59,659 nucleotides of DNA from an uncultured Acidobacteriota bacterium (GCA_903847975.1 CAINFC010000278.1:1-59659), one strand, 5' to 3'; positions 1 through 59,659 are shown, counted from the first letter of the stretch. Notes: generated from the sequence alone by a model not told the origin. A program made the numbers and translations.

Positions 1-3000
1 ACCGATTGGCCGGTTGCATCCATGGCGATAGCGGCAGCCACCTGGGCCGGCATATACACCAATACTTATGCCGGCGGTTGGGGCGGCTGGACGGATGTCA
101 CCAGCACTTCGACGTTTGCACCGATCTCAAGCACTCGCGCCTATTCGATTGCCTATCTGCAGACCAATCCCGCCATCACGGGAACCGTATTCTCCGGAAC
201 GCACGGCAGCGGAGTTTTCAAAAAGACGCCCACCACCAGTGCGACGGTTTCCGCCAACGAATGGAGTAAAGCCTATACTTCCACGACCGCCCTGGATCTG
301 GACGTTTACGCTGTGGCGGTGGATCCCCGAACCAACCGGGTTTATGCCGGATCCGGCAGCGAAGGGGTGTTCCTGTCAACCGACGGGGGCAGCAGCTGGT
401 CGGCCAATGGACTGGCCGGCAAGGATGTTCGCACCCTGGTGATCGACCCGACCAATTCCAGCACCATTTATGCCGGAACATGGGAAGGTGTTTACAAAAC
501 CACGAATGGCGGAACCTCCTGGACTTTGTCGACGGATCTGGCCAATAAGCTGACCAACTCTTTGACGGTCAGCCCGGTCAGCGCGACGACGCTTTATGCC
601 GGCACCTACAATGGCGTCTACAAAACTACGAATGGCGGTACTTCCTGGACTGCGGTGAATACCGGGCTTACGACGACGAATGTACAAGCCGTGGTTCTGG
701 ATACCCAGAGTTCAACCACTGTCTATGCCGGTACCCTTGGTGGTGGAGTATTTAAAACCACCAATGGCGGTACTTCCTGGACGGCGATGAATTACAATCT
801 CGACAACCTGAACGTCTATTCGCTGGCGGTAGATCCTCTGGCCAGTTCCGTGATTTACGCCGGAACCGACGGCGGAATGATTTACAAGTCGATGGATAGC
901 GGAACCAATTGGGCGGTCTTCGCTCCCCGGCTGGTGGATTTGGCCGTTCCGGTTCGAAGCGAAGTTCGCGCCTTGACGATCGTCCGTCTTGTGGACCAGC
1001 TGATTCTGTTTGCGGGCACCAACGGAAACGGTATCTACGAAATCCGTCTGCCTTCGATGATGAACAGCGGGCCGACGGAAATCGTTTCGACCGATTCCAG
1101 CGGCATCCTGGGCAATGGTATGTCTTACAATGGAAAGGTATCCATGGCTTCCGCTCAGGATGGACGCTATGTGGCCTTCCAGTCCATAGCCAGCAACCTG
1201 GTTACCAGCGATACCAACGGGTTCATGGATATCTTTGTTAAGGATCGCGTTACCGGAAAAACGGTCAGGATATCGGTTTCTTCTGCCGGTACGCAGGCGA
1301 ACGGGGATTCGTATACACCTACGATTTCTCAGGATGGCCGGTACGTCGCTTTTGCTTCGCAGGCGACCAACCTGGTATCCGGAGATACCAACGGAGTAGC
1401 CGATATTTTCGTTCATGACCGTGACACGGATGCCAACGGTACCTACGATGAAACCGGGAAGATTGCCACGATTCGCGTTTCGATTCACACCAATGGAAAC
1501 CAGGCCAACAACTACTCGTTGACTCCTTCCATTTCGGATGATGGGCGCTTTGTGGCTTTCACCTCCTTTGCAACCAACCTGGTGGCGGACACCACGGTTA
1601 CTGCTACGGTTTTTGCTGCTGCCGCCGGCGGTTCATCCCAGGTGTTTGTGCGTGACCGGCTGGGTGCCAATACTTCCGCTGTATTTGATGCCTCGGGATA
1701 TGCGGTCACCAGGCTGGTAAGTTCGACCAATGATCCGCTGACACCCGGTGGCGGTAATTCTTCATTGCCTTCCGTTTCCGGAGATGGAGCTTTCATCGCT
1801 TTCCAGACCAGGGCAACCACGTTGAATGGGACCGGTCTTGGAGCGACGGGCTTGAAAGTTGTATTCACCAAAGTTCATGACGGAACCGGGACGCTGGGTA
1901 GTCCATTTACTACCTACATTGCCAATCCGGTTGCGGCCACGGACGCAACTCCTAATTATGGCGATGACGGTGGTTTCAATTTCAGCCCCGTTTCCATCAG
2001 CGGAAAAGATACGGGCACCTCGTTGTACACCATCGCTTTCTATGCGGTAAAGGATCCGTCAGCACCCGGAGTTGCGGTTACTCCCGCCGGGCAGGTCTAC
2101 TCCTGTACCACGGTTGCCGCGGGAGCGAACTGTTCTACATGGACCGTGATTTCGGTGAAAAACGGTTTTGCAGGAGCTATTGCCAACATCGGCACCGGCG
2201 GTGTTTCCGGCACCTATGGGGTATCTATTAGCGAAGATGCAACCCGGGTGGCATTCACCAGCCTGGCTACCAATCTGGTAGGTGACCTGGATACCGGCGG
2301 AGTGATGGATATCTACGTCCGGACTCTGGCCACCAACGTAACGACACGTCATTCCGTAGCTTCCGACGGCTCGCAGGGGAACCAGAAATCGGAACTTCCT
2401 GCACTCTCGGCCAACGGAAATTTCATGGCGTTCCATTCCTGGTCGAATAACCTGGTCGCAGGGGACAGCAACAATACAGTCGATGTATTTGTGGCCCGGG
2501 TAGTGACCACCACTTCCACCACGGTTACAAGTGCCAGCACGACCACGACTTTAGCTTCCGGACCGGCCATTCGGACCGTCACCGGTTGCTATACGGCGGG
2601 ATATGGTACGACGGTTACCGTAAAAGTTACCCCGACTACGGGCACCCAGGTCTATACTTTGGAGGAAACCGTTCCTCCGGGATGGATCGTGGCGCCCGCG
2701 GACATCAACCAATCCGGAACCTGGGATGGGACCATGGGGAAGGTACGCTGGGGACCGTTCTATGACAGCGTAGCCCGCACCTTTACCTATAAGGTCACAT
2801 CGCTCAGCTCAGACACCGGCGACAAGTACATTACCGGCCAACTGTCCCTGGACAGCACCCGGTATGTGGTTGGCGGCTCGGGAACCCTCAAGGATAACTG
2901 CTCGCTGCATCCGGCCGATACCAATAAGGATATGCGTCTGGAGGCGGGAGAAATTACCGCTTACGCCTACGCCTGGATCACCGGAGCGGTTTGGGCCGTA

Positions 3001-3522
3001 CCGCCGAATCCGATTCCGCTGAACTACGTGGCCCGCGCCGGATACCTCTGGAGAAACGGGGAGCTCTACTCCTACGATTCCACCAAGGCGGCGCCGGACT
3101 GCTGGATCGTTCCGACCACCACGACTACCGCGGCTGCTCCGCGACCTGGCCTGATTGCTTCCGCCCGGTCTGCCGGAACCGTTCGGACAGCCGTGGAAGC
3201 ACCGGACGGAATCGGTGCCGGACTGCCGGTAGAAGTTACCATGGCGGTGAATCCGCCGACCCATGCAACGGCCTTTACGGCCGAGCAGGCAGTGCCGTAT
3301 GGCTGGAGGGTCATCGAGGTCAGTGATGGCGGTCGCTGGGATGCCCGATCCGGCAAGGTGAAGTGGGGACCGATCTACGGAGCGGCTCCGCACTCCTTGA
3401 CCTTCAAGGCGATTCCGGCCCGCAGTGGATCCGGACGAGCGGCCTTAAGCGGCATCGTCAGCTTTGACGGCTCCTCGCTGGTTCCTTCATCCGGGGAGGT
3501 AACCTTCTCGCCGGAACGCTGA
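1..3522 (+). CDS. Giant secreted beta-propeller protein, 5' end cut by the window
   Basis: The frame is open from base 1, so the true start probably lies upstream; the first in-frame ATG is at 22. About five Asp-box (BNR) motifs of the type TTNGGTSW lie near residues 127, 167, 209, 253 and 298, each preceded by a YAGT strand, indicating a sialidase/sortilin-like propeller. Residues about 360-833 carry four PD40/TolB-like blades (DGRYVAF, NLV..DTNG..DIFV). A short Thr-rich linker near 835-855 is followed by a beta module containing WGPF, an EF-hand-like DTNKDMRLEAGE stretch near 970, and a second copy of the WGP module at the C-terminus. The architecture is that of an extracellular or surface adhesion/binding protein; no catalytic domain is visible. 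It ends at TGA and is followed by a strong terminator. Confidence 0.8.
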   Translation, partial: TDWPVASMAIAAATWAGIYTNTYAGGWGGWTDVTSTSTFAPISSTRAYSIAYLQTNPAITGTVFSGTHGSGVFKKTPTTSATVSANEWSKAYTSTTALDLDVYAVAVDPRTNRVYAGSGSEGVFLSTDGGSSWSANGLAGKDVRTLVIDPTNSSTIYAGTWEGVYKTTNGGTSWTLSTDLANKLTNSLTVSPVSATTLYAGTYNGVYKTTNGGTSWTAVNTGLTTTNVQAVVLDTQSSTTVYAGTLGGGVFKTTNGGTSWTAMNYNLDNLNVYSLAVDPLASSVIYAGTDGGMIYKSMDSGTNWAVFAPRLVDLAVPVRSEVRALTIVRLVDQLILFAGTNGNGIYEIRLPSMMNSGPTEIVSTDSSGILGNGMSYNGKVSMASAQDGRYVAFQSIASNLVTSDTNGFMDIFVKDRVTGKTVRISVSSAGTQANGDSYTPTISQDGRYVAFASQATNLVSGDTNGVADIFVHDRDTDANGTYDETGKIATIRVSIHTNGNQANNYSLTPSISDDGRFVAFTSFATNLVADTTVTATVFAAAAGGSSQVFVRDRLGANTSAVFDASGYAVTRLVSSTNDPLTPGGGNSSLPSVSGDGAFIAFQTRATTLNGTGLGATGLKVVFTKVHDGTGTLGSPFTTYIANPVAATDATPNYGDDGGFNFSPVSISGKDTGTSLYTIAFYAVKDPSAPGVAVTPAGQVYSCTTVAAGANCSTWTVISVKNGFAGAIANIGTGGVSGTYGVSISEDATRVAFTSLATNLVGDLDTGGVMDIYVRTLATNVTTRHSVASDGSQGNQKSELPALSANGNFMAFHSWSNNLVAGDSNNTVDVFVARVVTTTSTTVTSASTTTTLASGPAIRTVTGCYTAGYGTTVTVKVTPTTGTQVYTLEETVPPGWIVAPADINQSGTWDGTMGKVRWGPFYDSVARTFTYKVTSLSSDTGDKYITGQLSLDSTRYVVGGSGTLKDNCSLHPADTNKDMRLEAGEITAYAYAWITGAVWAVPPNPIPLNYVARAGYLWRNGELYSYDSTKAAPDCWIVPTTTTTAAAPRPGLIASARSAGTVRTAVEAPDGIGAGLPVEVTMAVNPPTHATAFTAEQAVPYGWRVIEVSDGGRWDARSGKVKWGPIYGAAPHSLTFKAIPARSGSGRAALSGIVSFDGSSLVPSSGEVTFSPER

Positions 3523-3591
3523 TCCATCGCGGATGTTTCTGCCCCTTGACCGAATGGTTACGGGGTAGGGCTTCCTAATAGCACACACCCT

Positions 3592-3630
3592 GGGGGGCAG
3601 CGGCGAAAAACCGCTGCCCCCCCTTTCGTT
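3592..3630 (+). terminator. Strong rho-independent terminator
   Basis: A perfect 12-bp GC-rich stem (3592-3603 pairing with 3611-3622) with a 7-base A-rich loop is followed by a T-rich tail (CTTTCGTTT). It lies about 70 bases after the stop of the first giant gene and before the second, so the two are probably separate transcripts. Confidence 0.85.
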
Positions 3631-3698
3631 TATGCTATTTTCTGGCCTGCGAATTGCTTTGAAAATTGAGTACAATTGGGAACAAGTTATTGGTTAAT

Positions 3699-6600
3699 AT
3701 GAGCAGGCGGACAAAAGTGCGATGGTTGGCAGTCGGTTTAGGGATAACCGGTCTGTTTTGGATCTGCTTTTGGGTGGTATCGGCGGGCGATTTGAAGATT
3801 TTAGCCTACCTTCCGGAAGCATTGACGCCGCCCTATGCCATCCGTAGCATGGTCCCCATTCTCTACAAATTCAATTCCGCCCAGGTTCAGACCATCGCCG
3901 TCAGCATTCAGGTAAATACGACGAACATTCAGAACAATTACCTGGTTTCCGAGCTGGTTCCCGACACCTGGACCGTCAATCCGGCGACGATAAAAACCAA
4001 TTTTTCGGAATCGGGCATCTGGGATCCCGGCTGTTCCATTAACTGCCCGGCTGCGGGAATTTCCATTGTGAAGCCTTGTATCAAGTGGGGCCCCTTCTCG
4101 GATAACATGGCCCGCACGCTCACGTATCAGATTACCGTCCCGATCAACGAGACAGGAGACAAAACGTTTGCCGGAGCGGTGTTCTACGACGCGGGCTCCT
4201 GCTTTAAAATCGAAGGGCAGCAAATCATTGGGGGAACGACCACAACCTCCTCCTCGACGACATCCAGCTCGACCAGCAGCCTCCGGTCTACTACCACTAC
4301 CTCCACATCTTCCACTTCCAGTTCCACCAGCAGCACAAGAACAACCACCACCACCTCGACGAGCACCAGCAGCACACGAACGACGAGCACCACCTCGACG
4401 AGCACCAGCAGCCTCCGGACGACGAGCACCACCACGACCAGCACCACCCTGACCACCTCGGGCTCTTCCACCACCACCACCAGCCAGGGTGTCACTACAA
4501 CGACGGCCCAGGGTGCCACCACGACAACGACGTCCTTCGGTACGACCACCACCAGCTGGGGGATCACCACTACTTCCGTTCGGCCAAGCAGCACCACCAC
4601 CACCTCCTCGATCCGGCCGAGCAGCACGACGACCACCCGGCCCGGATCCAGCACCACCAGCACCACCCTCTGGTCCACCAGCACCACGTTTCCTCTTTAC
4701 AGCACCACGAGCACCAGCTTTCCTTTTGCCAGCACCACCACCTATTTCGGGACCACCACCACTACCGTGTACCGGCCGACCACCAGCACGGTTCTGACGA
4801 CCACCACCACTACTCTTCCGGGACCCGTTCTGCCGGATCTGCAGATGATCAAAACGCACAACCTGGTCGAATTCCGCGCCGGACAGGAGGCCACCTACTT
4901 TCTGACCGTTCGCAATTCCGCCAACGCCCGAGGCACGGCCAGTACTGTCTCCCTCATGGATCCTCTTCCGGCGGGAATGACCTACAGATCTTTTACGGCC
5001 AAGGACTGGAAGTGCACCAACGAGGGGCAGGTCGTCAAATGCAACTATCCCAACCCGCTGCCTCCCAATACGGAGACCAGCCTGCAGCTCAAAGTAAAAA
5101 TCGACCCGGCCGCCGGTGGCGGAGTGCAGAATATCGCCATGGCGGATTGCCCCGAAGGCGATGCCTATCCGCCCAACAACATTGGCACCGACTGGACGGA
5201 AATCATCCCCCTGCCGGTCACGACGAGCACATCCACCACCACCACTACATCCAAGAGCACTACCACCACAAAATTCGGAGCCACCACCACATCGGTGAGG
5301 ACCACCACGACCAGCACCACGACCACCATTCCTTCCATTACCGGCTACGTGCTGCCTTCCTCGGGCCGCTATTCGCAGCAGACCGAATTCCTGGTCAACC
5401 TGGTGGTGGATATGACCCAGATGGGAACACGGAAGCTGGGTTCGGTCAACGGCGAGCTGAAATGGGATCCGGGGGTGCTGCAGCTTATGGCTTCCGTGCA
5501 GGATCCCGCCAACGGATTCACCGGCTACGATAATCTGAATGCAATCGCCCAGGGGCGTCTTACTTTTTCCGCTTCGAATCCGGCCGGCAGCGGCGGGTCG
5601 ATCACCATCCGGCAAATCCGCTTCCTGGCCATAGGCGCCGTCGGCAGCTATTCTTCGATCGACATGTCCTTCTCGGCGCTGACGGAATCGCTCACCTTCA
5701 GCAACCTCCTTCCTTTCGTGAAAAAGATCAACTCCAGCCAGGCGGTCATCATCCCCTCCAAAATGATCGGCGACGTCGACTGTAACTACGCGGTGAACAA
5801 CCTGGATGCCCTGATGATCTATCAGCAGGAGGTTCTGCTGCCAGCTCCCGCCGGGTGCATGGAGTGCGGAAACGCGGACGGGGATCCGGACAACAAAGTC
5901 AATTCGGCGGACGCCAACCTGATCATGTCCTTTGATTCGGGTATTTATATCAGTCCGATCTACCCGATCAACACCCCCTGCACGAACTCCAATCCCAACA
6001 AAAAGGTCAATGCCTTCAACGGCAGGAGCATGACAGGAACGCTTGCTGCCGCCGCCGGAACGAAAAGCCTCACCGGCAGCTCGAGGATCCTGCAGGGCGG
6101 GGCGGGAATCCGCGCCTACCTGAGAACCGGGAACCAGGAAATCAACTACCTGGAAAAGGTGACGCTGGAATTCATGGTCGATACCGGAACCAATATAAAC
6201 AAGCTGGGCAGCTTCACGGCTGCCATATCATGGGACGCAACCAAGCTGCGCTACCTTTCCGACTCCCCGGGGACGACACCGGGCATCGCCCAGGTGAGCA
6301 ACCGGGTCGGCAACCGCCTGCTGATGAGCGGAGGGTCCATCAGCGGGGCCGGCGGGCCGGTCAGCCTGAGGAAAATCGACTTTGAATTTCTGATCGATTC
6401 CGAGGAAGACACGTACGTGGACTTAAAGGTTGGAGCCATGGCCAGCTCCATTGTGTCCGGAGTTTTTGAGGATCTGCTGCCTGGCCTGGCGGTAAGCGGA
6501 ATCAGCCTGCGGGCCACCTATCGCATCCAGTATCCCTACCTGACCGCCGGTGCGGATGGCGGCAACACGAACCATACCCACACCGGCATTGCCGCCGTCA

Positions 6601-7871
6601 ATTTAGGAACCTCTTCGGCGGACCTGACCTTTACCGCCTATAATCCGGATGGCACCCTGTTCACTGCCTCCGGGATCTCCAACCCGATGACCATTCTGCT
6701 GGCGCCCAAGCAGCAGCTGCCGCGGGTCGATTTTCAGGTCTTCGGCGAGGGGCTGCTGCGCCTGGGAAAATTCACCGGCTGGTTCAACCTGCGCAGTACA
6801 TCGCGGCAGGTGCTGGGTTTCTTCCTGCTCTTCGACGATGAGCTGAATTTCCTGGATGGGACCGATGTTTCCGGCAGGCTGTTCAAATCTCTCATTTTCA
6901 CGGCGGTCGGAGAGCAGGGCACCACGCAGCTGTGCGCTGCCAATCCGGGCGGGCAGGCCACCCAGCTGACCATCGAAGCGGTTCGCTCCGACGGCGGCAA
7001 CAAGGCGGTCGCCGCCCGGAGTGTGCCGGCCCACGGATCGGCCTCCGAAGTTTTGACCAGCCTGATTCCCGGCATCACTTTTTCGCCGACCGATTATTTC
7101 AAGGTCACTTCCGGGACGGCGGGAATCTCCGCCCTGGAAATGATGATCCTTCCAGGAAAATACCAGACGGCCCTGAACGGCCAGAACCCGGAATCGGCCG
7201 CCACTCTGCTCTATGCTCCCCAGTATGCTGTGGGCGGAGGCAACTGGCGGACCACCCTTTCCATCGTCAACGTGGACAGCCAACCCGGGACGGTCACCGT
7301 TCGAATGATTGCCGATGACGGCACTCCTGTGGGTCAGAGCCCGACGCTGCCCATTCCGGCGCGCGGCAAGATTTTCATCAGCGATCAGAACTTCCTGGTG
7401 AACTCCAACGCCGGCCTGGTTCAGGGTTACCTGGAGATCAACGGAAACGGCAACCGGCTGCTGGGGAACGTCTTCTTCGGCGATCCCGAGCAGCAGCGCT
7501 TTGCCTCCTCCCTGCCCTTTGTCTCCCAGCTGCAGTCCTCTCTGGTCTTTGCGCACATCGCCTCCAGCGACACCTATTTTATGGGGCTGGCGCTGCTGAA
7601 CCCCAACGGCTACAGCACGGCAACCGCGGAAATCCGGGTGTTCAGCAACGAAGGGCTGATGGTGGCGCAAAAGAGCGTGGCCCTGCCGTCCCGGACCCGC
7701 CAGAGCCTGGTGCTGACGGAGCATTTCCCGGAGCTGCTCGGCCGACAGGTCAATTCCGGGTACGTGATGGTCCTCTCCGATACCCCCATTGCCGGGTATG
7801 CCGTCTATGGCACGCATTCCCTGAACGTGCTCTCCGCCATACCGGCACAGGTTCCCAACCCGACTCCGTGA
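3699..7871 (+). CDS. Giant secreted protein with Thr/Ser linkers, cohesin-like and dockerin-like domains
   Basis: About 1390 residues. The ATG at 3699 is chosen over an in-frame TTG at 3666 because it opens a typical signal peptide (MSRR basic start, then a hydrophobic stretch). In order: a WGP beta module (WGPF near residue 129) shared with the upstream protein; a long Thr/Ser-rich linker (about 178-374); a DUF11-like beta domain (about 378-471); a second Thr-rich linker (about 508-546); a cohesin-like beta domain (about 548-687); a dockerin-like Ca-binding segment with two DxNxD-type loops (about 690-755); a second cohesin-like domain (about 805-940); and C-terminal beta repeats. The linkers look like glycosylatable stalks. 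Likely role is cell-surface assembly or binding; this is inference, and no enzyme domain was recognised. Confidence 0.82.
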   Translation: MSRRTKVRWLAVGLGITGLFWICFWVVSAGDLKILAYLPEALTPPYAIRSMVPILYKFNSAQVQTIAVSIQVNTTNIQNNYLVSELVPDTWTVNPATIKTNFSESGIWDPGCSINCPAAGISIVKPCIKWGPFSDNMARTLTYQITVPINETGDKTFAGAVFYDAGSCFKIEGQQIIGGTTTTSSSTTSSSTSSLRSTTTTSTSSTSSSTSSTRTTTTTSTSTSSTRTTSTTSTSTSSLRTTSTTTTSTTLTTSGSSTTTTSQGVTTTTAQGATTTTTSFGTTTTSWGITTTSVRPSSTTTTSSIRPSSTTTTRPGSSTTSTTLWSTSTTFPLYSTTSTSFPFASTTTYFGTTTTTVYRPTTSTVLTTTTTTLPGPVLPDLQMIKTHNLVEFRAGQEATYFLTVRNSANARGTASTVSLMDPLPAGMTYRSFTAKDWKCTNEGQVVKCNYPNPLPPNTETSLQLKVKIDPAAGGGVQNIAMADCPEGDAYPPNNIGTDWTEIIPLPVTTSTSTTTTTSKSTTTTKFGATTTSVRTTTTSTTTTIPSITGYVLPSSGRYSQQTEFLVNLVVDMTQMGTRKLGSVNGELKWDPGVLQLMASVQDPANGFTGYDNLNAIAQGRLTFSASNPAGSGGSITIRQIRFLAIGAVGSYSSIDMSFSALTESLTFSNLLPFVKKINSSQAVIIPSKMIGDVDCNYAVNNLDALMIYQQEVLLPAPAGCMECGNADGDPDNKVNSADANLIMSFDSGIYISPIYPINTPCTNSNPNKKVNAFNGRSMTGTLAAAAGTKSLTGSSRILQGGAGIRAYLRTGNQEINYLEKVTLEFMVDTGTNINKLGSFTAAISWDATKLRYLSDSPGTTPGIAQVSNRVGNRLLMSGGSISGAGGPVSLRKIDFEFLIDSEEDTYVDLKVGAMASSIVSGVFEDLLPGLAVSGISLRATYRIQYPYLTAGADGGNTNHTHTGIAAVNLGTSSADLTFTAYNPDGTLFTASGISNPMTILLAPKQQLPRVDFQVFGEGLLRLGKFTGWFNLRSTSRQVLGFFLLFDDELNFLDGTDVSGRLFKSLIFTAVGEQGTTQLCAANPGGQATQLTIEAVRSDGGNKAVAARSVPAHGSASEVLTSLIPGITFSPTDYFKVTSGTAGISALEMMILPGKYQTALNGQNPESAATLLYAPQYAVGGGNWRTTLSIVNVDSQPGTVTVRMIADDGTPVGQSPTLPIPARGKIFISDQNFLVNSNAGLVQGYLEINGNGNRLLGNVFFGDPEQQRFASSLPFVSQLQSSLVFAHIASSDTYFMGLALLNPNGYSTATAEIRVFSNEGLMVAQKSVALPSRTRQSLVLTEHFPELLGRQVNSGYVMVLSDTPIAGYAVYGTHSLNVLSAIPAQVPNPTP

Positions 7872-7899
7872 AACCGGATCTTACAGGAAGGCAAGCCGA

Positions 7900-8778
7900 T
7901 TGTTCCAGAATGAAAAACGACCTAAGCCGGATCCGGCGGGAGCGCTCTGCCGGATCCGGTCGATCTTGCGCTGTGTTTGTTTTTTCCTGAGCCTGAGCGG
8001 GGCGGCCTTTCCGGCCTTCGCCTCGCAGATCACGCTGCAGGTTTCCTCGGAAACCCGCGTGAGCAAAGAGGCGCAGGCCATATGTACCGTTTCGGTGACC
8101 AACCGCGGAGACGAGGCCGCCCTGCGTCTGCAGCTGACCGTGGAAAGCGCCGGCCGGCGCCTGACCGTTCCGCCCGTCGATTCTCTGGCACCAGGCGAGA
8201 CACGGGAAAGCCGACTTACCATTCCCACAGACGCCCTGATGATCGGCCGCCATTTTCTGATCATCCTGTTGGATTACACCGACGGCAATGGCTATCCTTT
8301 TTCGGCCAGCTCCTATTCCCAATTTATCATCGGCGAGGACATCCGGCCGCAGGTCGAAGGTTCGATCCCCTCGCTCGAAATGGACCAAACCGCCTCTATG
8401 GATCTGCAGCTTCGCTCCCTGGATGCGAAAGTCAAAAAAGTCCGCCTTCGCCTGGTGCTGCCAAAAGAAATAACGGCGAGCCTTACCTTGCAGGACGCCG
8501 AGCTGGCACCTTCCGGAAGCAAAAACATTCCGTTCGATTTGAGCAATCTCACCGCCATGCCCGGCAGCAGCTACGCCATTTTTGCCCTGGCGGAATACAC
8601 CGAGGCGGCCAGGCATACCGGGCTGATCATTCCCTCGACCATTACCATCCGCGCGGAGATCGGCTTTTTCCAGCGATATCGCGTCATCCTTTGGGCCGCC
8701 GCCGCCCTTTTGGCTCTGCTCATGGTCGCCGCCCAGTTCTATTCCCGCCGCCGTACTGCCGGAAAATCAAAAGTTTGA
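7900..8778 (+). CDS. Membrane-anchored beta-sandwich protein of unknown function
   Basis: 292 residues, starting at TTG with an AGGAAGG Shine-Dalgarno 7 bases upstream; no good ATG lies nearby. An N-terminal hydrophobic segment (about 22-42) acts as signal peptide or anchor. The middle resembles Ig/FN3-like NEW3-type domains that stabilise secreted proteins (VSVTNRGDEAALRLQLTVES). A C-terminal transmembrane helix (about 257-280) ends in a basic RRR tail, so the bulk should face the periplasm or exterior. It begins 28 bases after the giant cohesin-like protein and is probably co-transcribed, suggesting a role in anchoring or processing it. The function is not established. Confidence 0.72.
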   Translation: MFQNEKRPKPDPAGALCRIRSILRCVCFFLSLSGAAFPAFASQITLQVSSETRVSKEAQAICTVSVTNRGDEAALRLQLTVESAGRRLTVPPVDSLAPGETRESRLTIPTDALMIGRHFLIILLDYTDGNGYPFSASSYSQFIIGEDIRPQVEGSIPSLEMDQTASMDLQLRSLDAKVKKVRLRLVLPKEITASLTLQDAELAPSGSKNIPFDLSNLTAMPGSSYAIFALAEYTEAARHTGLIIPSTITIRAEIGFFQRYRVILWAAAALLALLMVAAQFYSRRRTAGKSKV

Positions 8779-8803
8779 ACTCCGGACGATTTTCGTTTAG
8801 AGT
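8775..8803 (+). promoter_or_regulatory. Possible sigma70-type promoter for nagA
   Basis: TTGAAC (8775-8780) and TAGAGT (8798-8803) are separated by 17 bases. Each matches four of six consensus positions. It sits at the end of the preceding gene, in the 129-base gap before nagA. Weak evidence. Confidence 0.28.
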
Positions 8804-8907
8804 AAAAGCTTCAGACGGCAGCCGGATGGAGAAAATCTCCCAAGCCGCAGTGCCGTGCACAGGGATGCCGGGCGGTCCTGGGGACGGGGCATCCGGGACG
8901 GTGATTC

Positions 8908-10050
8908 ATGGAAATTTTAAGTTTAAGCGGAAGAGTTCTGTTGGCCGAAGGCGCCTGCCGGGAAGCGACGCTCTGGGTGCAGGGCGGAAAGGTGGTCCAG
9001 ATCCAGTCGGGGCTGGATCCCAAGGCGGATATCTGCACGGCGGGTTTCATTTCTCCCGGATGGATCGACCTGCAGCTCAACGGCGCCTACGGATTCGATT
9101 TCTCCACCGATGGCCGCACAGTGGCGGAGGTTGCCTGGCGATTGCCGGAAACCGGAGTGACCGCGTTTCTGCCCACGGTGATCACCTCTCCATGGGAGGC
9201 CTATCCGTGCCGGCTTCGGGAAATCGGAGAAGCCCTGCGTCTTTCCGGAGGTGCCCGGCCGCTGGGGGTCCACCTGGAAGGGCCCTATCTCAATCCGGTA
9301 AAAAAAGGGGCGCATACCGCAGGATTTCTACGGCCTCCTGACGCCGTTGAAGCGCTCGGCCTTGCGGACGAATCGGTCCGCCTGGTCACCCTGGCGCCCG
9401 AACTTCCGGGTGCCCTGGATGTGATCCGAAGACTGAAATCGCGCGGCATCGTCGTCAGCGCCGGCCATTCCAACGCTACCTGCGAGGAGGCCGATGGCGG
9501 CTTCGAAGCGGGAATCGGTTTTGTGACCCACCTGTTCAATGCCATGAGCGGCCTGGGCCACCGGGATCCGGGTCTGCCGGGCGCCGCCCTGGCCTCTGGC
9601 GTGCCCTGCGGGTTCATCGCCGATGGGGTGCACACGCATCCGTCGGTCATGAAACTGGTCTACCGCGCCAAAGGACCGGATGGAATCGTCCTGGTAACCG
9701 ATGCCATGGAAGCCATGGGAATGCCTGCGGGAAAATTCAGGCTCAGCGATCGCGAGGTCCAAGTCGACCGCCATTCGGCGCGGCTGGCCGATGGAACCCT
9801 GGCGGGGAGCATCCTGACCATGGACCAGGCGGTGCGCAACGCGGTGCGCTTTACCGGCTGTTTGCCGGCCGAGGCGTTTCGCATGGCATCCACCACCCCG
9901 GCGCAGGTTCTTGGGCTGGAGGACAAGGGAAAAATTTTCATCGGGGCGGATGCCGACCTGGTAGTGCTCGACGAAGCGCTGGTGGTTACCCATACGTTCG
10001 TACAGGGAAATCCTGTATTCGGCAGCGGACAGCACCCGAATGCAACGTAG
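8908..10050 (+). CDS. nagA: N-acetylglucosamine-6-phosphate deacetylase
   Basis: 380 residues, the usual length. It removes acetate from GlcNAc-6-phosphate to give glucosamine-6-phosphate in amino-sugar catabolism and cell-wall recycling in the cytoplasm. Amidohydrolase-superfamily motifs are present: WIDLQLNGAYG at the first strand (no HxH pair, as in the E. coli-type enzyme), the metal-binding Glu in HLEGPYLNP, His in SAGHSNA, His in THLFNAM, and the catalytic Asp in LVTDAMEAMG. No nagB or amino-sugar transporter lies beside it. Confident family assignment. Confidence 0.93.
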   Translation: MEILSLSGRVLLAEGACREATLWVQGGKVVQIQSGLDPKADICTAGFISPGWIDLQLNGAYGFDFSTDGRTVAEVAWRLPETGVTAFLPTVITSPWEAYPCRLREIGEALRLSGGARPLGVHLEGPYLNPVKKGAHTAGFLRPPDAVEALGLADESVRLVTLAPELPGALDVIRRLKSRGIVVSAGHSNATCEEADGGFEAGIGFVTHLFNAMSGLGHRDPGLPGAALASGVPCGFIADGVHTHPSVMKLVYRAKGPDGIVLVTDAMEAMGMPAGKFRLSDREVQVDRHSARLADGTLAGSILTMDQAVRNAVRFTGCLPAEAFRMASTTPAQVLGLEDKGKIFIGADADLVVLDEALVVTHTFVQGNPVFGSGQHPNAT

Positions 10051-10142
10051 CTTGATTTTCGCCCTTTGCGTTCTTTTCACGGCGGCTGCCTGAAGGACAG
10101 TCCGTTTCCTTCCAGGAAGAAACCGGAGACAGGATAGAATAG

Positions 10143-11033
10143 ATGGCCTACGGAGGCGAACTGGCAGCCCTTCTGGCCGCCTGCACCTGGACCGGAAGCT
10201 CGCTGGCCTTTGCCGGCGCCACCACGCGGGTCGGATCGGTCTATGTCAACGTGGTGCGGCTGTTTGCGGCGGCCGTTTTCCTGGCCCTTACCGTTTTCGT
10301 CATGAAGATCGGCACCGAGATCTCCTACGCCCAATTGCTGTTTCTGTCCGTCAGCGGCCTGATCGGGCTGGTTTTCGGTGACGCCTTCCTGTTCAAATCC
10401 TATGAATACAACAGCGCCCGCATCAGTGCGCTGGTCATGTCGGCCGCTCCCGCCCTGACGGCGGTGATGGCCTACTTTATTTTCCATGAAACGCTCTCCG
10501 TCTGGGCCATTCTCGGAATGGCGGTTACCCTGGGTGGGATCACCCTGGTTGTCCTGGAGAGGAAGGAAAAATCGGACCGGCACCATCCCGTATCGATGAA
10601 GGGGGTCTTTTATGCCTTCCTTGGAGCTCTGGGGCAGGCCGGCGGACTGATATTCGCCAAGAATGCGTTCACCATGGGGCCGATCAACGGGTTTTATGCA
10701 ACGCTCATCCGGGTGCTGGCAGCGATCCTGGTGATCACTCCGCTTCATTATTTTGGTGGACATTTCCAGCACCCCATCCGGGTTTTTGCCGGGAATCGCC
10801 GCGCCTTCTGGTTTACCATGCTGGGGGCGGTTCTCGGTCCCTTTCTCGGGGTTACCTTGAGCCTGGTCTCCATTTCCCTGACCAGCCTGGCCATTGCCGC
10901 CACCCTGATGGCCCTGGTCCCCATCCTGATGCTGCCTGCCGTCTGGATCCTTTTCCGGGAGCACCTGACCTGGCGGGCGGTGCTGGGAGCCTTTGTCGCC
11001 GTGGCCGGAGTGGCCATCCTTTTTTTGCGTTGA
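10143..11033 (+). CDS. EamA/DMT-family transporter
   Basis: 296 residues with about ten hydrophobic helices arranged as two EamA halves (roughly 1-140 and 155-296), typical of the drug/metabolite transporter superfamily in the inner membrane. Conserved features include the early AACTWTGSSLAF helix and the GVFYAFLGALGQAGG start of the second half. The substrate cannot be told from sequence; members export amino acids, nucleotides or metabolites. It lies about 90 bases after nagA on the same strand and may share its transcript. Confidence 0.85.
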   Translation: MAYGGELAALLAACTWTGSSLAFAGATTRVGSVYVNVVRLFAAAVFLALTVFVMKIGTEISYAQLLFLSVSGLIGLVFGDAFLFKSYEYNSARISALVMSAAPALTAVMAYFIFHETLSVWAILGMAVTLGGITLVVLERKEKSDRHHPVSMKGVFYAFLGALGQAGGLIFAKNAFTMGPINGFYATLIRVLAAILVITPLHYFGGHFQHPIRVFAGNRRAFWFTMLGAVLGPFLGVTLSLVSISLTSLAIAATLMALVPILMLPAVWILFREHLTWRAVLGAFVAVAGVAILFLR

Positions 11034-11114
11034 ACCTTTCCCCCCCGTTTTTCGTATTGCCCAGAGAAGCATTTAACAGCGCCTGTTCGGCTGGCAAAAG
11101 GGAGGGCCATTTTT

Positions 11115-12368
11115 ATGATCCACGGAAAAAAGGGAAGAACGCGGAAGATTTTTTTAGCCCTGGTCATTTTTATTTCGATCAGCCTGGGGTATTGGCTCTA
11201 TGCCAGCATATTCAAGCGTGACAATACCATACCGGAAGACAAGCTGGCGAAAGTAACCCGCGGCAACCTGGCCCGATCGGTGGTGGCCACCGGTAAAATC
11301 CAGCCGCTGAGCAAGGTGGATATCAAATCCAAGTCCAGCGGCATCATCAAATATCTGTATTCCGACGAAGGGGACCGGGTGAAAAGCGGGCAGGTCCTGG
11401 TCGAGCTGGATAAGGAACTGATCCAGGCCCAGCTGCGCGAGGCGGAGGCCAGCCTGCTGGCAGCCAAAGCCAGGCTCATGGAGGTTCACGCCCAGAAAGC
11501 GGGGATCGAGGCGGAGCTCTCCAAGCTGCAGATCGACCTGCAGACCACGCGGCGCATTTCCGTTCTGGCGGAACGCGAATATACCCGAAGGCAAGGTATG
11601 CTCAAGGAGAGGCTGATTTCCAATTCCGAGATGGATTCCGCGGAAAATCAGCTGATCGAAGTCCAGCAGAAAGTGAAATCCCTGGAATCGGAGATCAACG
11701 TCAAGCGGCTCACCATAGAAGCGACCGCCAAGGCGGTCATGAAAGCGGAAGCCGAGGTGGCCCAGGCGCAGGCCATCGTCCAGCGCCAGGAGGAAAACCT
11801 GGCCTACACCACCATCCGTTCTCCGATGGACGGAATCGTCCTTTCCCGGCCGGTGGAAGTGGGGGACGCGGTTTCCTCCATCCTGCAGCTCGGCTCCAAC
11901 GCTACTCTGATTATGACTATGGCCGATATGAGCCAGGTCTTCGTGGAGGGCCGGGTGGACGAAAACGATATCGGCAAGGTCCGCATGGGACAGTCGACGC
12001 GAATCACCGTGGACACCTTCCGGGACCGCAAGTTCGACGGCGAGGTCATCAAGATATCCCCCCTGGGTACGGAAAAGGACAACGTGATCGGATTCAAGGT
12101 GAAGGTCTCCATCCTGAACGACAGCCAGCTCCTGCGGGTAAACATGAGCGCCAACGCGGAAATCATCCTGGAGGAAAAAAAGGACATTCTGCTGGTTCCG
12201 GAAGCGGCCGTCATTTACGACAAGAAAAAGGATACCTTTGCCGAAATTCCGGAGAAAAGTGCCGATCGCGGGCGGCGGCAGATTGCCGTCAAGCTGGGAA
12301 TCAGCAACGGCACTTACACGGAAATCCTGCAGGGACTGAAGGAGAGCGATACCGTTGTCCTGCAGTAG
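11115..12368 (+). CDS. RND/MacA-type periplasmic adaptor (membrane fusion protein)
   Basis: 417 residues starting at ATG with a GGGAGGG Shine-Dalgarno. One N-terminal transmembrane anchor (about 14-31) follows a basic start. A biotinyl-lipoyl-like half-motif (VDIKSKSSGIIKYLYSDEGDRVKSGQ) leads into a long alpha-helical hairpin (about 98-225, Glu/Ala/Lys-rich coiled coil), the second lipoyl half (YTTIRSPMDGIVLSR), then beta-barrel and membrane-proximal domains. This is the HlyD/MacA architecture linking an inner-membrane pump to an outer-membrane channel. No macB, RND pump or tolC gene is adjacent; rlmN follows instead, so its partner lies elsewhere. Confidence 0.88.
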   Translation: MIHGKKGRTRKIFLALVIFISISLGYWLYASIFKRDNTIPEDKLAKVTRGNLARSVVATGKIQPLSKVDIKSKSSGIIKYLYSDEGDRVKSGQVLVELDKELIQAQLREAEASLLAAKARLMEVHAQKAGIEAELSKLQIDLQTTRRISVLAEREYTRRQGMLKERLISNSEMDSAENQLIEVQQKVKSLESEINVKRLTIEATAKAVMKAEAEVAQAQAIVQRQEENLAYTTIRSPMDGIVLSRPVEVGDAVSSILQLGSNATLIMTMADMSQVFVEGRVDENDIGKVRMGQSTRITVDTFRDRKFDGEVIKISPLGTEKDNVIGFKVKVSILNDSQLLRVNMSANAEIILEEKKDILLVPEAAVIYDKKKDTFAEIPEKSADRGRRQIAVKLGISNGTYTEILQGLKESDTVVLQ

Positions 12369-12408
12369 GCTCTGCAGCCGGCCCGGAACTCCATGGTACA
12401 TTTAAGGA

Positions 12409-13497
12409 GTGTGGCGACAGAATTTGATCGGCTTGGACCAGGAGGAGATTGCGGCTCTCCTGGCGGAGACAGGGCAGCCGCCCTATCGGGCCAGGCAGCT
12501 GTACGCCTCCATCTACCGGCGACAGGTCCTGGAATGGGAAAGGATGACCGATCTCAGCCGGAACTTTCGCGCCGCAGCCGCGGAACGGTTTTCGCTGGAG
12601 CTGCCCGTCCTCCGGGAGCTACAGGCCGCAGTCGACGGCACTGAAAAATTCCTGCTCGGCCTGCACGACGGCCAGGCCGTGGAAATGGTTTTTATACCGG
12701 AACCCAAGCGGGATACGCTCTGCATATCCTCCCAGGTCGGCTGCCCGGCGGCCTGCCGCTTTTGCGTTACCGGAACCCTGGGTCTCAAGAGAAATCTGAC
12801 TCCGGGCGAAATCGTCGGTCAGGTGCTGCTCTGCTCCCGCCGCAAGGCCGGGATCCTGAAGCGCCTCAACCTGGTCTTCATGGGAATGGGAGAGCCGCTG
12901 CTCAACTACGATGCGGTCATGAAGGCCATTCGGCTGCTGGCCGACCCGCAGGGGATGGCGATTTCCCCGCGCCGCATCACCCTTTCCACCTGCGGCATCG
13001 TTCCCGGGCTGCACAGACTGGCCCGGGAAGCGGTGATACCCCTGCTGGCCGTCTCCCTCGGTTCCCCCGACGACGCCGTGCGCAGCGAGCTGATCCCCGT
13101 CAACCGCAAGTGGAACCTGGAAAGCCTGCTGGAAGCCTGCCGCGCCGTTCCTCTCCGGAAATGGATCACCTTCGAATACACGCTCCTGAAAGGAGTGAAC
13201 GACCGCCCGGAGGATGCCCGGGCCCTGGCGCAACTTCTGCGCCGCTTTCCTGCCAAGGTGAACCTGATTCCCCTCCATTCCCACCCGGCTTTGCCCTATG
13301 AGCCGTCCGGACCGGAAGCCGTGGCCCGCTTCCAGGAAATCCTTTTCCAGCATGACGTGTCCGCCTTTTTAAGAAGGTCGCGGGGGGAAGACATCCAGGC
13401 CGCCTGCGGCCAGCTGGCAGCCGGGCAATCTTCGGCCCGCTCGGCGGCCGCCTTTTCCTGTCAGGGTTTCACGGGCGCGCCGCCTGCCGCCAGCTGA
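12409..13497 (+). CDS. rlmN: Dual-specificity RNA methyltransferase RlmN
   Basis: 362 residues. A radical-SAM enzyme that methylates C2 of A2503 in 23S rRNA and A37 in some tRNAs. The cluster motif CPAACRFC (CxxxCxxC) is at about residue 109, the GMGEPLLNY motif follows near 160, STCGIVPG is present, and the C-terminal catalytic Cys lies in RGEDIQAACGQLA. The annotated start is GTG at 12409, but AAGGAG (12404-12409) overlaps it, so a TTG at 12424 is an alternative. The last 29 bases overlap the convergent gene. Confidence 0.95.
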   Translation: MWRQNLIGLDQEEIAALLAETGQPPYRARQLYASIYRRQVLEWERMTDLSRNFRAAAAERFSLELPVLRELQAAVDGTEKFLLGLHDGQAVEMVFIPEPKRDTLCISSQVGCPAACRFCVTGTLGLKRNLTPGEIVGQVLLCSRRKAGILKRLNLVFMGMGEPLLNYDAVMKAIRLLADPQGMAISPRRITLSTCGIVPGLHRLAREAVIPLLAVSLGSPDDAVRSELIPVNRKWNLESLLEACRAVPLRKWITFEYTLLKGVNDRPEDARALAQLLRRFPAKVNLIPLHSHPALPYEPSGPEAVARFQEILFQHDVSAFLRRSRGEDIQAACGQLAAGQSSARSAAAFSCQGFTGAPPAAS

Positions 13498-14464
13498 TTT
13501 CCAGTTTGAAGCGCATCCATTCGAAGCCGGCCTGTTTGCCGGGCTCCAGGTCCTTCAGGCGGTAATCGAGGATGGTCAGCGTTCCCTGGCCGAACTGCCG
13601 GATCCGTTCCATGTCTTTTTCGTCCGGCTTGCTTCGGGCCGCCGGCCCGTCGATGGTTTGTCCTACCTCCGGGGAAAAGATGAATGTACGGATCGCACCG
13701 GGTGCGTTCACGTTCTTGTCTCCCGGCTCGTTCGGACCCGTGTTGTCGGCATTGCGAAAGTGCCAGCCTTCGATCTCCCGCGGATTGGGAACGGAGTGAA
13801 ACGGCGGCGTCAGGCGGGAAATGTCTTCCGTTCCCCGCTGGTCGGTAACGGAGAGCAGCCAGCCCTGCGGAACGGGTTTCAGCTGGAAGGCAAAATGAGC
13901 GCCGAAGTACCGCAGAAAAGGCTTGCCGGCCGACGCCTCTGCGGTGAAGGCAAAGCTTTCCCGGCAGGAATAGTCTTTCAAGCGTTCCCGGAAGCGGGCC
14001 AGGGGCGTTTCCTGGGCGGCCGAAGATTTCTGCTCCGAGTCGATGTTACCGACCACCTGGCCCTCGCGGACCTCCAGCCAGAACTGTCCGCAGAGAGAAA
14101 GAGCGTGGTCGGGGGTCATGGCCGGTTTGCTTCCCGGACCGTCCAGGGCCAGCAGCCACTCCGAACCAACCGGAAACTGCCGTGGATCGGCCCGGCACAG
14201 GTTGCCCGTGTCTCCCCAGATGCGCAGCGAAGGTTTGGCCTCGGTTCCCTTCAGGGTCTCCAGGACATCCACCTCCACGGAAGGAGGGGTTCCCTTTTTC
14301 CCTTCGGCATGGCTGCGGATTTTGCCGCGCACCACCAGCGGGGCGCTGCAGGCCACCTTCAGAAAAGGCCCGCCCCAGGCGCACTCGCAGGCCCGGAGCG
14401 CCGCGGGGCAGAAAAAATAAAAAACCAGACCGAGGCACAACATTATCCTTCCCTGTGCGTTCAT
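13469..14464 (-). CDS. Secreted protein of unknown function with Cys-rich N-terminus
   Basis: 331 residues from the ATG at 14464, chosen because GGAGG lies 6-7 bases upstream; an open extension to 14515 lacks such a site. A signal peptide (MNAQGRIMLCLGLVFYFF) is followed by a CECAW segment and a region resembling TIMP/netrin-like beta domains (VVRGKIRSH, VDVLETLKG, SEWLLALDG); that similarity is suggestive only. The C-terminal half matches nothing I recognise. It is 28 bases downstream of another secreted unknown on the same strand, forming a two-gene unit, and converges on rlmN with a 29-base overlap. Confidence 0.7.
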   Translation of the reverse strand: MNAQGRIMLCLGLVFYFFCPAALRACECAWGGPFLKVACSAPLVVRGKIRSHAEGKKGTPPSVEVDVLETLKGTEAKPSLRIWGDTGNLCRADPRQFPVGSEWLLALDGPGSKPAMTPDHALSLCGQFWLEVREGQVVGNIDSEQKSSAAQETPLARFRERLKDYSCRESFAFTAEASAGKPFLRYFGAHFAFQLKPVPQGWLLSVTDQRGTEDISRLTPPFHSVPNPREIEGWHFRNADNTGPNEPGDKNVNAPGAIRTFIFSPEVGQTIDGPAARSKPDEKDMERIRQFGQGTLTILDYRLKDLEPGKQAGFEWMRFKLEISWRQAARP

Positions 14465-14492
14465 CCTTTTCCTCCGATTCCTGTCTGCCGGC

Positions 14493-15488
14493 TCAGGGGC
14501 CGTGGGGTTCGACAACCGCTTCCCCGTTCATGAAAATGCGCATGGAAAAGTCGCCGCCCAGCCGGGGCTTCTCCCAGCGCCAGTGGATGTACCAGAAGTG
14601 CCCCTGGCGCGGCTTTCCGTCCGGGTAGATCCGTTTTCCGTCGTCGAACTCCAGGGTGGCGGTATGAAGGATCTGGCCGCGCAGATCGATTCTCTTCTCA
14701 GCAAGCGTTTTTTCGGCTATTTCCAGCGCTTTTGGGAGGGAAATGGCTGGAGCCGTAGTGCCGGGACTGCCATTTTCTCCGGCGGCCGCTGGAAAGAGAA
14801 GCGCTTCGGCGGCCCGGACCGTTTTCGGATCAAGATAGACCGCCGGTTCCGCATCCAGATCCCCGGCAACGGCACGAACCAGCGGGTCGGGATTCGTCAG
14901 GAGGAGAGCCATGTTCTTCCGGTACGTCTCCTGAAGACGGATCGCCTCCTCCCGTTTCTTTTCCACCAGCATCGCTTCCCGGGCGCATTTCCAGCGGTGC
15001 GCCAGGAAAACCTGCAGGAATGGCTTTAAGGGGGAGTCGGGTTTTTCCCGGAGAAAGGTTTCCGTATGGGCCGCTTCCGCCAGGGGGCCTTCGCTCATGC
15101 CCTCCCATTCGTAAAACAGGACGGCTTTCCGGGCATAGTCGGCGGCCTGGGCTTCAATGCCCGGCCGGTCGATCAGGGCCACGATGGCGCGTTCCACAAG
15201 TTTCCGCTTTTCCCGTAGATAGCGCTCCGCCGGCTCCCCGGAGCGCGAAGGAGCGGGGATGGCGGATTGAAAGCGGGAGGCCCTGGCCTGGCAGGCTAGC
15301 CAGCGCGATCGCAGCGGCTCCGAAAGGCGGTCCGAAAAAGCGCCGGGTACGGCCTCTCCCTGAAAGAAAAACCGTACCCAGACCCCCTGAAAATCGGAGG
15401 CAGCGGAGAAGGCATCGGCGGAAAACTGGAAACAGCAAAGGGTCCAGGCCAGGCAGCGGAAAAGAAATCCCAGGCGCTCAGGGTTCAT
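14493..15488 (-). CDS. Secreted protein of unknown function with PepSY-like C-terminus
   Basis: 331 residues; the ATG has AAGGAG 6 bases upstream. The N-terminal hydrophobic stretch up to SADAFSA looks like a signal peptide. The middle (about 60-230) is helix-rich and charged without recognised motifs. The last 90 residues (ISLPKALEIAEKTLAEK, then strands ending FMNGEAVVE) have the helix-then-beta-sheet pattern of PepSY-like domains, which is a weak suggestion. It is probably co-transcribed with the downstream secreted gene. Function unknown. Confidence 0.68.
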   Translation of the reverse strand: MNPERLGFLFRCLAWTLCCFQFSADAFSAASDFQGVWVRFFFQGEAVPGAFSDRLSEPLRSRWLACQARASRFQSAIPAPSRSGEPAERYLREKRKLVERAIVALIDRPGIEAQAADYARKAVLFYEWEGMSEGPLAEAAHTETFLREKPDSPLKPFLQVFLAHRWKCAREAMLVEKKREEAIRLQETYRKNMALLLTNPDPLVRAVAGDLDAEPAVYLDPKTVRAAEALLFPAAAGENGSPGTTAPAISLPKALEIAEKTLAEKRIDLRGQILHTATLEFDDGKRIYPDGKPRQGHFWYIHWRWEKPRLGGDFSMRIFMNGEAVVEPHGP

Positions 15489-15603
15489 GGCCGGCTCCTT
15501 TCGTTATGTTCGAAATTCCGGTGGATACAGCCAGTCTACCAAAGCATCCGGAATTATGCCACACTCCCCAGGCTCTTTTCTTTCCGCAAGGGCATGCAGC
15601 GGA

Positions 15604-15643
15604 CTTCCTCTTTCTTCCTGTTCTTCCTGTCTTCCTGTGAAAA
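15604..15643 (-). repeat. CACAGGAAG-type interspersed repeat, copy 1
   Basis: Read on the minus strand it gives TTTTCACAGGAAGACAGGAA followed by further GGAAGA units. Similar tracts occur at 36694-36722, 41911-41946 and 46099-46128. Here it sits in the gap before the HerA-like gene. Confidence 0.6.
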
Positions 15644-15722
15644 GCGTCATCCGTGGTTTATACTTTTTTTTTGGAAAAACCGGGTTATATCTTGTATTCG
15701 GGAAAAGCAAACAGGGGGTGCA

Positions 15723-18194
15723 ATGCAGGACTTCGAGAAGCTGGGCATGTTTTATCTGGGCCGTGTCATGCGCGAAAGCGCAGCGGTGCCGGCCGACGAG
15801 CTGCTGCTCTACGATTCCCGCGATCTGCTGACCCACGCGGTGTGCATGGGGATGACCGGAAGCGGCAAAACCGGCCTTTGCCTCGGGCTTCTGGAGGAAG
15901 CGGCCATCGACGGCATACCAGCCATCGCCATCGATCCCAAGGGAGATCTGGCCAACCTGATGCTCACCTTTCCCGGCCTGACCGCTCAGGAGTTTCTTCC
16001 CTGGATTAACGAGGAAGAAGCCCTCCGGGCGGGAATAACCCCCGGAGAGTTTGCCCAGCGGCAATCGGACCTCTGGAAAAAGGGCCTGGCCGAATGGGGA
16101 CAGGACGGCGCACGCATCCGCCGGTTGCAGCAGGCCGCGGAAGTGGCCGTTTACACCCCCGGAAGCAGCGCGGGCCGCCCTCTGTCGGTCCTGAAGTCGC
16201 TGGCTGCGCCGGAGGCGGAGGTACGGGAAGATGCCGAGCTGCTGGGCGATTGGATCCGCGGAACCGTAACCAGCCTGCTCGGCCTTCTGAACCTGCCGGC
16301 GGATCCTCTCCAGAGCCGCGAGCATATCCTGCTTTGCCAGATCCTCAAGCAGCAGTGGAGCCGGGGGAAAGACGTGGAGCTGTCCACGCTGATCCCCCTG
16401 ATCCAGAATCCGCCGGTTACCCGCGTCGGAGTGCTGGAGCTGGAGTCCTTTTTTCCCTCCAGGGAGCGCTTTGAGCTGGCCATGCGGCTGAACAATCTTC
16501 TCGCCGCCCCGGGACTGGAAGCCTGGCTGGAAGGAGAACCGCTGGACATCGATTCGCTGCTGCGTACCCCGGAAGGGAAGGCCCGCATCGCCATCCTGTC
16601 GATCGCCCACCTGGCGGATGCCGAGCGGATGTTTTTTGTCTCTTTGCTGCTCAACCGGGTTCTCGGGTGGGTTCGAAGGCAATCGGGAACCACCAGCCTC
16701 CGCGCCCTGCTTTACATGGACGAAATCTTCGGATTTTTTCCGCCGGTTGCCAATCCCCCATCCAAAGCGCCCCTGCTCAGCCTGCTCAAGCAGGCGCGGG
16801 CCTTCGGCCTGGGGATCCTGCTGGCCACCCAGAATCCGGTGGACCTGGATTACAAGGGGCTTTCCAATGCGGGAACGTGGCTGATCGGGCGGCTGCAGAC
16901 CGAACGGGATAAGCTGCGGGTGCTCGAGGGCCTGGAGGGCGCCGCCGCCGCAACCGGCACCGGTTTTGACCGGCAGCGGATGGAGCAGGTGCTCAGCGGG
17001 CTGGGTAAGAGGGTTTTCCTGATGCACAATGTGCATGAGGATCAGCCCCTGCTCTTTCAGACCCGCTGGACCCTTTCGTATCTGCGCGGGCCGTTGACCC
17101 GCACCCAGATCCGCCGGCTCATGGCGGACCGGAAAGCGCTGCCGGAGGAGCAGAGAGCATCGGTCGGCGCCGTGCCGCCGCCCGCCCCCATGGCCGCGCC
17201 GGCCCCGGCGGCCGAAGGGTCCGGAGCGGGCACAGATTCGGCGATCCCTCCCGTGCTGCCGACGGAAATTCCGCAGTTTTTCCTCCCCGTGCGCAGCGCC
17301 GCCTGGTCCGGGGAAACGCCGGTATTTGTGCCCCGGCTTCTGGCGGCCGGCTCCGTCTATTTCCTGGACAAGAAGCTGGGAGTGGATGTCGAACAGAAGG
17401 CATCCTTCCTGTCGGAAATGAACGAAACCCTTCCGGATCCTGACTGGCAGAATGCGGAAGCCCTTCCCCCGGAGGAAGTCGAAATGGAAAAGGAGGCCCC
17501 GGAAAAAGCGGTCTTTGGTCCGCTGCCGGCCGCCCTGGGCCAGGTGCGGAGCTATGCCGCCTGGAAGAAATCGTTTACCGACTTTCTCTACCGCACCCGG
17601 AAGATGGAACTGTGGCGAAGCCCCAGCCTGGAGCAGGTTTCCGCCGTCGAAGAATCGGAGCGCTCTTTCCGCCTGCGATTGAACCAGTCGATGCGCGAGG
17701 AGCGCGACCGGCAGAAGGAAGCGCTACGGCAGAAGTATGCCCCGAAGCTGACCGCCCTGGAGGAGAAAATGAGAAGAGCCCGGCAGGCGGCGGAAAGGGA
17801 AAAGATGGAAGTCCAGCAGCAGACCTTCCAGACCGCCATCTCCATCGGATCGACTCTTCTGGGAGCCTTCCTGGGAAGGAGAACCGTCAGCATGACCAAC
17901 ATCAACCGGGCCGCCAGCTCCATCCGCAGCGCCGGCCGCACCTGGAAAGAAAGCCGGGACGCAGCCTATGCGGAAGAAAGCCTGGAAGCGCTGCAGCTGC
18001 AGGCGCAGGAGCTGGAATCCCAGTTTCAGGCCGAGGTCCAGGCCCTGGAGAGCAGCCTGGATCCCATGACCGAGCCGCTGGAGACGGTCACGCTGAAGCC
18101 CAAAAAAGCGGATATCCGCGTGTCCCTGCTGGCCCTGGTCTGGACTCCCTGCCGGCGGGACGGGCAGGGCAATCTAAGTTCCCTCCGGCAATGA
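15723..18194 (+). CDS. Large HerA/VirD4-like ATPase with C-terminal coiled coil
   Basis: 823 residues from the ATG at 15723, preceded by CAGGGGG; the longer open frame upstream is low quality and covers a repeat. Walker A GMTGSGKTG is at about residue 43 and IAIDPKGDLANL follows, as in the HerA/FtsK/VirD4 branch of P-loop ATPases. Walker B LLYMDEIFGFF lies near 330 and a sensor-like LLATQNPVDLD soon after. An Ala/Pro-rich linker (about 475-510) leads to a C-terminal region with a long charged coiled coil (about 655-785). Such proteins pump DNA or act on proteins, often as hexamers. No nuclease, relaxase or secretion gene is nearby, so the substrate is unknown. Confidence 0.83.
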   Translation: MQDFEKLGMFYLGRVMRESAAVPADELLLYDSRDLLTHAVCMGMTGSGKTGLCLGLLEEAAIDGIPAIAIDPKGDLANLMLTFPGLTAQEFLPWINEEEALRAGITPGEFAQRQSDLWKKGLAEWGQDGARIRRLQQAAEVAVYTPGSSAGRPLSVLKSLAAPEAEVREDAELLGDWIRGTVTSLLGLLNLPADPLQSREHILLCQILKQQWSRGKDVELSTLIPLIQNPPVTRVGVLELESFFPSRERFELAMRLNNLLAAPGLEAWLEGEPLDIDSLLRTPEGKARIAILSIAHLADAERMFFVSLLLNRVLGWVRRQSGTTSLRALLYMDEIFGFFPPVANPPSKAPLLSLLKQARAFGLGILLATQNPVDLDYKGLSNAGTWLIGRLQTERDKLRVLEGLEGAAAATGTGFDRQRMEQVLSGLGKRVFLMHNVHEDQPLLFQTRWTLSYLRGPLTRTQIRRLMADRKALPEEQRASVGAVPPPAPMAAPAPAAEGSGAGTDSAIPPVLPTEIPQFFLPVRSAAWSGETPVFVPRLLAAGSVYFLDKKLGVDVEQKASFLSEMNETLPDPDWQNAEALPPEEVEMEKEAPEKAVFGPLPAALGQVRSYAAWKKSFTDFLYRTRKMELWRSPSLEQVSAVEESERSFRLRLNQSMREERDRQKEALRQKYAPKLTALEEKMRRARQAAEREKMEVQQQTFQTAISIGSTLLGAFLGRRTVSMTNINRAASSIRSAGRTWKESRDAAYAEESLEALQLQAQELESQFQAEVQALESSLDPMTEPLETVTLKPKKADIRVSLLALVWTPCRRDGQGNLSSLRQ

Positions 18195-18647
18195 TCCCGC
18201 CTTGGGGTGCCGGAAGGCGAACCAGTGGCTCAGGCAGAAATTCGCCACATAGCAAAGACAGATGGCCGCGGTGTTGGCGACCAGGATGTTCCACCCGGCC
18301 CAGCGGACCAGGGCATCGGTGATCAGCACGTTTCCGGCAATAGACAGCAGCCCCGTCGAAAGGTTGAATCGCAGCAGTCGGACCAGCCGCGCCGCCGCAT
18401 GGGAATTCCGGGTCCGGTCCCGCCAGGTCCATATCTCGTGCCAGGCGAAGTTGTGAAGAATGGCTGTTTCCACCGCCAGGAAGGTGGCCAGCCGAAGATC
18501 GATGCCCTTCCAGGCGGCGGTCACAAGGTAGAGCGCCAGCAGCTGTACGCCGATCCCCGCAAAGCTCACGGCATTGAATTTCATCCAGTATTGCCAGAGA
18601 GGGCTTTCTTGTTTCACCGTGAAACTTCCAGCAACAGCAGCGGGCAT
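18174..18647 (-). CDS. GtrA-like membrane protein
   Basis: 157 residues with four predicted transmembrane helices, the size and pattern of the GtrA/DPMS family, which help move polyprenyl-linked sugars across the inner membrane or tether glycosyltransferases. Visible family features are KFNAVSFAGIGVQLLALYLV at helix 1, a helix-2 region with NFAWHEIWTWRDR, and a last helix ending NFCLSHWFAFRH. It follows a CDP-alcohol phosphatidyltransferase by 23 bases on the same strand, consistent with a lipid or glycan assembly role. Its last 21 bases overlap the convergent ATPase gene. Confidence 0.85.
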   Translation of the reverse strand: MPAAVAGSFTVKQESPLWQYWMKFNAVSFAGIGVQLLALYLVTAAWKGIDLRLATFLAVETAILHNFAWHEIWTWRDRTRNSHAAARLVRLLRFNLSTGLLSIAGNVLITDALVRWAGWNILVANTAAICLCYVANFCLSHWFAFRHPKAGSLPEGT

Positions 18648-18670
18648 GGCGGGGGACGGCCCGGGTGCCG

Positions 18671-19375
18671 TCAGCGGTATGGCTCCTGCCGGTAAAGGGT
18701 GCGCGTGTGCCGGACGGCGGACAGCACGGTCATGAGCAGCATGCCGGCGATGCCGATCAGTCCGCCGATATCGAAAACCAGCCACTCCGTGCCCAGAAGC
18801 CGTGTCTTCTGGCGTCCGAAGTAGAGGGCGGTATTGCCGACGATCAGCAGCAGCCGGAGCTCGGTGGGGCTGAATTTCAGAAACGACATGTGGAACGTAC
18901 CCAGGGTGTAGGTAGCCAGGTAGACCTCGATGTTGAGCAGGAAGTAGGCGACCAGGGCGCCCATGGCCACCAGCGGGCTCATCGAGCCGGACAGGGCCAG
19001 GCCCAGCAGCAGACAGGCGGTGCCGAAGGCATCCAGGACATGGTCCACATAAAAGCCGTACCGGGGGCGCAGCTTTTCCCGGACGCGTGCCACGGTTCCG
19101 TCGAGGCTGTCCCCGAACCAGTTGGCCACCAGCAGCAGGCTGGCCAGCAGGAACCCGCCCTTCCAGTAAAAGGAAAGCCAGTAGGAAAGCCCCACTCCGA
19201 TCATGGCCAGGAAGCCGAAAGCGGTCAGCTGGTCCGGCGTGACCCAATCCGGCAGGCGCCGGGCCATCCAGATCAGCACTTTTTTTTCCGAGCGGGCCAG
19301 AAAGCTTTCGTGGGCTCGCCTGGCGTCCCGGAAGGAAGGATCGGCGGTCGGTTTTGCGGAAGGATTTTCGGTCAT
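18671..19375 (-). CDS. CDP-alcohol phosphatidyltransferase family protein
   Basis: 234 residues from the ATG at 19375; no strong Shine-Dalgarno is visible, and a longer frame reaches into the upstream gene. The family signature is clear near residues 90-115: DSLDGTVAR, then GFYVDHVLD, giving the DxxDGxxAR...GxxxDxxxD metal and CDP-binding motif. About six hydrophobic helices follow. The enzyme joins a CDP-activated lipid to an alcohol (glycerol-P, serine or inositol-P) in the inner membrane; the acceptor is not decidable here. It lies between a VOC gene and the GtrA-like gene, all leftward. Confidence 0.87.
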   Translation of the reverse strand: MTENPSAKPTADPSFRDARRAHESFLARSEKKVLIWMARRLPDWVTPDQLTAFGFLAMIGVGLSYWLSFYWKGGFLLASLLLVANWFGDSLDGTVARVREKLRPRYGFYVDHVLDAFGTACLLLGLALSGSMSPLVAMGALVAYFLLNIEVYLATYTLGTFHMSFLKFSPTELRLLLIVGNTALYFGRQKTRLLGTEWLVFDIGGLIGIAGMLLMTVLSAVRHTRTLYRQEPYR

Positions 19376-19409
19376 AAGCTTTTTGCCGGGATGGGAAGAA
19401 AGATTCTTT

Positions 19410-19805
19410 TCAAAGCCACTGGACAAACTCCAGGACATTGCCGTCCGGATCGGAAATATAGATCCAGCGAACCTGGCCTGGAATTTCCAGTGGTCCTTTT
19501 ACCAGCGGTACGCCGGCATCCCGCAGCCGCCCGATGACGGCCTGCAGGTCGGGAGTCCGGATGGCGGCGTGAGGACACAGCGAGGGACGGCGCGTTCCGG
19601 CTGCGGGCGGAGAGGGGCGATTCTCCGGGCCAAGCGGCTGCAGCAGTTCCAGGTTGCCCCCCTCCAGGCGGAGAAAGGCAAAGCGCTCCTGGTGCTCCTC
19701 ATCGCGGGTTTCGAAAAGAACCTCCAGCCCCAAAACCCGGGTGTAGAAGGCGATGGCGGCATCCAGGTCGGATACTTCAAAGGCAAAGTGATCCAGGCTC
19801 CACAT
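19410..19805 (-). CDS. VOC-family (glyoxalase/dioxygenase-like) protein
   Basis: 131 residues. The vicinal-oxygen-chelate fold is shown by LDHFAFEVSDLDAAIAFYTRVLGLE at the start and a paired beta-alpha-beta half ending DPDGNVLEFVQWL. Candidate metal ligands are His near residue 5, Glu in LELLQPL, His in LCPHAAI and Glu in VLEF, matching the HExHE-type distribution of the superfamily. The substrate is unknown. It is preceded by the PgeF gene on the same strand with a 31-base gap and followed by the phosphatidyltransferase. Confidence 0.87.
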   Translation of the reverse strand: MWSLDHFAFEVSDLDAAIAFYTRVLGLEVLFETRDEEHQERFAFLRLEGGNLELLQPLGPENRPSPPAAGTRRPSLCPHAAIRTPDLQAVIGRLRDAGVPLVKGPLEIPGQVRWIYISDPDGNVLEFVQWL

Positions 19806-19836
19806 GGTTATCCGTAATGGTACAACCAATCGGGCG

Positions 19837-20658
19837 TCAAGCCAAACCAATCAGCGAAAGCATCCGGCCGGTCACGGCTCCGTCGCGCCGATAGGAAAAG
19901 AAAAGTTGCGGGTGGCACCGGGTGCAAAGGGAAAGTGTATAGATATTTTCCTCGGGAATCCCGCAGCGGACCAGCAGCTGGCGATGGAAAGCCGGCAGGT
20001 CCAGCTTCCACCGGGGAGTACGCGGCCGGCCGGCGGGGTCCACGGCAAAATGCGCTTCGCTGAACGGGTGCCGGGAAACGAATGCCTCGCGGACCTCTTC
20101 CCCGACCTGGTAGCAGCAGGGGCCGATGGTGGGGCCGATCAGCACGAGCATCCTCTCCGGATGGCAAGCTCCGGCTTCCTTCATGGCATCGAGACAGGTC
20201 GGTCCGATCCCGTCGCCGGATCCCTTCCAGCCGGCGTGAATGGCGGCCACCACCCTCTCTTCCGGGCTGGCGATCAGGATGGGGCAGCAGTCCGCGGTCA
20301 GCACCCCGAGAAAATGTCCCGGGCACGCCGTGACCAGGGCGTCGCCCTCCGGGGGCGGGAGGGTGATAGGATCGTCTGCCTGTACCCGGCGGACCCGGGT
20401 GGAGTGCACCTGCCGGAGGGTGTGCAGGCAGGCTTCCCCGGCATCCAGGCTTTGCAGAAGGGCCTCGCGGTTGGCCTGCACGCGCGCAGGAAGATCCCCG
20501 GTGGAGGTGCTGAAGTTCAGCGAATCGAAAGGGGGAGGGCTGACTCCGCCCCGGCGCGTGCTGAAGGCGTGAATCACCCCCTGGAGGCGCGGGTGATGGC
20601 ACAGGGAGTAGAACCGCCCTCCCTGCCGGTCTTCCTGTTTCCAGATGCCGTTTTGCAT
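19837..20658 (-). CDS. pgeF: Laccase-domain protein, YfiH/PgeF family (purine nucleoside phosphorylase / peptidoglycan editing)
   Basis: 273 residues from the ATG at 20658; the longer open frame overlaps acpS and is not needed. Signature residues are FSTRRGGVS at the start, the metal-binding His in RQVHSTRV, Cys in LTADCCPI, and His in HAGWKGS. Members have been shown to phosphorolyse purine nucleosides and to keep muropeptides correct during peptidoglycan synthesis. GPTIGPCCYQVGEEV and FSYRRDGAVTGRM close the domain as usual. It is divergent from acpS with 64 bases between starts. Confidence 0.93.
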   Translation of the reverse strand: MQNGIWKQEDRQGGRFYSLCHHPRLQGVIHAFSTRRGGVSPPPFDSLNFSTSTGDLPARVQANREALLQSLDAGEACLHTLRQVHSTRVRRVQADDPITLPPPEGDALVTACPGHFLGVLTADCCPILIASPEERVVAAIHAGWKGSGDGIGPTCLDAMKEAGACHPERMLVLIGPTIGPCCYQVGEEVREAFVSRHPFSEAHFAVDPAGRPRTPRWKLDLPAFHRQLLVRCGIPEENIYTLSLCTRCHPQLFFSYRRDGAVTGRMLSLIGLA

Positions 20659-20722
20659 TATTTCGTGGCTATGATAACCTTCCCATTCCTGAAAACTCAA
20701 TCCTGTTCTCCGGTGTGGCAGA

Positions 20723-21103
20723 ATGAATATTTTCGGTATCGGCATCGACCTGGTGGAAATCGCCCGAATGGAAAAGATCCTGGCTTCCCAGGAAACGGCC
20801 TTCGTCTGCAGGGTTTTCACCCCCGCCGAGCGCGACTACTGCGAGGGGAAGCCCCGCCGGGCCGAGCACTATGCCGCCCGCTTTGCGGCCAAGGAGGCGT
20901 TCATGAAAGCCTTCGGCACCGGCTGGACCAGTGTCGTCACCTGGCAGGAGATCGAAGTCGGGCGGGATGCCCTGGGAAAGCCTTTCCTGGAGCTGCACGG
21001 GTCTACGCGGCAGGCCGCGGAAGAAAAAGGCATCCGTCATATGTTCCTGAGCCTCTCGCACACCCGCTGCTGCGCCGCGGCCCAGGTGGTGCTCTGCGAT
21101 TAG
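20723..21103 (+). CDS. acpS: Holo-[acyl-carrier-protein] synthase
   Basis: 126 residues, standard length. It transfers 4'-phosphopantetheine from CoA to apo-ACP for fatty-acid synthesis. Hallmarks are GIGIDLVEIARME at the N-terminus (Mg-binding Asp), FTPAERDYC, and RFAAKEAFMKAFGTG with the catalytic Glu/Lys. The C-terminus has SLSHTRCCAAAQVVL. It is divergent from pgeF, and its stop directly abuts the end of the convergent glycoside hydrolase gene. Confidence 0.96.
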   Translation: MNIFGIGIDLVEIARMEKILASQETAFVCRVFTPAERDYCEGKPRRAEHYAARFAAKEAFMKAFGTGWTSVVTWQEIEVGRDALGKPFLELHGSTRQAAEEKGIRHMFLSLSHTRCCAAAQVVLCD

Positions 21104-23449
21104 CTAGCGGAGCAGGGCGATGTCGTAAGCCTTCAGCCGGGTCGGCAGCTTCAGGCCCGGGACGTTCACGGCTACGATTTCGTCGTTGTAATTGAGAATG
21201 GCCAGGGTACCGCTTTTGAGCACGCTGACATAGACCTCCGAAGGTTTCTGAACCTGGAGCATGCGCTGTGTTCGGGGGTCCAGATCGGTGCGCCGCAGCA
21301 GCTCCCGGCGAATGAAATCGGCATAGCGGTGCGGCGGCTCCCGGTCGCCGTAATAGAAAACCACATGCCCCTTGCCGGTGTCGCCGGCCAGCCACCGGTT
21401 ATAGACTGCATAGTCGTCCTCCACGGTTCCGAAGGGCATGCGGCTCCAGTAAGGGTAAATCACCGTGCCCCCCTCTCGAATCCAGCGGTCGATGCGGTCG
21501 GCCGTCTCTTTTTCCACGATGTCGCTCCACAGGACAACCAGGACCTTATAGCGCGTCAGTGCCCCGTCCAGGACCATCTGCTCGCTGCAGAAATCGAAAT
21601 CCAGGTGCGGCCGCAGGGCGGCCACCCGCTGGTTGAACGAGAAGGCGTACAGGTTGCGGAACACTCCATCATCCAGCTTGGACTTGGTATCGGGGTATAG
21701 GGCGGCTACTTCGATGAAGGGCTCCTCCCTTCGGTCGAGCAGCGGGGCCAGCTCCAGCCATTTGGCGATCCCCTGATCATTGCTGTAAAGGTTGCCGTGA
21801 TAGTAAAACAGGTGCTGGCCGTTGTTGACCAGGATATTGTACAGCCGGTTGACCACTCCCCGGGCGGAACCGAAACCCGCCGGCTCCGCACCCAAAGGCA
21901 CGTTGTAAAAACGGGCTGCGGAGGAGAGCATGCGGGTGGCATAAAAATTCTGGGAGTAGCTGTCGGTCTCATTGGTGGAGCGGATTCCGCCGCGGATGCG
22001 GACCATGCTGCGGGTCTGGTCCGTGAAGTCGGTGCCCGATTCGACGAACCCCCATCCACCGGCCGACTGGTAGATGTCGGTTTTAGGCATGGCGTCCCGG
22101 GCCCATACCGCCCAGCGCTCGCACCAGTCGGTCATGGCGCCCATGTACCAGTCGACGAAATCCTTGCGCTTTCGCTTGCTTTCCGAAAACTGGGGAATAA
22201 AGGTTTCCACCTGCTCAAACGAGGAGAGCGACTCCTCCCAGGCCTTGTTCAGAGCGGCGACGGAAGGATACCTCTTCTGCAGAAACCGGCGGAAGTGATC
22301 TGCGGCGTACCTGTCCCCGGCCCACCAGCCGATGTGGATATGCTGCGGCTTTCCCTTATATCCCCAGTTGCCGCCCGCCGGGTATTGCGACTCCCCGTAG
22401 TTGCCGCTGGGACCGAGGCGCACCCCGAGCAGATTTCCGGTCGGCTCATAGTGCCGGCCGAAAGCCTCCAGAAAGCGCCGGACGTGTGGCGTCTGGTTTT
22501 CGGCGAAAATCGTCTGGATCGGGTTGCCCTGTTTGTGCTCCAGGCATACAAAACCCTCGTTTTCCGGGGAGCGGTAATACCAGTCCGGCAGGGTATAGGC
22601 GGAGCCGACGATCAGCAAGGGAAACCAGCGCAGCCCGTAGCGGCTTCCCGCTTCCACCAGGCGGTCGTAGAAGCTCCAGTCGAAGCGGCCCTTTTCCGGC
22701 TCCACAAAATTCCATTTGACGTAGCTTTCAAAGCCGTTGAATCCCAGCAGCTGAGCCAGGGGAGCCAGTTCGGCGATCTGCGCCAGGGACTGCGGCAGTC
22801 CGGAGGGCTGGCCGGCATCCGCGCCGATGGTGGTGACCAGCTGCATGGGCCGGCGGAGCTGAATCCGGGGGTTCAGGGTGGCAGGGATCTGTTGCCTGGC
22901 CTTTTCGATCTCTTTATCCGCGGGGGCACTCTGCAGGGTCACGCCGACGAGCGAACCGATTCCCTCCAGCCGGAAATCCGCCCCGCCGGCCTGCCGATGG
23001 CGAAAAGCGGGCCGGTCCAGTCGGAATACGGCCAGCCGCGGCTTTTCCGTGCCCAGGCAGGTGTATCCCGCCAGGGCGGTGGCCGGTGTTTCGGCGGGAT
23101 GAAACTCCGCGGTTCGCGGAGCATCGGCGCGGTCGGCGTCAAAAGAAACCTGTGCCAGGCCGATATTCCGGTCCATGTGTTCCACAATCAGGAACAGCTG
23201 CCTGGTATCCGGGGGCAGATCCGCCGCGAGGCGAAAAGAAATTCCCGCCCTCCGGAAATAATCGTTCCCGGGCAGGAGCCGAATGGCAGATGTTCCGTCC
23301 ACAGTTTGCACATCCATGGATTCCGAAGGCAGTCCCAGCAGTTCCAACCCCTCTCCGGCCTCCGGACGGGATGCGGAAAAACGCACGCTCCAGTCGGCAG
23401 CCAGGGAAGGAAGCGAAAAAGACAGCAGCAGAAAAAATATGAAAAACAT
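21104..23449 (-). CDS. Secreted clan GH-A (GH42/GH14-like) glycoside hydrolase
   Basis: 781 residues with a signal peptide ending near SLAADWS. The N-terminal 200 residues form a beta-rich domain. A TIM barrel follows from about 215, with WNFVEPEKGRFDWSFYDRLVEA (typical of GH42/GH14 beta-4 entry) and a likely acid/base Glu in RLGPSGNYGESQYP, which resembles the beta-amylase GPAGELRYPS region. STNETDSYSQNF near 490 could carry the nucleophile. A C-terminal Rossmann/trimerisation-like domain (VLVVLWSDIV, EGGTVIYPYWSRM) matches GH42. The exact family and substrate are uncertain. It is divergent from the DUF1080 gene. Confidence 0.8.
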   Translation of the reverse strand: MFFIFFLLLSFSLPSLAADWSVRFSASRPEAGEGLELLGLPSESMDVQTVDGTSAIRLLPGNDYFRRAGISFRLAADLPPDTRQLFLIVEHMDRNIGLAQVSFDADRADAPRTAEFHPAETPATALAGYTCLGTEKPRLAVFRLDRPAFRHRQAGGADFRLEGIGSLVGVTLQSAPADKEIEKARQQIPATLNPRIQLRRPMQLVTTIGADAGQPSGLPQSLAQIAELAPLAQLLGFNGFESYVKWNFVEPEKGRFDWSFYDRLVEAGSRYGLRWFPLLIVGSAYTLPDWYYRSPENEGFVCLEHKQGNPIQTIFAENQTPHVRRFLEAFGRHYEPTGNLLGVRLGPSGNYGESQYPAGGNWGYKGKPQHIHIGWWAGDRYAADHFRRFLQKRYPSVAALNKAWEESLSSFEQVETFIPQFSESKRKRKDFVDWYMGAMTDWCERWAVWARDAMPKTDIYQSAGGWGFVESGTDFTDQTRSMVRIRGGIRSTNETDSYSQNFYATRMLSSAARFYNVPLGAEPAGFGSARGVVNRLYNILVNNGQHLFYYHGNLYSNDQGIAKWLELAPLLDRREEPFIEVAALYPDTKSKLDDGVFRNLYAFSFNQRVAALRPHLDFDFCSEQMVLDGALTRYKVLVVLWSDIVEKETADRIDRWIREGGTVIYPYWSRMPFGTVEDDYAVYNRWLAGDTGKGHVVFYYGDREPPHRYADFIRRELLRRTDLDPRTQRMLQVQKPSEVYVSVLKSGTLAILNYNDEIVAVNVPGLKLPTRLKAYDIALLR

Positions 23450-23577
23450 CACCTGTTCCTATTGGGTAAAAAGATTGTTGCCGGACCATTATTTTACTTT
23501 GAATTCCGGAAGCCGAACAACACGGCCCCGGTGTTATTGTGGTATTGTGATCAGAAACGATAAGGCGGGTACCGGCT

Positions 23578-24216
23578 ATGAAAGGCAAATACGCATCGCG
23601 AATTCCGTATCTTCTGGTTCTTTTTCTGCTCGGAGGTATCCTTGAAACCCGGGCGCAGTCGGGTTGGGAGCCGATGTTTGACGGCAAAAGCCTTGCTGGC
23701 TGGAAAAAAACCTCCTTCGGCGGGGGAGAAGGTAGCGTGGAGGCAAGGGACGGGCAGCTGCTGCTCGGCCTGGGCAGCTACATGACCGGGGTCACCTGGA
23801 CGCGCGATTTTCCCAAGGGGAACTTCGAGGTTCAGCTGGAGGCCATGCGGGTCGAGGGGAGCGATTTTTTTTGCGGGCTGACCTTCCCGGTCAAGGACTC
23901 CTACTGCAGCCTGATTGTCGGCGGATGGGGCGGGACCATTGTGGGCCTCTCCAGCATCAACGGCATGGACGCCTCCGAGAACGAGACCACTCGCACCATG
24001 CTGTTCAAAGACAAGACCTGGTACCGCATCCGCGTCCAGGTCACGGCGGAATCCGTCAAGGCCTGGATCGACGATCAAAACGTGGTCGAAGTGGAGACCG
24101 GGGACCGCCGCTTTTCGACGCGCCTGGAAGTGGATAACTGCCAGCCGTTCGGACTGGCCACCTGGCGCACCGGGGCGGCCATCCGCCGTATCCTCCTGAG
24201 GCGGCTGCCCCAATGA
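23578..24216 (+). CDS. Secreted DUF1080 (3-keto-disaccharide hydrolase-like) protein
   Basis: 212 residues. A signal peptide ends near ETRAQSG, then comes the classic DUF1080 opening WEPMFDGKSLAGWKK followed by a jelly-roll fold (SVEARDGQLLLG, DFFCGLTFPV, WYRIRVQVTAESVKAWIDDQNVVE). Family members bind carbohydrate and some hydrolyse 3-keto-glycosides, working with Gfo/Idh oxidoreductases; one such oxidoreductase is at 30360-31649. It is divergent from the secreted glycoside hydrolase, suggesting a shared promoter region for extracellular sugar processing, and converges on ribH. Confidence 0.88.
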   Translation: MKGKYASRIPYLLVLFLLGGILETRAQSGWEPMFDGKSLAGWKKTSFGGGEGSVEARDGQLLLGLGSYMTGVTWTRDFPKGNFEVQLEAMRVEGSDFFCGLTFPVKDSYCSLIVGGWGGTIVGLSSINGMDASENETTRTMLFKDKTWYRIRVQVTAESVKAWIDDQNVVEVETGDRRFSTRLEVDNCQPFGLATWRTGAAIRRILLRRLPQ

Positions 24217-24231
24217 CCTTTCGGCCCGGGG

Positions 24232-24696
24232 CTACAGCCGGGTGTAAAGATCGATCATTTCGAGCAGGGCGACAGCGGCATCGAATCCCTTGTTGCCGGC
24301 CTTGGTGCCGGCCCGCTCGACGGCCTGCTCGATGGTGTCGGTGGTCAGAACTCCGAAGAGGACAGGAATGCCCGATTCCATCGAAATATGGGCCACGCCC
24401 TTGCTCACTTCGGCGGCCACATAGTCGAAGTGCGGCGTGCTCCCGCGAATGACCGCACCGAGGCACAGCACCCCGTCGAAATGGCCGGCTTCCACCACCT
24501 TCCGCGCGACGGGTGGAATCTCGAAGGCGCCGGGAACCCGGTAGAGAGTGATATCGTCGGCCAGAACCCCGTGCCGGACCAGGGCGTCCATGGCTCCGTC
24601 GATCAGGCGGGCGGTGATGAATTCGTTGAAGCGGCTGGCCACGATGGCCACGCGCCGTCCGGTTCCCGTAAGCTTCCCCTCGATCACAACAGCCAT
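24232..24696 (-). CDS. ribH: 6,7-dimethyl-8-ribityllumazine synthase
   Basis: 154 residues. It condenses 5-amino-6-ribitylaminouracil with dihydroxybutanone phosphate in the penultimate step of riboflavin synthesis, forming icosahedral or pentameric assemblies. Diagnostic motifs are [46 protein letters not shown] with the catalytic His, and [17 protein letters not shown]. It is the last gene of the leftward rib operon, one base after the ribBA stop. Confidence 0.97.
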
Positions 24697-24697
24697 A

Positions 24698-25900
24698 TCA
24701 GATTACCTCCAGGAAATGACCCATTTTTTCTTTTTTGACTCGCAGATAGTCCTTGTTTTCTTCCTTGGGCGGAATTTCGATCGGCACCCGCTCCACAATT
24801 TCCAGGCCGTAGCCCTCCAGGCCCCGCACTTTCTTGGGGTTGTTGGTCATCAGCCTCATTTTGCGCACCCCGAGATAGACCAGGATCTGCGCCCCGATCC
24901 CGTAGTTGCGCAGGTCGGGAGCGAAGCCGAGCTGCTCGTTGGCTTCCACGGTATCCATCCCTTTTTCCTGCAGGTGGTAGGCGCGCAGCTTGTTCATCAG
25001 CCCGATTCCCCGCCCTTCCTGGCGCATGTAGACAAGGACCCCCTGGCCCTCGGCTTCCACCATTTCCATGGCCCGCTGCAGCTGGTCGCCGCAGTCGCAG
25101 CGATGGGAGCCGAAAACGTCGCCGGTCAGGCATTCCGAATGAACGCGCGCCAGAACCGGCTCCTCGGGCAGTATCTTTCCCTTGACCAGCGCCACATGGT
25201 CCTTCCGGTCGATTTCGTTGGAGAAGCCGACCAGGTCGAATTCTCCCCATCGGGTAGGCAGCCGGGCGCGGGTCACTTCGCGGACCAGGATCTCGTTGCG
25301 CATGCGGTGGGCGATGATGTCGGCTACGGTGCAGATCTTCAGTCCGAACTCACGGGCAAAAACCTCCAGGTCCGGACGGCGGGCCATGGTGCCGTCATCG
25401 CGCAGAATTTCGCAGATCACCGTGCCGGGGCGCAGCCCGGCCAGCCGGCACAGGTCCACGGATCCTTCCGTCTGCCCGGCGCGAACCAGAACCCCGCCGT
25501 CGCGGGCCCGCAGGGGGAAAACATGGCCGGGGCTGACCAGATCCGCGGGGCGTGCCAGGGGGGCGATGGCGGTCCGGACGGTGGTGGCGCGGTCGGCGGC
25601 GGAAATGCCGGTGCTGATGCCGCGCCGGGCCTCGATGGAAACGGTAAAACCGGTGCCGAACTTGCTCTGGTTATCCTTAACCATGAGGTCCAGTTCCAGC
25701 TGGTCCACGATTTTGGGATCCAGGGCCAGGCAGATCAGGCCCCTGCCGTGTTTGGTCATGAAGTTGATGGATTCGGCGGTGACAAACTCTGCCGCCATGG
25801 TCAGATCGCCTTCGTTCTCGCGATCCTCATCGTCGACCAGGATGATCATCCGGCCTTGTTTCAGCTCGGCAACGGCTTCTTCGATGGTGCAGCTTGGCAT
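24698..25900 (-). CDS. ribBA: Bifunctional DHBP synthase / GTP cyclohydrolase II
   Basis: 400 residues from the ATG at 25900, which gives the family start ([13 protein letters not shown]); no clear Shine-Dalgarno. Residues 1-200 are 3,4-dihydroxy-2-butanone-4-phosphate synthase ([36 protein letters not shown]). Residues about 205-400 are GTP cyclohydrolase II with the zinc Cys set in [18 protein letters not shown] and [16 protein letters not shown]. The two domains start both branches of riboflavin synthesis. It lies between ribE and ribH. Confidence 0.96.
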
Positions 25901-25947
25901 TTTATTTTTCAGGGTGGGGAACCGGCCGTAAACGCCGCCCACGGAAT

Positions 25948-26595
25948 TCAGATAAATCCCTGCTTTCGGAGCAGGCTTTCCCACTCGACGGATGCTTTTT
26001 CATGGCTTTCCCGGCCCAGGAGGCGCTCCACGTACTTTCCCAGAACATCGAACTCCAGATTTACCCTATCACCGGACCCCTTGCCTGTCAAGGTGGTGGA
26101 GCACATGGTGTGGGGAATAAGCAACAACTCAAAGGCATCCTCCAGGATCCGGTTGACCGTCAGGGAAATTCCGTCCACGGCAATCGAGCCTTTGGGAACC
26201 AGGTACCGGGCGAACTCGGCGGGAAGAGAAACCCGCAGGGCTGTGGTCTCCCCGCGGCTGACTTTCTGCAGAATGCCGGCGGTGGCATCCACATGCCCCA
26301 AAACGATATGGCCGCCGAGCCTCGCCGAAAGAGTCAGGGCCCGCTCCAGGTTGACCCTGGATCCGGCGGCGAGCCGGCCCAGCGTGGACCGTGCCAGGGT
26401 TTCGCCGGAGGCCATGGCCGAGAAGCAGGATCCCCGGAGGGAGGTGACCGTCAGGCAGACGCCGTCCACGGCAATGCTATCGCCGATCCGGTCTCCGGAC
26501 AGATCCAGGCCGGGGTCCAATTCCAGGCAGATCCCATCCGCGACCGGCCGGACCGTCAACACTTTTCCAACCGATTCCACGATTCCGGTGAACAT
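25948..26595 (-). CDS. ribE: Riboflavin synthase alpha chain
   Basis: 215 residues. It dismutates two lumazine molecules into riboflavin. Two lumazine-binding repeats are visible: MFTGIVESVG with SIAVDGVCLTV and GHVDATAGI in the first half, and a second SIAVDGISLTVN near residue 145. The start codon immediately follows the ribD stop (TGA at 26598-26596, ATG at 26595), so translation is probably coupled. Confidence 0.96.
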   Translation of the reverse strand: MFTGIVESVGKVLTVRPVADGICLELDPGLDLSGDRIGDSIAVDGVCLTVTSLRGSCFSAMASGETLARSTLGRLAAGSRVNLERALTLSARLGGHIVLGHVDATAGILQKVSRGETTALRVSLPAEFARYLVPKGSIAVDGISLTVNRILEDAFELLLIPHTMCSTTLTGKGSGDRVNLEFDVLGKYVERLLGRESHEKASVEWESLLRKQGFI

Positions 26596-27681
26596 TCAGA
26601 CCTCCGGGTAAGCTTCCATAACAATATCGCATCCCGATCGGGAAACATGGCTGATTCGAAGCGGCCGAGCCTGGTCGACCCGCTCCCTCCTGCCCAGGTT
26701 GACGAGAGGAATACCGCCTCCCAGGATCCGGGGGGCCAGAAAAAGAACCATCTTCTGCAAACGGTCGGATCCGAGAAAGCTGGAGTACACCCCGCTTCCT
26801 CCCTCCACCAGAACCGAATGAAACCCGAGCTGCCCCAGGGTGCCTAGGATTTCCTGCCAGGAAAAGCGCCCATCGGCTCCGGTCGGCAGCGACAGTATCC
26901 GGCAGCCGGAGGATGCCAGATCCGGCCGGCGACCGGGGTCCCCGGCGGTCAGCAGGATGCATTTTTCACCCAGGCAGCGCGATTGCGAGGGAATCTGCAG
27001 GTCGCGGTCCAGTATCACCCGGTGAGGGTCCCTTCCACCGGGAACCCGGCAGGTCAGCTGGGGGTCGTCCTGGAGTACGGTGCCGATCCCGACCAGGACG
27101 GCGTCCATATGGTTTCTCAGACGGTGCACGCGCCGCCGCGAGGCCTCCGAAGAGATCCAGCGGGAGTCTCCGCTGTCGGCGGCAATCCTTCCGTCCAGGG
27201 TGATGGCAGCCTTAAGGATCGGATACGCTTCTCCTTTTTCCACCCAGTGGGCGTAAGAGTGGATCAGCTCCCGACACGCAGACCGGCAGACTCCTTCTTC
27301 GATTTCCACCCCTGCCTGCCGCAGCAGGAGAGCGCCTTTTCCCGCTACCAGCGGATTGGGATCCAGTGTGCCGATGACCACCCGGGCGATTCCCGCCCGC
27401 AGAATGGCATCCGTGCATGGCGGGGTCTTTCCGAAGTGGGCGCAAGGCTCCAGGGTAACGTACAAAGTGGCTCCTCTCGCATCCTGCCGACAGTGCTCCA
27501 GGGCGTAAACCTCGGCGTGCGGCATGCCGGCCTGAGGATGAAAGCCCTTGCCGATCACCCGGCCCTCCTTGACAATCAGGGCGCCGACCGGCGGATTGGG
27601 TGCCGTCCGGCCCAGACCCTGCCGGGCCAGCCGGATTGCCTGCCGCATGAAGGCCAGAGGATCAGTCCGCGGTTCGCTCAC
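26596..27681 (-). CDS. ribD: Bifunctional pyrimidine deaminase/reductase RibD
   Basis: 361 residues. It deaminates and then reduces the pyrimidine produced by GTP cyclohydrolase II. The N-terminal deaminase has the zinc site HAEVYAL and PCAHFGKTPPC. The C-terminal reductase has AITLDGRIAADSGDSRWIS, a Rossmann-type middle and VEGGSGVYSSFL. It follows the YHS gene by about 10 bases, leaving no room for an FMN riboswitch leader directly upstream. Confidence 0.96.
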   Translation of the reverse strand: MSEPRTDPLAFMRQAIRLARQGLGRTAPNPPVGALIVKEGRVIGKGFHPQAGMPHAEVYALEHCRQDARGATLYVTLEPCAHFGKTPPCTDAILRAGIARVVIGTLDPNPLVAGKGALLLRQAGVEIEEGVCRSACRELIHSYAHWVEKGEAYPILKAAITLDGRIAADSGDSRWISSEASRRRVHRLRNHMDAVLVGIGTVLQDDPQLTCRVPGGRDPHRVILDRDLQIPSQSRCLGEKCILLTAGDPGRRPDLASSGCRILSLPTGADGRFSWQEILGTLGQLGFHSVLVEGGSGVYSSFLGSDRLQKMVLFLAPRILGGGIPLVNLGRRERVDQARPLRISHVSRSGCDIVMEAYPEV

Positions 27682-27691
27682 GGGGTAACGG

Positions 27692-27964
27692 CTACTTTTT
27701 CTTCAGGAATTCTCGGCGGCACTGGTCGGAGCAGAAAAAGTACTGCTGTCCTCCGGATTGGGTGGTGAGAGCCAGATCCTGGGCGATGTAGGTTCCGCAG
27801 ATCGGATCCCGGAACATCTGGCCGACCTTCGTCCGGCTACGGGCATTCTCCCTGCGCGCCGCGGGCCCTGCTCCGGTAATGGCAATCCAGATGCGCCGGA
27901 CCAGTTGGATCAGAAAAAGGATGAAAAAGAGCCGTAAAAGAAAAGCGAGAACGGAAAGAAACAT
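27692..27964 (-). CDS. Small membrane protein with YHS/TRASH-like metal-binding domain
   Basis: 90 residues. One hydrophobic N-terminal helix (about 3-29) is followed by a basic linker and a YHS-like domain: DPICGTYI, then QYFFCSDQCRREFLKKK. The Cys residues (one in DPICGTY, two in CSDQC) form the treble-clef metal site seen in TRASH/YHS proteins that bind copper or other metals. It sits 15 bases after the TPR gene and 10 bases before ribD, so it is probably in the rib transcript. A direct link to flavin synthesis is not known. Confidence 0.85.
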   Translation of the reverse strand: MFLSVLAFLLRLFFILFLIQLVRRIWIAITGAGPAARRENARSRTKVGQMFRDPICGTYIAQDLALTTQSGGQQYFFCSDQCRREFLKKK

Positions 27965-27979
27965 GGGCCGTTCCTCGGA

Positions 27980-28597
27980 CTAAAGGTTTTGTCCGGCTTT
28001 GAGCTTGGCGATGCTTTCCTTTATCTGTGCAGCGGCGGAGTAGTTCGGGTCGATCTGCAGGAGCTTTTCCCAGGCGGCCTGGGCACCCGAGCGGTCATTT
28101 TTTCCGAAGTAGCGGATCACGCCCAGGTTGTAGAGAGCCTGCGTAAAATCCGGCTTGACCGTCAGGACTTTATCCAGCTCCTGGAGAGCCCGTTCGTTCT
28201 GCTTGGTATTGTAGAAACAGGTAGCCAGGTCGGTGCGAACCATGGGGTCGTCCGGCTTGATTTCCAGTGCTTTTTCATAATAAGTGATTGCTTCCCCGAA
28301 GCGCGCACCGTCATAATAAACGTTTCCTACCTGGGAAAGCAGGTCGAAGTCTTTCGGCTTGGTGCGCAACTGGGGAAGCAGCCGGTCCAGCTCGGCCTGC
28401 ATGTCGACCCTGGGGTGCCCTTCCGGAAGAGCAGCCGAATTTTCCGCGGGCTTGGAGGAAGGGGGCGTTGCCGCCGCGGGAGGGGCGACGGAAAAAGAGT
28501 CGGTGGTCTGCCATTGCAGCGCGGCGATGAAGCCGGCAAGAAAGCCCACGGCAACTCCAATCAGTACAGCAAAAAAGAATCTTTTATTGTTTTCCAT
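27980..28597 (-). CDS. Membrane-anchored TPR protein
   Basis: 205 residues. A single N-terminal transmembrane helix (about 7-27) follows MENNKRF, then a Pro/Ala-rich linker, then three to four tetratricopeptide repeats (LLSQVGNVYYDGARFGEAIT, VRTDLATCFYNTKQNERAL, ALYNLGVIRY, AWEKLLQIDPNY). It is a protein-interaction scaffold of unknown partner. AGGAGG occurs 17 bases before the ATG, farther than usual. It is the first gene of the leftward rib-containing unit. Confidence 0.87.
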   Translation of the reverse strand: MENNKRFFFAVLIGVAVGFLAGFIAALQWQTTDSFSVAPPAAATPPSSKPAENSAALPEGHPRVDMQAELDRLLPQLRTKPKDFDLLSQVGNVYYDGARFGEAITYYEKALEIKPDDPMVRTDLATCFYNTKQNERALQELDKVLTVKPDFTQALYNLGVIRYFGKNDRSGAQAAWEKLLQIDPNYSAAAQIKESIAKLKAGQNL

Positions 28598-28775
28598 TTG
28601 AATTTCGGTCCAAACCTCCTATTTTACCCTTTTTTTACTTAATTCGGATTTCTCCGCGAAAATACTTGATAGTTGCATCCATTTAATAGCAAAATTCAAC
28701 CAAGGGAAGTTGCTGGATTTGGAGTTGTTGCGGGTCCAGCAGAAAATGGTTTCGTTTTGTAAAAGGTAAGAATTT

Positions 28776-29486
28776 ATGGCAAAGCGCAAGCCTGACCGCA
28801 AGGCATTGCACCAGGAGAAAATTACAAACGGCTGCCTGGAGGCTCTGGTCCGGGGAAACAGCAGGGAGCTTTTCGAAATCCTTCCTCAAATCATTGTATT
28901 GCGCGACCCCCGCTTTCTCTCTCCTTTGTTGGATCTCCTGGCCTCGAAATATATCCGCAAGCGGGAATTTGCCGCAATCGGCCTGGCGGAACTGGACACG
29001 CCTCAGACCCGAAAAGCTCTGTGCGAGTGTCTTCACGAAATGCCGGCCACCATTACCCCGAGCTTCCAGCGGTTTCAGTTCACCATTCTGCAATCGATCG
29101 GCCGGATCGGAAGCGATCAGGCGGTTCCCTGCATGCAGTCGCTGCTGCAAAGTCGCAAGGGTCCCTGGGCCAATTCCGCCTGGAAGGAAAAGGTGATCGA
29201 TGCCCTGGGCCAGGTGGCCCAGCGGGGCGGCAGGAAGGCGCTCCAGACCTTGATCGATGTGGCCCAGAACAGGAATGCCCGCCTGGCTGCCGATGCCCTG
29301 CAGGAGATATGCGTCGCTTTCTGGCATTGTCCCAACGCCACGCCTAAAAAAGTCTTCGACCTCCTGACCCGCGCCCTTTGCTCCCGGGATAAAGAGCTTA
29401 AGGAAGCCGCCTGGGAGGCCCTGGAAGACCTGGGCCGGTTGGGCTGCCGGCGGGCGGAGAAGCTGCTGGCCTCCTTGTCCGCCTAG
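28776..29486 (+). CDS. HEAT-repeat-like helical protein
   Basis: 236 residues, entirely helical by composition. Repeating helix pairs such as DPRFLSPLLDLLASKYIRKREFAAIGLAEL, WKEKVIDALGQVAQRGGRKAL and KELKEAAWEALEDLGRLGCRRAEKLL are typical of HEAT/PBS-lyase repeats. There is no signal peptide, so it is cytoplasmic and probably a binding scaffold. AAGGTAAG precedes the ATG. It is divergent from the rib operon across an AT-richer 178-base gap, in which I see no certain promoter. Confidence 0.75.
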   Translation: MAKRKPDRKALHQEKITNGCLEALVRGNSRELFEILPQIIVLRDPRFLSPLLDLLASKYIRKREFAAIGLAELDTPQTRKALCECLHEMPATITPSFQRFQFTILQSIGRIGSDQAVPCMQSLLQSRKGPWANSAWKEKVIDALGQVAQRGGRKALQTLIDVAQNRNARLAADALQEICVAFWHCPNATPKKVFDLLTRALCSRDKELKEAAWEALEDLGRLGCRRAEKLLASLSA

Positions 29487-29526
29487 CAGAACCAAAACCA
29501 GATAATTACATCAGGGGAATGCGCTC

Positions 29527-30363
29527 ATGGGAAAAATAGGAATTGGTATTAACCTGGAGTTTGTCCGACACGAGGATAAATCGTTCGAATGGGGGGTGGA
29601 AAAAGCGGCCTCCATCGGCTTCGAGTATGTCGAGCCCATGGTACATCTGGGGCGCGAGCTGCTGAGCGAAGCCGGCTACTTTCACAGTGTCTCCATGATG
29701 GATGATCCCTACCGGATCCGGCGCGCCTGTGAAAGGGCCGGGGTGCGGCTTTCGGGCCTGTCCGGCCACTGCCCGATCTGCCGGCCGGAAGTCAGCACCG
29801 AATATCTGAAGCAAGCCATACGGTTCGCCTATGAGTGCGGCGCTCCGGTGGTCAATTCGGACGAGGGTCCTAAAAAGCTCTGGACAACCGCCGAAGAGGA
29901 TCATGTCCTGATGCGCTATGTGCTGCAGGAGGCGGCTCTGGTTGCCGAACCGCGCGGGGTTCTGATCGGACTGGAACCCCATCAGCAATACAGCAAGACT
30001 CCCGAAGGGCTGGACCGCATCTATCACCTGGTCGAATCGCCGGCCATCGGAATCAATTTTGATACCGGCAACAGTTTTCTCTCCGGCCAGGACCCTCTGG
30101 TCTGGCTGGAGCGTGTGGCCGACCGCCTGGTTCACCTTCATGCCAAGGATATTTCCGTGGCCCACGCCGAGGCGGAAAGGGGCAAAGTGACCGGCACACC
30201 GGTCGGCTGCGCCTGCGGCGACGGGGTGGTGAACTGGTCCGGGGTGATTGAAATCTGCCGTCGCGCCCCGCGCGACATCGTTTTTTCCGTCGAATGCGGA
30301 ACCGTAGAGCAGGCACAGCGCAGCTTCGACTATCTCAAGCAATTGTTAAAGGAGAGCGTATGA
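29527..30363 (+). CDS. Sugar phosphate isomerase/epimerase (AP-endonuclease-2-like TIM barrel)
   Basis: 278 residues; AGGGGAA precedes the ATG. The xylose-isomerase-like TIM-barrel fold is shown by IGFEYVEPMV, the metal-binding Glu in LIGLEPHQQY, Asp in NFDTGNSFLSG, His in VHLHAKDIS and a terminal FSVECG. Such enzymes isomerise or epimerise free or phosphorylated sugars and polyols. The stop overlaps the start of a Gfo/Idh oxidoreductase (ATGA), a common pairing for catabolism of unusual sugars. The precise substrate is unknown. Confidence 0.87.
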   Translation: MGKIGIGINLEFVRHEDKSFEWGVEKAASIGFEYVEPMVHLGRELLSEAGYFHSVSMMDDPYRIRRACERAGVRLSGLSGHCPICRPEVSTEYLKQAIRFAYECGAPVVNSDEGPKKLWTTAEEDHVLMRYVLQEAALVAEPRGVLIGLEPHQQYSKTPEGLDRIYHLVESPAIGINFDTGNSFLSGQDPLVWLERVADRLVHLHAKDISVAHAEAERGKVTGTPVGCACGDGVVNWSGVIEICRRAPRDIVFSVECGTVEQAQRSFDYLKQLLKESV

Positions 30364-31649
30364 AACAGGATATGGAAATCAACGGTTTGCCGGCCCATTC
30401 CGGGATAAGCCGGCGCTCGTTTATCAACCGGGCGACGGCCGTGTCGGCTCTGCCCGTTCTGGCCGGCAGCGGCCGGGCCCTCGGAGCCAACGACCGCATC
30501 GGCATCGGCATGATCGGCTGCGGCGGAAGGAGCAACTCCCATATCAAGGCGATCCAGTGGCTCAAGGACAACAACCGCAAGGTGGAAGTTACCGCGGTTT
30601 GCGATACCTACCGGCCCCGGATGCAGAAAGCGGCCGATTTTACCAAGGCCAAGAGCTACATGGATCACCGCGAGCTGCTGAAGGATCCGAATGTCGATGC
30701 GGTTTGCATTGCCACCCCGGATCACATTCACGGCTACCAGGCCATCGATGCCATGCTCGCCGGCAAGGACGTCTACTGCGAAAAGCCGGTCACCCACTGG
30801 CGGCAGTTCGAGCTGATCAAGCGGCTGGCGGCGGAAGTCAAGAAGACCGGGCGCGTCTTTCAGCTGGGAACCCAGGGGATGTCCGACGGCGCCTGGCACC
30901 AGATGAAAAAGCTGGTGCAGGACGGGCTGATCGGGCAGCCGATTCATGCCGAGTGCGGCTATTTCCGGGTGGGCGACTGGGGAGAGCGCGGCATGCCGGT
31001 CGACGACCCGAACGTCAAGCCGGGGCCGGACCTGAACTGGGAGGCTTTTCTGGGCGACTCCCGCAAGCGCCCCTTCGATGTCAGCCGCTACTTCCGCTGG
31101 CGGATGTACGAAGACTATGCCGGCGGCCCGGTCACCGATCTTTTTCCCCACTCGCTGACGCCGGTGCTTTTCATCCTCGGGGTGAAAATGCCCTCTCTGG
31201 TGGCGGCCACCGGAGGCAAGTGGCGCTACCAGGAGCGGGAAATCCCCGACACGTTCAATATGCTGATCGACTATCCCGAAAAAATCACGGTATCGGTAAT
31301 GGGAACCCAGGGCAACGACTATCCGGCCACCGGAAGCCGCGGCGCCGGCCAGCGCATACCGGTCATTCGCGGGTGGGAAGGAACCCTGACGGTGGTCGGC
31401 AAGGATATCGTTTTCACTCCGGCGGAGGGCTCCAAAGCCAAAGCCCAGAAATTCGCCATCGAGCGGAACGAAGAACTGATCGGCTTCTGGGAGCGCTTCC
31501 TGGAGTGTTGCCGCTCCAAGAACCAGGAAACCTACAGTACGGCGGAGCTGGCCTACCATACCCAGACCGCCCTGATCATGGGGATGATGGCCTCCCGGGC
31601 GGGAAAGACCGCCCGCTTTGATGCCGCGCAGCAGAAGATCCTGCTGTAG
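30360..31649 (+). CDS. Tat-exported Gfo/Idh/MocA-family oxidoreductase
   Basis: 429 residues from the ATG at 30360, which overlaps the previous stop. The N-terminus has a twin-arginine signal (SRRSFINRATAVSALPVL), so the folded, cofactor-loaded enzyme is exported. The Rossmann motif GMIGCGGRSN is near residue 50 and the family EKP signature is in CEKPVTHW. The C-terminal half is the Gfo/Idh substrate domain. Exported members oxidise sugars using tightly bound NAD(P). Paired with the isomerase, and possibly with the DUF1080 protein elsewhere in the window, it fits 3-keto-sugar metabolism; that link is inference. Confidence 0.9.
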   Translation: MKQDMEINGLPAHSGISRRSFINRATAVSALPVLAGSGRALGANDRIGIGMIGCGGRSNSHIKAIQWLKDNNRKVEVTAVCDTYRPRMQKAADFTKAKSYMDHRELLKDPNVDAVCIATPDHIHGYQAIDAMLAGKDVYCEKPVTHWRQFELIKRLAAEVKKTGRVFQLGTQGMSDGAWHQMKKLVQDGLIGQPIHAECGYFRVGDWGERGMPVDDPNVKPGPDLNWEAFLGDSRKRPFDVSRYFRWRMYEDYAGGPVTDLFPHSLTPVLFILGVKMPSLVAATGGKWRYQEREIPDTFNMLIDYPEKITVSVMGTQGNDYPATGSRGAGQRIPVIRGWEGTLTVVGKDIVFTPAEGSKAKAQKFAIERNEELIGFWERFLECCRSKNQETYSTAELAYHTQTALIMGMMASRAGKTARFDAAQQKILL

Positions 31650-31655
31650 CCGTTG

Positions 31656-32597
31656 ATGAAACCTGTTGCCGTTCTCCTGAATCCGGCCGGCGGAAAGGGC
31701 CGCGCCCGGCGCGTCTGGGCCGGCCTGCAGCGCGAATTCCCGAAGCTGGATCAGGAGGCGGCGCTTTTTGTCTCGCGGTTTCGCGGCGAGATCGAGCTTC
31801 TGGCCCGGCGCATCGCGGAGGAGGGGTACGAAAAGGTATTGGTCCTGGGTGGCGACGGCACGCTTTTCGAGGCGGTGAACGGATTCGTTTACCCCTCGGG
31901 CCAGGCGGTCCGGGGCTCCCTGTCGATCGCCGCCCTGCCGGCCGGCTCGGGGTGCGATTTCCTGCGAAGCTTCCCGCTGCCGAAAAAGAACCATTCTCTT
32001 TGGGCAGCCCTGCAAAACCTGCCGGCTCTGCCGCTCGACCTGCTGCAGCTGGATCTCGATGGCCAGAACGGCCATCAGCGGCGCTTCTGCCTGAACACCG
32101 CCTCTCTGGGCATAAGCGGGGAAGCGGCGCATACGGCCGGGAAAAGGTTTTCCTTTCTGCCGGCCGCCGCCGGATACCTCAGCGCCTTTTTTGCCCACCT
32201 GCTTTGTGTTCAGCCCGTGCAGGCAGAGGTGACCGTGGACGGGGAGCCATGGTTCCGGGGAGCGATTTGGAACCTGTTTCTGTGCAACGGGAGGTATTCG
32301 GGCGGAGGAATGCTCTGGGCCCCGGAGGCCCGGTTGGACGACGGCAAAGCCGACCTGCTGCTGATTAGGCCGGTGCCCCGGCATCGGGTTCCGGGCTACG
32401 TGCCCCGGCTTTTCCGCGGCACCCTGGCCGAAGTGCAAGAGGCGCGGTCGGCGGTGGCGGAACAAATGGAAATCCGCCTGGAAAGGGCTGTCCAGGCCGA
32501 GCTGGACGGAGAGCTGTTCCGGTTCCACGCCTTGCAATTGAAAGTTTTACCCGGAATTTTGCCCTGGATCCTTCCGCGCCCCGCGCTGAGGGTATAA
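31656..32597 (+). CDS. Diacylglycerol/lipid kinase family protein
   Basis: 313 residues. The ATG at 31656 (after a TTG) is 6 bases past the preceding stop. Motifs of the DAGK catalytic domain are NPAGGKGRA at the start, VLGGDGTLFEAVNGF near residue 68, and LPAGSGCDFLRSF. The C-terminal beta domain includes FCLNTASLGISGE and VDGEPW. It phosphorylates lipids such as diacylglycerol or undecaprenol-like substrates at the membrane, or a related sphingoid lipid; which is unclear. It is probably transcribed with the isomerase/oxidoreductase pair. Confidence 0.88.
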   Translation: MKPVAVLLNPAGGKGRARRVWAGLQREFPKLDQEAALFVSRFRGEIELLARRIAEEGYEKVLVLGGDGTLFEAVNGFVYPSGQAVRGSLSIAALPAGSGCDFLRSFPLPKKNHSLWAALQNLPALPLDLLQLDLDGQNGHQRRFCLNTASLGISGEAAHTAGKRFSFLPAAAGYLSAFFAHLLCVQPVQAEVTVDGEPWFRGAIWNLFLCNGRYSGGGMLWAPEARLDDGKADLLLIRPVPRHRVPGYVPRLFRGTLAEVQEARSAVAEQMEIRLERAVQAELDGELFRFHALQLKVLPGILPWILPRPALRV

Positions 32598-32610
32598 CAA
32601 AGCTGCGAAA

Positions 32611-32840
32611 AGGAACCCCGAAAGGGGTTCCGGATCACAGCCCGGGGTTGCGCCGAAGGCGCTACCCCGGGTAGGCGCATTTGTTTCACAATCAGCCCTG
32701 TAAGGGCTGCGCAAACAAATGGTATTGCTGGATTTAGCGCAACCATTTCAGGGTTGTCATCTCCGAACATCCCTACCCCGGGTAGGCGCAAAGCGCGCCA
32801 ACCCCGGGCTGCGATCCGAAGCCCTTGCAGGGCTTTCACG
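32611..32840. repeat. REP-like intergenic element of nested hairpins
   Basis: The 342-base gap 32598-32939 has no credible gene. It holds a perfect hairpin GGAACCCC-GAAA-GGGGTTCC (32612-32631), a long stem CCCGGGGT...ACCCCGGG with inner GCGCC-GAA-GGCGC (32641-32671), CAGCCCT-GTA-AGGGCTG (32693-32709), and AAGCCC-TTGCA-GGGCTT (32819-32835). CTACCCCGGGTAGGCGCA occurs twice in direct orientation (32662-32679 and 32773-32790). This is the layout of mobile REP/BIME-type elements. Confidence 0.7.
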
Positions 32841-32939
32841 GGGAATCGACTTTTTGCAGCTTCATCAGGGTATAATCACTTCTCCGGCGATCAATCAAAT
32901 TTATTAACGGGGCCGGCGGGCCCGCAAAGAATGCAAGCC

Positions 32940-33389
32940 ATGAGTTTAAGAGAACAGATCGAGCAGGATTTAACAGCGGCCATGAAGGCCCGGGATGCCC
33001 TGCGCACCAGCGTTCTGCGCATGGTGAAATCGGCCGTCCGCGTCAAGGAAGTGGAAAAAGCCGATACCCGGCTGGAAGACCCCCAGATCATTGCCCTCCT
33101 ACAGACCCTGATCAAGCAGCGCCGCGAGGCGATTGAAAAGTTCACCCAGGGGAACCGTCCGGAGATGGCGGAGAAGGAGCGGCAGGAGATCGTGATCATC
33201 GAAGGCTACCTGCCGCAATCGGCCACCCGCGAGGAAATCGCCGCTGCCATCCAGGCGGTCATCGCCGAAACGGGATCCTCCAGCGCCAGGGATTTCGGCA
33301 AGGTGATGAAAACGGTGATGGGGCGCTTCGGCGGGAAGGTGGTGGACGGGAAGCTGGTCAGCGAGCTGGTCAAGGCGGCTTTGCCATGA
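32940..33389 (+). CDS. GatB/YqeY domain protein
   Basis: 149 residues from the ATG at 32940 (another ATG is 9 bases upstream); the open frame extending back to 32754 crosses the repeat element and is not used. Family motifs are [48 protein letters not shown] and the C-terminal [18 protein letters not shown]-like stretch. YqeY-like proteins resemble the tRNA-binding tail of amidotransferase GatB, but their role is not settled. The stop overlaps the tdk start (ATGA), so the two are translationally coupled. Confidence 0.9.
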
Positions 33390-33970
33390 GCGGCCACTAT
33401 CGCAACAACCCGGGCTGGATCGAGATCATCTGCGGGCCGATGTTCAGCGGAAAAAGCGAGGAGCTGATCCGCCGCCTGCGCCGGGCGCAGATCGGCAAGC
33501 GGCGCGTGCAGATCTTCAAGCCGCAGATCGACCAGCGCTACGCCCAGGAGTACATCGTTTCCCACAGCGACCAGAAGCTCCCCTCCCAGGTCATTTCCAC
33601 TTCCAAAGAGGTGTGGGAGCGGGTGGACGGGCGGACCGAGGTGATCGGCATCGACGAGGTGCAGTTTCTGGACACCGGCATTGTCGAGGTGATCAACAAG
33701 CTGGCGGACATGGGCAAGCAGGTGATCGTGGCCGGACTGGATCTCGATTACCTGGGAAACCCGTTCGAGCCGGTTCCCACCCTGCTGGCGCTGGCCGAGT
33801 ATATCACCAAAACGCTGGCGGTCTGCGTGCGCTGCGGCAATCCCGCCAACCATACCCAGCGGCTGATCGAAAGCGACGAGCGAATTGTGGTCGGCGCCGG
33901 CGGAGTGTACGAAGCCCGCTGCCGGCGCTGCTTTGAGCCTCACCTGAGACAGGAAAACGAACCGGTCTGA
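33386..33970 (+). CDS. tdk: Thymidine kinase
   Basis: 194 residues, the type II thymidine kinase length. It phosphorylates thymidine with ATP in pyrimidine salvage. The P-loop [11 protein letters not shown] is at about residue 15, the Walker-B/catalytic stretch GIDEVQFLD near 90, and [12 protein letters not shown] follows. The structural zinc site is intact (CVRC and CRRC), and the thymidine lasso region [11 protein letters not shown] is present. It is coupled to the YqeY gene. Confidence 0.96.
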
Positions 33971-34000
33971 CCCCGGACGGATGGAGAGAGGAGCTTTTCT

Positions 34001-35602
34001 ATGGCAGTTGTAGCAGGAGTGGATTTCGGCACCCTGAGCGTCCGGGTGTCCATAGTGGATGACCAGCGGGGCCGGCTTGGTTCCGCCACGGCGGAGTACC
34101 CCCTGCTTCGCCGGCGGGAGGATCCGGATCATGCCACCCAGCGTCATCCGGACCACATGTCCGCCCTGGTTTCAGCTACCCGCCAGGCGGTGCAGAACGC
34201 GGGCATAAACGGGGCGGAAATACAGGCCATGGCCCTCGACACCACCGGGTCGACGGTCATTCCGCTGGGCGAGGGGCTGGAACCGCTCGACGACTATTAC
34301 GTCTGGTGCGACCACCGCGCCAAGAGGGAAGCGGCGGAAATCACCGATACGGCCCACCGCGAGGGGCTGGAGGCCATTCACTGGTACGGTGGCACCTATT
34401 CCTCGGAATGGGGCTTCGCCAAGCTGCTGCACTGGCTGCGCCGGAATCCGGAGAAAAAAGCGGAGCTGGTTACCGCCGTCGAGCACTGCGACATGGTCGC
34501 GGCCGTGCTCTGCGGGATAAGCTGCCGGGAAGATCTGCCCCGCAGCATCTGCGCCATGGGCCACAAGTGGATGTGGAACGAGTCGCTCGGCGGGCTGCCC
34601 CCGGAGGATTTTCTGTCCCGCGTGGATCCGCTGTTTGCCGGAATCCGCGAGCGGATCGCCGGGCGTTACGAAGCATCCAGCCATCTGGCCGGGCGTCTTT
34701 GCCGCCCGTGGGCGGAACAACTGGGTCTGAAGGAGGGAATACCCATCCCGGTGGGTGCCTTCGACGCCCATTGGGACGCCATCGGCGCCAATATTCGCGA
34801 AGGGGATGTGGTGAATGTGGTGGGAACCTCCACCTGCATCATGGCGATCGCCTCCCGGGTGGGACGGATTCCGGGCGTGTGCGGGGTCGTGAAAGGTTCC
34901 ATCCATCCCGATTACTTCGGAATTGAAGCCGGGCTTTCCGCCACCGGAGATATCTTCGATGCCATCGCCCGACGGGCGGGCACGTCCGTCGCCGCCCTTT
35001 CCGAGGGCCTGGATTCCTACCGGGCCGGACAGACCGGATTGCTGCGCCTCACCTGGGACAACGGGGACCGCACCGTGCTGGTCAATCCGGAACTGGGAGG
35101 AATGACCCTGGGTTGGAACCTGACCAGCAACGCGCAGGATGAACTGTTTGCGGCCATTGAAGGAACCGCGTTCCACACCCGCATCATCCTGGAGCGCATG
35201 GCCGAGCATGGCGTTCCCATCCAGCGGGTCATCAACGGTGGCGGCATCCCCCAGAAAAACGAGGTTCTCAACCGGGTATACGCCAACGTGTTTGCCAAAC
35301 CGGTCCTGGTGCCGGAGGCGGAAGTCACCAGCCTCGGCTCGGCGATTTTCGCATTTCTGGCCTGCGGGGCTTTCTCCTCGGTGCAGGAAGCCCAGGACGC
35401 TCTCTGCCCGCAATTCCGGGTGGTTCACCCCGATCCGGCCGAATCGGCGGTCTATGAAAAGCTGTTCGCGCTGTACCGCCAGGTGTACTTTGCCTTCGGC
35501 AAGCCGGAGGCCGAGGCGGCCTGCTTCGGAAATGTGCTTCCCGAGCTGCGGCGGATCGCCGCCCGGGCAAGGCAGGGCGCGGCGCAGGCCCCCCGCGGGT
35601 GA
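34001..35602 (+). CDS. araB: Ribulokinase
   Basis: 533 residues of the FGGY kinase family. It phosphorylates L-ribulose (and other ribuloses) to ribulose-5-phosphate. The N-terminal GVDFGTLSVRVSIVD phosphate loop is typical of AraB, with ALDTTGSTVIPL and YYVWCDHRAKREA following. The C-terminal ATPase half has VNPELGGMTLGWN and INGGGIPQKN. AraB-specific features (VGTSTCIM, ATGDIFDA) favour ribulokinase over xylulokinase. araA and araD are not adjacent. A GAGAGGAG site precedes the ATG, and its stop overlaps the next gene. Confidence 0.9.
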   Translation: MAVVAGVDFGTLSVRVSIVDDQRGRLGSATAEYPLLRRREDPDHATQRHPDHMSALVSATRQAVQNAGINGAEIQAMALDTTGSTVIPLGEGLEPLDDYYVWCDHRAKREAAEITDTAHREGLEAIHWYGGTYSSEWGFAKLLHWLRRNPEKKAELVTAVEHCDMVAAVLCGISCREDLPRSICAMGHKWMWNESLGGLPPEDFLSRVDPLFAGIRERIAGRYEASSHLAGRLCRPWAEQLGLKEGIPIPVGAFDAHWDAIGANIREGDVVNVVGTSTCIMAIASRVGRIPGVCGVVKGSIHPDYFGIEAGLSATGDIFDAIARRAGTSVAALSEGLDSYRAGQTGLLRLTWDNGDRTVLVNPELGGMTLGWNLTSNAQDELFAAIEGTAFHTRIILERMAEHGVPIQRVINGGGIPQKNEVLNRVYANVFAKPVLVPEAEVTSLGSAIFAFLACGAFSSVQEAQDALCPQFRVVHPDPAESAVYEKLFALYRQVYFAFGKPEAEAACFGNVLPELRRIAARARQGAAQAPRG

Positions 35603-36684
35603 GCATCGGCGGATCGGGGGGGAGGATGGTTCCGTCCCGCGCCGGAAGCGGTTCCCGGGAGCTGGTGCAGCGAGCCCTGCAGGGGCTTCCCGTTTCCCGC
35701 GTTCCCTGGGGTCCCCTGGCCGTTCATTTCTGCGCGCGGCTCGCCGGCTGTTCCGTCCGGCGCTATTCGACGGATGCGGAGGCGCTGACCGAATCGGTGC
35801 TGGCCTTTTACCGGCGATTCCGGCCCGATGCTCTCTGGGTTTCCGCCGATACCTGGGTCAGCGCCGAAGCCATGGGCACGCGCGTGGGCTCCCCTTCCGA
35901 AGACCTGCCTCTCGGAGGAGTCGGGCCGCCGCTCATCCGGACAATCCGGGACATCGAACGGATTCCGCCGCCGGACCCGGACACCCAGGGACGCTATCCG
36001 CTGATGCGCGAAGCCCTGTCGCGCCTGCAGGAACAGGTCGGACAGGAAACATTCCTCGTCGGTTGCTTCGACCAGTACCCGTTTTCCCTGGCTGCGGCCC
36101 TGGCGGGACTCGAGCGGGTCATGGTGCTGGCCGTGGAGGACCCGCCCTTTCTTTTGGCTCTGATGGAGCGCTGCCTGGAATATAGCCTGGCTTATGCGCG
36201 GGCTCTGCGCCGCGCGGGGGCGGACATGCTGAGCGGGGGAGACTCGCCGGCCGGACTGCTGGGGCCGCGCCTTTACCGGGAGCTGGCTCTGCCATTCGAG
36301 ATGCGCCTGATCCGGCAGCTGAAAGCGGAAGGCAGCGGGCCGGTATCGCTGCATATTTGCGGCAATGCCCTGCCGATTCTGAAAGACATGGCCGGCTCCG
36401 GAGCGGATGTCCTGGAAATCGATCATAACGTGGACATTGCCGAAGCGTGCCGGCGGGTCGGTCCGGACGTGGCGATCTGGGGCAATCTGGATACCGTGGG
36501 GGTGCTGTCGCAGGGAGGGCCCGCGGATGTGGGACGTGCCGTGCGGGAGGCCCTGGATGCCGTGAAGGCCGCCGGCCATCCGCGTTTTGTGTTGAGCAGC
36601 GGCTGTACCCTGGCGTGGGAAACGCCCGGTGAGAACCTGGATGCCGCGCGTCAGGCCGCCGGCGAATACCCGCTCAGGGAGTGA
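35599..36684 (+). CDS. UroD/MtaA-like zinc methyltransferase family protein
   Basis: 361 residues starting at GTG that overlaps the araB stop (GTGA); an ATG at 35626 is an alternative. The fold is that of uroporphyrinogen decarboxylase, but the zinc ligands of the MtaA/MtbA methylcobamide:CoM methyltransferase branch are present: HICG (His and Cys) near residue 252 and the Cys in LSSGCTLAW near 335, with TPGENLDAARQA after it. That favours a corrinoid methyl-transfer role over porphyrin synthesis. No corrinoid protein gene is adjacent. The coupling to a sugar kinase is unusual. Confidence 0.85.
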   Translation: MSIGGSGGRMVPSRAGSGSRELVQRALQGLPVSRVPWGPLAVHFCARLAGCSVRRYSTDAEALTESVLAFYRRFRPDALWVSADTWVSAEAMGTRVGSPSEDLPLGGVGPPLIRTIRDIERIPPPDPDTQGRYPLMREALSRLQEQVGQETFLVGCFDQYPFSLAAALAGLERVMVLAVEDPPFLLALMERCLEYSLAYARALRRAGADMLSGGDSPAGLLGPRLYRELALPFEMRLIRQLKAEGSGPVSLHICGNALPILKDMAGSGADVLEIDHNVDIAEACRRVGPDVAIWGNLDTVGVLSQGGPADVGRAVREALDAVKAAGHPRFVLSSGCTLAWETPGENLDAARQAAGEYPLRE

Positions 36685-36693
36685 ACCAAAGAG

Positions 36694-36722
36694 CTCACAG
36701 GAGGATAAAGAAGGGCGGGAAA
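36694..36722 (+). repeat. CACAGGAAG-type interspersed repeat, degenerate copy
   Basis: CTCACAGGAGGATAAAGAAG followed by GGCGGGAA aligns with the copies at 41911 and 46099. It begins about 10 bases after the preceding stop codon. Confidence 0.45.
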
Positions 36723-36799
36723 CTGTTATTCCGAGGCAATGGTCCCGTAACGGAAGGCATCCCTGATGCCGCTTCTGAAAGTCTTCTTTATTCGGAGTT

Positions 36800-36858
36800 C
36801 AAGCTTTAGCTTGCCTGGCACAAGCGGAATCCCGCTCGCAGCGCGTAGCCTGAAGGCT
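36800..36858. repeat. Cluster of short hairpins in the 242-base gap 36685-36926
   Basis: Three small perfect stems occur in a row: CAAGCT-TT-AGCTTG (36800-36813), AGCGG-AATC-CCGCT (36823-36836) and AGCCT-GA-AGGCT (36847-36858). The flanks GAGTTC and GTACTC suggest a degenerate outer pairing. No gene is credible in this gap. It resembles a dispersed palindromic element and is different from the one at 32611. Confidence 0.5.
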
Positions 36859-36926
36859 GTACTCAAAACGGAATTCGTTGGTAAGTTCGTTTTTGGGTGT
36901 TTCTCGGCCTTTGTGCAGCGCCCGAA

Positions 36927-37835
36927 TCAGGCCCAGAGGTTTTCGGGGTATACCCCTTGATCCACCAGGCGGCGAATCCGTTCCACGGTGAGCGGCTTGT
37001 CTTCCCGGTAGGTGACCCCGAACCAGGAGTCCTCCGTCCTGAGAACGCGCACGGTGGCTGCCTGCCGGCTTACCCAGTGACTGACAATCGAGGGAATGAA
37101 GTACTCGGCTTTCGGTTGCTCGCCGCGCTCGCGCAGGAAGGCCGCAAATCCGTCCTGCAGGGGCGGGAAGCAATCGGGGGTGAAGCCCCAGAAATTCAGG
37201 GATACGAAAGTGTCCTCGGGAAGAAGGTTCCAGTGCCCGGCGTCGTCCGCAAAGCCGATGCCCGCCTCCCTGCGCTCAATGGCGGTCCGCTCGACGACTT
37301 CCTGCAGATGGCCTTGCCCGTCCAGGCGGCAGACGCCGCGGGATACGGAACCGTGCTCGGATAAGGTATTGGCCAGGCGGTATCCGACCATGCAGAAGTC
37401 CATGGGGCGAAGCGAGGGTGCCTGGAAGAAATCGGCCAGCAGCCGATAGGCGGAGGCTCCGTAAAAATCGTCGGCGTTGATGGCCGCAAACGGCGTACGA
37501 ACCGCATTCCGGGCGGAAAGAATCGCATGTCCGGTTCCCCAGGGCTTGCGGCGGTCTGCGGGAACGGAAAACCCGGGCGGAAGGTCATCCAGGTCCTGAA
37601 AGACATAATCGATTTCTATTTTTTCTGCGAAACGACTCCCGAAAAAAGCCTTGAAATCCTGCTCGATGCTCCGGCTGATGACAAATACCACCTTGCCGAA
37701 TCCGGCCCGGATGGCATCGTATACCGAATAGTCCAGCAGGCACTCCCCCGACGGACCCACCTGGTCCATCTGCTTGATTCCGCCGTATCGGCTGCCGATT
37801 CCGGCGGCCAAAATCAACAAAGTAGGTCTGACCAT
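36927..37835 (-). CDS. Sugar-nucleotide nucleotidyltransferase (NTP-transferase fold)
   Basis: 302 residues from the ATG at 37835; ACAGGAA and AAGGA lie upstream, and a longer frame to 37904 exists. The nucleotidyltransferase signature LILAAGIGSRYGGIKQMDQVGP is at the N-terminus, with PWGTGHAILSAR and the metal-binding Asp in AINADDFYG. It should make an NDP-sugar from a sugar-1-phosphate, or add a nucleotide to a related phosphate; the sugar is unknown. It is divergent from potA. Confidence 0.87.
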   Translation of the reverse strand: MVRPTLLILAAGIGSRYGGIKQMDQVGPSGECLLDYSVYDAIRAGFGKVVFVISRSIEQDFKAFFGSRFAEKIEIDYVFQDLDDLPPGFSVPADRRKPWGTGHAILSARNAVRTPFAAINADDFYGASAYRLLADFFQAPSLRPMDFCMVGYRLANTLSEHGSVSRGVCRLDGQGHLQEVVERTAIERREAGIGFADDAGHWNLLPEDTFVSLNFWGFTPDCFPPLQDGFAAFLRERGEQPKAEYFIPSIVSHWVSRQAATVRVLRTEDSWFGVTYREDKPLTVERIRRLVDQGVYPENLWA

Positions 37836-37895
37836 TTCCTGTCCGTGATCCTTTTTCTTGACATCAAGTCCCGTTTCCCGTAAGCTCATTTTCCT

Positions 37896-37924
37896 GAAAT
37901 ACATTTAAGTGATAACGGTGTAAA
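37896..37924 (-). promoter_or_regulatory. Possible promoter for the nucleotidyltransferase gene
   Basis: On the minus strand TTTACA (37924-37919) and TATTTC (37901-37896) are spaced by 17 bases, about 60 bases before the ATG at 37835. The -35 matches consensus at five positions; the -10 is weak. Confidence 0.3.
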
Positions 37925-37995
37925 AAGTCAAAAAATTGTACCTTTGCCTTCCGCAAAAAGTGAGCTAAACCTCGAGCCCTGTTGCCGGAAAAGAG

Positions 37996-39123
37996 TTGAA
38001 CAAGCCGACCATCACCCCGACCACTCCCGCCAGCGACGCAACCGCGTCCGCGCCCGGCCATCACCCGGAAAAACCGTTGGGAAGGAGTCAGCTGTCCGGC
38101 CGCGAGTTATATGTGGAAGGGTTGTGCAAGTCGTTCGGCGCGGTACAGGTTCTCGACCACGTTTCCTTCGAAGTCCACAGCGGAGAATTCGTCACGTTGC
38201 TCGGACCCTCCGGCTGCGGCAAAACGACCCTGCTCCGAATCCTGGCTGGCCTGGAAGTGCCTGATCGGGGCCGGGTCCGGCTGGGCAGCACGGACCTGAC
38301 CCTCTGGCCGGCCAACCGGAGGCCGATCAATACGGTGTTTCAGAACTATGCCCTCTTTCCCCACCTCAACGTGTTTGAAAACGTGGCTTTCGGCCTTCGG
38401 GCCCGGCGCAGGGAGCCGGGGGAAATACGGCAGCGGGTCCTGGATGCCCTGGCGATGCTGCAGCTGGACGGATATGAAAAGCGCGCGGTGCAAACCCTCT
38501 CCGGCGGGCAGAAGCAGAGGGTGGCCCTGGCGCGGGCCCTGGTGAACGAGCCGGACGTGCTGCTGCTGGACGAGCCCATGTCGGCGCTGGATGCCAAGCT
38601 GCGGGCCGAAGTGCAGATCGAGCTGCGGCGGCTGCAGCGGCGGCTGGGAAGAACCTTTGTACTGGTGACCCACGACCAGAATGAAGCCATGACCGTCAGC
38701 GACCGGTTGCTGGTCATGCGCACCGGGCAGATCGTGCAGACCGGCTCCCCGACGGAAGTATACGACCACCCCGTGGACCGGTTTGTCGCCGAGTTTCTCG
38801 GCCTGGCCAACCTGATTCCGGCCTGGCACGAGGAGGGCAGGCTTTGCAGTGCCTTCGGGGTGCTGGTTCCCGCCCGGCCTCCCGGGTGGGAAAAAGGAAC
38901 GCTGGCCATCCGCCCGGAGCGGATAAGGCTGCATTCCGAACCGCCGGGCCAAAACGGCATTCGCGCCACGGTGGCCGAAGTGATTCACCAGGGAACCCAC
39001 CTGGACCTTTTCACCGAGCCGCATGTCCTGCGGGTCCGGGCTTCCACGGAAACGGGGGTGCGGCGTGGCGATCCGGTCTGGCTGGAGCTGCCGGAAAAGT
39101 ACCTGGAGGTCCTCCGTGACTGA
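37996..39123 (+). CDS. potA: Spermidine/putrescine ABC transporter ATP-binding protein
   Basis: 375 residues, starting at TTG (GGAAAAGAG just upstream); no suitable ATG exists. Walker A GPSGCGKTT is near residue 73, the ABC signature LSGGQKQRVALARAL near 165, Walker B VLLLDEPMSALD and the H-loop LVTHDQNEA after it. The C-terminal TOBE domain (LAIRPERIRL) is typical of PotA/CysA/MalK importers. The following genes give a complete polyamine transporter, which fixes the assignment. The end overlaps potB by 8 bases. Confidence 0.93.
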   Translation: MNKPTITPTTPASDATASAPGHHPEKPLGRSQLSGRELYVEGLCKSFGAVQVLDHVSFEVHSGEFVTLLGPSGCGKTTLLRILAGLEVPDRGRVRLGSTDLTLWPANRRPINTVFQNYALFPHLNVFENVAFGLRARRREPGEIRQRVLDALAMLQLDGYEKRAVQTLSGGQKQRVALARALVNEPDVLLLDEPMSALDAKLRAEVQIELRRLQRRLGRTFVLVTHDQNEAMTVSDRLLVMRTGQIVQTGSPTEVYDHPVDRFVAEFLGLANLIPAWHEEGRLCSAFGVLVPARPPGWEKGTLAIRPERIRLHSEPPGQNGIRATVAEVIHQGTHLDLFTEPHVLRVRASTETGVRRGDPVWLELPEKYLEVLRD

Positions 39124-40021
39124 CTGGATCGTCTGGTTCGGAGAGCTGACCCACCCGAGGCGCCTGCGGGTGCGCGGCTCCCTGTTTCTGTCCGGATCCC
39201 TTTTCTGGCTGAGCGCCGGACTGACCGCGCCCATGCTCGTTCTGGTTTTCATGGCCTTCGCCCGGCGCAGCCCGTATGGGGAAATCATCTGGAACATCAG
39301 TCCGGACAACTTCCTGCGACTGGCCGGCTTCGGCGCTTTCGGCTGGACCGCCGACTACCTGTGGATCCTGGCCCGCAGCGCCTGGATGGCCTCGGTCACC
39401 ACGCTGCTCTCCGTGGGGATTGCCTATCCGCTTGCCTTCTGGATCGCCCTTCGCCCTCCGCGCACCCGCAACCTGTGGTTTGCCCTGGTGGTGATTCCTT
39501 TCTGCACCAACCTGGTGATCCGGACCTACGCCTGGATGCTGATCCTCTCCAACCAGATGCCGCCGGCCCGGTTCCTGCAGTGGCTTGGCTGGCTGGCCCC
39601 GGAAGCGGCGCTGTATCCGGGAGCGGGCGCCGTCTTTCTGGGAATGGTGGCCAGCTCCCTGCCGTTTGCCGCTTTGCCGATCTACACCAACGTGGAGCGG
39701 CTGGACTGGTCGCTGGTGGAGGCCGCCCAGGACCTCTACGGCGGCAGGTGGGCGGTTTTCCGGCATGCGATTTTCGCCCAGACCCAGCCCGGACTTCTGG
39801 CCGGGATTATTCTGACGTTCATTCCCGCCATGGGCGCTTTTGTCGTTCCGGACCTGCTGGGCGGAGCGCGGACCTGGCTGGTGGGCAATCTGATCCAGCA
39901 GCAGTTCGGACCCAGCCGCGACTGGCCGTTCGGAGCGGCGGTCAGCCTCGGGCTGATGGTCCTGACCCTGGCGGGGCTGTTTCTGCTCCGGCGGCTGGAA
40001 GCGGCGCACCGGGAAACATGA
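39116..40021 (+). CDS. potB: Spermidine/putrescine ABC transporter permease PotB
   Basis: 301 residues from the GTG at 39116, which has GGAGG 6 bases upstream and overlaps the potA stop. Six transmembrane helices are visible. The EAA-type coupling loop is VEAAQDLYGGRWAVFRHAIFAQTQPG near residue 200, and VIRTYAWM is characteristic of PotB. It forms the inner-membrane channel with PotC. Its TGA overlaps the potC ATG. Confidence 0.93.
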   Translation: MTDWIVWFGELTHPRRLRVRGSLFLSGSLFWLSAGLTAPMLVLVFMAFARRSPYGEIIWNISPDNFLRLAGFGAFGWTADYLWILARSAWMASVTTLLSVGIAYPLAFWIALRPPRTRNLWFALVVIPFCTNLVIRTYAWMLILSNQMPPARFLQWLGWLAPEAALYPGAGAVFLGMVASSLPFAALPIYTNVERLDWSLVEAAQDLYGGRWAVFRHAIFAQTQPGLLAGIILTFIPAMGAFVVPDLLGGARTWLVGNLIQQQFGPSRDWPFGAAVSLGLMVLTLAGLFLLRRLEAAHRET

Positions 40022-40821
40022 AACACCGGCTTCCGCAATGGGTCGCACTGTTTGCCGTTGCAGGGCTGGCGCTGCTTTACCTGCCCATGCTGGCCGTCGC
40101 GGTTTTTTCGCTGAACGTCTCCCGATATGGCTTGGTCTGGCGGGGATTCACGCTGGACTGGTATGTGCGGCTTTTCCAGAATCCCTACATCCTGGATGCC
40201 GCCTGGAATACGCTTGTTCTGGCCCTGGTTTCCACCCTGATTGCCACGGTGCTGGGAACCCTGATGGCTTTGGGTATGCACCGCTTTCCCTGGCCCGCCT
40301 CCTTCCGGCGCTTTCTGGACTTCAGCGTGTATCTTCCGGTCATCACGCCGGATATTATTTTTGCGGTGGCGGCAGTCACCGCATTCATCCTGCTGCGCTC
40401 GGCCTGGTCGGTTTTTGAGCCCGGTCTGTTTACCATGATCTGTGCCCACGTGACATTTCAGATTGCATTTGTGGAGCTGGTGGTGGCCGGGCGGCTGGCA
40501 GTCATCGGGCGGCAGGTGGAAGAAGCCGCCCGGGATCTGTATGCCGATTCCTGGACCATCCTGCGGCACATCACGCTTCCCCTGCTGGCACCGGGGATCG
40601 CTGCCGGAGCGATGCTGGCTTTCACCCTTTCGCTGGACGATTTCGTCATCAGCTTTTTTACGTCCGGTCCGGACTCGGTTACCCTGCCGATCTTCATTTA
40701 TTCCTCGCTGCGGCGCGGCGTCACCCCGGAAATTCATGCCCTTTCCACCCTGATCTTCCTGGTCACCGTTCTTCTGGTTCTGGCGGTCCAGTTTTTAACC
40801 CGCACACAAAAAGAGGTCTGA
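40018..40821 (+). CDS. potC: Spermidine/putrescine ABC transporter permease PotC
   Basis: 267 residues from the ATG at 40018 (ATGA overlap with potB); the open frame upstream is inside potB. Six transmembrane helices are visible. The coupling loop is VEEAARDLYADSWTILRHITLPLLAPG. FTLSLDDFVISFF and SVTLPIFIYSSLRRGVTPEI are hallmark PotC stretches. It pairs with PotB in the membrane and ends 5 bases before potD. Confidence 0.94.
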   Translation: MKHRLPQWVALFAVAGLALLYLPMLAVAVFSLNVSRYGLVWRGFTLDWYVRLFQNPYILDAAWNTLVLALVSTLIATVLGTLMALGMHRFPWPASFRRFLDFSVYLPVITPDIIFAVAAVTAFILLRSAWSVFEPGLFTMICAHVTFQIAFVELVVAGRLAVIGRQVEEAARDLYADSWTILRHITLPLLAPGIAAGAMLAFTLSLDDFVISFFTSGPDSVTLPIFIYSSLRRGVTPEIHALSTLIFLVTVLLVLAVQFLTRTQKEV

Positions 40822-40826
40822 ACCCC

Positions 40827-41879
40827 ATGCGCACCATTCTTGCCCTTTGTCTTCTTTTTTCGGTCCTGGCCGCGGGCTGCCAATCCCCGGCGGAAAAAAG
40901 CCCGGAGGCCCCGAAGAGCCTGACGGTTTTCCTCTGGTCGGAATACATCGATCCCGCCCTGGTGGCCGATTTCGAAAAAGCCACGGGAATCAAGGTCCGG
41001 CTGGATGTCTATGAGTCCACCGAGGACATGCTGGCCAAACTCAAGCAGAGCACCGGGCAGTACGACGTGGTCGTGGCCTCGGACCACATCATTCCGGTCA
41101 TGACCAAGCTCGACCTCCTGCAGAGCCTGGATCTGCGGCGGATACCCCGTGCGTCCAATGTGGCTCCCAAGTTCAGGAATGCCCCGTATGATCCGGAAAA
41201 CCGCTTCAGTCTTCCCTATCAATGGGGGACAGTCGGCCTGATGTACCGCAAGGACAAGCTGCCCAACTTCGATCCCTCCTGGGGTGCGGTGCTCGAGCCG
41301 GCCCGGCAGCCGGGGCCGGTGGTGCTGATCGATTCCATGCGCGACATGATGGCCGGGGCCCTGATTTACAAAGGATTTTCTCCGAACAGCCGCAAGGCGG
41401 AGGAGCTCCGCGCCGCCGGGGATTCCATCCTTAAAGCCAAGGAGGGAAAGGTATTGGGATTTGAAGGGGGAGTCGGGGGCGTAAAGAAAGTCCTGGCCGG
41501 CGAGGCGCTGATTGCCATCGTTTACAACGGGGATGCCATCCGGGAAACGGATCCGAATACGGCATTCGCGTTGCCCAAAGAAGGGACGATCCTCTGGGTG
41601 GATGCCATGACGGTACCGAAGCAGGCGCCCAACCCGGAAGGCGCCCACCGGTTCATCGACTTTATCCTGGATGCCGAAAACGGAGCCCGACTCTCGAATT
41701 TCAACCGCTACGCGACCCCCAACCAGTCGAGCCTGTCGAAGATTGCCCCGGAAGACCGGGCCAATCCGGCCATCTATCCGCCGGACGCCGTGGTGGAACA
41801 AATGAGCTACCTGGTCGACATCGGCGAGGACACCCGGCTCTACGACGAAGTATGGACGCGCATCAAGGCGCGCCAGTAA
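40827..41879 (+). CDS. potD: Polyamine-binding lipoprotein PotD/PotF-like
   Basis: 350 residues. The lipobox LAAGC puts the acylated Cys at about residue 18, so it is membrane-tethered. The periplasmic-binding fold begins LTVFLWSEYIDPALVADFEKATGIKV and contains YDVVVASDHIIPVM and PYQWGTVGLMYRKD, classic PotD/PotF features. The C-terminus has WVDAMTVPKQAPNPEGAHRFIDFIL. It captures spermidine or putrescine for PotABC. It is the last gene of the compact potABCD operon; a repeat follows within 32 bases. Confidence 0.92.
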   Translation: MRTILALCLLFSVLAAGCQSPAEKSPEAPKSLTVFLWSEYIDPALVADFEKATGIKVRLDVYESTEDMLAKLKQSTGQYDVVVASDHIIPVMTKLDLLQSLDLRRIPRASNVAPKFRNAPYDPENRFSLPYQWGTVGLMYRKDKLPNFDPSWGAVLEPARQPGPVVLIDSMRDMMAGALIYKGFSPNSRKAEELRAAGDSILKAKEGKVLGFEGGVGGVKKVLAGEALIAIVYNGDAIRETDPNTAFALPKEGTILWVDAMTVPKQAPNPEGAHRFIDFILDAENGARLSNFNRYATPNQSSLSKIAPEDRANPAIYPPDAVVEQMSYLVDIGEDTRLYDEVWTRIKARQ

Positions 41880-41910
41880 AGTTCGGGTATGCCTTGGAGC
41901 CGCGCTCTTT

Positions 41911-41946
41911 TTTCACAGGAAGACAGGAAGATCGGGAAGAGAAAAG
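41911..41946 (+). repeat. CACAGGAAG-type interspersed repeat, copy
   Basis: TTTCACAGGAAGACAGGAAG followed by ATCGGGAAGAG lies between the convergent potD and Rrf2 genes, in a 93-base gap. It is nearly identical to the minus-strand copy at 15604-15643. Confidence 0.6.
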
Positions 41947-41972
41947 GATTCGGATACTTTACCGGATTCCGG

Positions 41973-42422
41973 TTATATGCTGAAATCCAGCGCCGCCTTC
42001 TGCCGGAGCTGCTTCTCCTGCTCCACCAGATCTCGAAAGCTGGTCCCGTTGTAAACATCCTCCACCGCCAGTTTGGCGCGGTTCCAGAGATGGGCCAGAA
42101 CGCAGTTGTCTTTCAGCGGGCAGCAGGGGGGCTTTTTGTCGGAGATGCACTTGACCGGTACCTGCGGCCCGTCGATCAGGCGGACAATTTCCCCGACAGT
42201 CACTGTCGAGGGATCGCGGACCAGCAGGTAGCCGCCCTGGATCCCTCTTTTCGATTCGATCAAGCCCGTCGATTTCAGCTCACTCAGGATATTTTCCAGG
42301 AACCTCTGCGGGATTCCCTGGTTGGCGGCGATCATGCTGATGGCAAAAGGCCCGGCCCCAAAATGCTTGGACAATTCAAAAATGGCCCTCACGGCATATT
42401 GGCATTTCTGGGAAAGATTCAA
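41973..42422 (-). CDS. Rrf2-family transcriptional regulator with Cys cluster
   Basis: 149 residues from the TTG at 42422. An ATG at 42434 is in frame but has no ribosome site, whereas GGAGG lies 5 bases before the TTG, and MNLSQKCQYAVRAIFELS matches the usual Rrf2 start. The winged helix includes GIPQRFLENILSELKSTGLIESKRGIQGGYLL. Four Cys in CISDKKPPCCPLKDNC near residue 97 could ligate an Fe-S cluster as in IscR, with altered spacing. The divergent metY suggests a CymR- or IscR-like regulator of sulfur metabolism; this is inference. Confidence 0.87.
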   Translation of the reverse strand: MNLSQKCQYAVRAIFELSKHFGAGPFAISMIAANQGIPQRFLENILSELKSTGLIESKRGIQGGYLLVRDPSTVTVGEIVRLIDGPQVPVKCISDKKPPCCPLKDNCVLAHLWNRAKLAVEDVYNGTSFRDLVEQEKQLRQKAALDFSI

Positions 42423-42427
42423 ACCAG

Positions 42428-42432
42428 CCTCC
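42428..42432 (-). promoter_or_regulatory. Shine-Dalgarno that decides the Rrf2 start
   Basis: GGAGG on the minus strand lies 5 bases before TTG 42422 and inside the first codons of the alternative ATG reading. This favours the TTG start. Confidence 0.6.
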
Positions 42433-42576
42433 ATGTTGCGATCGGAAAAGAATTCAGCAGCAATGATATTCTATAAACCACATTAAATCGATAGACATTA
42501 TAATAGAAAAACAGAATATTACAAAAAGTGCAGAAATATTTGAAATTAGCGCCGAATCGAAATATTGGAAAAAACC

Positions 42577-42605
42577 TTGACTCTGTTTTTAAAGTACACT
42601 ATCTT
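42577..42605 (+). promoter_or_regulatory. Sigma70-type promoter for metY
   Basis: TTGACT (42577-42582) and TATCTT (42600-42605) are separated by exactly 17 bases, about 70 bases before the metY ATG. The whole 42435-42677 gap between the Rrf2 gene and metY is AT-rich, unlike the rest of the window. A further palindromic ATTATAAT (42497-42504) may serve the divergent gene. Confidence 0.58.
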
Positions 42606-42677
42606 TATAGACTTATTGGTAATTAATTTGGGTTCAACAGACCAACAGAGGATTGGGAAATTCAGGAGAACGACATT

Positions 42678-43976
42678 ATGAGCAATGCATACAGACTGGG
42701 AACACAGGCCCTTCATGCCGGTCAGGTGGACGATCCGACCACGCATGCCCGGGCCGTGCCGATTTACGCGACTTCCTCCTACAACTTTGTGAATACCGAA
42801 CACGCCGCAAATCTTTTTGCCTTGAAAGAATTCGGTAATATCTACTCGCGTCTGATGAATCCGACCAACGATGTGCTGGAAAAAAGAATAGCCGCGCTGG
42901 ATGGCGGAGCCGCCGGCCTGGCTTTCGCCAGCGGCCAGGCTGCCATTACTGCGGCGATTCTGACCATTACCCACAGCGGCCAGAACTTTGTGTCATCCAC
43001 CAGTCTTTATGGCGGTACCTGGACGCTTTTTACCCAGACGTTCAAAAAGCTGGGGATTGAGGTTCGCTTCTACGATCCCAGCCGTCCCGAGGAGATCTCT
43101 TCGCTGGTCGACAGCCAGACCCGCCTGGTCTACCTGGAAAGCATCGGGAATCCCAAGAACGATGTTCCCGACTTCCGGAAGATTACGGAAATTGCACACC
43201 GCCACGGCCTCCCGGTGGTGGTGGACAACACGGTAACCACCCCGCTCCTTCTGCGGCCGATCGAACACGGAGCCGATATTGTGGTCTACTCGGCAACCAA
43301 GTTTCTGGGAGGGCACGGCGTGCACGTCGGCGGCCTGATTGTCGACAGCGGGAATTTCCCCTGGGCCGACAACCCGGAAAAATGGCCGGAATTCACCGCT
43401 CCGGACGATGCCTACCATGGCGTGGTTTTCACGGAGGCGCTCAAGCCTATCGGCAACATTGCCTACATCATTCACATCCGCACCCATTGGCTCCGCGATA
43501 CGGGGGCCTGCATGAGCCCCTTTGCCGCTTTTCTTTTCCTGCTGGGCATCGAGACCCTGCACCTGCGGGTGCCCAAGCACTCGGAAAATGCCCTGGCCGT
43601 GGCGCAATTTCTTCAAACGCACCCGGCGGTGTCCTGGGTGAATTACCCCGGCCTGCCGACGCACTCCCACCATGAAAATGCCTGCAGGTACCTGCCCAGC
43701 GGTCAGGGAGCCATCATCGGCTTCGGCATCCGGGGCGGGGCGCCGGCTGCGGTGAAGTTCATCAATAACGTGCGGCTGGCCAGCCACCTGGCCAACATCG
43801 GGGATGCCAAAACGCTGGTGATCCACCCGGCCTCGACCACCCACTCCCAGCTGAGCGAGTCGGAACTGGCACAGACGGGCGTCACCCCGGATTTTATACG
43901 CCTCTCGGTGGGGATCGAAGACGTCCGGGACATCATCGCGGACCTGGACCAGGCGCTCAACGCCGCGCAGGAATAG
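42678..43976 (+). CDS. metY: O-acetylhomoserine sulfhydrylase / aminocarboxypropyltransferase
   Basis: 432 residues, of the Cys/Met-metabolism PLP enzyme family. It makes homocysteine directly from O-acetylhomoserine and sulfide. Family motifs are [22 protein letters not shown], the [22 protein letters not shown] binding region, [19 protein letters not shown], and the PLP lysine in [11 protein letters not shown] near residue 209. The length (about 430) fits MetY rather than the shorter MetB/MetC. An AT-rich promoter region separates it from a divergent Rrf2 regulator that probably controls it. Confidence 0.94.
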
Positions 43977-43985
43977 CGGCCAGCC

Positions 43986-44021
43986 TATCCGGCGCTCTTT
44001 CCAGGGCGCAACGCCGGGATA
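43986..44021. other. Imperfect hairpin after metY
   Basis: TATCCGGCG (43986-43994) and CGCCGGGATA (44012-44021) can pair with one bulge. A poly-T tract is absent, so this is at best a weak terminator. Confidence 0.3.
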
Positions 44022-44062
44022 AAAGCAGCCGTCATGATTGCTTCCGAAGGGGTAAGGAATTT

Positions 44063-46045
44063 ATGAAGCGTGCACTGCTCTGGATTGCTTTGTGGCTGGC
44101 CGGATCCGCATCCGCTTGGACGGCGGCGGATCCGCAACCGGCCGGCCCGCCGGAGTCCGCACCGCAGGTCGCGATACTGGGCAGCAGGAACGGGCGGAGT
44201 GCCGCCGCCATCCGTCTGGAGGCGTCGCTCGATCGGGGTCAAGTTACCTTTTTAGGTTTGGACACCGAAGGCGGAGACCGGAGCCGTATCAATCTGCTGC
44301 GATCCGCAATGGCGCTGTCGGCCCGCACCCGCGAAGGGCGGGTCGAACTGAAGGCCAGCGGAAGCCGGCAAGGCAGCGATGCCATCGTCTTCCGATTGTC
44401 GGGCGCGGAGGTGGAAATCACCTGGAAAGTCCGTGTTGCCGACGGCGGGATGACGATGTCGTTTGCCGGAAGCGGGTCCGGTCTGGGGCGTATCGAGGGC
44501 CTGGAACTGGTTTTCCCCTTTGAGGTGAAAACGGCCGTTACTTCCATGATCAGCAGCCAATGGGGCCCGGACGGCAAATTCCGGCTTCCGGCCATCCTGA
44601 GCGCTCCGGACCTGGGTCAGCTGCTGGTCCGCGCTTCCGGCCGCCGGCCTACGGCAGGGCGCATGGAAGGAAGCCGCGCGGGAAAATCGCTTACGGTTAC
44701 CCTGGAGCTTCCGGCTCCCGTAACGCGCGCCGCCACCGAACTGCGGTTCACTCCGGTGGTGCTGCCGGTAGCCGAGGGATATCGCGACGCAAAGCGCTGG
44801 GCGGCGGCCCGGCGCGGGTGGTTTAACCTGGTTCAGCAGAGCTGCGGCGCTTCCGGCGGGGGCCTCGACGTCCACGGCGTCTGGGCCAACAACGCCCTCA
44901 GCGATCCGGTGAGCAGCGTTCTCTATATGCTCGGCGACGCGACCGTTCTGGTACCGGAACTGGCCCCGGGCGTTACCATGGCGCCCATCCTCCGGCATAC
45001 CGTGGATTACTGGATCGACCACCGGACCGACGCGGACGGTCTCGTAGCCTATACCGCCGGCGGACGAAGGCAGAACGTGATGGACTCCAACCCGGCGGTT
45101 CTCATCGGTGCGTGGTGCTACGTCAAGGCTTCCTCTGACATGAATTGGCTTCGGCAGCGCATCGGCCGGCTGGAATTCCTGTCGCGCTATATGGAGCAGC
45201 GCGATGTGGACGCGGATGGCCTGATCGAGTCCAAGCAGAGCGGCAACAGCGGCTCGCGGCCGCCCCGCGAACCGGACTGCGCCTGGGACTGCTACATCAG
45301 CGGCCATAAGAATGCCTACGTGAACGCGCTGGCCTACCGGGCCTGGCTGGGGCTGGCGGACCTGGAGCGCCGGCTGGGGCAGAGGGACCGGGAGCAGCGA
45401 TACCGCGACCTGGCCCGCCGGCTCCGGGCGGCATTTGCCGACGCTTTCTACAATCCCGCCACCGGCTGGCTCGGCTTCTGGCGCAGTCGGGACGGCCAGC
45501 TTCACGATCTGCATATGGACGCGCCCACCAGCCTGGCCGTCGGCTTCGGGCTGCTGGACCGCGAGAGCGGGCGCACCATGCTCCGGCGATACTGGGAAGA
45601 TCTCGGCAAGACCGGGTTTCATCGCTTCGACCTGGGCGTTCCGATCAACCTGCGGCCCGTTCCGAAGGAAGAAATGGAGCACTACACCGAGTTCCAGCAT
45701 TTCCTCAATGGCGGCTGCGGCGTGAGCAACACGGCCTACCTGCTGGATGCCTTTCAGACCGTGGGGATGACCCGGGAGGCCGACCTGATTCTGGAGGCGA
45801 TGCTCCGACGCCAGAAGGAGGGTGTCTTTCCCAACGGCGGCGGATTTCAGAACGGATTTGTGGACCGCATGGGCGGGGGGGCGGAAGTGTTCGACTGGAG
45901 CGGCAATCCCACCGGGTACGAAGGGCACCTGGTCTACTGCTGGGCCTTTCTGCACTCCATGCTGCGCCGGGAGCCGGCGATATTTCCGCGGGTTCTGCCG
46001 CCGGCCGACGGACCGCCTCCGATTTCCACCTCAGGAACGCCCTGA
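44063..46045 (+). CDS. Secreted six-hairpin glycosidase-like protein
   Basis: 660 residues with a signal peptide (LLWIALWLAGSASAWT) and AAGGA before the ATG. Residues about 60-250 form a beta-sandwich. From about 280 the sequence follows the (alpha/alpha)6 barrel of GH63/GH15/GH78-type enzymes: YWIDHRTDADGLVAYT, DVDADGLIESK, PDCAWDCYISGHKNAYVNALAYRAWLGLADLE, FYNPATGWLGFWR and a C-terminal GHLVYCW. Candidate acids are Asp in the DADGL segments and Glu in the MEHYTEF region, but the exact family is not assigned. It converges on the ABC-importer operon, with which it may share a substrate. Confidence 0.78.
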   Translation: MKRALLWIALWLAGSASAWTAADPQPAGPPESAPQVAILGSRNGRSAAAIRLEASLDRGQVTFLGLDTEGGDRSRINLLRSAMALSARTREGRVELKASGSRQGSDAIVFRLSGAEVEITWKVRVADGGMTMSFAGSGSGLGRIEGLELVFPFEVKTAVTSMISSQWGPDGKFRLPAILSAPDLGQLLVRASGRRPTAGRMEGSRAGKSLTVTLELPAPVTRAATELRFTPVVLPVAEGYRDAKRWAAARRGWFNLVQQSCGASGGGLDVHGVWANNALSDPVSSVLYMLGDATVLVPELAPGVTMAPILRHTVDYWIDHRTDADGLVAYTAGGRRQNVMDSNPAVLIGAWCYVKASSDMNWLRQRIGRLEFLSRYMEQRDVDADGLIESKQSGNSGSRPPREPDCAWDCYISGHKNAYVNALAYRAWLGLADLERRLGQRDREQRYRDLARRLRAAFADAFYNPATGWLGFWRSRDGQLHDLHMDAPTSLAVGFGLLDRESGRTMLRRYWEDLGKTGFHRFDLGVPINLRPVPKEEMEHYTEFQHFLNGGCGVSNTAYLLDAFQTVGMTREADLILEAMLRRQKEGVFPNGGGFQNGFVDRMGGGAEVFDWSGNPTGYEGHLVYCWAFLHSMLRREPAIFPRVLPPADGPPPISTSGTP

Positions 46046-46059
46046 CTTCTTCCTTACTC

Positions 46060-46107
46060 CTTCCTGTGCTGCCCTCCTTGCATCGAATAGACAGGGATCA
46101 CAGGAAG
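46060..46107. other. Inverted CTTCCTGTG/CACAGGAAG pair between convergent genes
   Basis: CTTCCTGTG (46060-46068) and CACAGGAAG (46099-46107) are perfect inverse complements separated by 30 bases, in the gap between the glycosidase and the isomerase gene. It may act as a bidirectional terminator or be a pair of repeat copies. Confidence 0.45.
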
Positions 46108-46128
46108 AAAGGAAGACCGGGAAGCGGA
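46099..46128 (+). repeat. CACAGGAAG-type interspersed repeat, copy
   Basis: CACAGGAAGAAAGGAAGACC followed by GGGAAGCGGA is similar to the copies at 41911 and 36694. It ends at the 3' end of the isomerase gene. Confidence 0.55.
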
Positions 46129-46131
46129 GGG

Positions 46132-46929
46132 TCAGCGAACCCATTCCCGAAGCCGCTCCAGGGTTCTCTGCACCACCTCGGAGGAATTGCCGGTACCGGG
46201 GAAAAACTCCAGGCCGAGAATTCCCGAGTACCCTTCCGCTTTCAAGGCGCCGATGATGGCGGCATACGGAATCCGGCCCGGCCCGGGTTCCGTTCTGCCC
46301 GGAATATCCGCCAGATGAAAGTAGCCGATGCCCTCCTGGTTCTCGCGGATATCGCGGATCACATCCTGTTCCATGACGGACATATGGTAGATATCGTAAA
46401 GGGCCTTGAGCCGCGGATGATGGATCTCCCGGATCAACGGAAAGAGCGCTGTGCAATCGTGAAGCAGATAGCCCGGATGGTCCAGGCGATCGTTCAACGG
46501 CTCGATCAGCAAATCCATTTGCAGACGATCGGACAGCTCCGCCGCGGCCGCCGCCGTCTGCCGCAGGTGATCCAACCAGTGTTCCCGGCACTCCGCCGGC
46601 GGGCCGACCGCCCGTCCATCGGGAAGGAGCGCCTGCGCCAGCAGCATAAGCCGCGGGCATCCGACCTTCTGTGCAAAGCGGGCCGCCTGCTCCAGTTCCG
46701 AGAGAAATCCGGTTCGCTGCCGGGGATCGACCATCCCGAAGGACCGGTTGCCGCTGAGGTTGCATAGCTTCAGGCGGCTGGCCTTCAAGTCGTCCGGTAG
46801 CGACGGGTAATCCTTGTCGCGCCAGTCCCAGATCTCGATTGCTTCGATGCCGTCACGGCGGGCGGCCTCCAGTTTCTGCGGAAAGCTCAGGTCCGGATAC
46901 AGCGTTTCGATACAGAATGCGAATTGCAT
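46132..46929 (-). CDS. Hydroxypyruvate isomerase-like TIM-barrel protein
   Basis: 265 residues; AAAGGAAC precedes the ATG. The Hyi-family pattern is visible: FCIETLYPDLSFPQKLEAARRDGIEAIEIW, the metal Glu in LLIEPLND, ALYDIYHMSVMEQD, FHLADIPGRTEPGPG and LGLEFFPG. Hyi interconverts hydroxypyruvate and tartronate semialdehyde, but many homologues act on other small keto acids or sugars. It is the last gene of the operon with the secreted phosphodiesterase and the ABC importer, so it probably acts on the imported compound. Confidence 0.87.
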   Translation of the reverse strand: MQFAFCIETLYPDLSFPQKLEAARRDGIEAIEIWDWRDKDYPSLPDDLKASRLKLCNLSGNRSFGMVDPRQRTGFLSELEQAARFAQKVGCPRLMLLAQALLPDGRAVGPPAECREHWLDHLRQTAAAAAELSDRLQMDLLIEPLNDRLDHPGYLLHDCTALFPLIREIHHPRLKALYDIYHMSVMEQDVIRDIRENQEGIGYFHLADIPGRTEPGPGRIPYAAIIGALKAEGYSGILGLEFFPGTGNSSEVVQRTLERLREWVR

Positions 46930-46944
46930 GGTTCCTTTGTGTGG

Positions 46945-47805
46945 CTAGTGCTTTTGCTTGTTCAGCCATTCGAAAACGACGGGGTCATAACAGCTGTCGA
47001 TCTGCAGGCCGTCCACCCCCCAGGCCAGCATTTTCCTGATATCTTCTATGCCTTGGGCCATCGGGTCGCCGGTCTTGTAGTGGTCGACATTGACGCTGGC
47101 GATGATTTTCAGCCCCATTTTATGAAATCCCCGGAAGGCAGCCGGATCAAAGTCTCTGGGTGAGTTGAAAACATAATAGTGCCGGCTGACCTCCGGCAGG
47201 AAGGGCTTGAGCAGCTCGGCCTGCAGCAGACTGACGCGCCAGGAGATCCGGGCCCGGCCCAGAAACCAGGCCACCGCCTTTTCCTGGTTGTAAACGGGAA
47301 ACTGGTTGATGAGGAACAGGGTGTCCTTCAGCAGATCATGCCGGACCAGGGCCGCTTCGATCTCCCGGGTGTAGGGCTCCAGCCACCGATCCTCGACGCC
47401 TTTGAGGTCTATCATGAGACGGATCCGGCCCTTGCTGCGCCCGCAGAATTCCTCCAGGGTCGGAATATGTTCCCGGCTGCGGGGGAGAACGATCTTTTTT
47501 ACTTCCTCCAGGGTCAGGTCCGAGAGGTTGACGTCGATCCCGGTTTCGGTCTTCATGTTATTGAGATGAAAACAGACCACGTGCCCGTCTTTGGTGCAGC
47601 GGGCATCCACCTCGACGTGAGAATACCCGCGGCGAATGGCTTCCTCCATGGCTTTCAGGCTGTTTTCGGAATGTTCGCCGTCCACCACACCCCCGCGGTG
47701 CGCCACCAGGATGAGCTTCCCTTCCGCTCGGGGAGAGGGCGCGAACCCGACCGCGCCGAGGAACAGAATTCCCAGACATAGGGTCGAAGCCGATTTCCGT
47801 CTCAT
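46945..47805 (-). CDS. Secreted glycerophosphodiester phosphodiesterase
   Basis: 286 residues; GGAGAAAG precedes the ATG. A signal peptide ends near PSPRAEG. The GDPD catalytic core is clear: LVAHRGGVVDGEHSENSLKA (first His, then Glu/Asn), YSHVEVDARCTKDGHVVCFHL with the metal and second His, and a late HYYVFNSPRDFDPAAF. It hydrolyses glycerophosphodiesters to glycerol-3-phosphate and the free alcohol (choline, inositol and others) outside the cytoplasm. It lies directly downstream of a ribose/inositol-type importer, 54 bases after the permease. Confidence 0.92.
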   Translation of the reverse strand: MRRKSASTLCLGILFLGAVGFAPSPRAEGKLILVAHRGGVVDGEHSENSLKAMEEAIRRGYSHVEVDARCTKDGHVVCFHLNNMKTETGIDVNLSDLTLEEVKKIVLPRSREHIPTLEEFCGRSKGRIRLMIDLKGVEDRWLEPYTREIEAALVRHDLLKDTLFLINQFPVYNQEKAVAWFLGRARISWRVSLLQAELLKPFLPEVSRHYYVFNSPRDFDPAAFRGFHKMGLKIIASVNVDHYKTGDPMAQGIEDIRKMLAWGVDGLQIDSCYDPVVFEWLNKQKH

Positions 47806-47859
47806 TTTCTTTCTCCGATCTTTTTGCGAATGGATGACACCCGATCCAGCTCGAACTGC

Positions 47860-48852
47860 CTATCCGGATCTTCCCCTTCCCTTGGCTTTCAAATCCATAA
47901 TGACCGCCAGCAAAATCACCAGGCCTTTGACGATCTGCTGCCAGTAGGGGGACACATTGGTCAAATTGAGAATATTGTTCAGGATGGCGACGATCACTCC
48001 TCCGGCCAGGGTGCCGGTCACCGTGCCGATGCCCCCGGAGAGACTGGTCCCGCCGATGACTACGGTGGTTATGGCATCCAGCTCGAAGTTCAGTCCCGCA
48101 GCAGGCTGGCCGGAGTTGATCCGGGACATGAGCATGACGCCGGCCAGCCCGGTGAGCAGCCCGGCCAGGAGAAAGGTCGTCCGCTTGATTCTCCTGACAT
48201 GAATGCCGCTGGCAACGGCCGCCGCCTCATTTCCGCCGATGGCATAAATGTAGCGGCCGTACGGAGTCCGTTTGACCAGAACGAGCACCAGCCCATAAAT
48301 CAAAAACATGACCAGCACCGGCACGGGTATCGACAGCAGGTCGCCCTGGCCCAGAACGGTAAAGTCGCCGATGTTGATGATCGGGCTCCCGCCGGTATAA
48401 AGAAGGACCAGGCCGCGAGCGCCGGTCATCATGGCCAGGGTAACGATGAAAGGCGGCAAGTCGAACCGGGTGACCAGGAATCCGCAGATCAGCCCGGCGA
48501 GGCCGCCAGTGGCCATTCCAGAAGCCAGGCCAAGGGAAATGGAGCCGGTCATCACGTATACGCTGGTGCCCAGGACACCCGAAAGGGCCACCACCGATCC
48601 GCACGACAGGTCAATCATGCCGGCAAGGATGACCAGGGTCGATCCGAAAGCGATGATGGTGATAATCGACATCTGCCGAAGAACATTCCACATGTTCCGG
48701 CCGGTCAAAAAGGCGGGGCTCAGGAGGCTGGATGCCAGGATCATGACGACCAGGATCAGCAGCACCCCGTAGCGGGAGAAAAATTCTTCCTTTGTGTACC
48801 GCGGTTTCACATTGGGAGCGCCGGGCTCGTCCGCTTTTTTCCCCTCATCCAT
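47860..48852 (-). CDS. Ribose/inositol-type sugar ABC transporter permease
   Basis: 330 residues with about nine to ten transmembrane helices. RbsC-family features are SIITIIAFGSTLVILAGMIDLSCGSVVAL, the MATGGLAGLICGFLVTRF segment, and the TTVVIGGTSLSGGIGTVTGTLAGG coupling region. It forms the homodimeric channel of a CUT2-class importer. The ATG lies inside the 3' end of the ATP-binding gene (8-base overlap), so translation is coupled. Confidence 0.93.
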   Translation of the reverse strand: MDEGKKADEPGAPNVKPRYTKEEFFSRYGVLLILVVMILASSLLSPAFLTGRNMWNVLRQMSIITIIAFGSTLVILAGMIDLSCGSVVALSGVLGTSVYVMTGSISLGLASGMATGGLAGLICGFLVTRFDLPPFIVTLAMMTGARGLVLLYTGGSPIINIGDFTVLGQGDLLSIPVPVLVMFLIYGLVLVLVKRTPYGRYIYAIGGNEAAAVASGIHVRRIKRTTFLLAGLLTGLAGVMLMSRINSGQPAAGLNFELDAITTVVIGGTSLSGGIGTVTGTLAGGVIVAILNNILNLTNVSPYWQQIVKGLVILLAVIMDLKAKGRGRSG

Positions 48853-50353
48853 GGAATGCTCCTGTCGCCAGATTCATGATGCCCTCCTGCGTGGCTGCGT
48901 CCCGATGCAGCTCTCCGCTCTGCTTCCCCTGGCGCATGACGATAATCCGATCGCACATCCCGAGCAGCTCGGGAAGCTCCGAGGAAATCATTACCACGGC
49001 AATGCCATTTCCGGCCAGTTCGCTCATCCGCCGGTGAATTTCCGCTTTCGCTCCGACATCGATTCCCCGGGTCGGCTCATCGAGAAAAAGGACTTTCAAA
49101 TTCCGCAGGAGCCACTTGCCGAGCACCACTTTCTGTTGATTTCCTCCGCTCAGATACTTGACGGGAAGATCCAGGCGGTCGGTTTTGATCTGGAGCTTTG
49201 CGGAGATCGCTTCCGATTCTTTCCGTTCCGTTCCGGGACGGAGAAAGCCGCATTTCACGAACCGCTCCAGGCTGGCCAGGGTGAGGTTCTCGATCACCGG
49301 CCGCTCCAGACAGAGCCCGACGAGCTTCCGGTCCTCGGGCACATAGGCGAGCCCCCTGCGAATCGCATCCCTCGGCTTGCGTACATGGAATGGCGATCCT
49401 TCGAGGGTCATCTCCCCCCCGTCCAGCGGATCGAGGCCAAAGACCGCCCGTGCGATTTCCGAACGGCCGGCTCCCATCAGTCCGGCCAGGCCCAGAATTT
49501 CCCCGCGTCGAACCTGGAAGGAGATATCCTGGAAAACCCCATCCCTGCGCAGCCCCCGGGCTTCAAAGATCACTTCTCCTTTGGGGAATTCGGCTTTGGG
49601 ATACAGCTGACTCAGCTCTCGCCCCACCATCAGGGAGATGATCCTGCTTCGGGTCATTTCGCCGGTCGGCTGCGTGGCCACCCGAACTCCATCCCGCAGG
49701 ACCGTGATCTCATCGGAAATCCGGAAGACTTCGTCCAGCTTATGGGAAATATAAATGAAGGTGATCCCCCTGGATTTCAGCTCCCGTATCAGGCCGAACA
49801 GCCTCTCCACTTCCGCCTCGGTAATGGCGGAAGTCGGCTCGTCCATGACGATAAGCCGGGATCCGCGATGGATCCCTTTGGCGATTTCCACCATCTGCTG
49901 TGCGGAGACCGTCAGCTCTTTCACGCGGGTACGCGGTGCGCCGTGCAAGCCCATGCCGGCGATGATCCTGGCGGTCTCTTTTTCCATGGACCGGGAATCG
50001 ACAAAGAGTCCAAGCTTTTCTCTCGGTTCCCGGCCGAGAAAGATATTCTCCGCCACTGTCATTTCCGGCACCAGGTTCAGCTCCTGGTATACCGTGGCGA
50101 TTCCGATACGCAGGGCGTCCCTGGTATTGTTGATTTCGACCTTTTTCCCGTCGAAGAAGATCTCCCCGGCATCGGCCCGGTGCTCCCCGGCCAGAATCTT
50201 CATCAGGGTGGATTTTCCGGCTCCGTTTTCCCCCACCAGGGCATGAACGGTGCCGGGCCGGACCTGGAGGGTGACATTGCGGACGGCTCTGGTTCCCGGG
50301 AATGTCTTGACGATGTTCCTCATTTCAAGCAGGTATTCGCTACCGGTATTCAT
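48845..50353 (-). CDS. CUT2-class sugar ABC transporter ATP-binding protein
   Basis: 502 residues from the ATG at 50353; a GTG at 50380 is an alternative. Two ABC domains lie in tandem. The first has GENGAGKSTLMKILAG, LTVSAQQMVEIAKGI and IVMDEPTSAIT. The second has a degenerate Walker A (GLMGAGRSEIA, lacking the GKS lysine), LSGGNQQKVVLGKWL and VLFLDEPTRGIDVGAK. That is the exact RbsA/MglA/IatA pattern. It powers import of pentoses, galactose or inositol; the substrate is not fixed by sequence. Confidence 0.94.
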   Translation of the reverse strand: MNTGSEYLLEMRNIVKTFPGTRAVRNVTLQVRPGTVHALVGENGAGKSTLMKILAGEHRADAGEIFFDGKKVEINNTRDALRIGIATVYQELNLVPEMTVAENIFLGREPREKLGLFVDSRSMEKETARIIAGMGLHGAPRTRVKELTVSAQQMVEIAKGIHRGSRLIVMDEPTSAITEAEVERLFGLIRELKSRGITFIYISHKLDEVFRISDEITVLRDGVRVATQPTGEMTRSRIISLMVGRELSQLYPKAEFPKGEVIFEARGLRRDGVFQDISFQVRRGEILGLAGLMGAGRSEIARAVFGLDPLDGGEMTLEGSPFHVRKPRDAIRRGLAYVPEDRKLVGLCLERPVIENLTLASLERFVKCGFLRPGTERKESEAISAKLQIKTDRLDLPVKYLSGGNQQKVVLGKWLLRNLKVLFLDEPTRGIDVGAKAEIHRRMSELAGNGIAVVMISSELPELLGMCDRIIVMRQGKQSGELHRDAATQEGIMNLATGAFHG

Positions 50354-50398
50354 CGGCCACCACGTTTTCCCGGAGTTCACTCGGGCCGGATCGATGGG

Positions 50399-51331
50399 CT
50401 ACATGTATTCCTTGATGTTTTCCGGGGTTATGGGCCGGAAGGGTACATGAATGACCTTCGGCAATTTTTCCCCGGCAATCAGCTTGAGAGCCGTTTCCAG
50501 CGCGGTGCTCGCCTGGCCTTTGGCATCCTGCAGAACGGTCATGGAGAAGAGGCCCCGGGCCACATTTTGCCTGGCCTCCTGGGTGCCGTCGATTCCGGCG
50601 ATGTAGACGCCCTTTTCCCGACGGGCGGCCTTAAGGGCTTCCAGAGCCCCCAGGGCCATCTGGTCGTTGGCGGCCAGTACGGCATCGATCTGGGGAAAGG
50701 CCTGAATCCAGTCTTCCATGACCTTCATGGCCTGCACGCGGTCGTAGCTGGCGGTCTGCTCGGCCAGCAGCCGGATATCCGGCCGCGGGGCCAGCAGCTT
50801 GTCCTGCACTCCCTGGCGCCGGTCGCGGGTATGGGCCATGCCTTCGGTTCCCCGGAGATATACAATTTTCGCCCCTTTCGGGAGAACTTTGGCCATGTGT
50901 TCTCCCTGAATCGCGCCGGCCTCATAGTTCCGGGATCCGACGTAGGTGAAATTTCCGCCTCCGACCTCGGCGTTGACGGCGACATAGGGAATGCGGGCGC
51001 TGTTGGCCGCCAGAACCCCGGGAATGGCTCCCTGAAAGTCCAGCGGGCTGCAGACAATGGCATCGACACCCAGGGAAACAAACGTCTCAATCGCCGTCAC
51101 CTGCCTTTCGATATCCATCTGGGGGTCGATCACCTTGACCTCCACCTGCCGGGCCGCGGCCGCTTCCAGAAAAGCGTTCTTGACGATATTCTGGAACACA
51201 TCCTGTGCGCTGAAAAAGGTGTAGCCGATCACCATCCTCCGGCCGCTTTTCCCTCCCGACGGTCCCTGCTGGGCGAACAGAAAAACGGCGATCCATGCCC
51301 AGCTCAGCATAAGCACCAGGTACTTTTTCAT
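50399..51331 (-). CDS. Periplasmic sugar-binding protein, RbsB-like
   Basis: 310 residues from the ATG at 51331 with GGAAGG upstream; the signal peptide is MKKYLVLMLSWAWIAVFLFA. The type-I periplasmic-binding fold shows VIGYTFFSAQDVFQNIVKNAFLEAA, SLGVDAIVCSPLDFQGAIP, IVYLRGTEGMAHTRDR and AVLAANDQMALGALEAL. It is the first gene of the leftward operon, followed by the ATPase, permease, phosphodiesterase and isomerase. Ligand candidates are ribose-like sugars or inositol. Confidence 0.92.
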   Translation of the reverse strand: MKKYLVLMLSWAWIAVFLFAQQGPSGGKSGRRMVIGYTFFSAQDVFQNIVKNAFLEAAAARQVEVKVIDPQMDIERQVTAIETFVSLGVDAIVCSPLDFQGAIPGVLAANSARIPYVAVNAEVGGGNFTYVGSRNYEAGAIQGEHMAKVLPKGAKIVYLRGTEGMAHTRDRRQGVQDKLLAPRPDIRLLAEQTASYDRVQAMKVMEDWIQAFPQIDAVLAANDQMALGALEALKAARREKGVYIAGIDGTQEARQNVARGLFSMTVLQDAKGQASTALETALKLIAGEKLPKVIHVPFRPITPENIKEYM

Positions 51332-51634
51332 TCTTTTTTCCTTCCACCGGAAAAACAACAGGCCGGCAGGCTAAGAGAGTCTTTCCTTTGGGATGACTTG
51401 CTTGTCATGGCTTTGGCTGCGTCGGACGGCTTAGGTCTTTTGCCTCTTCCTGCCGCTTAGAAAGTTTACGACGCGCCCTCCGCGAAAGCAAGGAACCGGT
51501 GGGTCCCGGAGATGCAAACGGTCCTTCGGGAGGAAAATCTGCAATGGCTGACAAAAATTGGCTGCGGCAGGGTTAAAATACCAATGGTTTGGTCCTTAAT
51601 TGTACCTGCAGAAATACACATGGCGGAAAACCTT
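51332..51634. other. Divergent control region between the sugar-ABC operon and the ThiF gene
   Basis: About 300 bases without a credible gene, separating a leftward operon from a rightward gene. The right half is AT-richer. I see no promoter with good spacing and no clear terminator; it should hold control elements for both sides. Confidence 0.4.
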
Positions 51635-52546
51635 ATGGCAACAGACAATCCGAATCAACCTTTCTTTGACGTCTCTCTTTTCGATCCCCGACAGGCTTTC
51701 AGCAGAAACCTGGGATGGATTACCAATAGAGAATTCGAGCTTCTCCGCACGTTTAAAATAGCGATTGCCGGAATGGGAGGGGTGGGCGGACATCATGCCG
51801 AAGTTCTGGCGCGGCTGGGAATTTCCCGGTTTCACTTATCCGATTTCGATACGTTTGAAATCGGCAACTTCAACCGTCAGAACGCGGCGCAGATATCCAA
51901 TGTTGGAAGGCCGAAAGTCGAGGTGATTGCCCAAAAACTTCTCGACATTAATCCCAGGGCGCAAATCACCTGTTTTTCCCAGGGAGTCACAGCCGAAAAC
52001 CTGGATTCCTTTCTGGAAGGAGTGGATTTGTATTGCGACGGCCTCGATTTTTTTGTTCTCGAGCTTCGTGAAAAACTGTTCCGTGCCCTGCGGAACAAGA
52101 ATATTCCGGGAATTACCGTTGCTCCCATCGGGGTTGGGGCCGCCATGCTGGTCTTCGACTCCCGCTCCATGTCCTTCGATGAGTATTTCGGCATGTATCG
52201 GACCCGGGACACAGTGGAGAAAGCCATCCGGTTTCTGGTCGGGCTTGCTCCCTCCCTACAGCATGCCAGATATATAGCTGAAATTCGAAAATCGGACTTT
52301 CAAAATCGAAAAACGCCCTCCCTGCCGATGGGCTGTTACCTGAGCGCGGGGGTACTGGGAGGCCTGGCTCTCAAGATTCTGCTGAAAAGGGGCAAAGTAT
52401 ATACCGCACCGCATTCCCTGCATTTCGATGTTTACAACAACGCTTTTGTGCATAAGAAAATTTACTTCGGACACCGCAATCCGCTGCAACAAATAAAGCG
52501 GTATCTGGTGAAAAAGCAGCTGCTGGCTTCTTCCCCGCAAAAGTAG
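51635..52546 (+). CDS. ThiF/MoeB/E1-like adenylating enzyme
   Basis: 303 residues from the ATG at 51635 (another ATG is at 51620). The E1-like Rossmann core has IAGMGGVGGHHAEVLARLG near residue 45, LSDFDTFEIGNFNRQ with the ATP-contacting Asp and Arg, the Lys in VGRPKVEVIAQKL, and YCDGLDFF for the Mg Asp. ThiF and MoeB carry CxxC zinc pairs that are absent here, and no catalytic Cys is obvious. The late MSFDEYFGM and TAPHSLHFDVYNN mark the clade seen with nitroreductase-like partners, such as the mycobacterial Rv1355c/MoeY type. It adenylates a carboxylate of an unknown protein, peptide or small molecule. Confidence 0.85.
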   Translation: MATDNPNQPFFDVSLFDPRQAFSRNLGWITNREFELLRTFKIAIAGMGGVGGHHAEVLARLGISRFHLSDFDTFEIGNFNRQNAAQISNVGRPKVEVIAQKLLDINPRAQITCFSQGVTAENLDSFLEGVDLYCDGLDFFVLELREKLFRALRNKNIPGITVAPIGVGAAMLVFDSRSMSFDEYFGMYRTRDTVEKAIRFLVGLAPSLQHARYIAEIRKSDFQNRKTPSLPMGCYLSAGVLGGLALKILLKRGKVYTAPHSLHFDVYNNAFVHKKIYFGHRNPLQQIKRYLVKKQLLASSPQK

Positions 52547-52556
52547 CAGCCGGGAT

Positions 52557-53684
52557 TCACGGCCGGGCGTCAGGAGGGGGGGATCGGCGTCCGACGCGGC
52601 ACGTCGGCGGAGGCGCATAGCCGAAGCGCAGGATAAAACCGGGCGTCCCGCTCACCCCGATGCCGGCAAGAAAATGACGGAAATCCTGCAGCAGCTTGGG
52701 GGCATGCAAACGCCGCAGGGATTCCACCAGCTGCGCCGTTCCGCAGGTCATGCCGAAATGGAGCCCAACCAGCGACATCATCGGCTGGGCCGCCAGACCG
52801 GCCTGGGTGAGGGCCAGCCAGGCGCGCTGCGCGACGCGCCCGACCTGAATCTCCGGATAAGGCTCGCCTTCTTTTACTGCCACCAGGCATAGACCGGAAG
52901 AGCTTCGTACCAGTTTGCGGGTATGGGCGCCCAGCATCTGGGCGCCTCGTAAAATCCGAAAAAGAAGGTCGGGCATGTATCGCATGGCGCGGAGCGCCAG
53001 CTGGTCGGCATAGGCGATTTCCAGGGACCCCAGGGAGAGTCCTTCGTCGGCCGGGGCGTCCGGCGGCAAATCAAAACGGATATTGTGCAGGAACGCCTGG
53101 CGCATCGATGGCTCGCGGAACATGGACGCGTCCCCCCGGGCGATCAGGTTTGCCAACATTTCCTGTTGGTCGGGAGCGGTGATCCAGTGAACCTGCAGGC
53201 CCGGCACCGCGGGCAGGGCTTGCTCCAGGTGCGACCGCAGCTCTGCCGGAAGCGAACGGAACTGATAAACGTGACGGTTGGTGACCCGCTCGCGCAGGAT
53301 CCGTTCCACCGCCAGGGCATTTTCGGGGGCTTTTTGCACCCCCGGCCGCACCCTGGCGATCAGAATTCGCCGGTCCCATCGGTCGGGGGCCTGCATTTCC
53401 ACCATGGTTGACCATCCGAGTGCACCCGCGAGGGTGCAGACATTCTCCAGGGCGGCACCGCAGGCGATCAGGGACATGCGCTGCCCGGCATTGATGGTGG
53501 ACGGATCCCGCTCCGGGTCTAAAAATATTTCTATGGCTTCCGCTTCGGCACGGTAGAGGATATCCCACGGCTGGGTATTATCCCCGGAAGGGGCCAGGAC
53601 GGCCGCGCGAATCAGCCGGCTGAACTCATCGTTCACAATTCGTACCCGGGAAAAACAGGCTTTAACATCTGGTAATATTACCAT
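52557..53684 (-). CDS. Nitroreductase-family flavoprotein-like protein
   Basis: 375 residues. The N-terminal APSGDNTQPWDI motif binds the FMN phosphate in this family, followed by an Acg/nitroreductase-like helical core, LTQAGLAAQPMMSLVGLHFG and a terminal FGYAPPPTCRVGRR. This branch is longer than classical nitroreductases and groups with those fused or adjacent to ThiF domains. It converges on the ThiF gene (10-base gap) and is divergent from the HATPase-GNAT gene. No Shine-Dalgarno precedes ATG 53684; a GTG at 53636 is an alternative start. Confidence 0.82.
   Translation of the reverse strand: MVILPDVKACFSRVRIVNDEFSRLIRAAVLAPSGDNTQPWDILYRAEAEAIEIFLDPERDPSTINAGQRMSLIACGAALENVCTLAGALGWSTMVEMQAPDRWDRRILIARVRPGVQKAPENALAVERILRERVTNRHVYQFRSLPAELRSHLEQALPAVPGLQVHWITAPDQQEMLANLIARGDASMFREPSMRQAFLHNIRFDLPPDAPADEGLSLGSLEIAYADQLALRAMRYMPDLLFRILRGAQMLGAHTRKLVRSSSGLCLVAVKEGEPYPEIQVGRVAQRAWLALTQAGLAAQPMMSLVGLHFGMTCGTAQLVESLRRLHAPKLLQDFRHFLAGIGVSGTPGFILRFGYAPPPTCRVGRRSPPPDARP
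53671..53682. promoter_or_regulatory. Perfect 12-bp palindrome between divergent starts
   Basis: GGTAATATTACC is its own reverse complement. It covers codons 1-5 of the nitroreductase reading from 53684 and lies 36 bases before ATG 53718. If the nitroreductase really starts at the downstream GTG, the palindrome would be a plausible operator in the shared control region. Confidence 0.4.
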
Positions 53685-53717
53685 GTTGATTTTAATCTTA
53701 CTATCGGAGGCCAGACC

Positions 53718-55187
53718 ATGGAGTGGATCCTAATCTGTGATTACAATCCCCGCTGTCAGACCGTTGTGCAGGGGTTCGTGGAAGAATCGGCCAAGGCCCT
53801 GGGCGCTTCCCAACAGGAAGTCTACGCCCTGGGAATTGCGGCCGAAGAGGCCGTGGTTCATATACTGGAAAACGTGCCGGCCGAAATGTGCACCGAAAGA
53901 TTTGAGGTCCGCTGTACGGTTCTTGCGGACGGCATCGAATTCCGGTTTGGAAACCTGGGCCGCCCGATCAATCTCCAGGCACTTCCGGAATACAACAACG
54001 ATCGGCCCGAGGAGTCCATCGAGGGGCTTCCTTTTTTCCTGATGAGCCGCATGGTCGACCGCTTCGAATTCGTCAACCAGGGCAAGGAAGGCTGGTGCAC
54101 GGTCATATATAAACGGCTGGCCGGGCTGGGTGCCGATGCGCAGATGTCAAAAAGGGAGGAAGAGGCGGATCTTTCCTCCCGGGCCGCCGAAAAGCTGCAG
54201 GTTCGACGGGCCCATGCGGACGACGCACCAGCCATCACCCAGCTGGCCTACCAGACCTACCACTATACGTATCCGCGGGATATCATTTACTATCCCGACC
54301 GTCTTTCCGAAGCGCTTCGAAAAGAGGAAATCGTCTCTTTCGTGGCTCTCAACCCGATGGGAACCCTGATCGGTCAGATGGCGCTCTTTGCGGATCCCGG
54401 CTGCCGGAAGATTGCGGAAATCGGGGCCCTCATGGTCCATCCGGACTACCGGCGAAGCCGGGGGTTGCTCCATATTATCCGGTCCACACAGCATTTTGTT
54501 ACGGCAGCCGATACTTCCTTCGATTTTTTCACCACCAATCAAATTACCGAGCACCTGACCGCACAGAGGATGTCGGGCCTGTTCCATTTTCACCCCATGG
54601 CGCTGCGGCTTTCTTTTTTCGATGGCCTGGTAGCCGATTCGAAAAGCTCTTCGCACGGGCGCATTAACCTGCTTTACCTGGTCTATCTGCCGAAACCGTT
54701 GGGGCCAATCCGATTGCACGTTCCGGCCCGTCATGCTTCCTTCGCCCGGACTTTGTTTGCTGAAACGAGTTATGAGCCGGATTGGGAGCCGGTAGAGGAA
54801 TCATGGCATAACCAGGAACCCACGCGGCTGGGGGTTCATATCCAGACGGAACAGGCCGTGGGTTTTCTCCGCATCTCACAGTCCGGACCGGATCTGGCCG
54901 ATGCCGTTCGCCGGGCGGTGTCCCAGCTGCTGTTCGAAGATCTGAAAACGATTTACGTCACCATACCCCTCTGGGAACCGGGCGGCGCGGTTCTGGATGA
55001 GAGCGCCGACGGTATGCAGCTGTTTTTCAGCGGCTTTGTTGCCGAAAGCCCGGAGCGCTGGGCTCTCCTCTACACACGCATCATCCGGCCCCGGTTGGAT
55101 TTCAGCCGGATTGAGATGCTTCATCCGCTGGCCGTCGCCTTAAAGGAGTACGTGCAATCCTGTTACCAGAGGGCGGTGCCGGACTGA
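53718..55187 (+). CDS. HATPase-like/GNAT fusion protein
   Basis: 489 residues; GGAGG sits about 8 bases before the ATG. Residues 1-140 resemble an RsbW/anti-sigma HATPase domain (LGIAAEEAVVHILENV, FEVRCTVLADGIEFRFGN, GLPFFLMSRMVDRFEFV), but the Mg-binding Asn of the N-box is replaced and the G-box is poor. Residues about 160-330 are a GNAT acetyltransferase (VRRAHADDAPAITQLAYQTY, IAEIGALMVHPDYRRSRGLLHII). The C-terminal 150 residues resemble a second acyltransferase-like fold. It is divergent from the nitroreductase and next to the ThiF gene; a joint modification pathway is inference. Confidence 0.8.
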   Translation: MEWILICDYNPRCQTVVQGFVEESAKALGASQQEVYALGIAAEEAVVHILENVPAEMCTERFEVRCTVLADGIEFRFGNLGRPINLQALPEYNNDRPEESIEGLPFFLMSRMVDRFEFVNQGKEGWCTVIYKRLAGLGADAQMSKREEEADLSSRAAEKLQVRRAHADDAPAITQLAYQTYHYTYPRDIIYYPDRLSEALRKEEIVSFVALNPMGTLIGQMALFADPGCRKIAEIGALMVHPDYRRSRGLLHIIRSTQHFVTAADTSFDFFTTNQITEHLTAQRMSGLFHFHPMALRLSFFDGLVADSKSSSHGRINLLYLVYLPKPLGPIRLHVPARHASFARTLFAETSYEPDWEPVEESWHNQEPTRLGVHIQTEQAVGFLRISQSGPDLADAVRRAVSQLLFEDLKTIYVTIPLWEPGGAVLDESADGMQLFFSGFVAESPERWALLYTRIIRPRLDFSRIEMLHPLAVALKEYVQSCYQRAVPD

Positions 55188-55364
55188 TTTCGTCTGTCGG
55201 AAAGCGGCATGCCGGCGAGGGGATGTAAGCCCTCTGTTCTTAACCTGCCTGCCCGTTTCCCTTGATTTCATCACAAACAAGTCGTAAGCTATTCCTGTTG
55301 CAGGAAAAAAAGCATTTACCTGCGATTCAAACCAGCTCTTTATAACCTGCTGAAAGTCGATCCG

Positions 55365-55919
55365 TTGGGGGGGGTGCTTACGGAGGAACAAGGATCGGAT
55401 TCCCTGGAGCTTTCGAAAGTGATGCCCGTGGTCTACGACCAGCTCAGAAGGCTGGCCCGGGGATACATAGCCCGGGAGAGAATCGGGCAGACGCTGCAAG
55501 CCACGGCGCTGGTTAACGAAGCGTATGTGAGATTGACGAAGGAGAATGCTCCGGCATGGTGCAACCGGCCGCATTTTTGCGCTATCGCCGCCCATGCCAT
55601 GCGAGAGATCCTGGTGGAAAGAGCCCGGGCCCGGTCGGCATCCAAGCGCGGCGGCTCGCGCATGAGGGTGAGCCTCCACAATGATATTGCGGCGCGAGAA
55701 GACACGGAGATCGACCTGCTGGCCCTGCATGACTCCCTGAATCGCCTGGCAGAGCTGGATCCGACGCTGGCTCGCGTTGTGGAACTGCGGTTCTTCGGCG
55801 GGCTGACGGTGGAGGAGACCGCGGAGGTATTGAGTTCTTCCCCGGCCACCGTGAAAAGGTCGTGGAGCCTGGCCAGGGCCTGGCTCAAACGTGAACTGGA
55901 GAAGCCCGGTGAACCCTGA
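55365..55919 (+). CDS. ECF-type RNA polymerase sigma factor
   Basis: 184 residues; the TTG at 55365 and GTG at 55374 are both possible starts. It matches the ECF-G-like subfamily common in Acidobacteria and Planctomycetes: VYDQLRRLARGYIARER, TLQATALVNEAYVRL in region 2, and LARVVELRFFGGLTVEETAEVLSSSPATVKRSWSLARAWLKREL in region 4. Its last 11 bases overlap the kinase start, so the pair is translationally coupled. The kinase probably replaces a classical anti-sigma factor; that is an inference from context. Confidence 0.9.
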   Translation: MGGVLTEEQGSDSLELSKVMPVVYDQLRRLARGYIARERIGQTLQATALVNEAYVRLTKENAPAWCNRPHFCAIAAHAMREILVERARARSASKRGGSRMRVSLHNDIAAREDTEIDLLALHDSLNRLAELDPTLARVVELRFFGGLTVEETAEVLSSSPATVKRSWSLARAWLKRELEKPGEP

Positions 55920-57402
55920 GCGCTGGCAGCAGGTGAAAGATCTGTTCGAGGCCGCCATGGGCAAAGATGCGGTCCATCGCGCCGCCTTTCTGGAAGAGGC
56001 CTGCTCTTCGGATCCGACTTTGCGAATCGAAGTCGAGGCTCTGCTGAAAAGCCATGACACGGACAGTTTTCTCGAAAAACCGGCGTATGAAGCCGTGCCG
56101 CATCTCTTCGAAAGCCGGTCGGGCGAATCCCTTATCGGCAAACGGTTGGGCCCTTATGAAATCGCCGACAAAATAGGGCAGGGAGGAATGGGGATCATCT
56201 ATCTGGCCCGGGATACCCGATTGGATCGAACGGTAGCCATCAAAATGCTGGCGCCCAAATACACCGGCGATCCCCAGCAGCGCGAGCGGCTCAAGAGAGA
56301 AGCGCGGGCTGCCGCCCGGCTCTCGGATCCGGGGATCGCCACGGTTTATTCCTTCGAGGAGTTTGACGATGACTTGTGCATCGTATCGGAATATATACCC
56401 GGACGCACCCTGCATCAAATTATGGCCGGAGGAGAGCTCTCCTTCTCATGGATTCTGGATGTCGCCACTCAAATCGCCCGCGCCCTCTCCGCTGCCCACG
56501 AGCACGGCATCGTCCACCGTGACCTGAAGCCGGAGAACGTGGTCCAGACGGAGTCGGGGGCCGTCAAAATTCTCGATTTCGGACTGGCCCGAATCGAATC
56601 CAGGGAAAGTTCCGTCTCCGGTCCTCGTCTCACGCATGCCGGCATGTTTCTGGGTACTCCCGCTTATGCCTCCCCGGAGCAGTTGCTCGGGCATGAGGTC
56701 GACAGGCGCACGGACATTTTCTCTTTCGGAATCATGCTATATGAACTGGCGGCCCGGCAGCATCCCTTCGCCACTACCGACTGCATGTCCACCATGGCTC
56801 GCATACTCGAATCGGAAGCCCAGGACCTCCGCCTGGTGAATCCGGCCATTCCCAGGGAATTCGATCGAATCGTGCGGCGCTGTTTGAAAAAGCGGCCGGC
56901 GGATCGCTATGAGAGCAGCCGCGATCTTCTGGCGGATCTCCAACGGTTTTCAAACGTCCCGGCCAGAGCGGCCCGCCCAACTTCGGCAGCGCTTGGGTGG
57001 TGGCAATTCCATCAGGCCTGCGCCGGCTTCGGATATTACGGAATGCTTTATCCGATGTGGCGGGTGAAAGAATGGCTGGGCGGAAACGAAGGATCGCTGT
57101 TTTTTTTCCCGGCGCTGATTGCCGTCGGAGTCGCCGCCAATCTCCGGCTGCACCTCTGGTTCACCTCCGGGTTTTACCGTTCCGAACTCCCGGATCAACG
57201 CCGCAAAGTGGCGCGCTGGATCCGGGGGGCCGACATTCTCTTCGTGCTTACCCTGGCGGCCTGCGCCATCCGCATCCATACCCTCCATGCCATTATCGCC
57301 ACTCTGCTGATGTCCGTGGCCGTCGGCAGCCTGATGGCCTTCTGGCTGATCGAGCCGACCACTGCAAAAGCCGCCTTCGAAAAAAATGACCTGGTGCCAT
57401 GA
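55909..57402 (+). CDS. Membrane-tailed Ser/Thr protein kinase
   Basis: 497 residues from the GTG at 55909, preceded by GGAGAAG; this start gives the common opening VNPERWQQVKDLFEAA. The PknB-like domain has GQGGMGIIYLA near residue 90, VAIKML with the Lys, HRDLKPENV near 203, DFGLAR and ASPEQLLG. After residue about 365 come four hydrophobic helices ending in a short tail, instead of the TPR or propeller domains usual in this group, so the kinase faces the cytoplasm. It probably regulates the coupled sigma factor. Confidence 0.9.
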   Translation: MNPERWQQVKDLFEAAMGKDAVHRAAFLEEACSSDPTLRIEVEALLKSHDTDSFLEKPAYEAVPHLFESRSGESLIGKRLGPYEIADKIGQGGMGIIYLARDTRLDRTVAIKMLAPKYTGDPQQRERLKREARAAARLSDPGIATVYSFEEFDDDLCIVSEYIPGRTLHQIMAGGELSFSWILDVATQIARALSAAHEHGIVHRDLKPENVVQTESGAVKILDFGLARIESRESSVSGPRLTHAGMFLGTPAYASPEQLLGHEVDRRTDIFSFGIMLYELAARQHPFATTDCMSTMARILESEAQDLRLVNPAIPREFDRIVRRCLKKRPADRYESSRDLLADLQRFSNVPARAARPTSAALGWWQFHQACAGFGYYGMLYPMWRVKEWLGGNEGSLFFFPALIAVGVAANLRLHLWFTSGFYRSELPDQRRKVARWIRGADILFVLTLAACAIRIHTLHAIIATLLMSVAVGSLMAFWLIEPTTAKAAFEKNDLVP

Positions 57403-57414
57403 TTGCGGGCGCGT

Positions 57415-57450
57415 CCCCGGGTGGCCTGGACCAAACCGTCCTACCCGGGG
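57415..57450. terminator. Possible bidirectional hairpin between convergent genes
   Basis: CCCCGGGT (57415-57422) and ACCCGGGG (57443-57450) pair perfectly with a 20-base loop. There is no T tract. It sits just after the kinase stop and overlaps the end of the VTT gene. Confidence 0.3.
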
Positions 57451-57917
57451 CCCCCGGCGTAATGCGACAGCCGGATGGCGAACTGGGGGACCAGGGCCAG
57501 AACCCCGAAGTGCAGGAAGCGGCCGCAGGTACCGACGGCGATGAAGTGCCCGAATCTCAACCGGACCGCTCCCGCCAGGATCGATATTACATAAAAGGGC
57601 GGGATTCCAAACAGGGAGCTGAGGAACACCAGCCCCATCGGCCGGGAGGAGGAGCGTTCGATGCGTTCCCGGCAATGGGTCAGGGTTTTGCCGACATGGC
57701 CCCGGTAAAGCGGAATCGCTTCGCGTCCCGCCCAATACAAAACGCACTTGCCCACCATCTGCCCTCCGCTGGCCAGGAGCGTCAGAAGTGTCAGGTGCCA
57801 CGGCGAGTGCAACAGGGCGGCATGCGACAGGAGCAGGATCTCGCCGTTGACCCAGGGAAGCAGGGCGCTGGCAATCGACAGGCCGAAGCAGGACACAAAT
57901 AAGGCCGCCGGGCTCAT
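57441..57917 (-). CDS. VTT/DedA-like membrane protein
   Basis: 158 residues from the ATG at 57917, which overlaps the stop of the preceding gene (ATGA). Several hydrophobic helices surround a polar hinge of the SNARE-associated/VTT type: LLPWVNGEILLLSHAALL, GGQMVGKCVLYWAGREA and a later SLFGIPPFYVISILAGAVRL. DedA/VTT proteins act as undecaprenyl-phosphate or lipid scramblases, or in ion homeostasis. It is smaller than typical DedA. It is coupled to the secreted unknown upstream. Confidence 0.72.
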   Translation of the reverse strand: MSPAALFVSCFGLSIASALLPWVNGEILLLSHAALLHSPWHLTLLTLLASGGQMVGKCVLYWAGREAIPLYRGHVGKTLTHCRERIERSSSRPMGLVFLSSLFGIPPFYVISILAGAVRLRFGHFIAVGTCGRFLHFGVLALVPQFAIRLSHYAGGPG

Positions 57918-58900
57918 TGCGCACCCATCCTCTCCGCGGTCTGCGTGATTCGGGGGCTCTCCTTCAACAGCAGTTCCACCTGAAACCACCAGCGCGGCTG
58001 ATAGACGATTCGGACAGGAACTTCGGACAGGGGCTCTTCCGTGCCGTAGTGGATGGAGAAGTGGCTGGCTTTTCCGGTCTTCCTGTCCCGTGTCTCAAAC
58101 CTGGTCTCGATAATCCCGGGGTAAACGCGCCCATTCACGGTCACCTCCCCCAGAAACCGGGAGGAAACGATGGACAAGGAGTAAAGAGATGCATTATAGA
58201 CGTACAGGCGTGGCGCCTCGCCTTTCAAGCCCGGTTGTCCGGACTGTTTATAGCTTGCTACGGTGCGGTGCAGCATCTCCTGTACGGCAAACAAAAACCC
58301 CGGATCCACACCCTGGGGGACCTGCAACTGCCGGACCGGTTCGCCGGTTTTCGGGATAAGGCCCACCAGCACCTCAAAGTCCCTGTAGCAAAAATCCTCG
58401 GAAAGAAAAAGCGGGGTAACCAGACTCCGGGTTTCTCCTTCCTTGTAATAGGACCGGATTGTGTTGAAGGCATGCGCCTTGCGCGGCTGGTTCGTGCCTG
58501 CGTCTGCCTGATCCATGGTCTGCTCATCGGACCGGCTCATCACGCCGATCAATTCGGCGGAGGAACCCGTGATGCGCTCGGAGATGTAGCCCCAGCGGTT
58601 GATGCGCCTCGGCGCGCGAAGGGGGTCCGAGCCGATCAGCAGCTCATACTCCCTGGTTCCGCTTCCGTCGTCCGTCCAGGCAATACGACCGCCGCCAACC
58701 CCGTCGCAGCTGATCCAGAACAGCAGCGGGCGCACGCTTGCCTTCATGCTGTAATGTCTTTCCTGCCTTCCCGGGGATGCCGCGGGCCCCTTGCCGATTC
58801 CGTCCGAGGCGCAAAAAGCCTGTTGGGAATGCGGTCCGCCACCGAGGTAAATCAGGAAAGACACGGTGATCAGAAATGATTGTAAGGTCTGTTTATTCAT
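57914..58900 (-). CDS. Secreted protein of unknown function, DUF3108-like C-terminus
   Basis: 328 residues. A signal peptide (MNKQTLQSFLITVSFLIYLGG) is followed by a region without recognised motifs. The C-terminal 90 residues (RFETRDRKTGKASHFSIHYG, then VRIVYQPRWWFQVELLL) have the DUF3108 pattern of strands ending in a hydrophobic sequence. That assignment is tentative. It is followed by, and overlaps, the VTT gene, and lies 30 bases after the next membrane-protein gene, in a leftward trio of envelope proteins. Confidence 0.6.
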   Translation of the reverse strand: MNKQTLQSFLITVSFLIYLGGGPHSQQAFCASDGIGKGPAASPGRQERHYSMKASVRPLLFWISCDGVGGGRIAWTDDGSGTREYELLIGSDPLRAPRRINRWGYISERITGSSAELIGVMSRSDEQTMDQADAGTNQPRKAHAFNTIRSYYKEGETRSLVTPLFLSEDFCYRDFEVLVGLIPKTGEPVRQLQVPQGVDPGFLFAVQEMLHRTVASYKQSGQPGLKGEAPRLYVYNASLYSLSIVSSRFLGEVTVNGRVYPGIIETRFETRDRKTGKASHFSIHYGTEEPLSEVPVRIVYQPRWWFQVELLLKESPRITQTAERMGAQ

Positions 58901-58930
58901 GGCAACCTCCTGTCAGATTTGCATGGTTCG

Positions 58931-59614
58931 TCAGGGCAGCCGGACGAAAAGGAAAACGTAAAGAAACCAGGTAGCCGCATAGGGCACCAGAAAATACCGG
59001 CGCAGGCTTATCCATTCCTGAAAAGGGCCGACCAGCGATTTGAACTTCCCCGGGGTGTAGTCCCGGACAATCATTTTAAAGAGCAGTTCGTTGAACATGC
59101 GCATGCTGCCGATGGCGGCGAGGAGGAGGAAAGCGGGGTGAGCGGTATGGAATGATGCAATCCATCCGCCCAGGGCTCCGAAGATCGGACTCTTGAGGAA
59201 CTTGTAAAAGGAAAATCCCTCTATCATACCGTCCTTGTATCCACCGGCAAGCGCTTCAGCAATCCCGATGCCGAAGCCGGTGATGATTCCGGCCGTCTGC
59301 CAGGAAAGCGTGGGCGGCAGCAGGCAGAACAACCGATAGCAGCCGTAGATCCCTCCCAGAAATCCTGTTCCGAGAAGCAGCCGAGCCGCCGGATGGTGGA
59401 CGACGTTTCGAATCCAGTGGATCTGGGTGGGAATTCGGAAGCCTTCCTGGGGTTCCACGCGGAGAAACAGCTTCCAGAACTCGGTGACGATGCGCGCCAG
59501 GGCAAACACAGACAGATAGATGACAAAGGGTGTTTCCTGTCTGGCAACACTCACGGCGGCCAGGGTGCCAGCGATTCCTGTGGCAAAAATGAGCTCTCTC
59601 AAAAACCTTCGCAT
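58931..59614 (-). CDS. Integral membrane protein of unknown function
   Basis: 227 residues with about five to six hydrophobic helices (FATGIAGTLAAVSV, FVIYLSVFALARIV, LLGTGFLGGIYGCYRLFCLL, TAGIITGFGIGIAEALAGGY, AFLLLAAIGSMRMF, VPYAATWFLYVFLF). Charged residues cluster at both ends. I recognise no family. It is the first visible gene of the leftward trio that ends with the VTT protein, and starts 45 bases from the window edge. Confidence 0.65.
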   Translation of the reverse strand: MRRFLRELIFATGIAGTLAAVSVARQETPFVIYLSVFALARIVTEFWKLFLRVEPQEGFRIPTQIHWIRNVVHHPAARLLLGTGFLGGIYGCYRLFCLLPPTLSWQTAGIITGFGIGIAEALAGGYKDGMIEGFSFYKFLKSPIFGALGGWIASFHTAHPAFLLLAAIGSMRMFNELLFKMIVRDYTPGKFKSLVGPFQEWISLRRYFLVPYAATWFLYVFLFVRLP

Positions 59615-59659
59615 TAAGAACGATTCATGAGGGGAATCCTTGTAGGCTCCATAAAGAGC

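Follow-up and report, generated by a model that had tools for sequence, protein, structure and literature searches.

Three neighbouring genes were examined within the window, by which we mean the whole 59,659-nucleotide stretch of DNA analysed here, derived from an uncultured Acidobacteriota bacterium. The three genes named in the initial annotation (ThiF, nitroreductase-like, and HATPase-GNAT) are present and correctly placed, as judged from the open reading frames and their Pfam matches. The features, including the approximate domain limits of the third protein, are:

51635..52546, + strand: ThiF/E1-like protein, a putative ATP-dependent cyclase of the PRK08223 type, 303 amino acids (PF00899, NF006077)
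52557..53684, − strand: nitroreductase-superfamily flavin-dependent oxidase (FDO), 375 amino acids (PF00881, match to the Rv1355c family)
53685..53717: divergent gap of 33 bp between the start codons of the FDO and HATPase-GNAT genes, a candidate shared regulatory region
53718..55187, + strand: HATPase-GNAT fusion with a third, C-terminal domain (PF13581, PF00583)
HATPase-GNAT residues 1–137 (about): RsbW-like HATPase domain, N-box Asn changed to His
HATPase-GNAT residues 157–300 (about): GNAT domain with the ArgA-like motif HPDYRRSRGLL
HATPase-GNAT residues 300–489 (about): C-terminal domain, fold not assigned

The ThiF and FDO genes are convergent, with 10 bp separating their stop codons, and the FDO and HATPase-GNAT genes are divergent, with start codons 33 bp apart. 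Because the strands alternate in this way, the three genes do not form an operon. A search of the divergent gap for a consensus promoter detected none. The ThiF reading frame is open from 51512, with alternative starts at 51512 and 51620. The ThiF gene is also of odd composition, having a GC content of 50.7% and a GC3 of 57%, compared to a GC3 of 68–79% for the other genes measured, and this suggests that it was acquired horizontally. The left flank is occupied by sugar ABC transporter genes together with a GDPD gene, and the right flank by genes for an ECF sigma factor, a Ser/Thr kinase, and a VTT protein; none of these has an obvious link to the three genes.

The ThiF protein matched PF00899 (E=1.4e-36) and the NCBIfam model NF006077 (PRK08223) with 370 bits, the cut-off being 266, and it also matched the ThiF portion of the fused ThiF-nitroreductase models PRK14851 and PRK14852. 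Its relatives are 37–55% identical to it. The adenylation residues of ThiF/MoeB proteins, assigned by motif spacing and numbered on the 303-residue form, are retained (R24, D70, D72, N80, R81, Q82, K94, and D138). The protein contains three cysteines and no CxxC pair, and has a Ser at position 237 where most relatives have Cys, in agreement with the earlier description of an E1-like enzyme that lacks the zinc and catalytic cysteines. Among solved structures the closest was TcdA (3e-15), an E1-like enzyme in which a small carboxylate is activated for ring closure. The FDO protein matched PF00881 (7.3e-8) and, in NCBIfam, the Rv1355c family (154 bits), PRK14851 (151 bits), and the Acg family (144 bits); in the two fused models that ThiF also matches, PRK14851 and PRK14852, it aligns with the nitroreductase part. 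Its top match in the PDB was Acg (2ymv, 1.5e-8). It is only 18–28% identical to the FDOs with which it was compared, and it has the motif PSGDNxQPW along with further invariant positions common to fused and adjacent FDOs. From these matches it is predicted to be a desaturase of an N-acyl amino acid or of the corresponding oxazolone.

We then took a census of 13 loci that carry this ThiF, leaving out the window. These comprised three loci from the same phylum, one from Nitrosomonas, two plasmid loci, and seven from further genomes in the phylum to which Nitrosomonas belongs. An N-acyl amino acid synthase, scored as FeeM (PF21926) or exosort_acyl (TIGR03694), was fused to ThiF or found within 10 kb of it at 11 of the 13 (L017, L029, L034/L036, L035, L045, L046, L047, L048, L049, L050, and L051); the chance of such proximity is approximately 1–3%, if a genome of 2.5–3.8 Mb carries one to four genes of this type. 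At the two other loci, the synthase sits on another contig (L031) or none was found (L030). FDO is adjacent or fused to ThiF at four loci. The synthase, ThiF, and FDO lie in one contiguous run at L045:198-3012; the ThiF gene overlaps the FDO gene in Nitrosomonas (L017:9992-11954); the two form a fusion protein at L031; and FeeM, ThiF, and FDO make up a single protein in Nitratidesulfovibrio (L035:9062-12031), where an XrtA/PEP-CTERM operon lies alongside. PEP-CTERM or exosortase genes are present at many of the other census loci as well.

The association with synthases bears directly on the type of substrate. The initial annotation had proposed a candidate modification system acting on a peptide or metabolite. 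In a version with a peptide or protein substrate, ThiF would activate the C-terminus of a peptide or of a ubiquitin-like protein, a heterocycle would be oxidized by the nitroreductase in the manner of McbC, and the GNAT domain would acylate it. RiPP pathways are known in which an E1-like enzyme accompanies a nitroreductase-like one. Against this stand the company that ThiF relatives keep with N-acyl amino acid synthases, the Acg/Rv1355c type of the FDO, and the lack of a YcaO protein. The gaps between the three genes held no convincing short ORF, precursor-like ORF, or beta-grasp or ubiquitin-like protein, which bears out the earlier statement that no ubiquitin-like or precursor peptide was seen and led us to set aside a RiPP pathway; activation of a ThiS/MoaD or other ubiquitin-like protein was discarded for want of zinc CxxC pairs in ThiF and of a beta-grasp candidate in the gaps. 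The PADLOC E1-E2 matches were partial, weak, and limited to the adenylation core, on which grounds a ubiquitin-like defence system was rejected too. We consider peptide or protein modification highly improbable.

The 8.13-Mb genome from which the window comes is 99% complete, and it was searched for a synthase with the FeeM (PF21926) and exosort_acyl (TIGR03694) models and with a profile (A2) built from ten of the census synthases. No match to any of these was obtained in the genome, while profile A2 recovered the synthases of three positive controls (G113, G074, and G302). The N-acyl amino acid synthase of this organism thus appears to be either missing or of a form that these models do not recognise.

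The families and key residues of ThiF and FDO, their adjacency, and the association of ThiF with synthases elsewhere point to a pathway of a known biosynthetic kind, and we consider it probable that the two proteins are the cyclase/oxidase pair of an N-acyl amino acid pathway leading to oxazolones. Pathways of this type have been described in P. rubra (OxzAB) and M. tuberculosis (TyzACB and TrzAS): an aromatic amino acid is first acylated on its nitrogen by an N-acyltransferase, a ThiF protein then cyclizes the product with ATP, and an FDO desaturates it with O2 to give acyl-oxazolones (PMC10404671, PMC12856293). The cyclization and desaturation of N-acyl amino acids have been shown experimentally for TrzS, for TyzB/TyzC, and for OxzB of Pseudoalteromonas rubra (PMC10404671, which cites de Rond et al. 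2021 for the last, and PMC12856293). TrzS is Rv1355c, an N-acyl-tryptophan cyclase/desaturase of M. tuberculosis (PMC12856293). The earlier guess at the chemistry, adenylation followed by oxidation with Rv1355c as nearest analogue, therefore holds in outline for a metabolite and is not supported for a peptide. By analogy, the substrate here would be an N-acyl amino acid, for instance Tyr, Phe, or Trp bearing a fatty acyl group. ThiF would adenylate its carboxylate, and attack of the amide oxygen upon the acyl-adenylate would close a five-membered oxazolone ring. FDO would then oxidize the alpha-beta bond, transferring two electrons to O2, so that the product would be an acyl-oxazolone, or an N-acyl dehydro-amino acid once the ring opens. 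Three points run counter to the assignment: the convergent arrangement of ThiF and FDO, the missing or unrecognised synthase partner, and the low identity of FDO to the FDOs compared. In this genome the acyltransferase step would not be performed by the usual FeeM, exosort_acyl, or LuxI-like type of enzyme, and the HATPase-GNAT protein would be the best local candidate for acyl transfer or for its control.

The HATPase-GNAT protein matched HATPase_c_2 (PF13581, 7.5e-7) and Acetyltransf_1 (PF00583, 3.6e-5). A profile of its family (A1) matched RsbW (6m36, 1.7e-16) over residues 6–137, indicating an RsbW-type HATPase fold. The N-box in the window protein reads EEAVVHI, with the Asn replaced by His, and the G1-box reads FGNLGRP, with the Asp of DxG replaced by Asn. 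The nearest relative, at locus L020 (35% identity), has both changes, and the N-box Asn is intact only at L021–L023 among the relatives. Because both residues are altered, it is doubtful whether the window protein and L020 hydrolyse ATP as RsbW does. Among solved structures, an amino-acid acetyltransferase (3e0k) came nearest to the GNAT part, though only weakly (E=0.0018), with the alignment passing through HPDYRRSRGLL, and the sole NCBIfam matches of the protein were to N-acetylglutamate synthases (weak, 0.015–0.027). There was no Pfam or NCBIfam match to the FeeM/exosort_acyl synthases. The C-terminal half was considered as a second, tandem GNAT and rejected, as hhalign found no self-similarity. 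AlphaFold2 run on the single sequence gave a pLDDT of 35, and this model was set aside.

The family is rare, with relatives in seven other genomes across the samples searched and none in the viral contigs and plasmids searched. The relatives (L020–L028), from other genomes of the phylum, keep the domain order and, apart from L020, are 16–23% identical to the window protein. Our literature search found no description of such a GNAT fusion. The initial annotation had made co-occurrence of the three proteins in other genomes the check upon its proposal. ThiF does co-occur with FDO, but no ThiF or FDO gene was found beside the HATPase-GNAT relatives, several of whose contigs, including those of L020 and L021, are short. 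Membership of the HATPase-GNAT protein as a third component is thus backed by adjacency and not by a conserved link to the pair, and is unproven.

Two interpretations of this protein were weighed. According to one, for which we see about even chances, it is a regulator of the partner-switching or stress type, unrelated to the pathway and a neighbour by chance, and the N-acyl amino acids are supplied from outside or by a synthase in another part of the genome that went unrecognised. The L022 relative, with its intact N-box, follows SpoIIE and STAS genes, and the alternating strands, the odd composition of the ThiF gene alone, and the lack of a conserved link to ThiF suggest that the genes have had separate histories. 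In the window, however, no STAS or SpoIIE gene adjoins the HATPase-GNAT gene, and the altered N-box and G1-box make an RsbW-like kinase unlikely. According to the other interpretation, which we consider possible although rather unlikely, the protein is the N-acyltransferase of the pathway and replaces the FeeM/exosort_acyl synthase; the GNAT domain would acylate the amino acid, and the non-kinase RsbW-like domain would bind a nucleotide or a STAS partner as a switch. Its gene starts 33 bp from that of FDO, an arrangement comparable to that of tyzA, which adjoins tyzCB on the opposite strand (PMC10404671). The lack of a recognisable synthase in the genome favours this role, as do the amino-acid acetyltransferase and N-acetylglutamate synthase matches of the GNAT domain, and relatives cluster with acyl-activating enzymes, among other genes: L022 with AMP-binding and MFS genes, L024 and L028 with MFS and two ligase-like genes (LuxE and LuxC in L028), and L020 with MatE, a RimK-like ATP-grasp, and GH3. 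Conversely, the family has no detectable relation to the synthase profile (hhalign of A1 against A2, probability 1.4%), the acyl-CoA loop is not retained in L020, and the relatives lack the ThiF/FDO neighbours. A broader proposal, which we hold to be unlikely, is that the family constitutes a new sort of regulated acyltransferase, with an ArgA-like GNAT and a built-in non-catalytic anti-sigma-kinase domain, found phylum-wide in small-molecule acylation clusters and here standing in for the FeeM-type synthase of the oxazolone pathway.

Assignment of ThiF and FDO to the oxazolone pathway would place a pair whose kind was unassigned until 2021–2025 in a lineage for which we found no oxazolone lipid in the literature. 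The acyl-donating step in this lineage would then have to use either an unrecognised synthase or the unusual HATPase-GNAT protein. If the latter does acylate, the synthesis of N-acyl amino acid lipids would be coupled directly to a domain of the partner-switching type, and the uncharacterised clusters with LuxE/LuxC or GH3/ATP-grasp genes would gain a first functional handle.

The known systems resemble the window to differing degrees. The trzAS genes of Mycobacterium tuberculosis (Rv1356c-Rv1355c, N-acyl tryptazolone; PMC12856293) likewise combine a ThiF cyclase with an FDO, and each window protein hits the Rv1355c family model; the two activities are fused in TrzS, whereas the window has two convergent genes, and a TrzA-type acyltransferase was not found in the window. 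In tyzACB (Rv2336, Rv2338c, Rv2337c; N-acyl tyrazolone; PMC10404671), ThiF and FDO are separate genes as in the window and the acyltransferase gene adjoins them on the opposite strand, but tyzB and tyzC are co-directional and TyzA has a FeeM/BjaI-like fold, in contrast to the HATPase-GNAT neighbour. The oxzAB genes of Pseudoalteromonas rubra, as described in PMC10404671, also pair ThiF with a nitroreductase acting on N-acyl Tyr/Phe; there, however, the pair is fused into a single protein, OxzB, and the acyltransferase is OxzA. The PRK14852 triple fusion on a Nitratidesulfovibrio vulgaris plasmid (WP_011787321) has a ThiF portion approximately 39% and an FDO portion approximately 28% identical to the window proteins, and is set apart by its N-terminal FeeM synthase and by the XrtA/PEP-CTERM operon, absent from the window. 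Dehydrotyrosine lipids (stieleriacines, thalassotalic and kyonggic acids) have been tied to a set of ThiF, nitroreductase, and N-acyl amino acid synthase (PMC12479983); these clusters share the enzyme pair and the N-acyl amino acid chemistry, but have the synthase NasY and no reported HATPase-GNAT. The other HATPase-GNAT loci are like the window in domain order and unlike it in their neighbours, which are SpoIIE/STAS/MFS/AMP-binding/LuxE/LuxC or RimK/GH3/MatE rather than ThiF and FDO. When compared to all of these systems, the part of the window that could be new is a HATPase-GNAT protein at the acyltransferase position.

A predicted oxazolone pathway in its entirety is carried by a single polypeptide, WP_011787321, encoded on a Nitratidesulfovibrio vulgaris plasmid (L035:9062-12031). 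This protein contains FeeM, ThiF, and nitroreductase domains in that order, although its existing annotation is ThiF family only, and its gene adjoins an XrtA/PEP-CTERM operon. ThiF proteins of the PRK08223 type were found repeatedly in PEP-CTERM/exosortase surroundings (L029, L030, and L046, L047, L048, L049, L050, and L051). As a group, these neighbourhoods also contain exosort_acyl or FeeM synthases, frequently lack the flavin-dependent oxidase, and in some cases include UbiE-like methyltransferases. The recurrence of ThiF with the synthases in this setting suggests a broader N-acyl amino acid modification pathway linked to exosortase systems.

The nearest ThiF found for the window protein (55% identity) is located on the Bdellovibrio plasmid pBdHAGR2 (L034:10677-12852 and L036:4766-6013), where a FeeM-type synthase lacking annotation lies beside it, together with an ABC transporter, a layout shared in part by the Nitrosomonas locus L017. 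The GC and GC3 of the window ThiF gene (51635-52546) are distinctly below those of neighbouring genes, a compositional sign that it may have been acquired separately by horizontal transfer.

Elsewhere, HATPase-GNAT genes head a conserved run continuing with an MFS transporter and two ligase-like genes (L028:9114-17273 and L024:9236-14514), extended in L028 by LuxE and LuxC; this small-molecule cluster is apparently undescribed so far. The window genome contains a second HATPase-GNAT-like gene (L027:2013-15000), with a GNAT-like relative at 9365-10423. Nearby ketosynthase, HMG-CoA-synthase-like, and enoyl-CoA hydratase genes resemble a polyketide beta-branching cassette.
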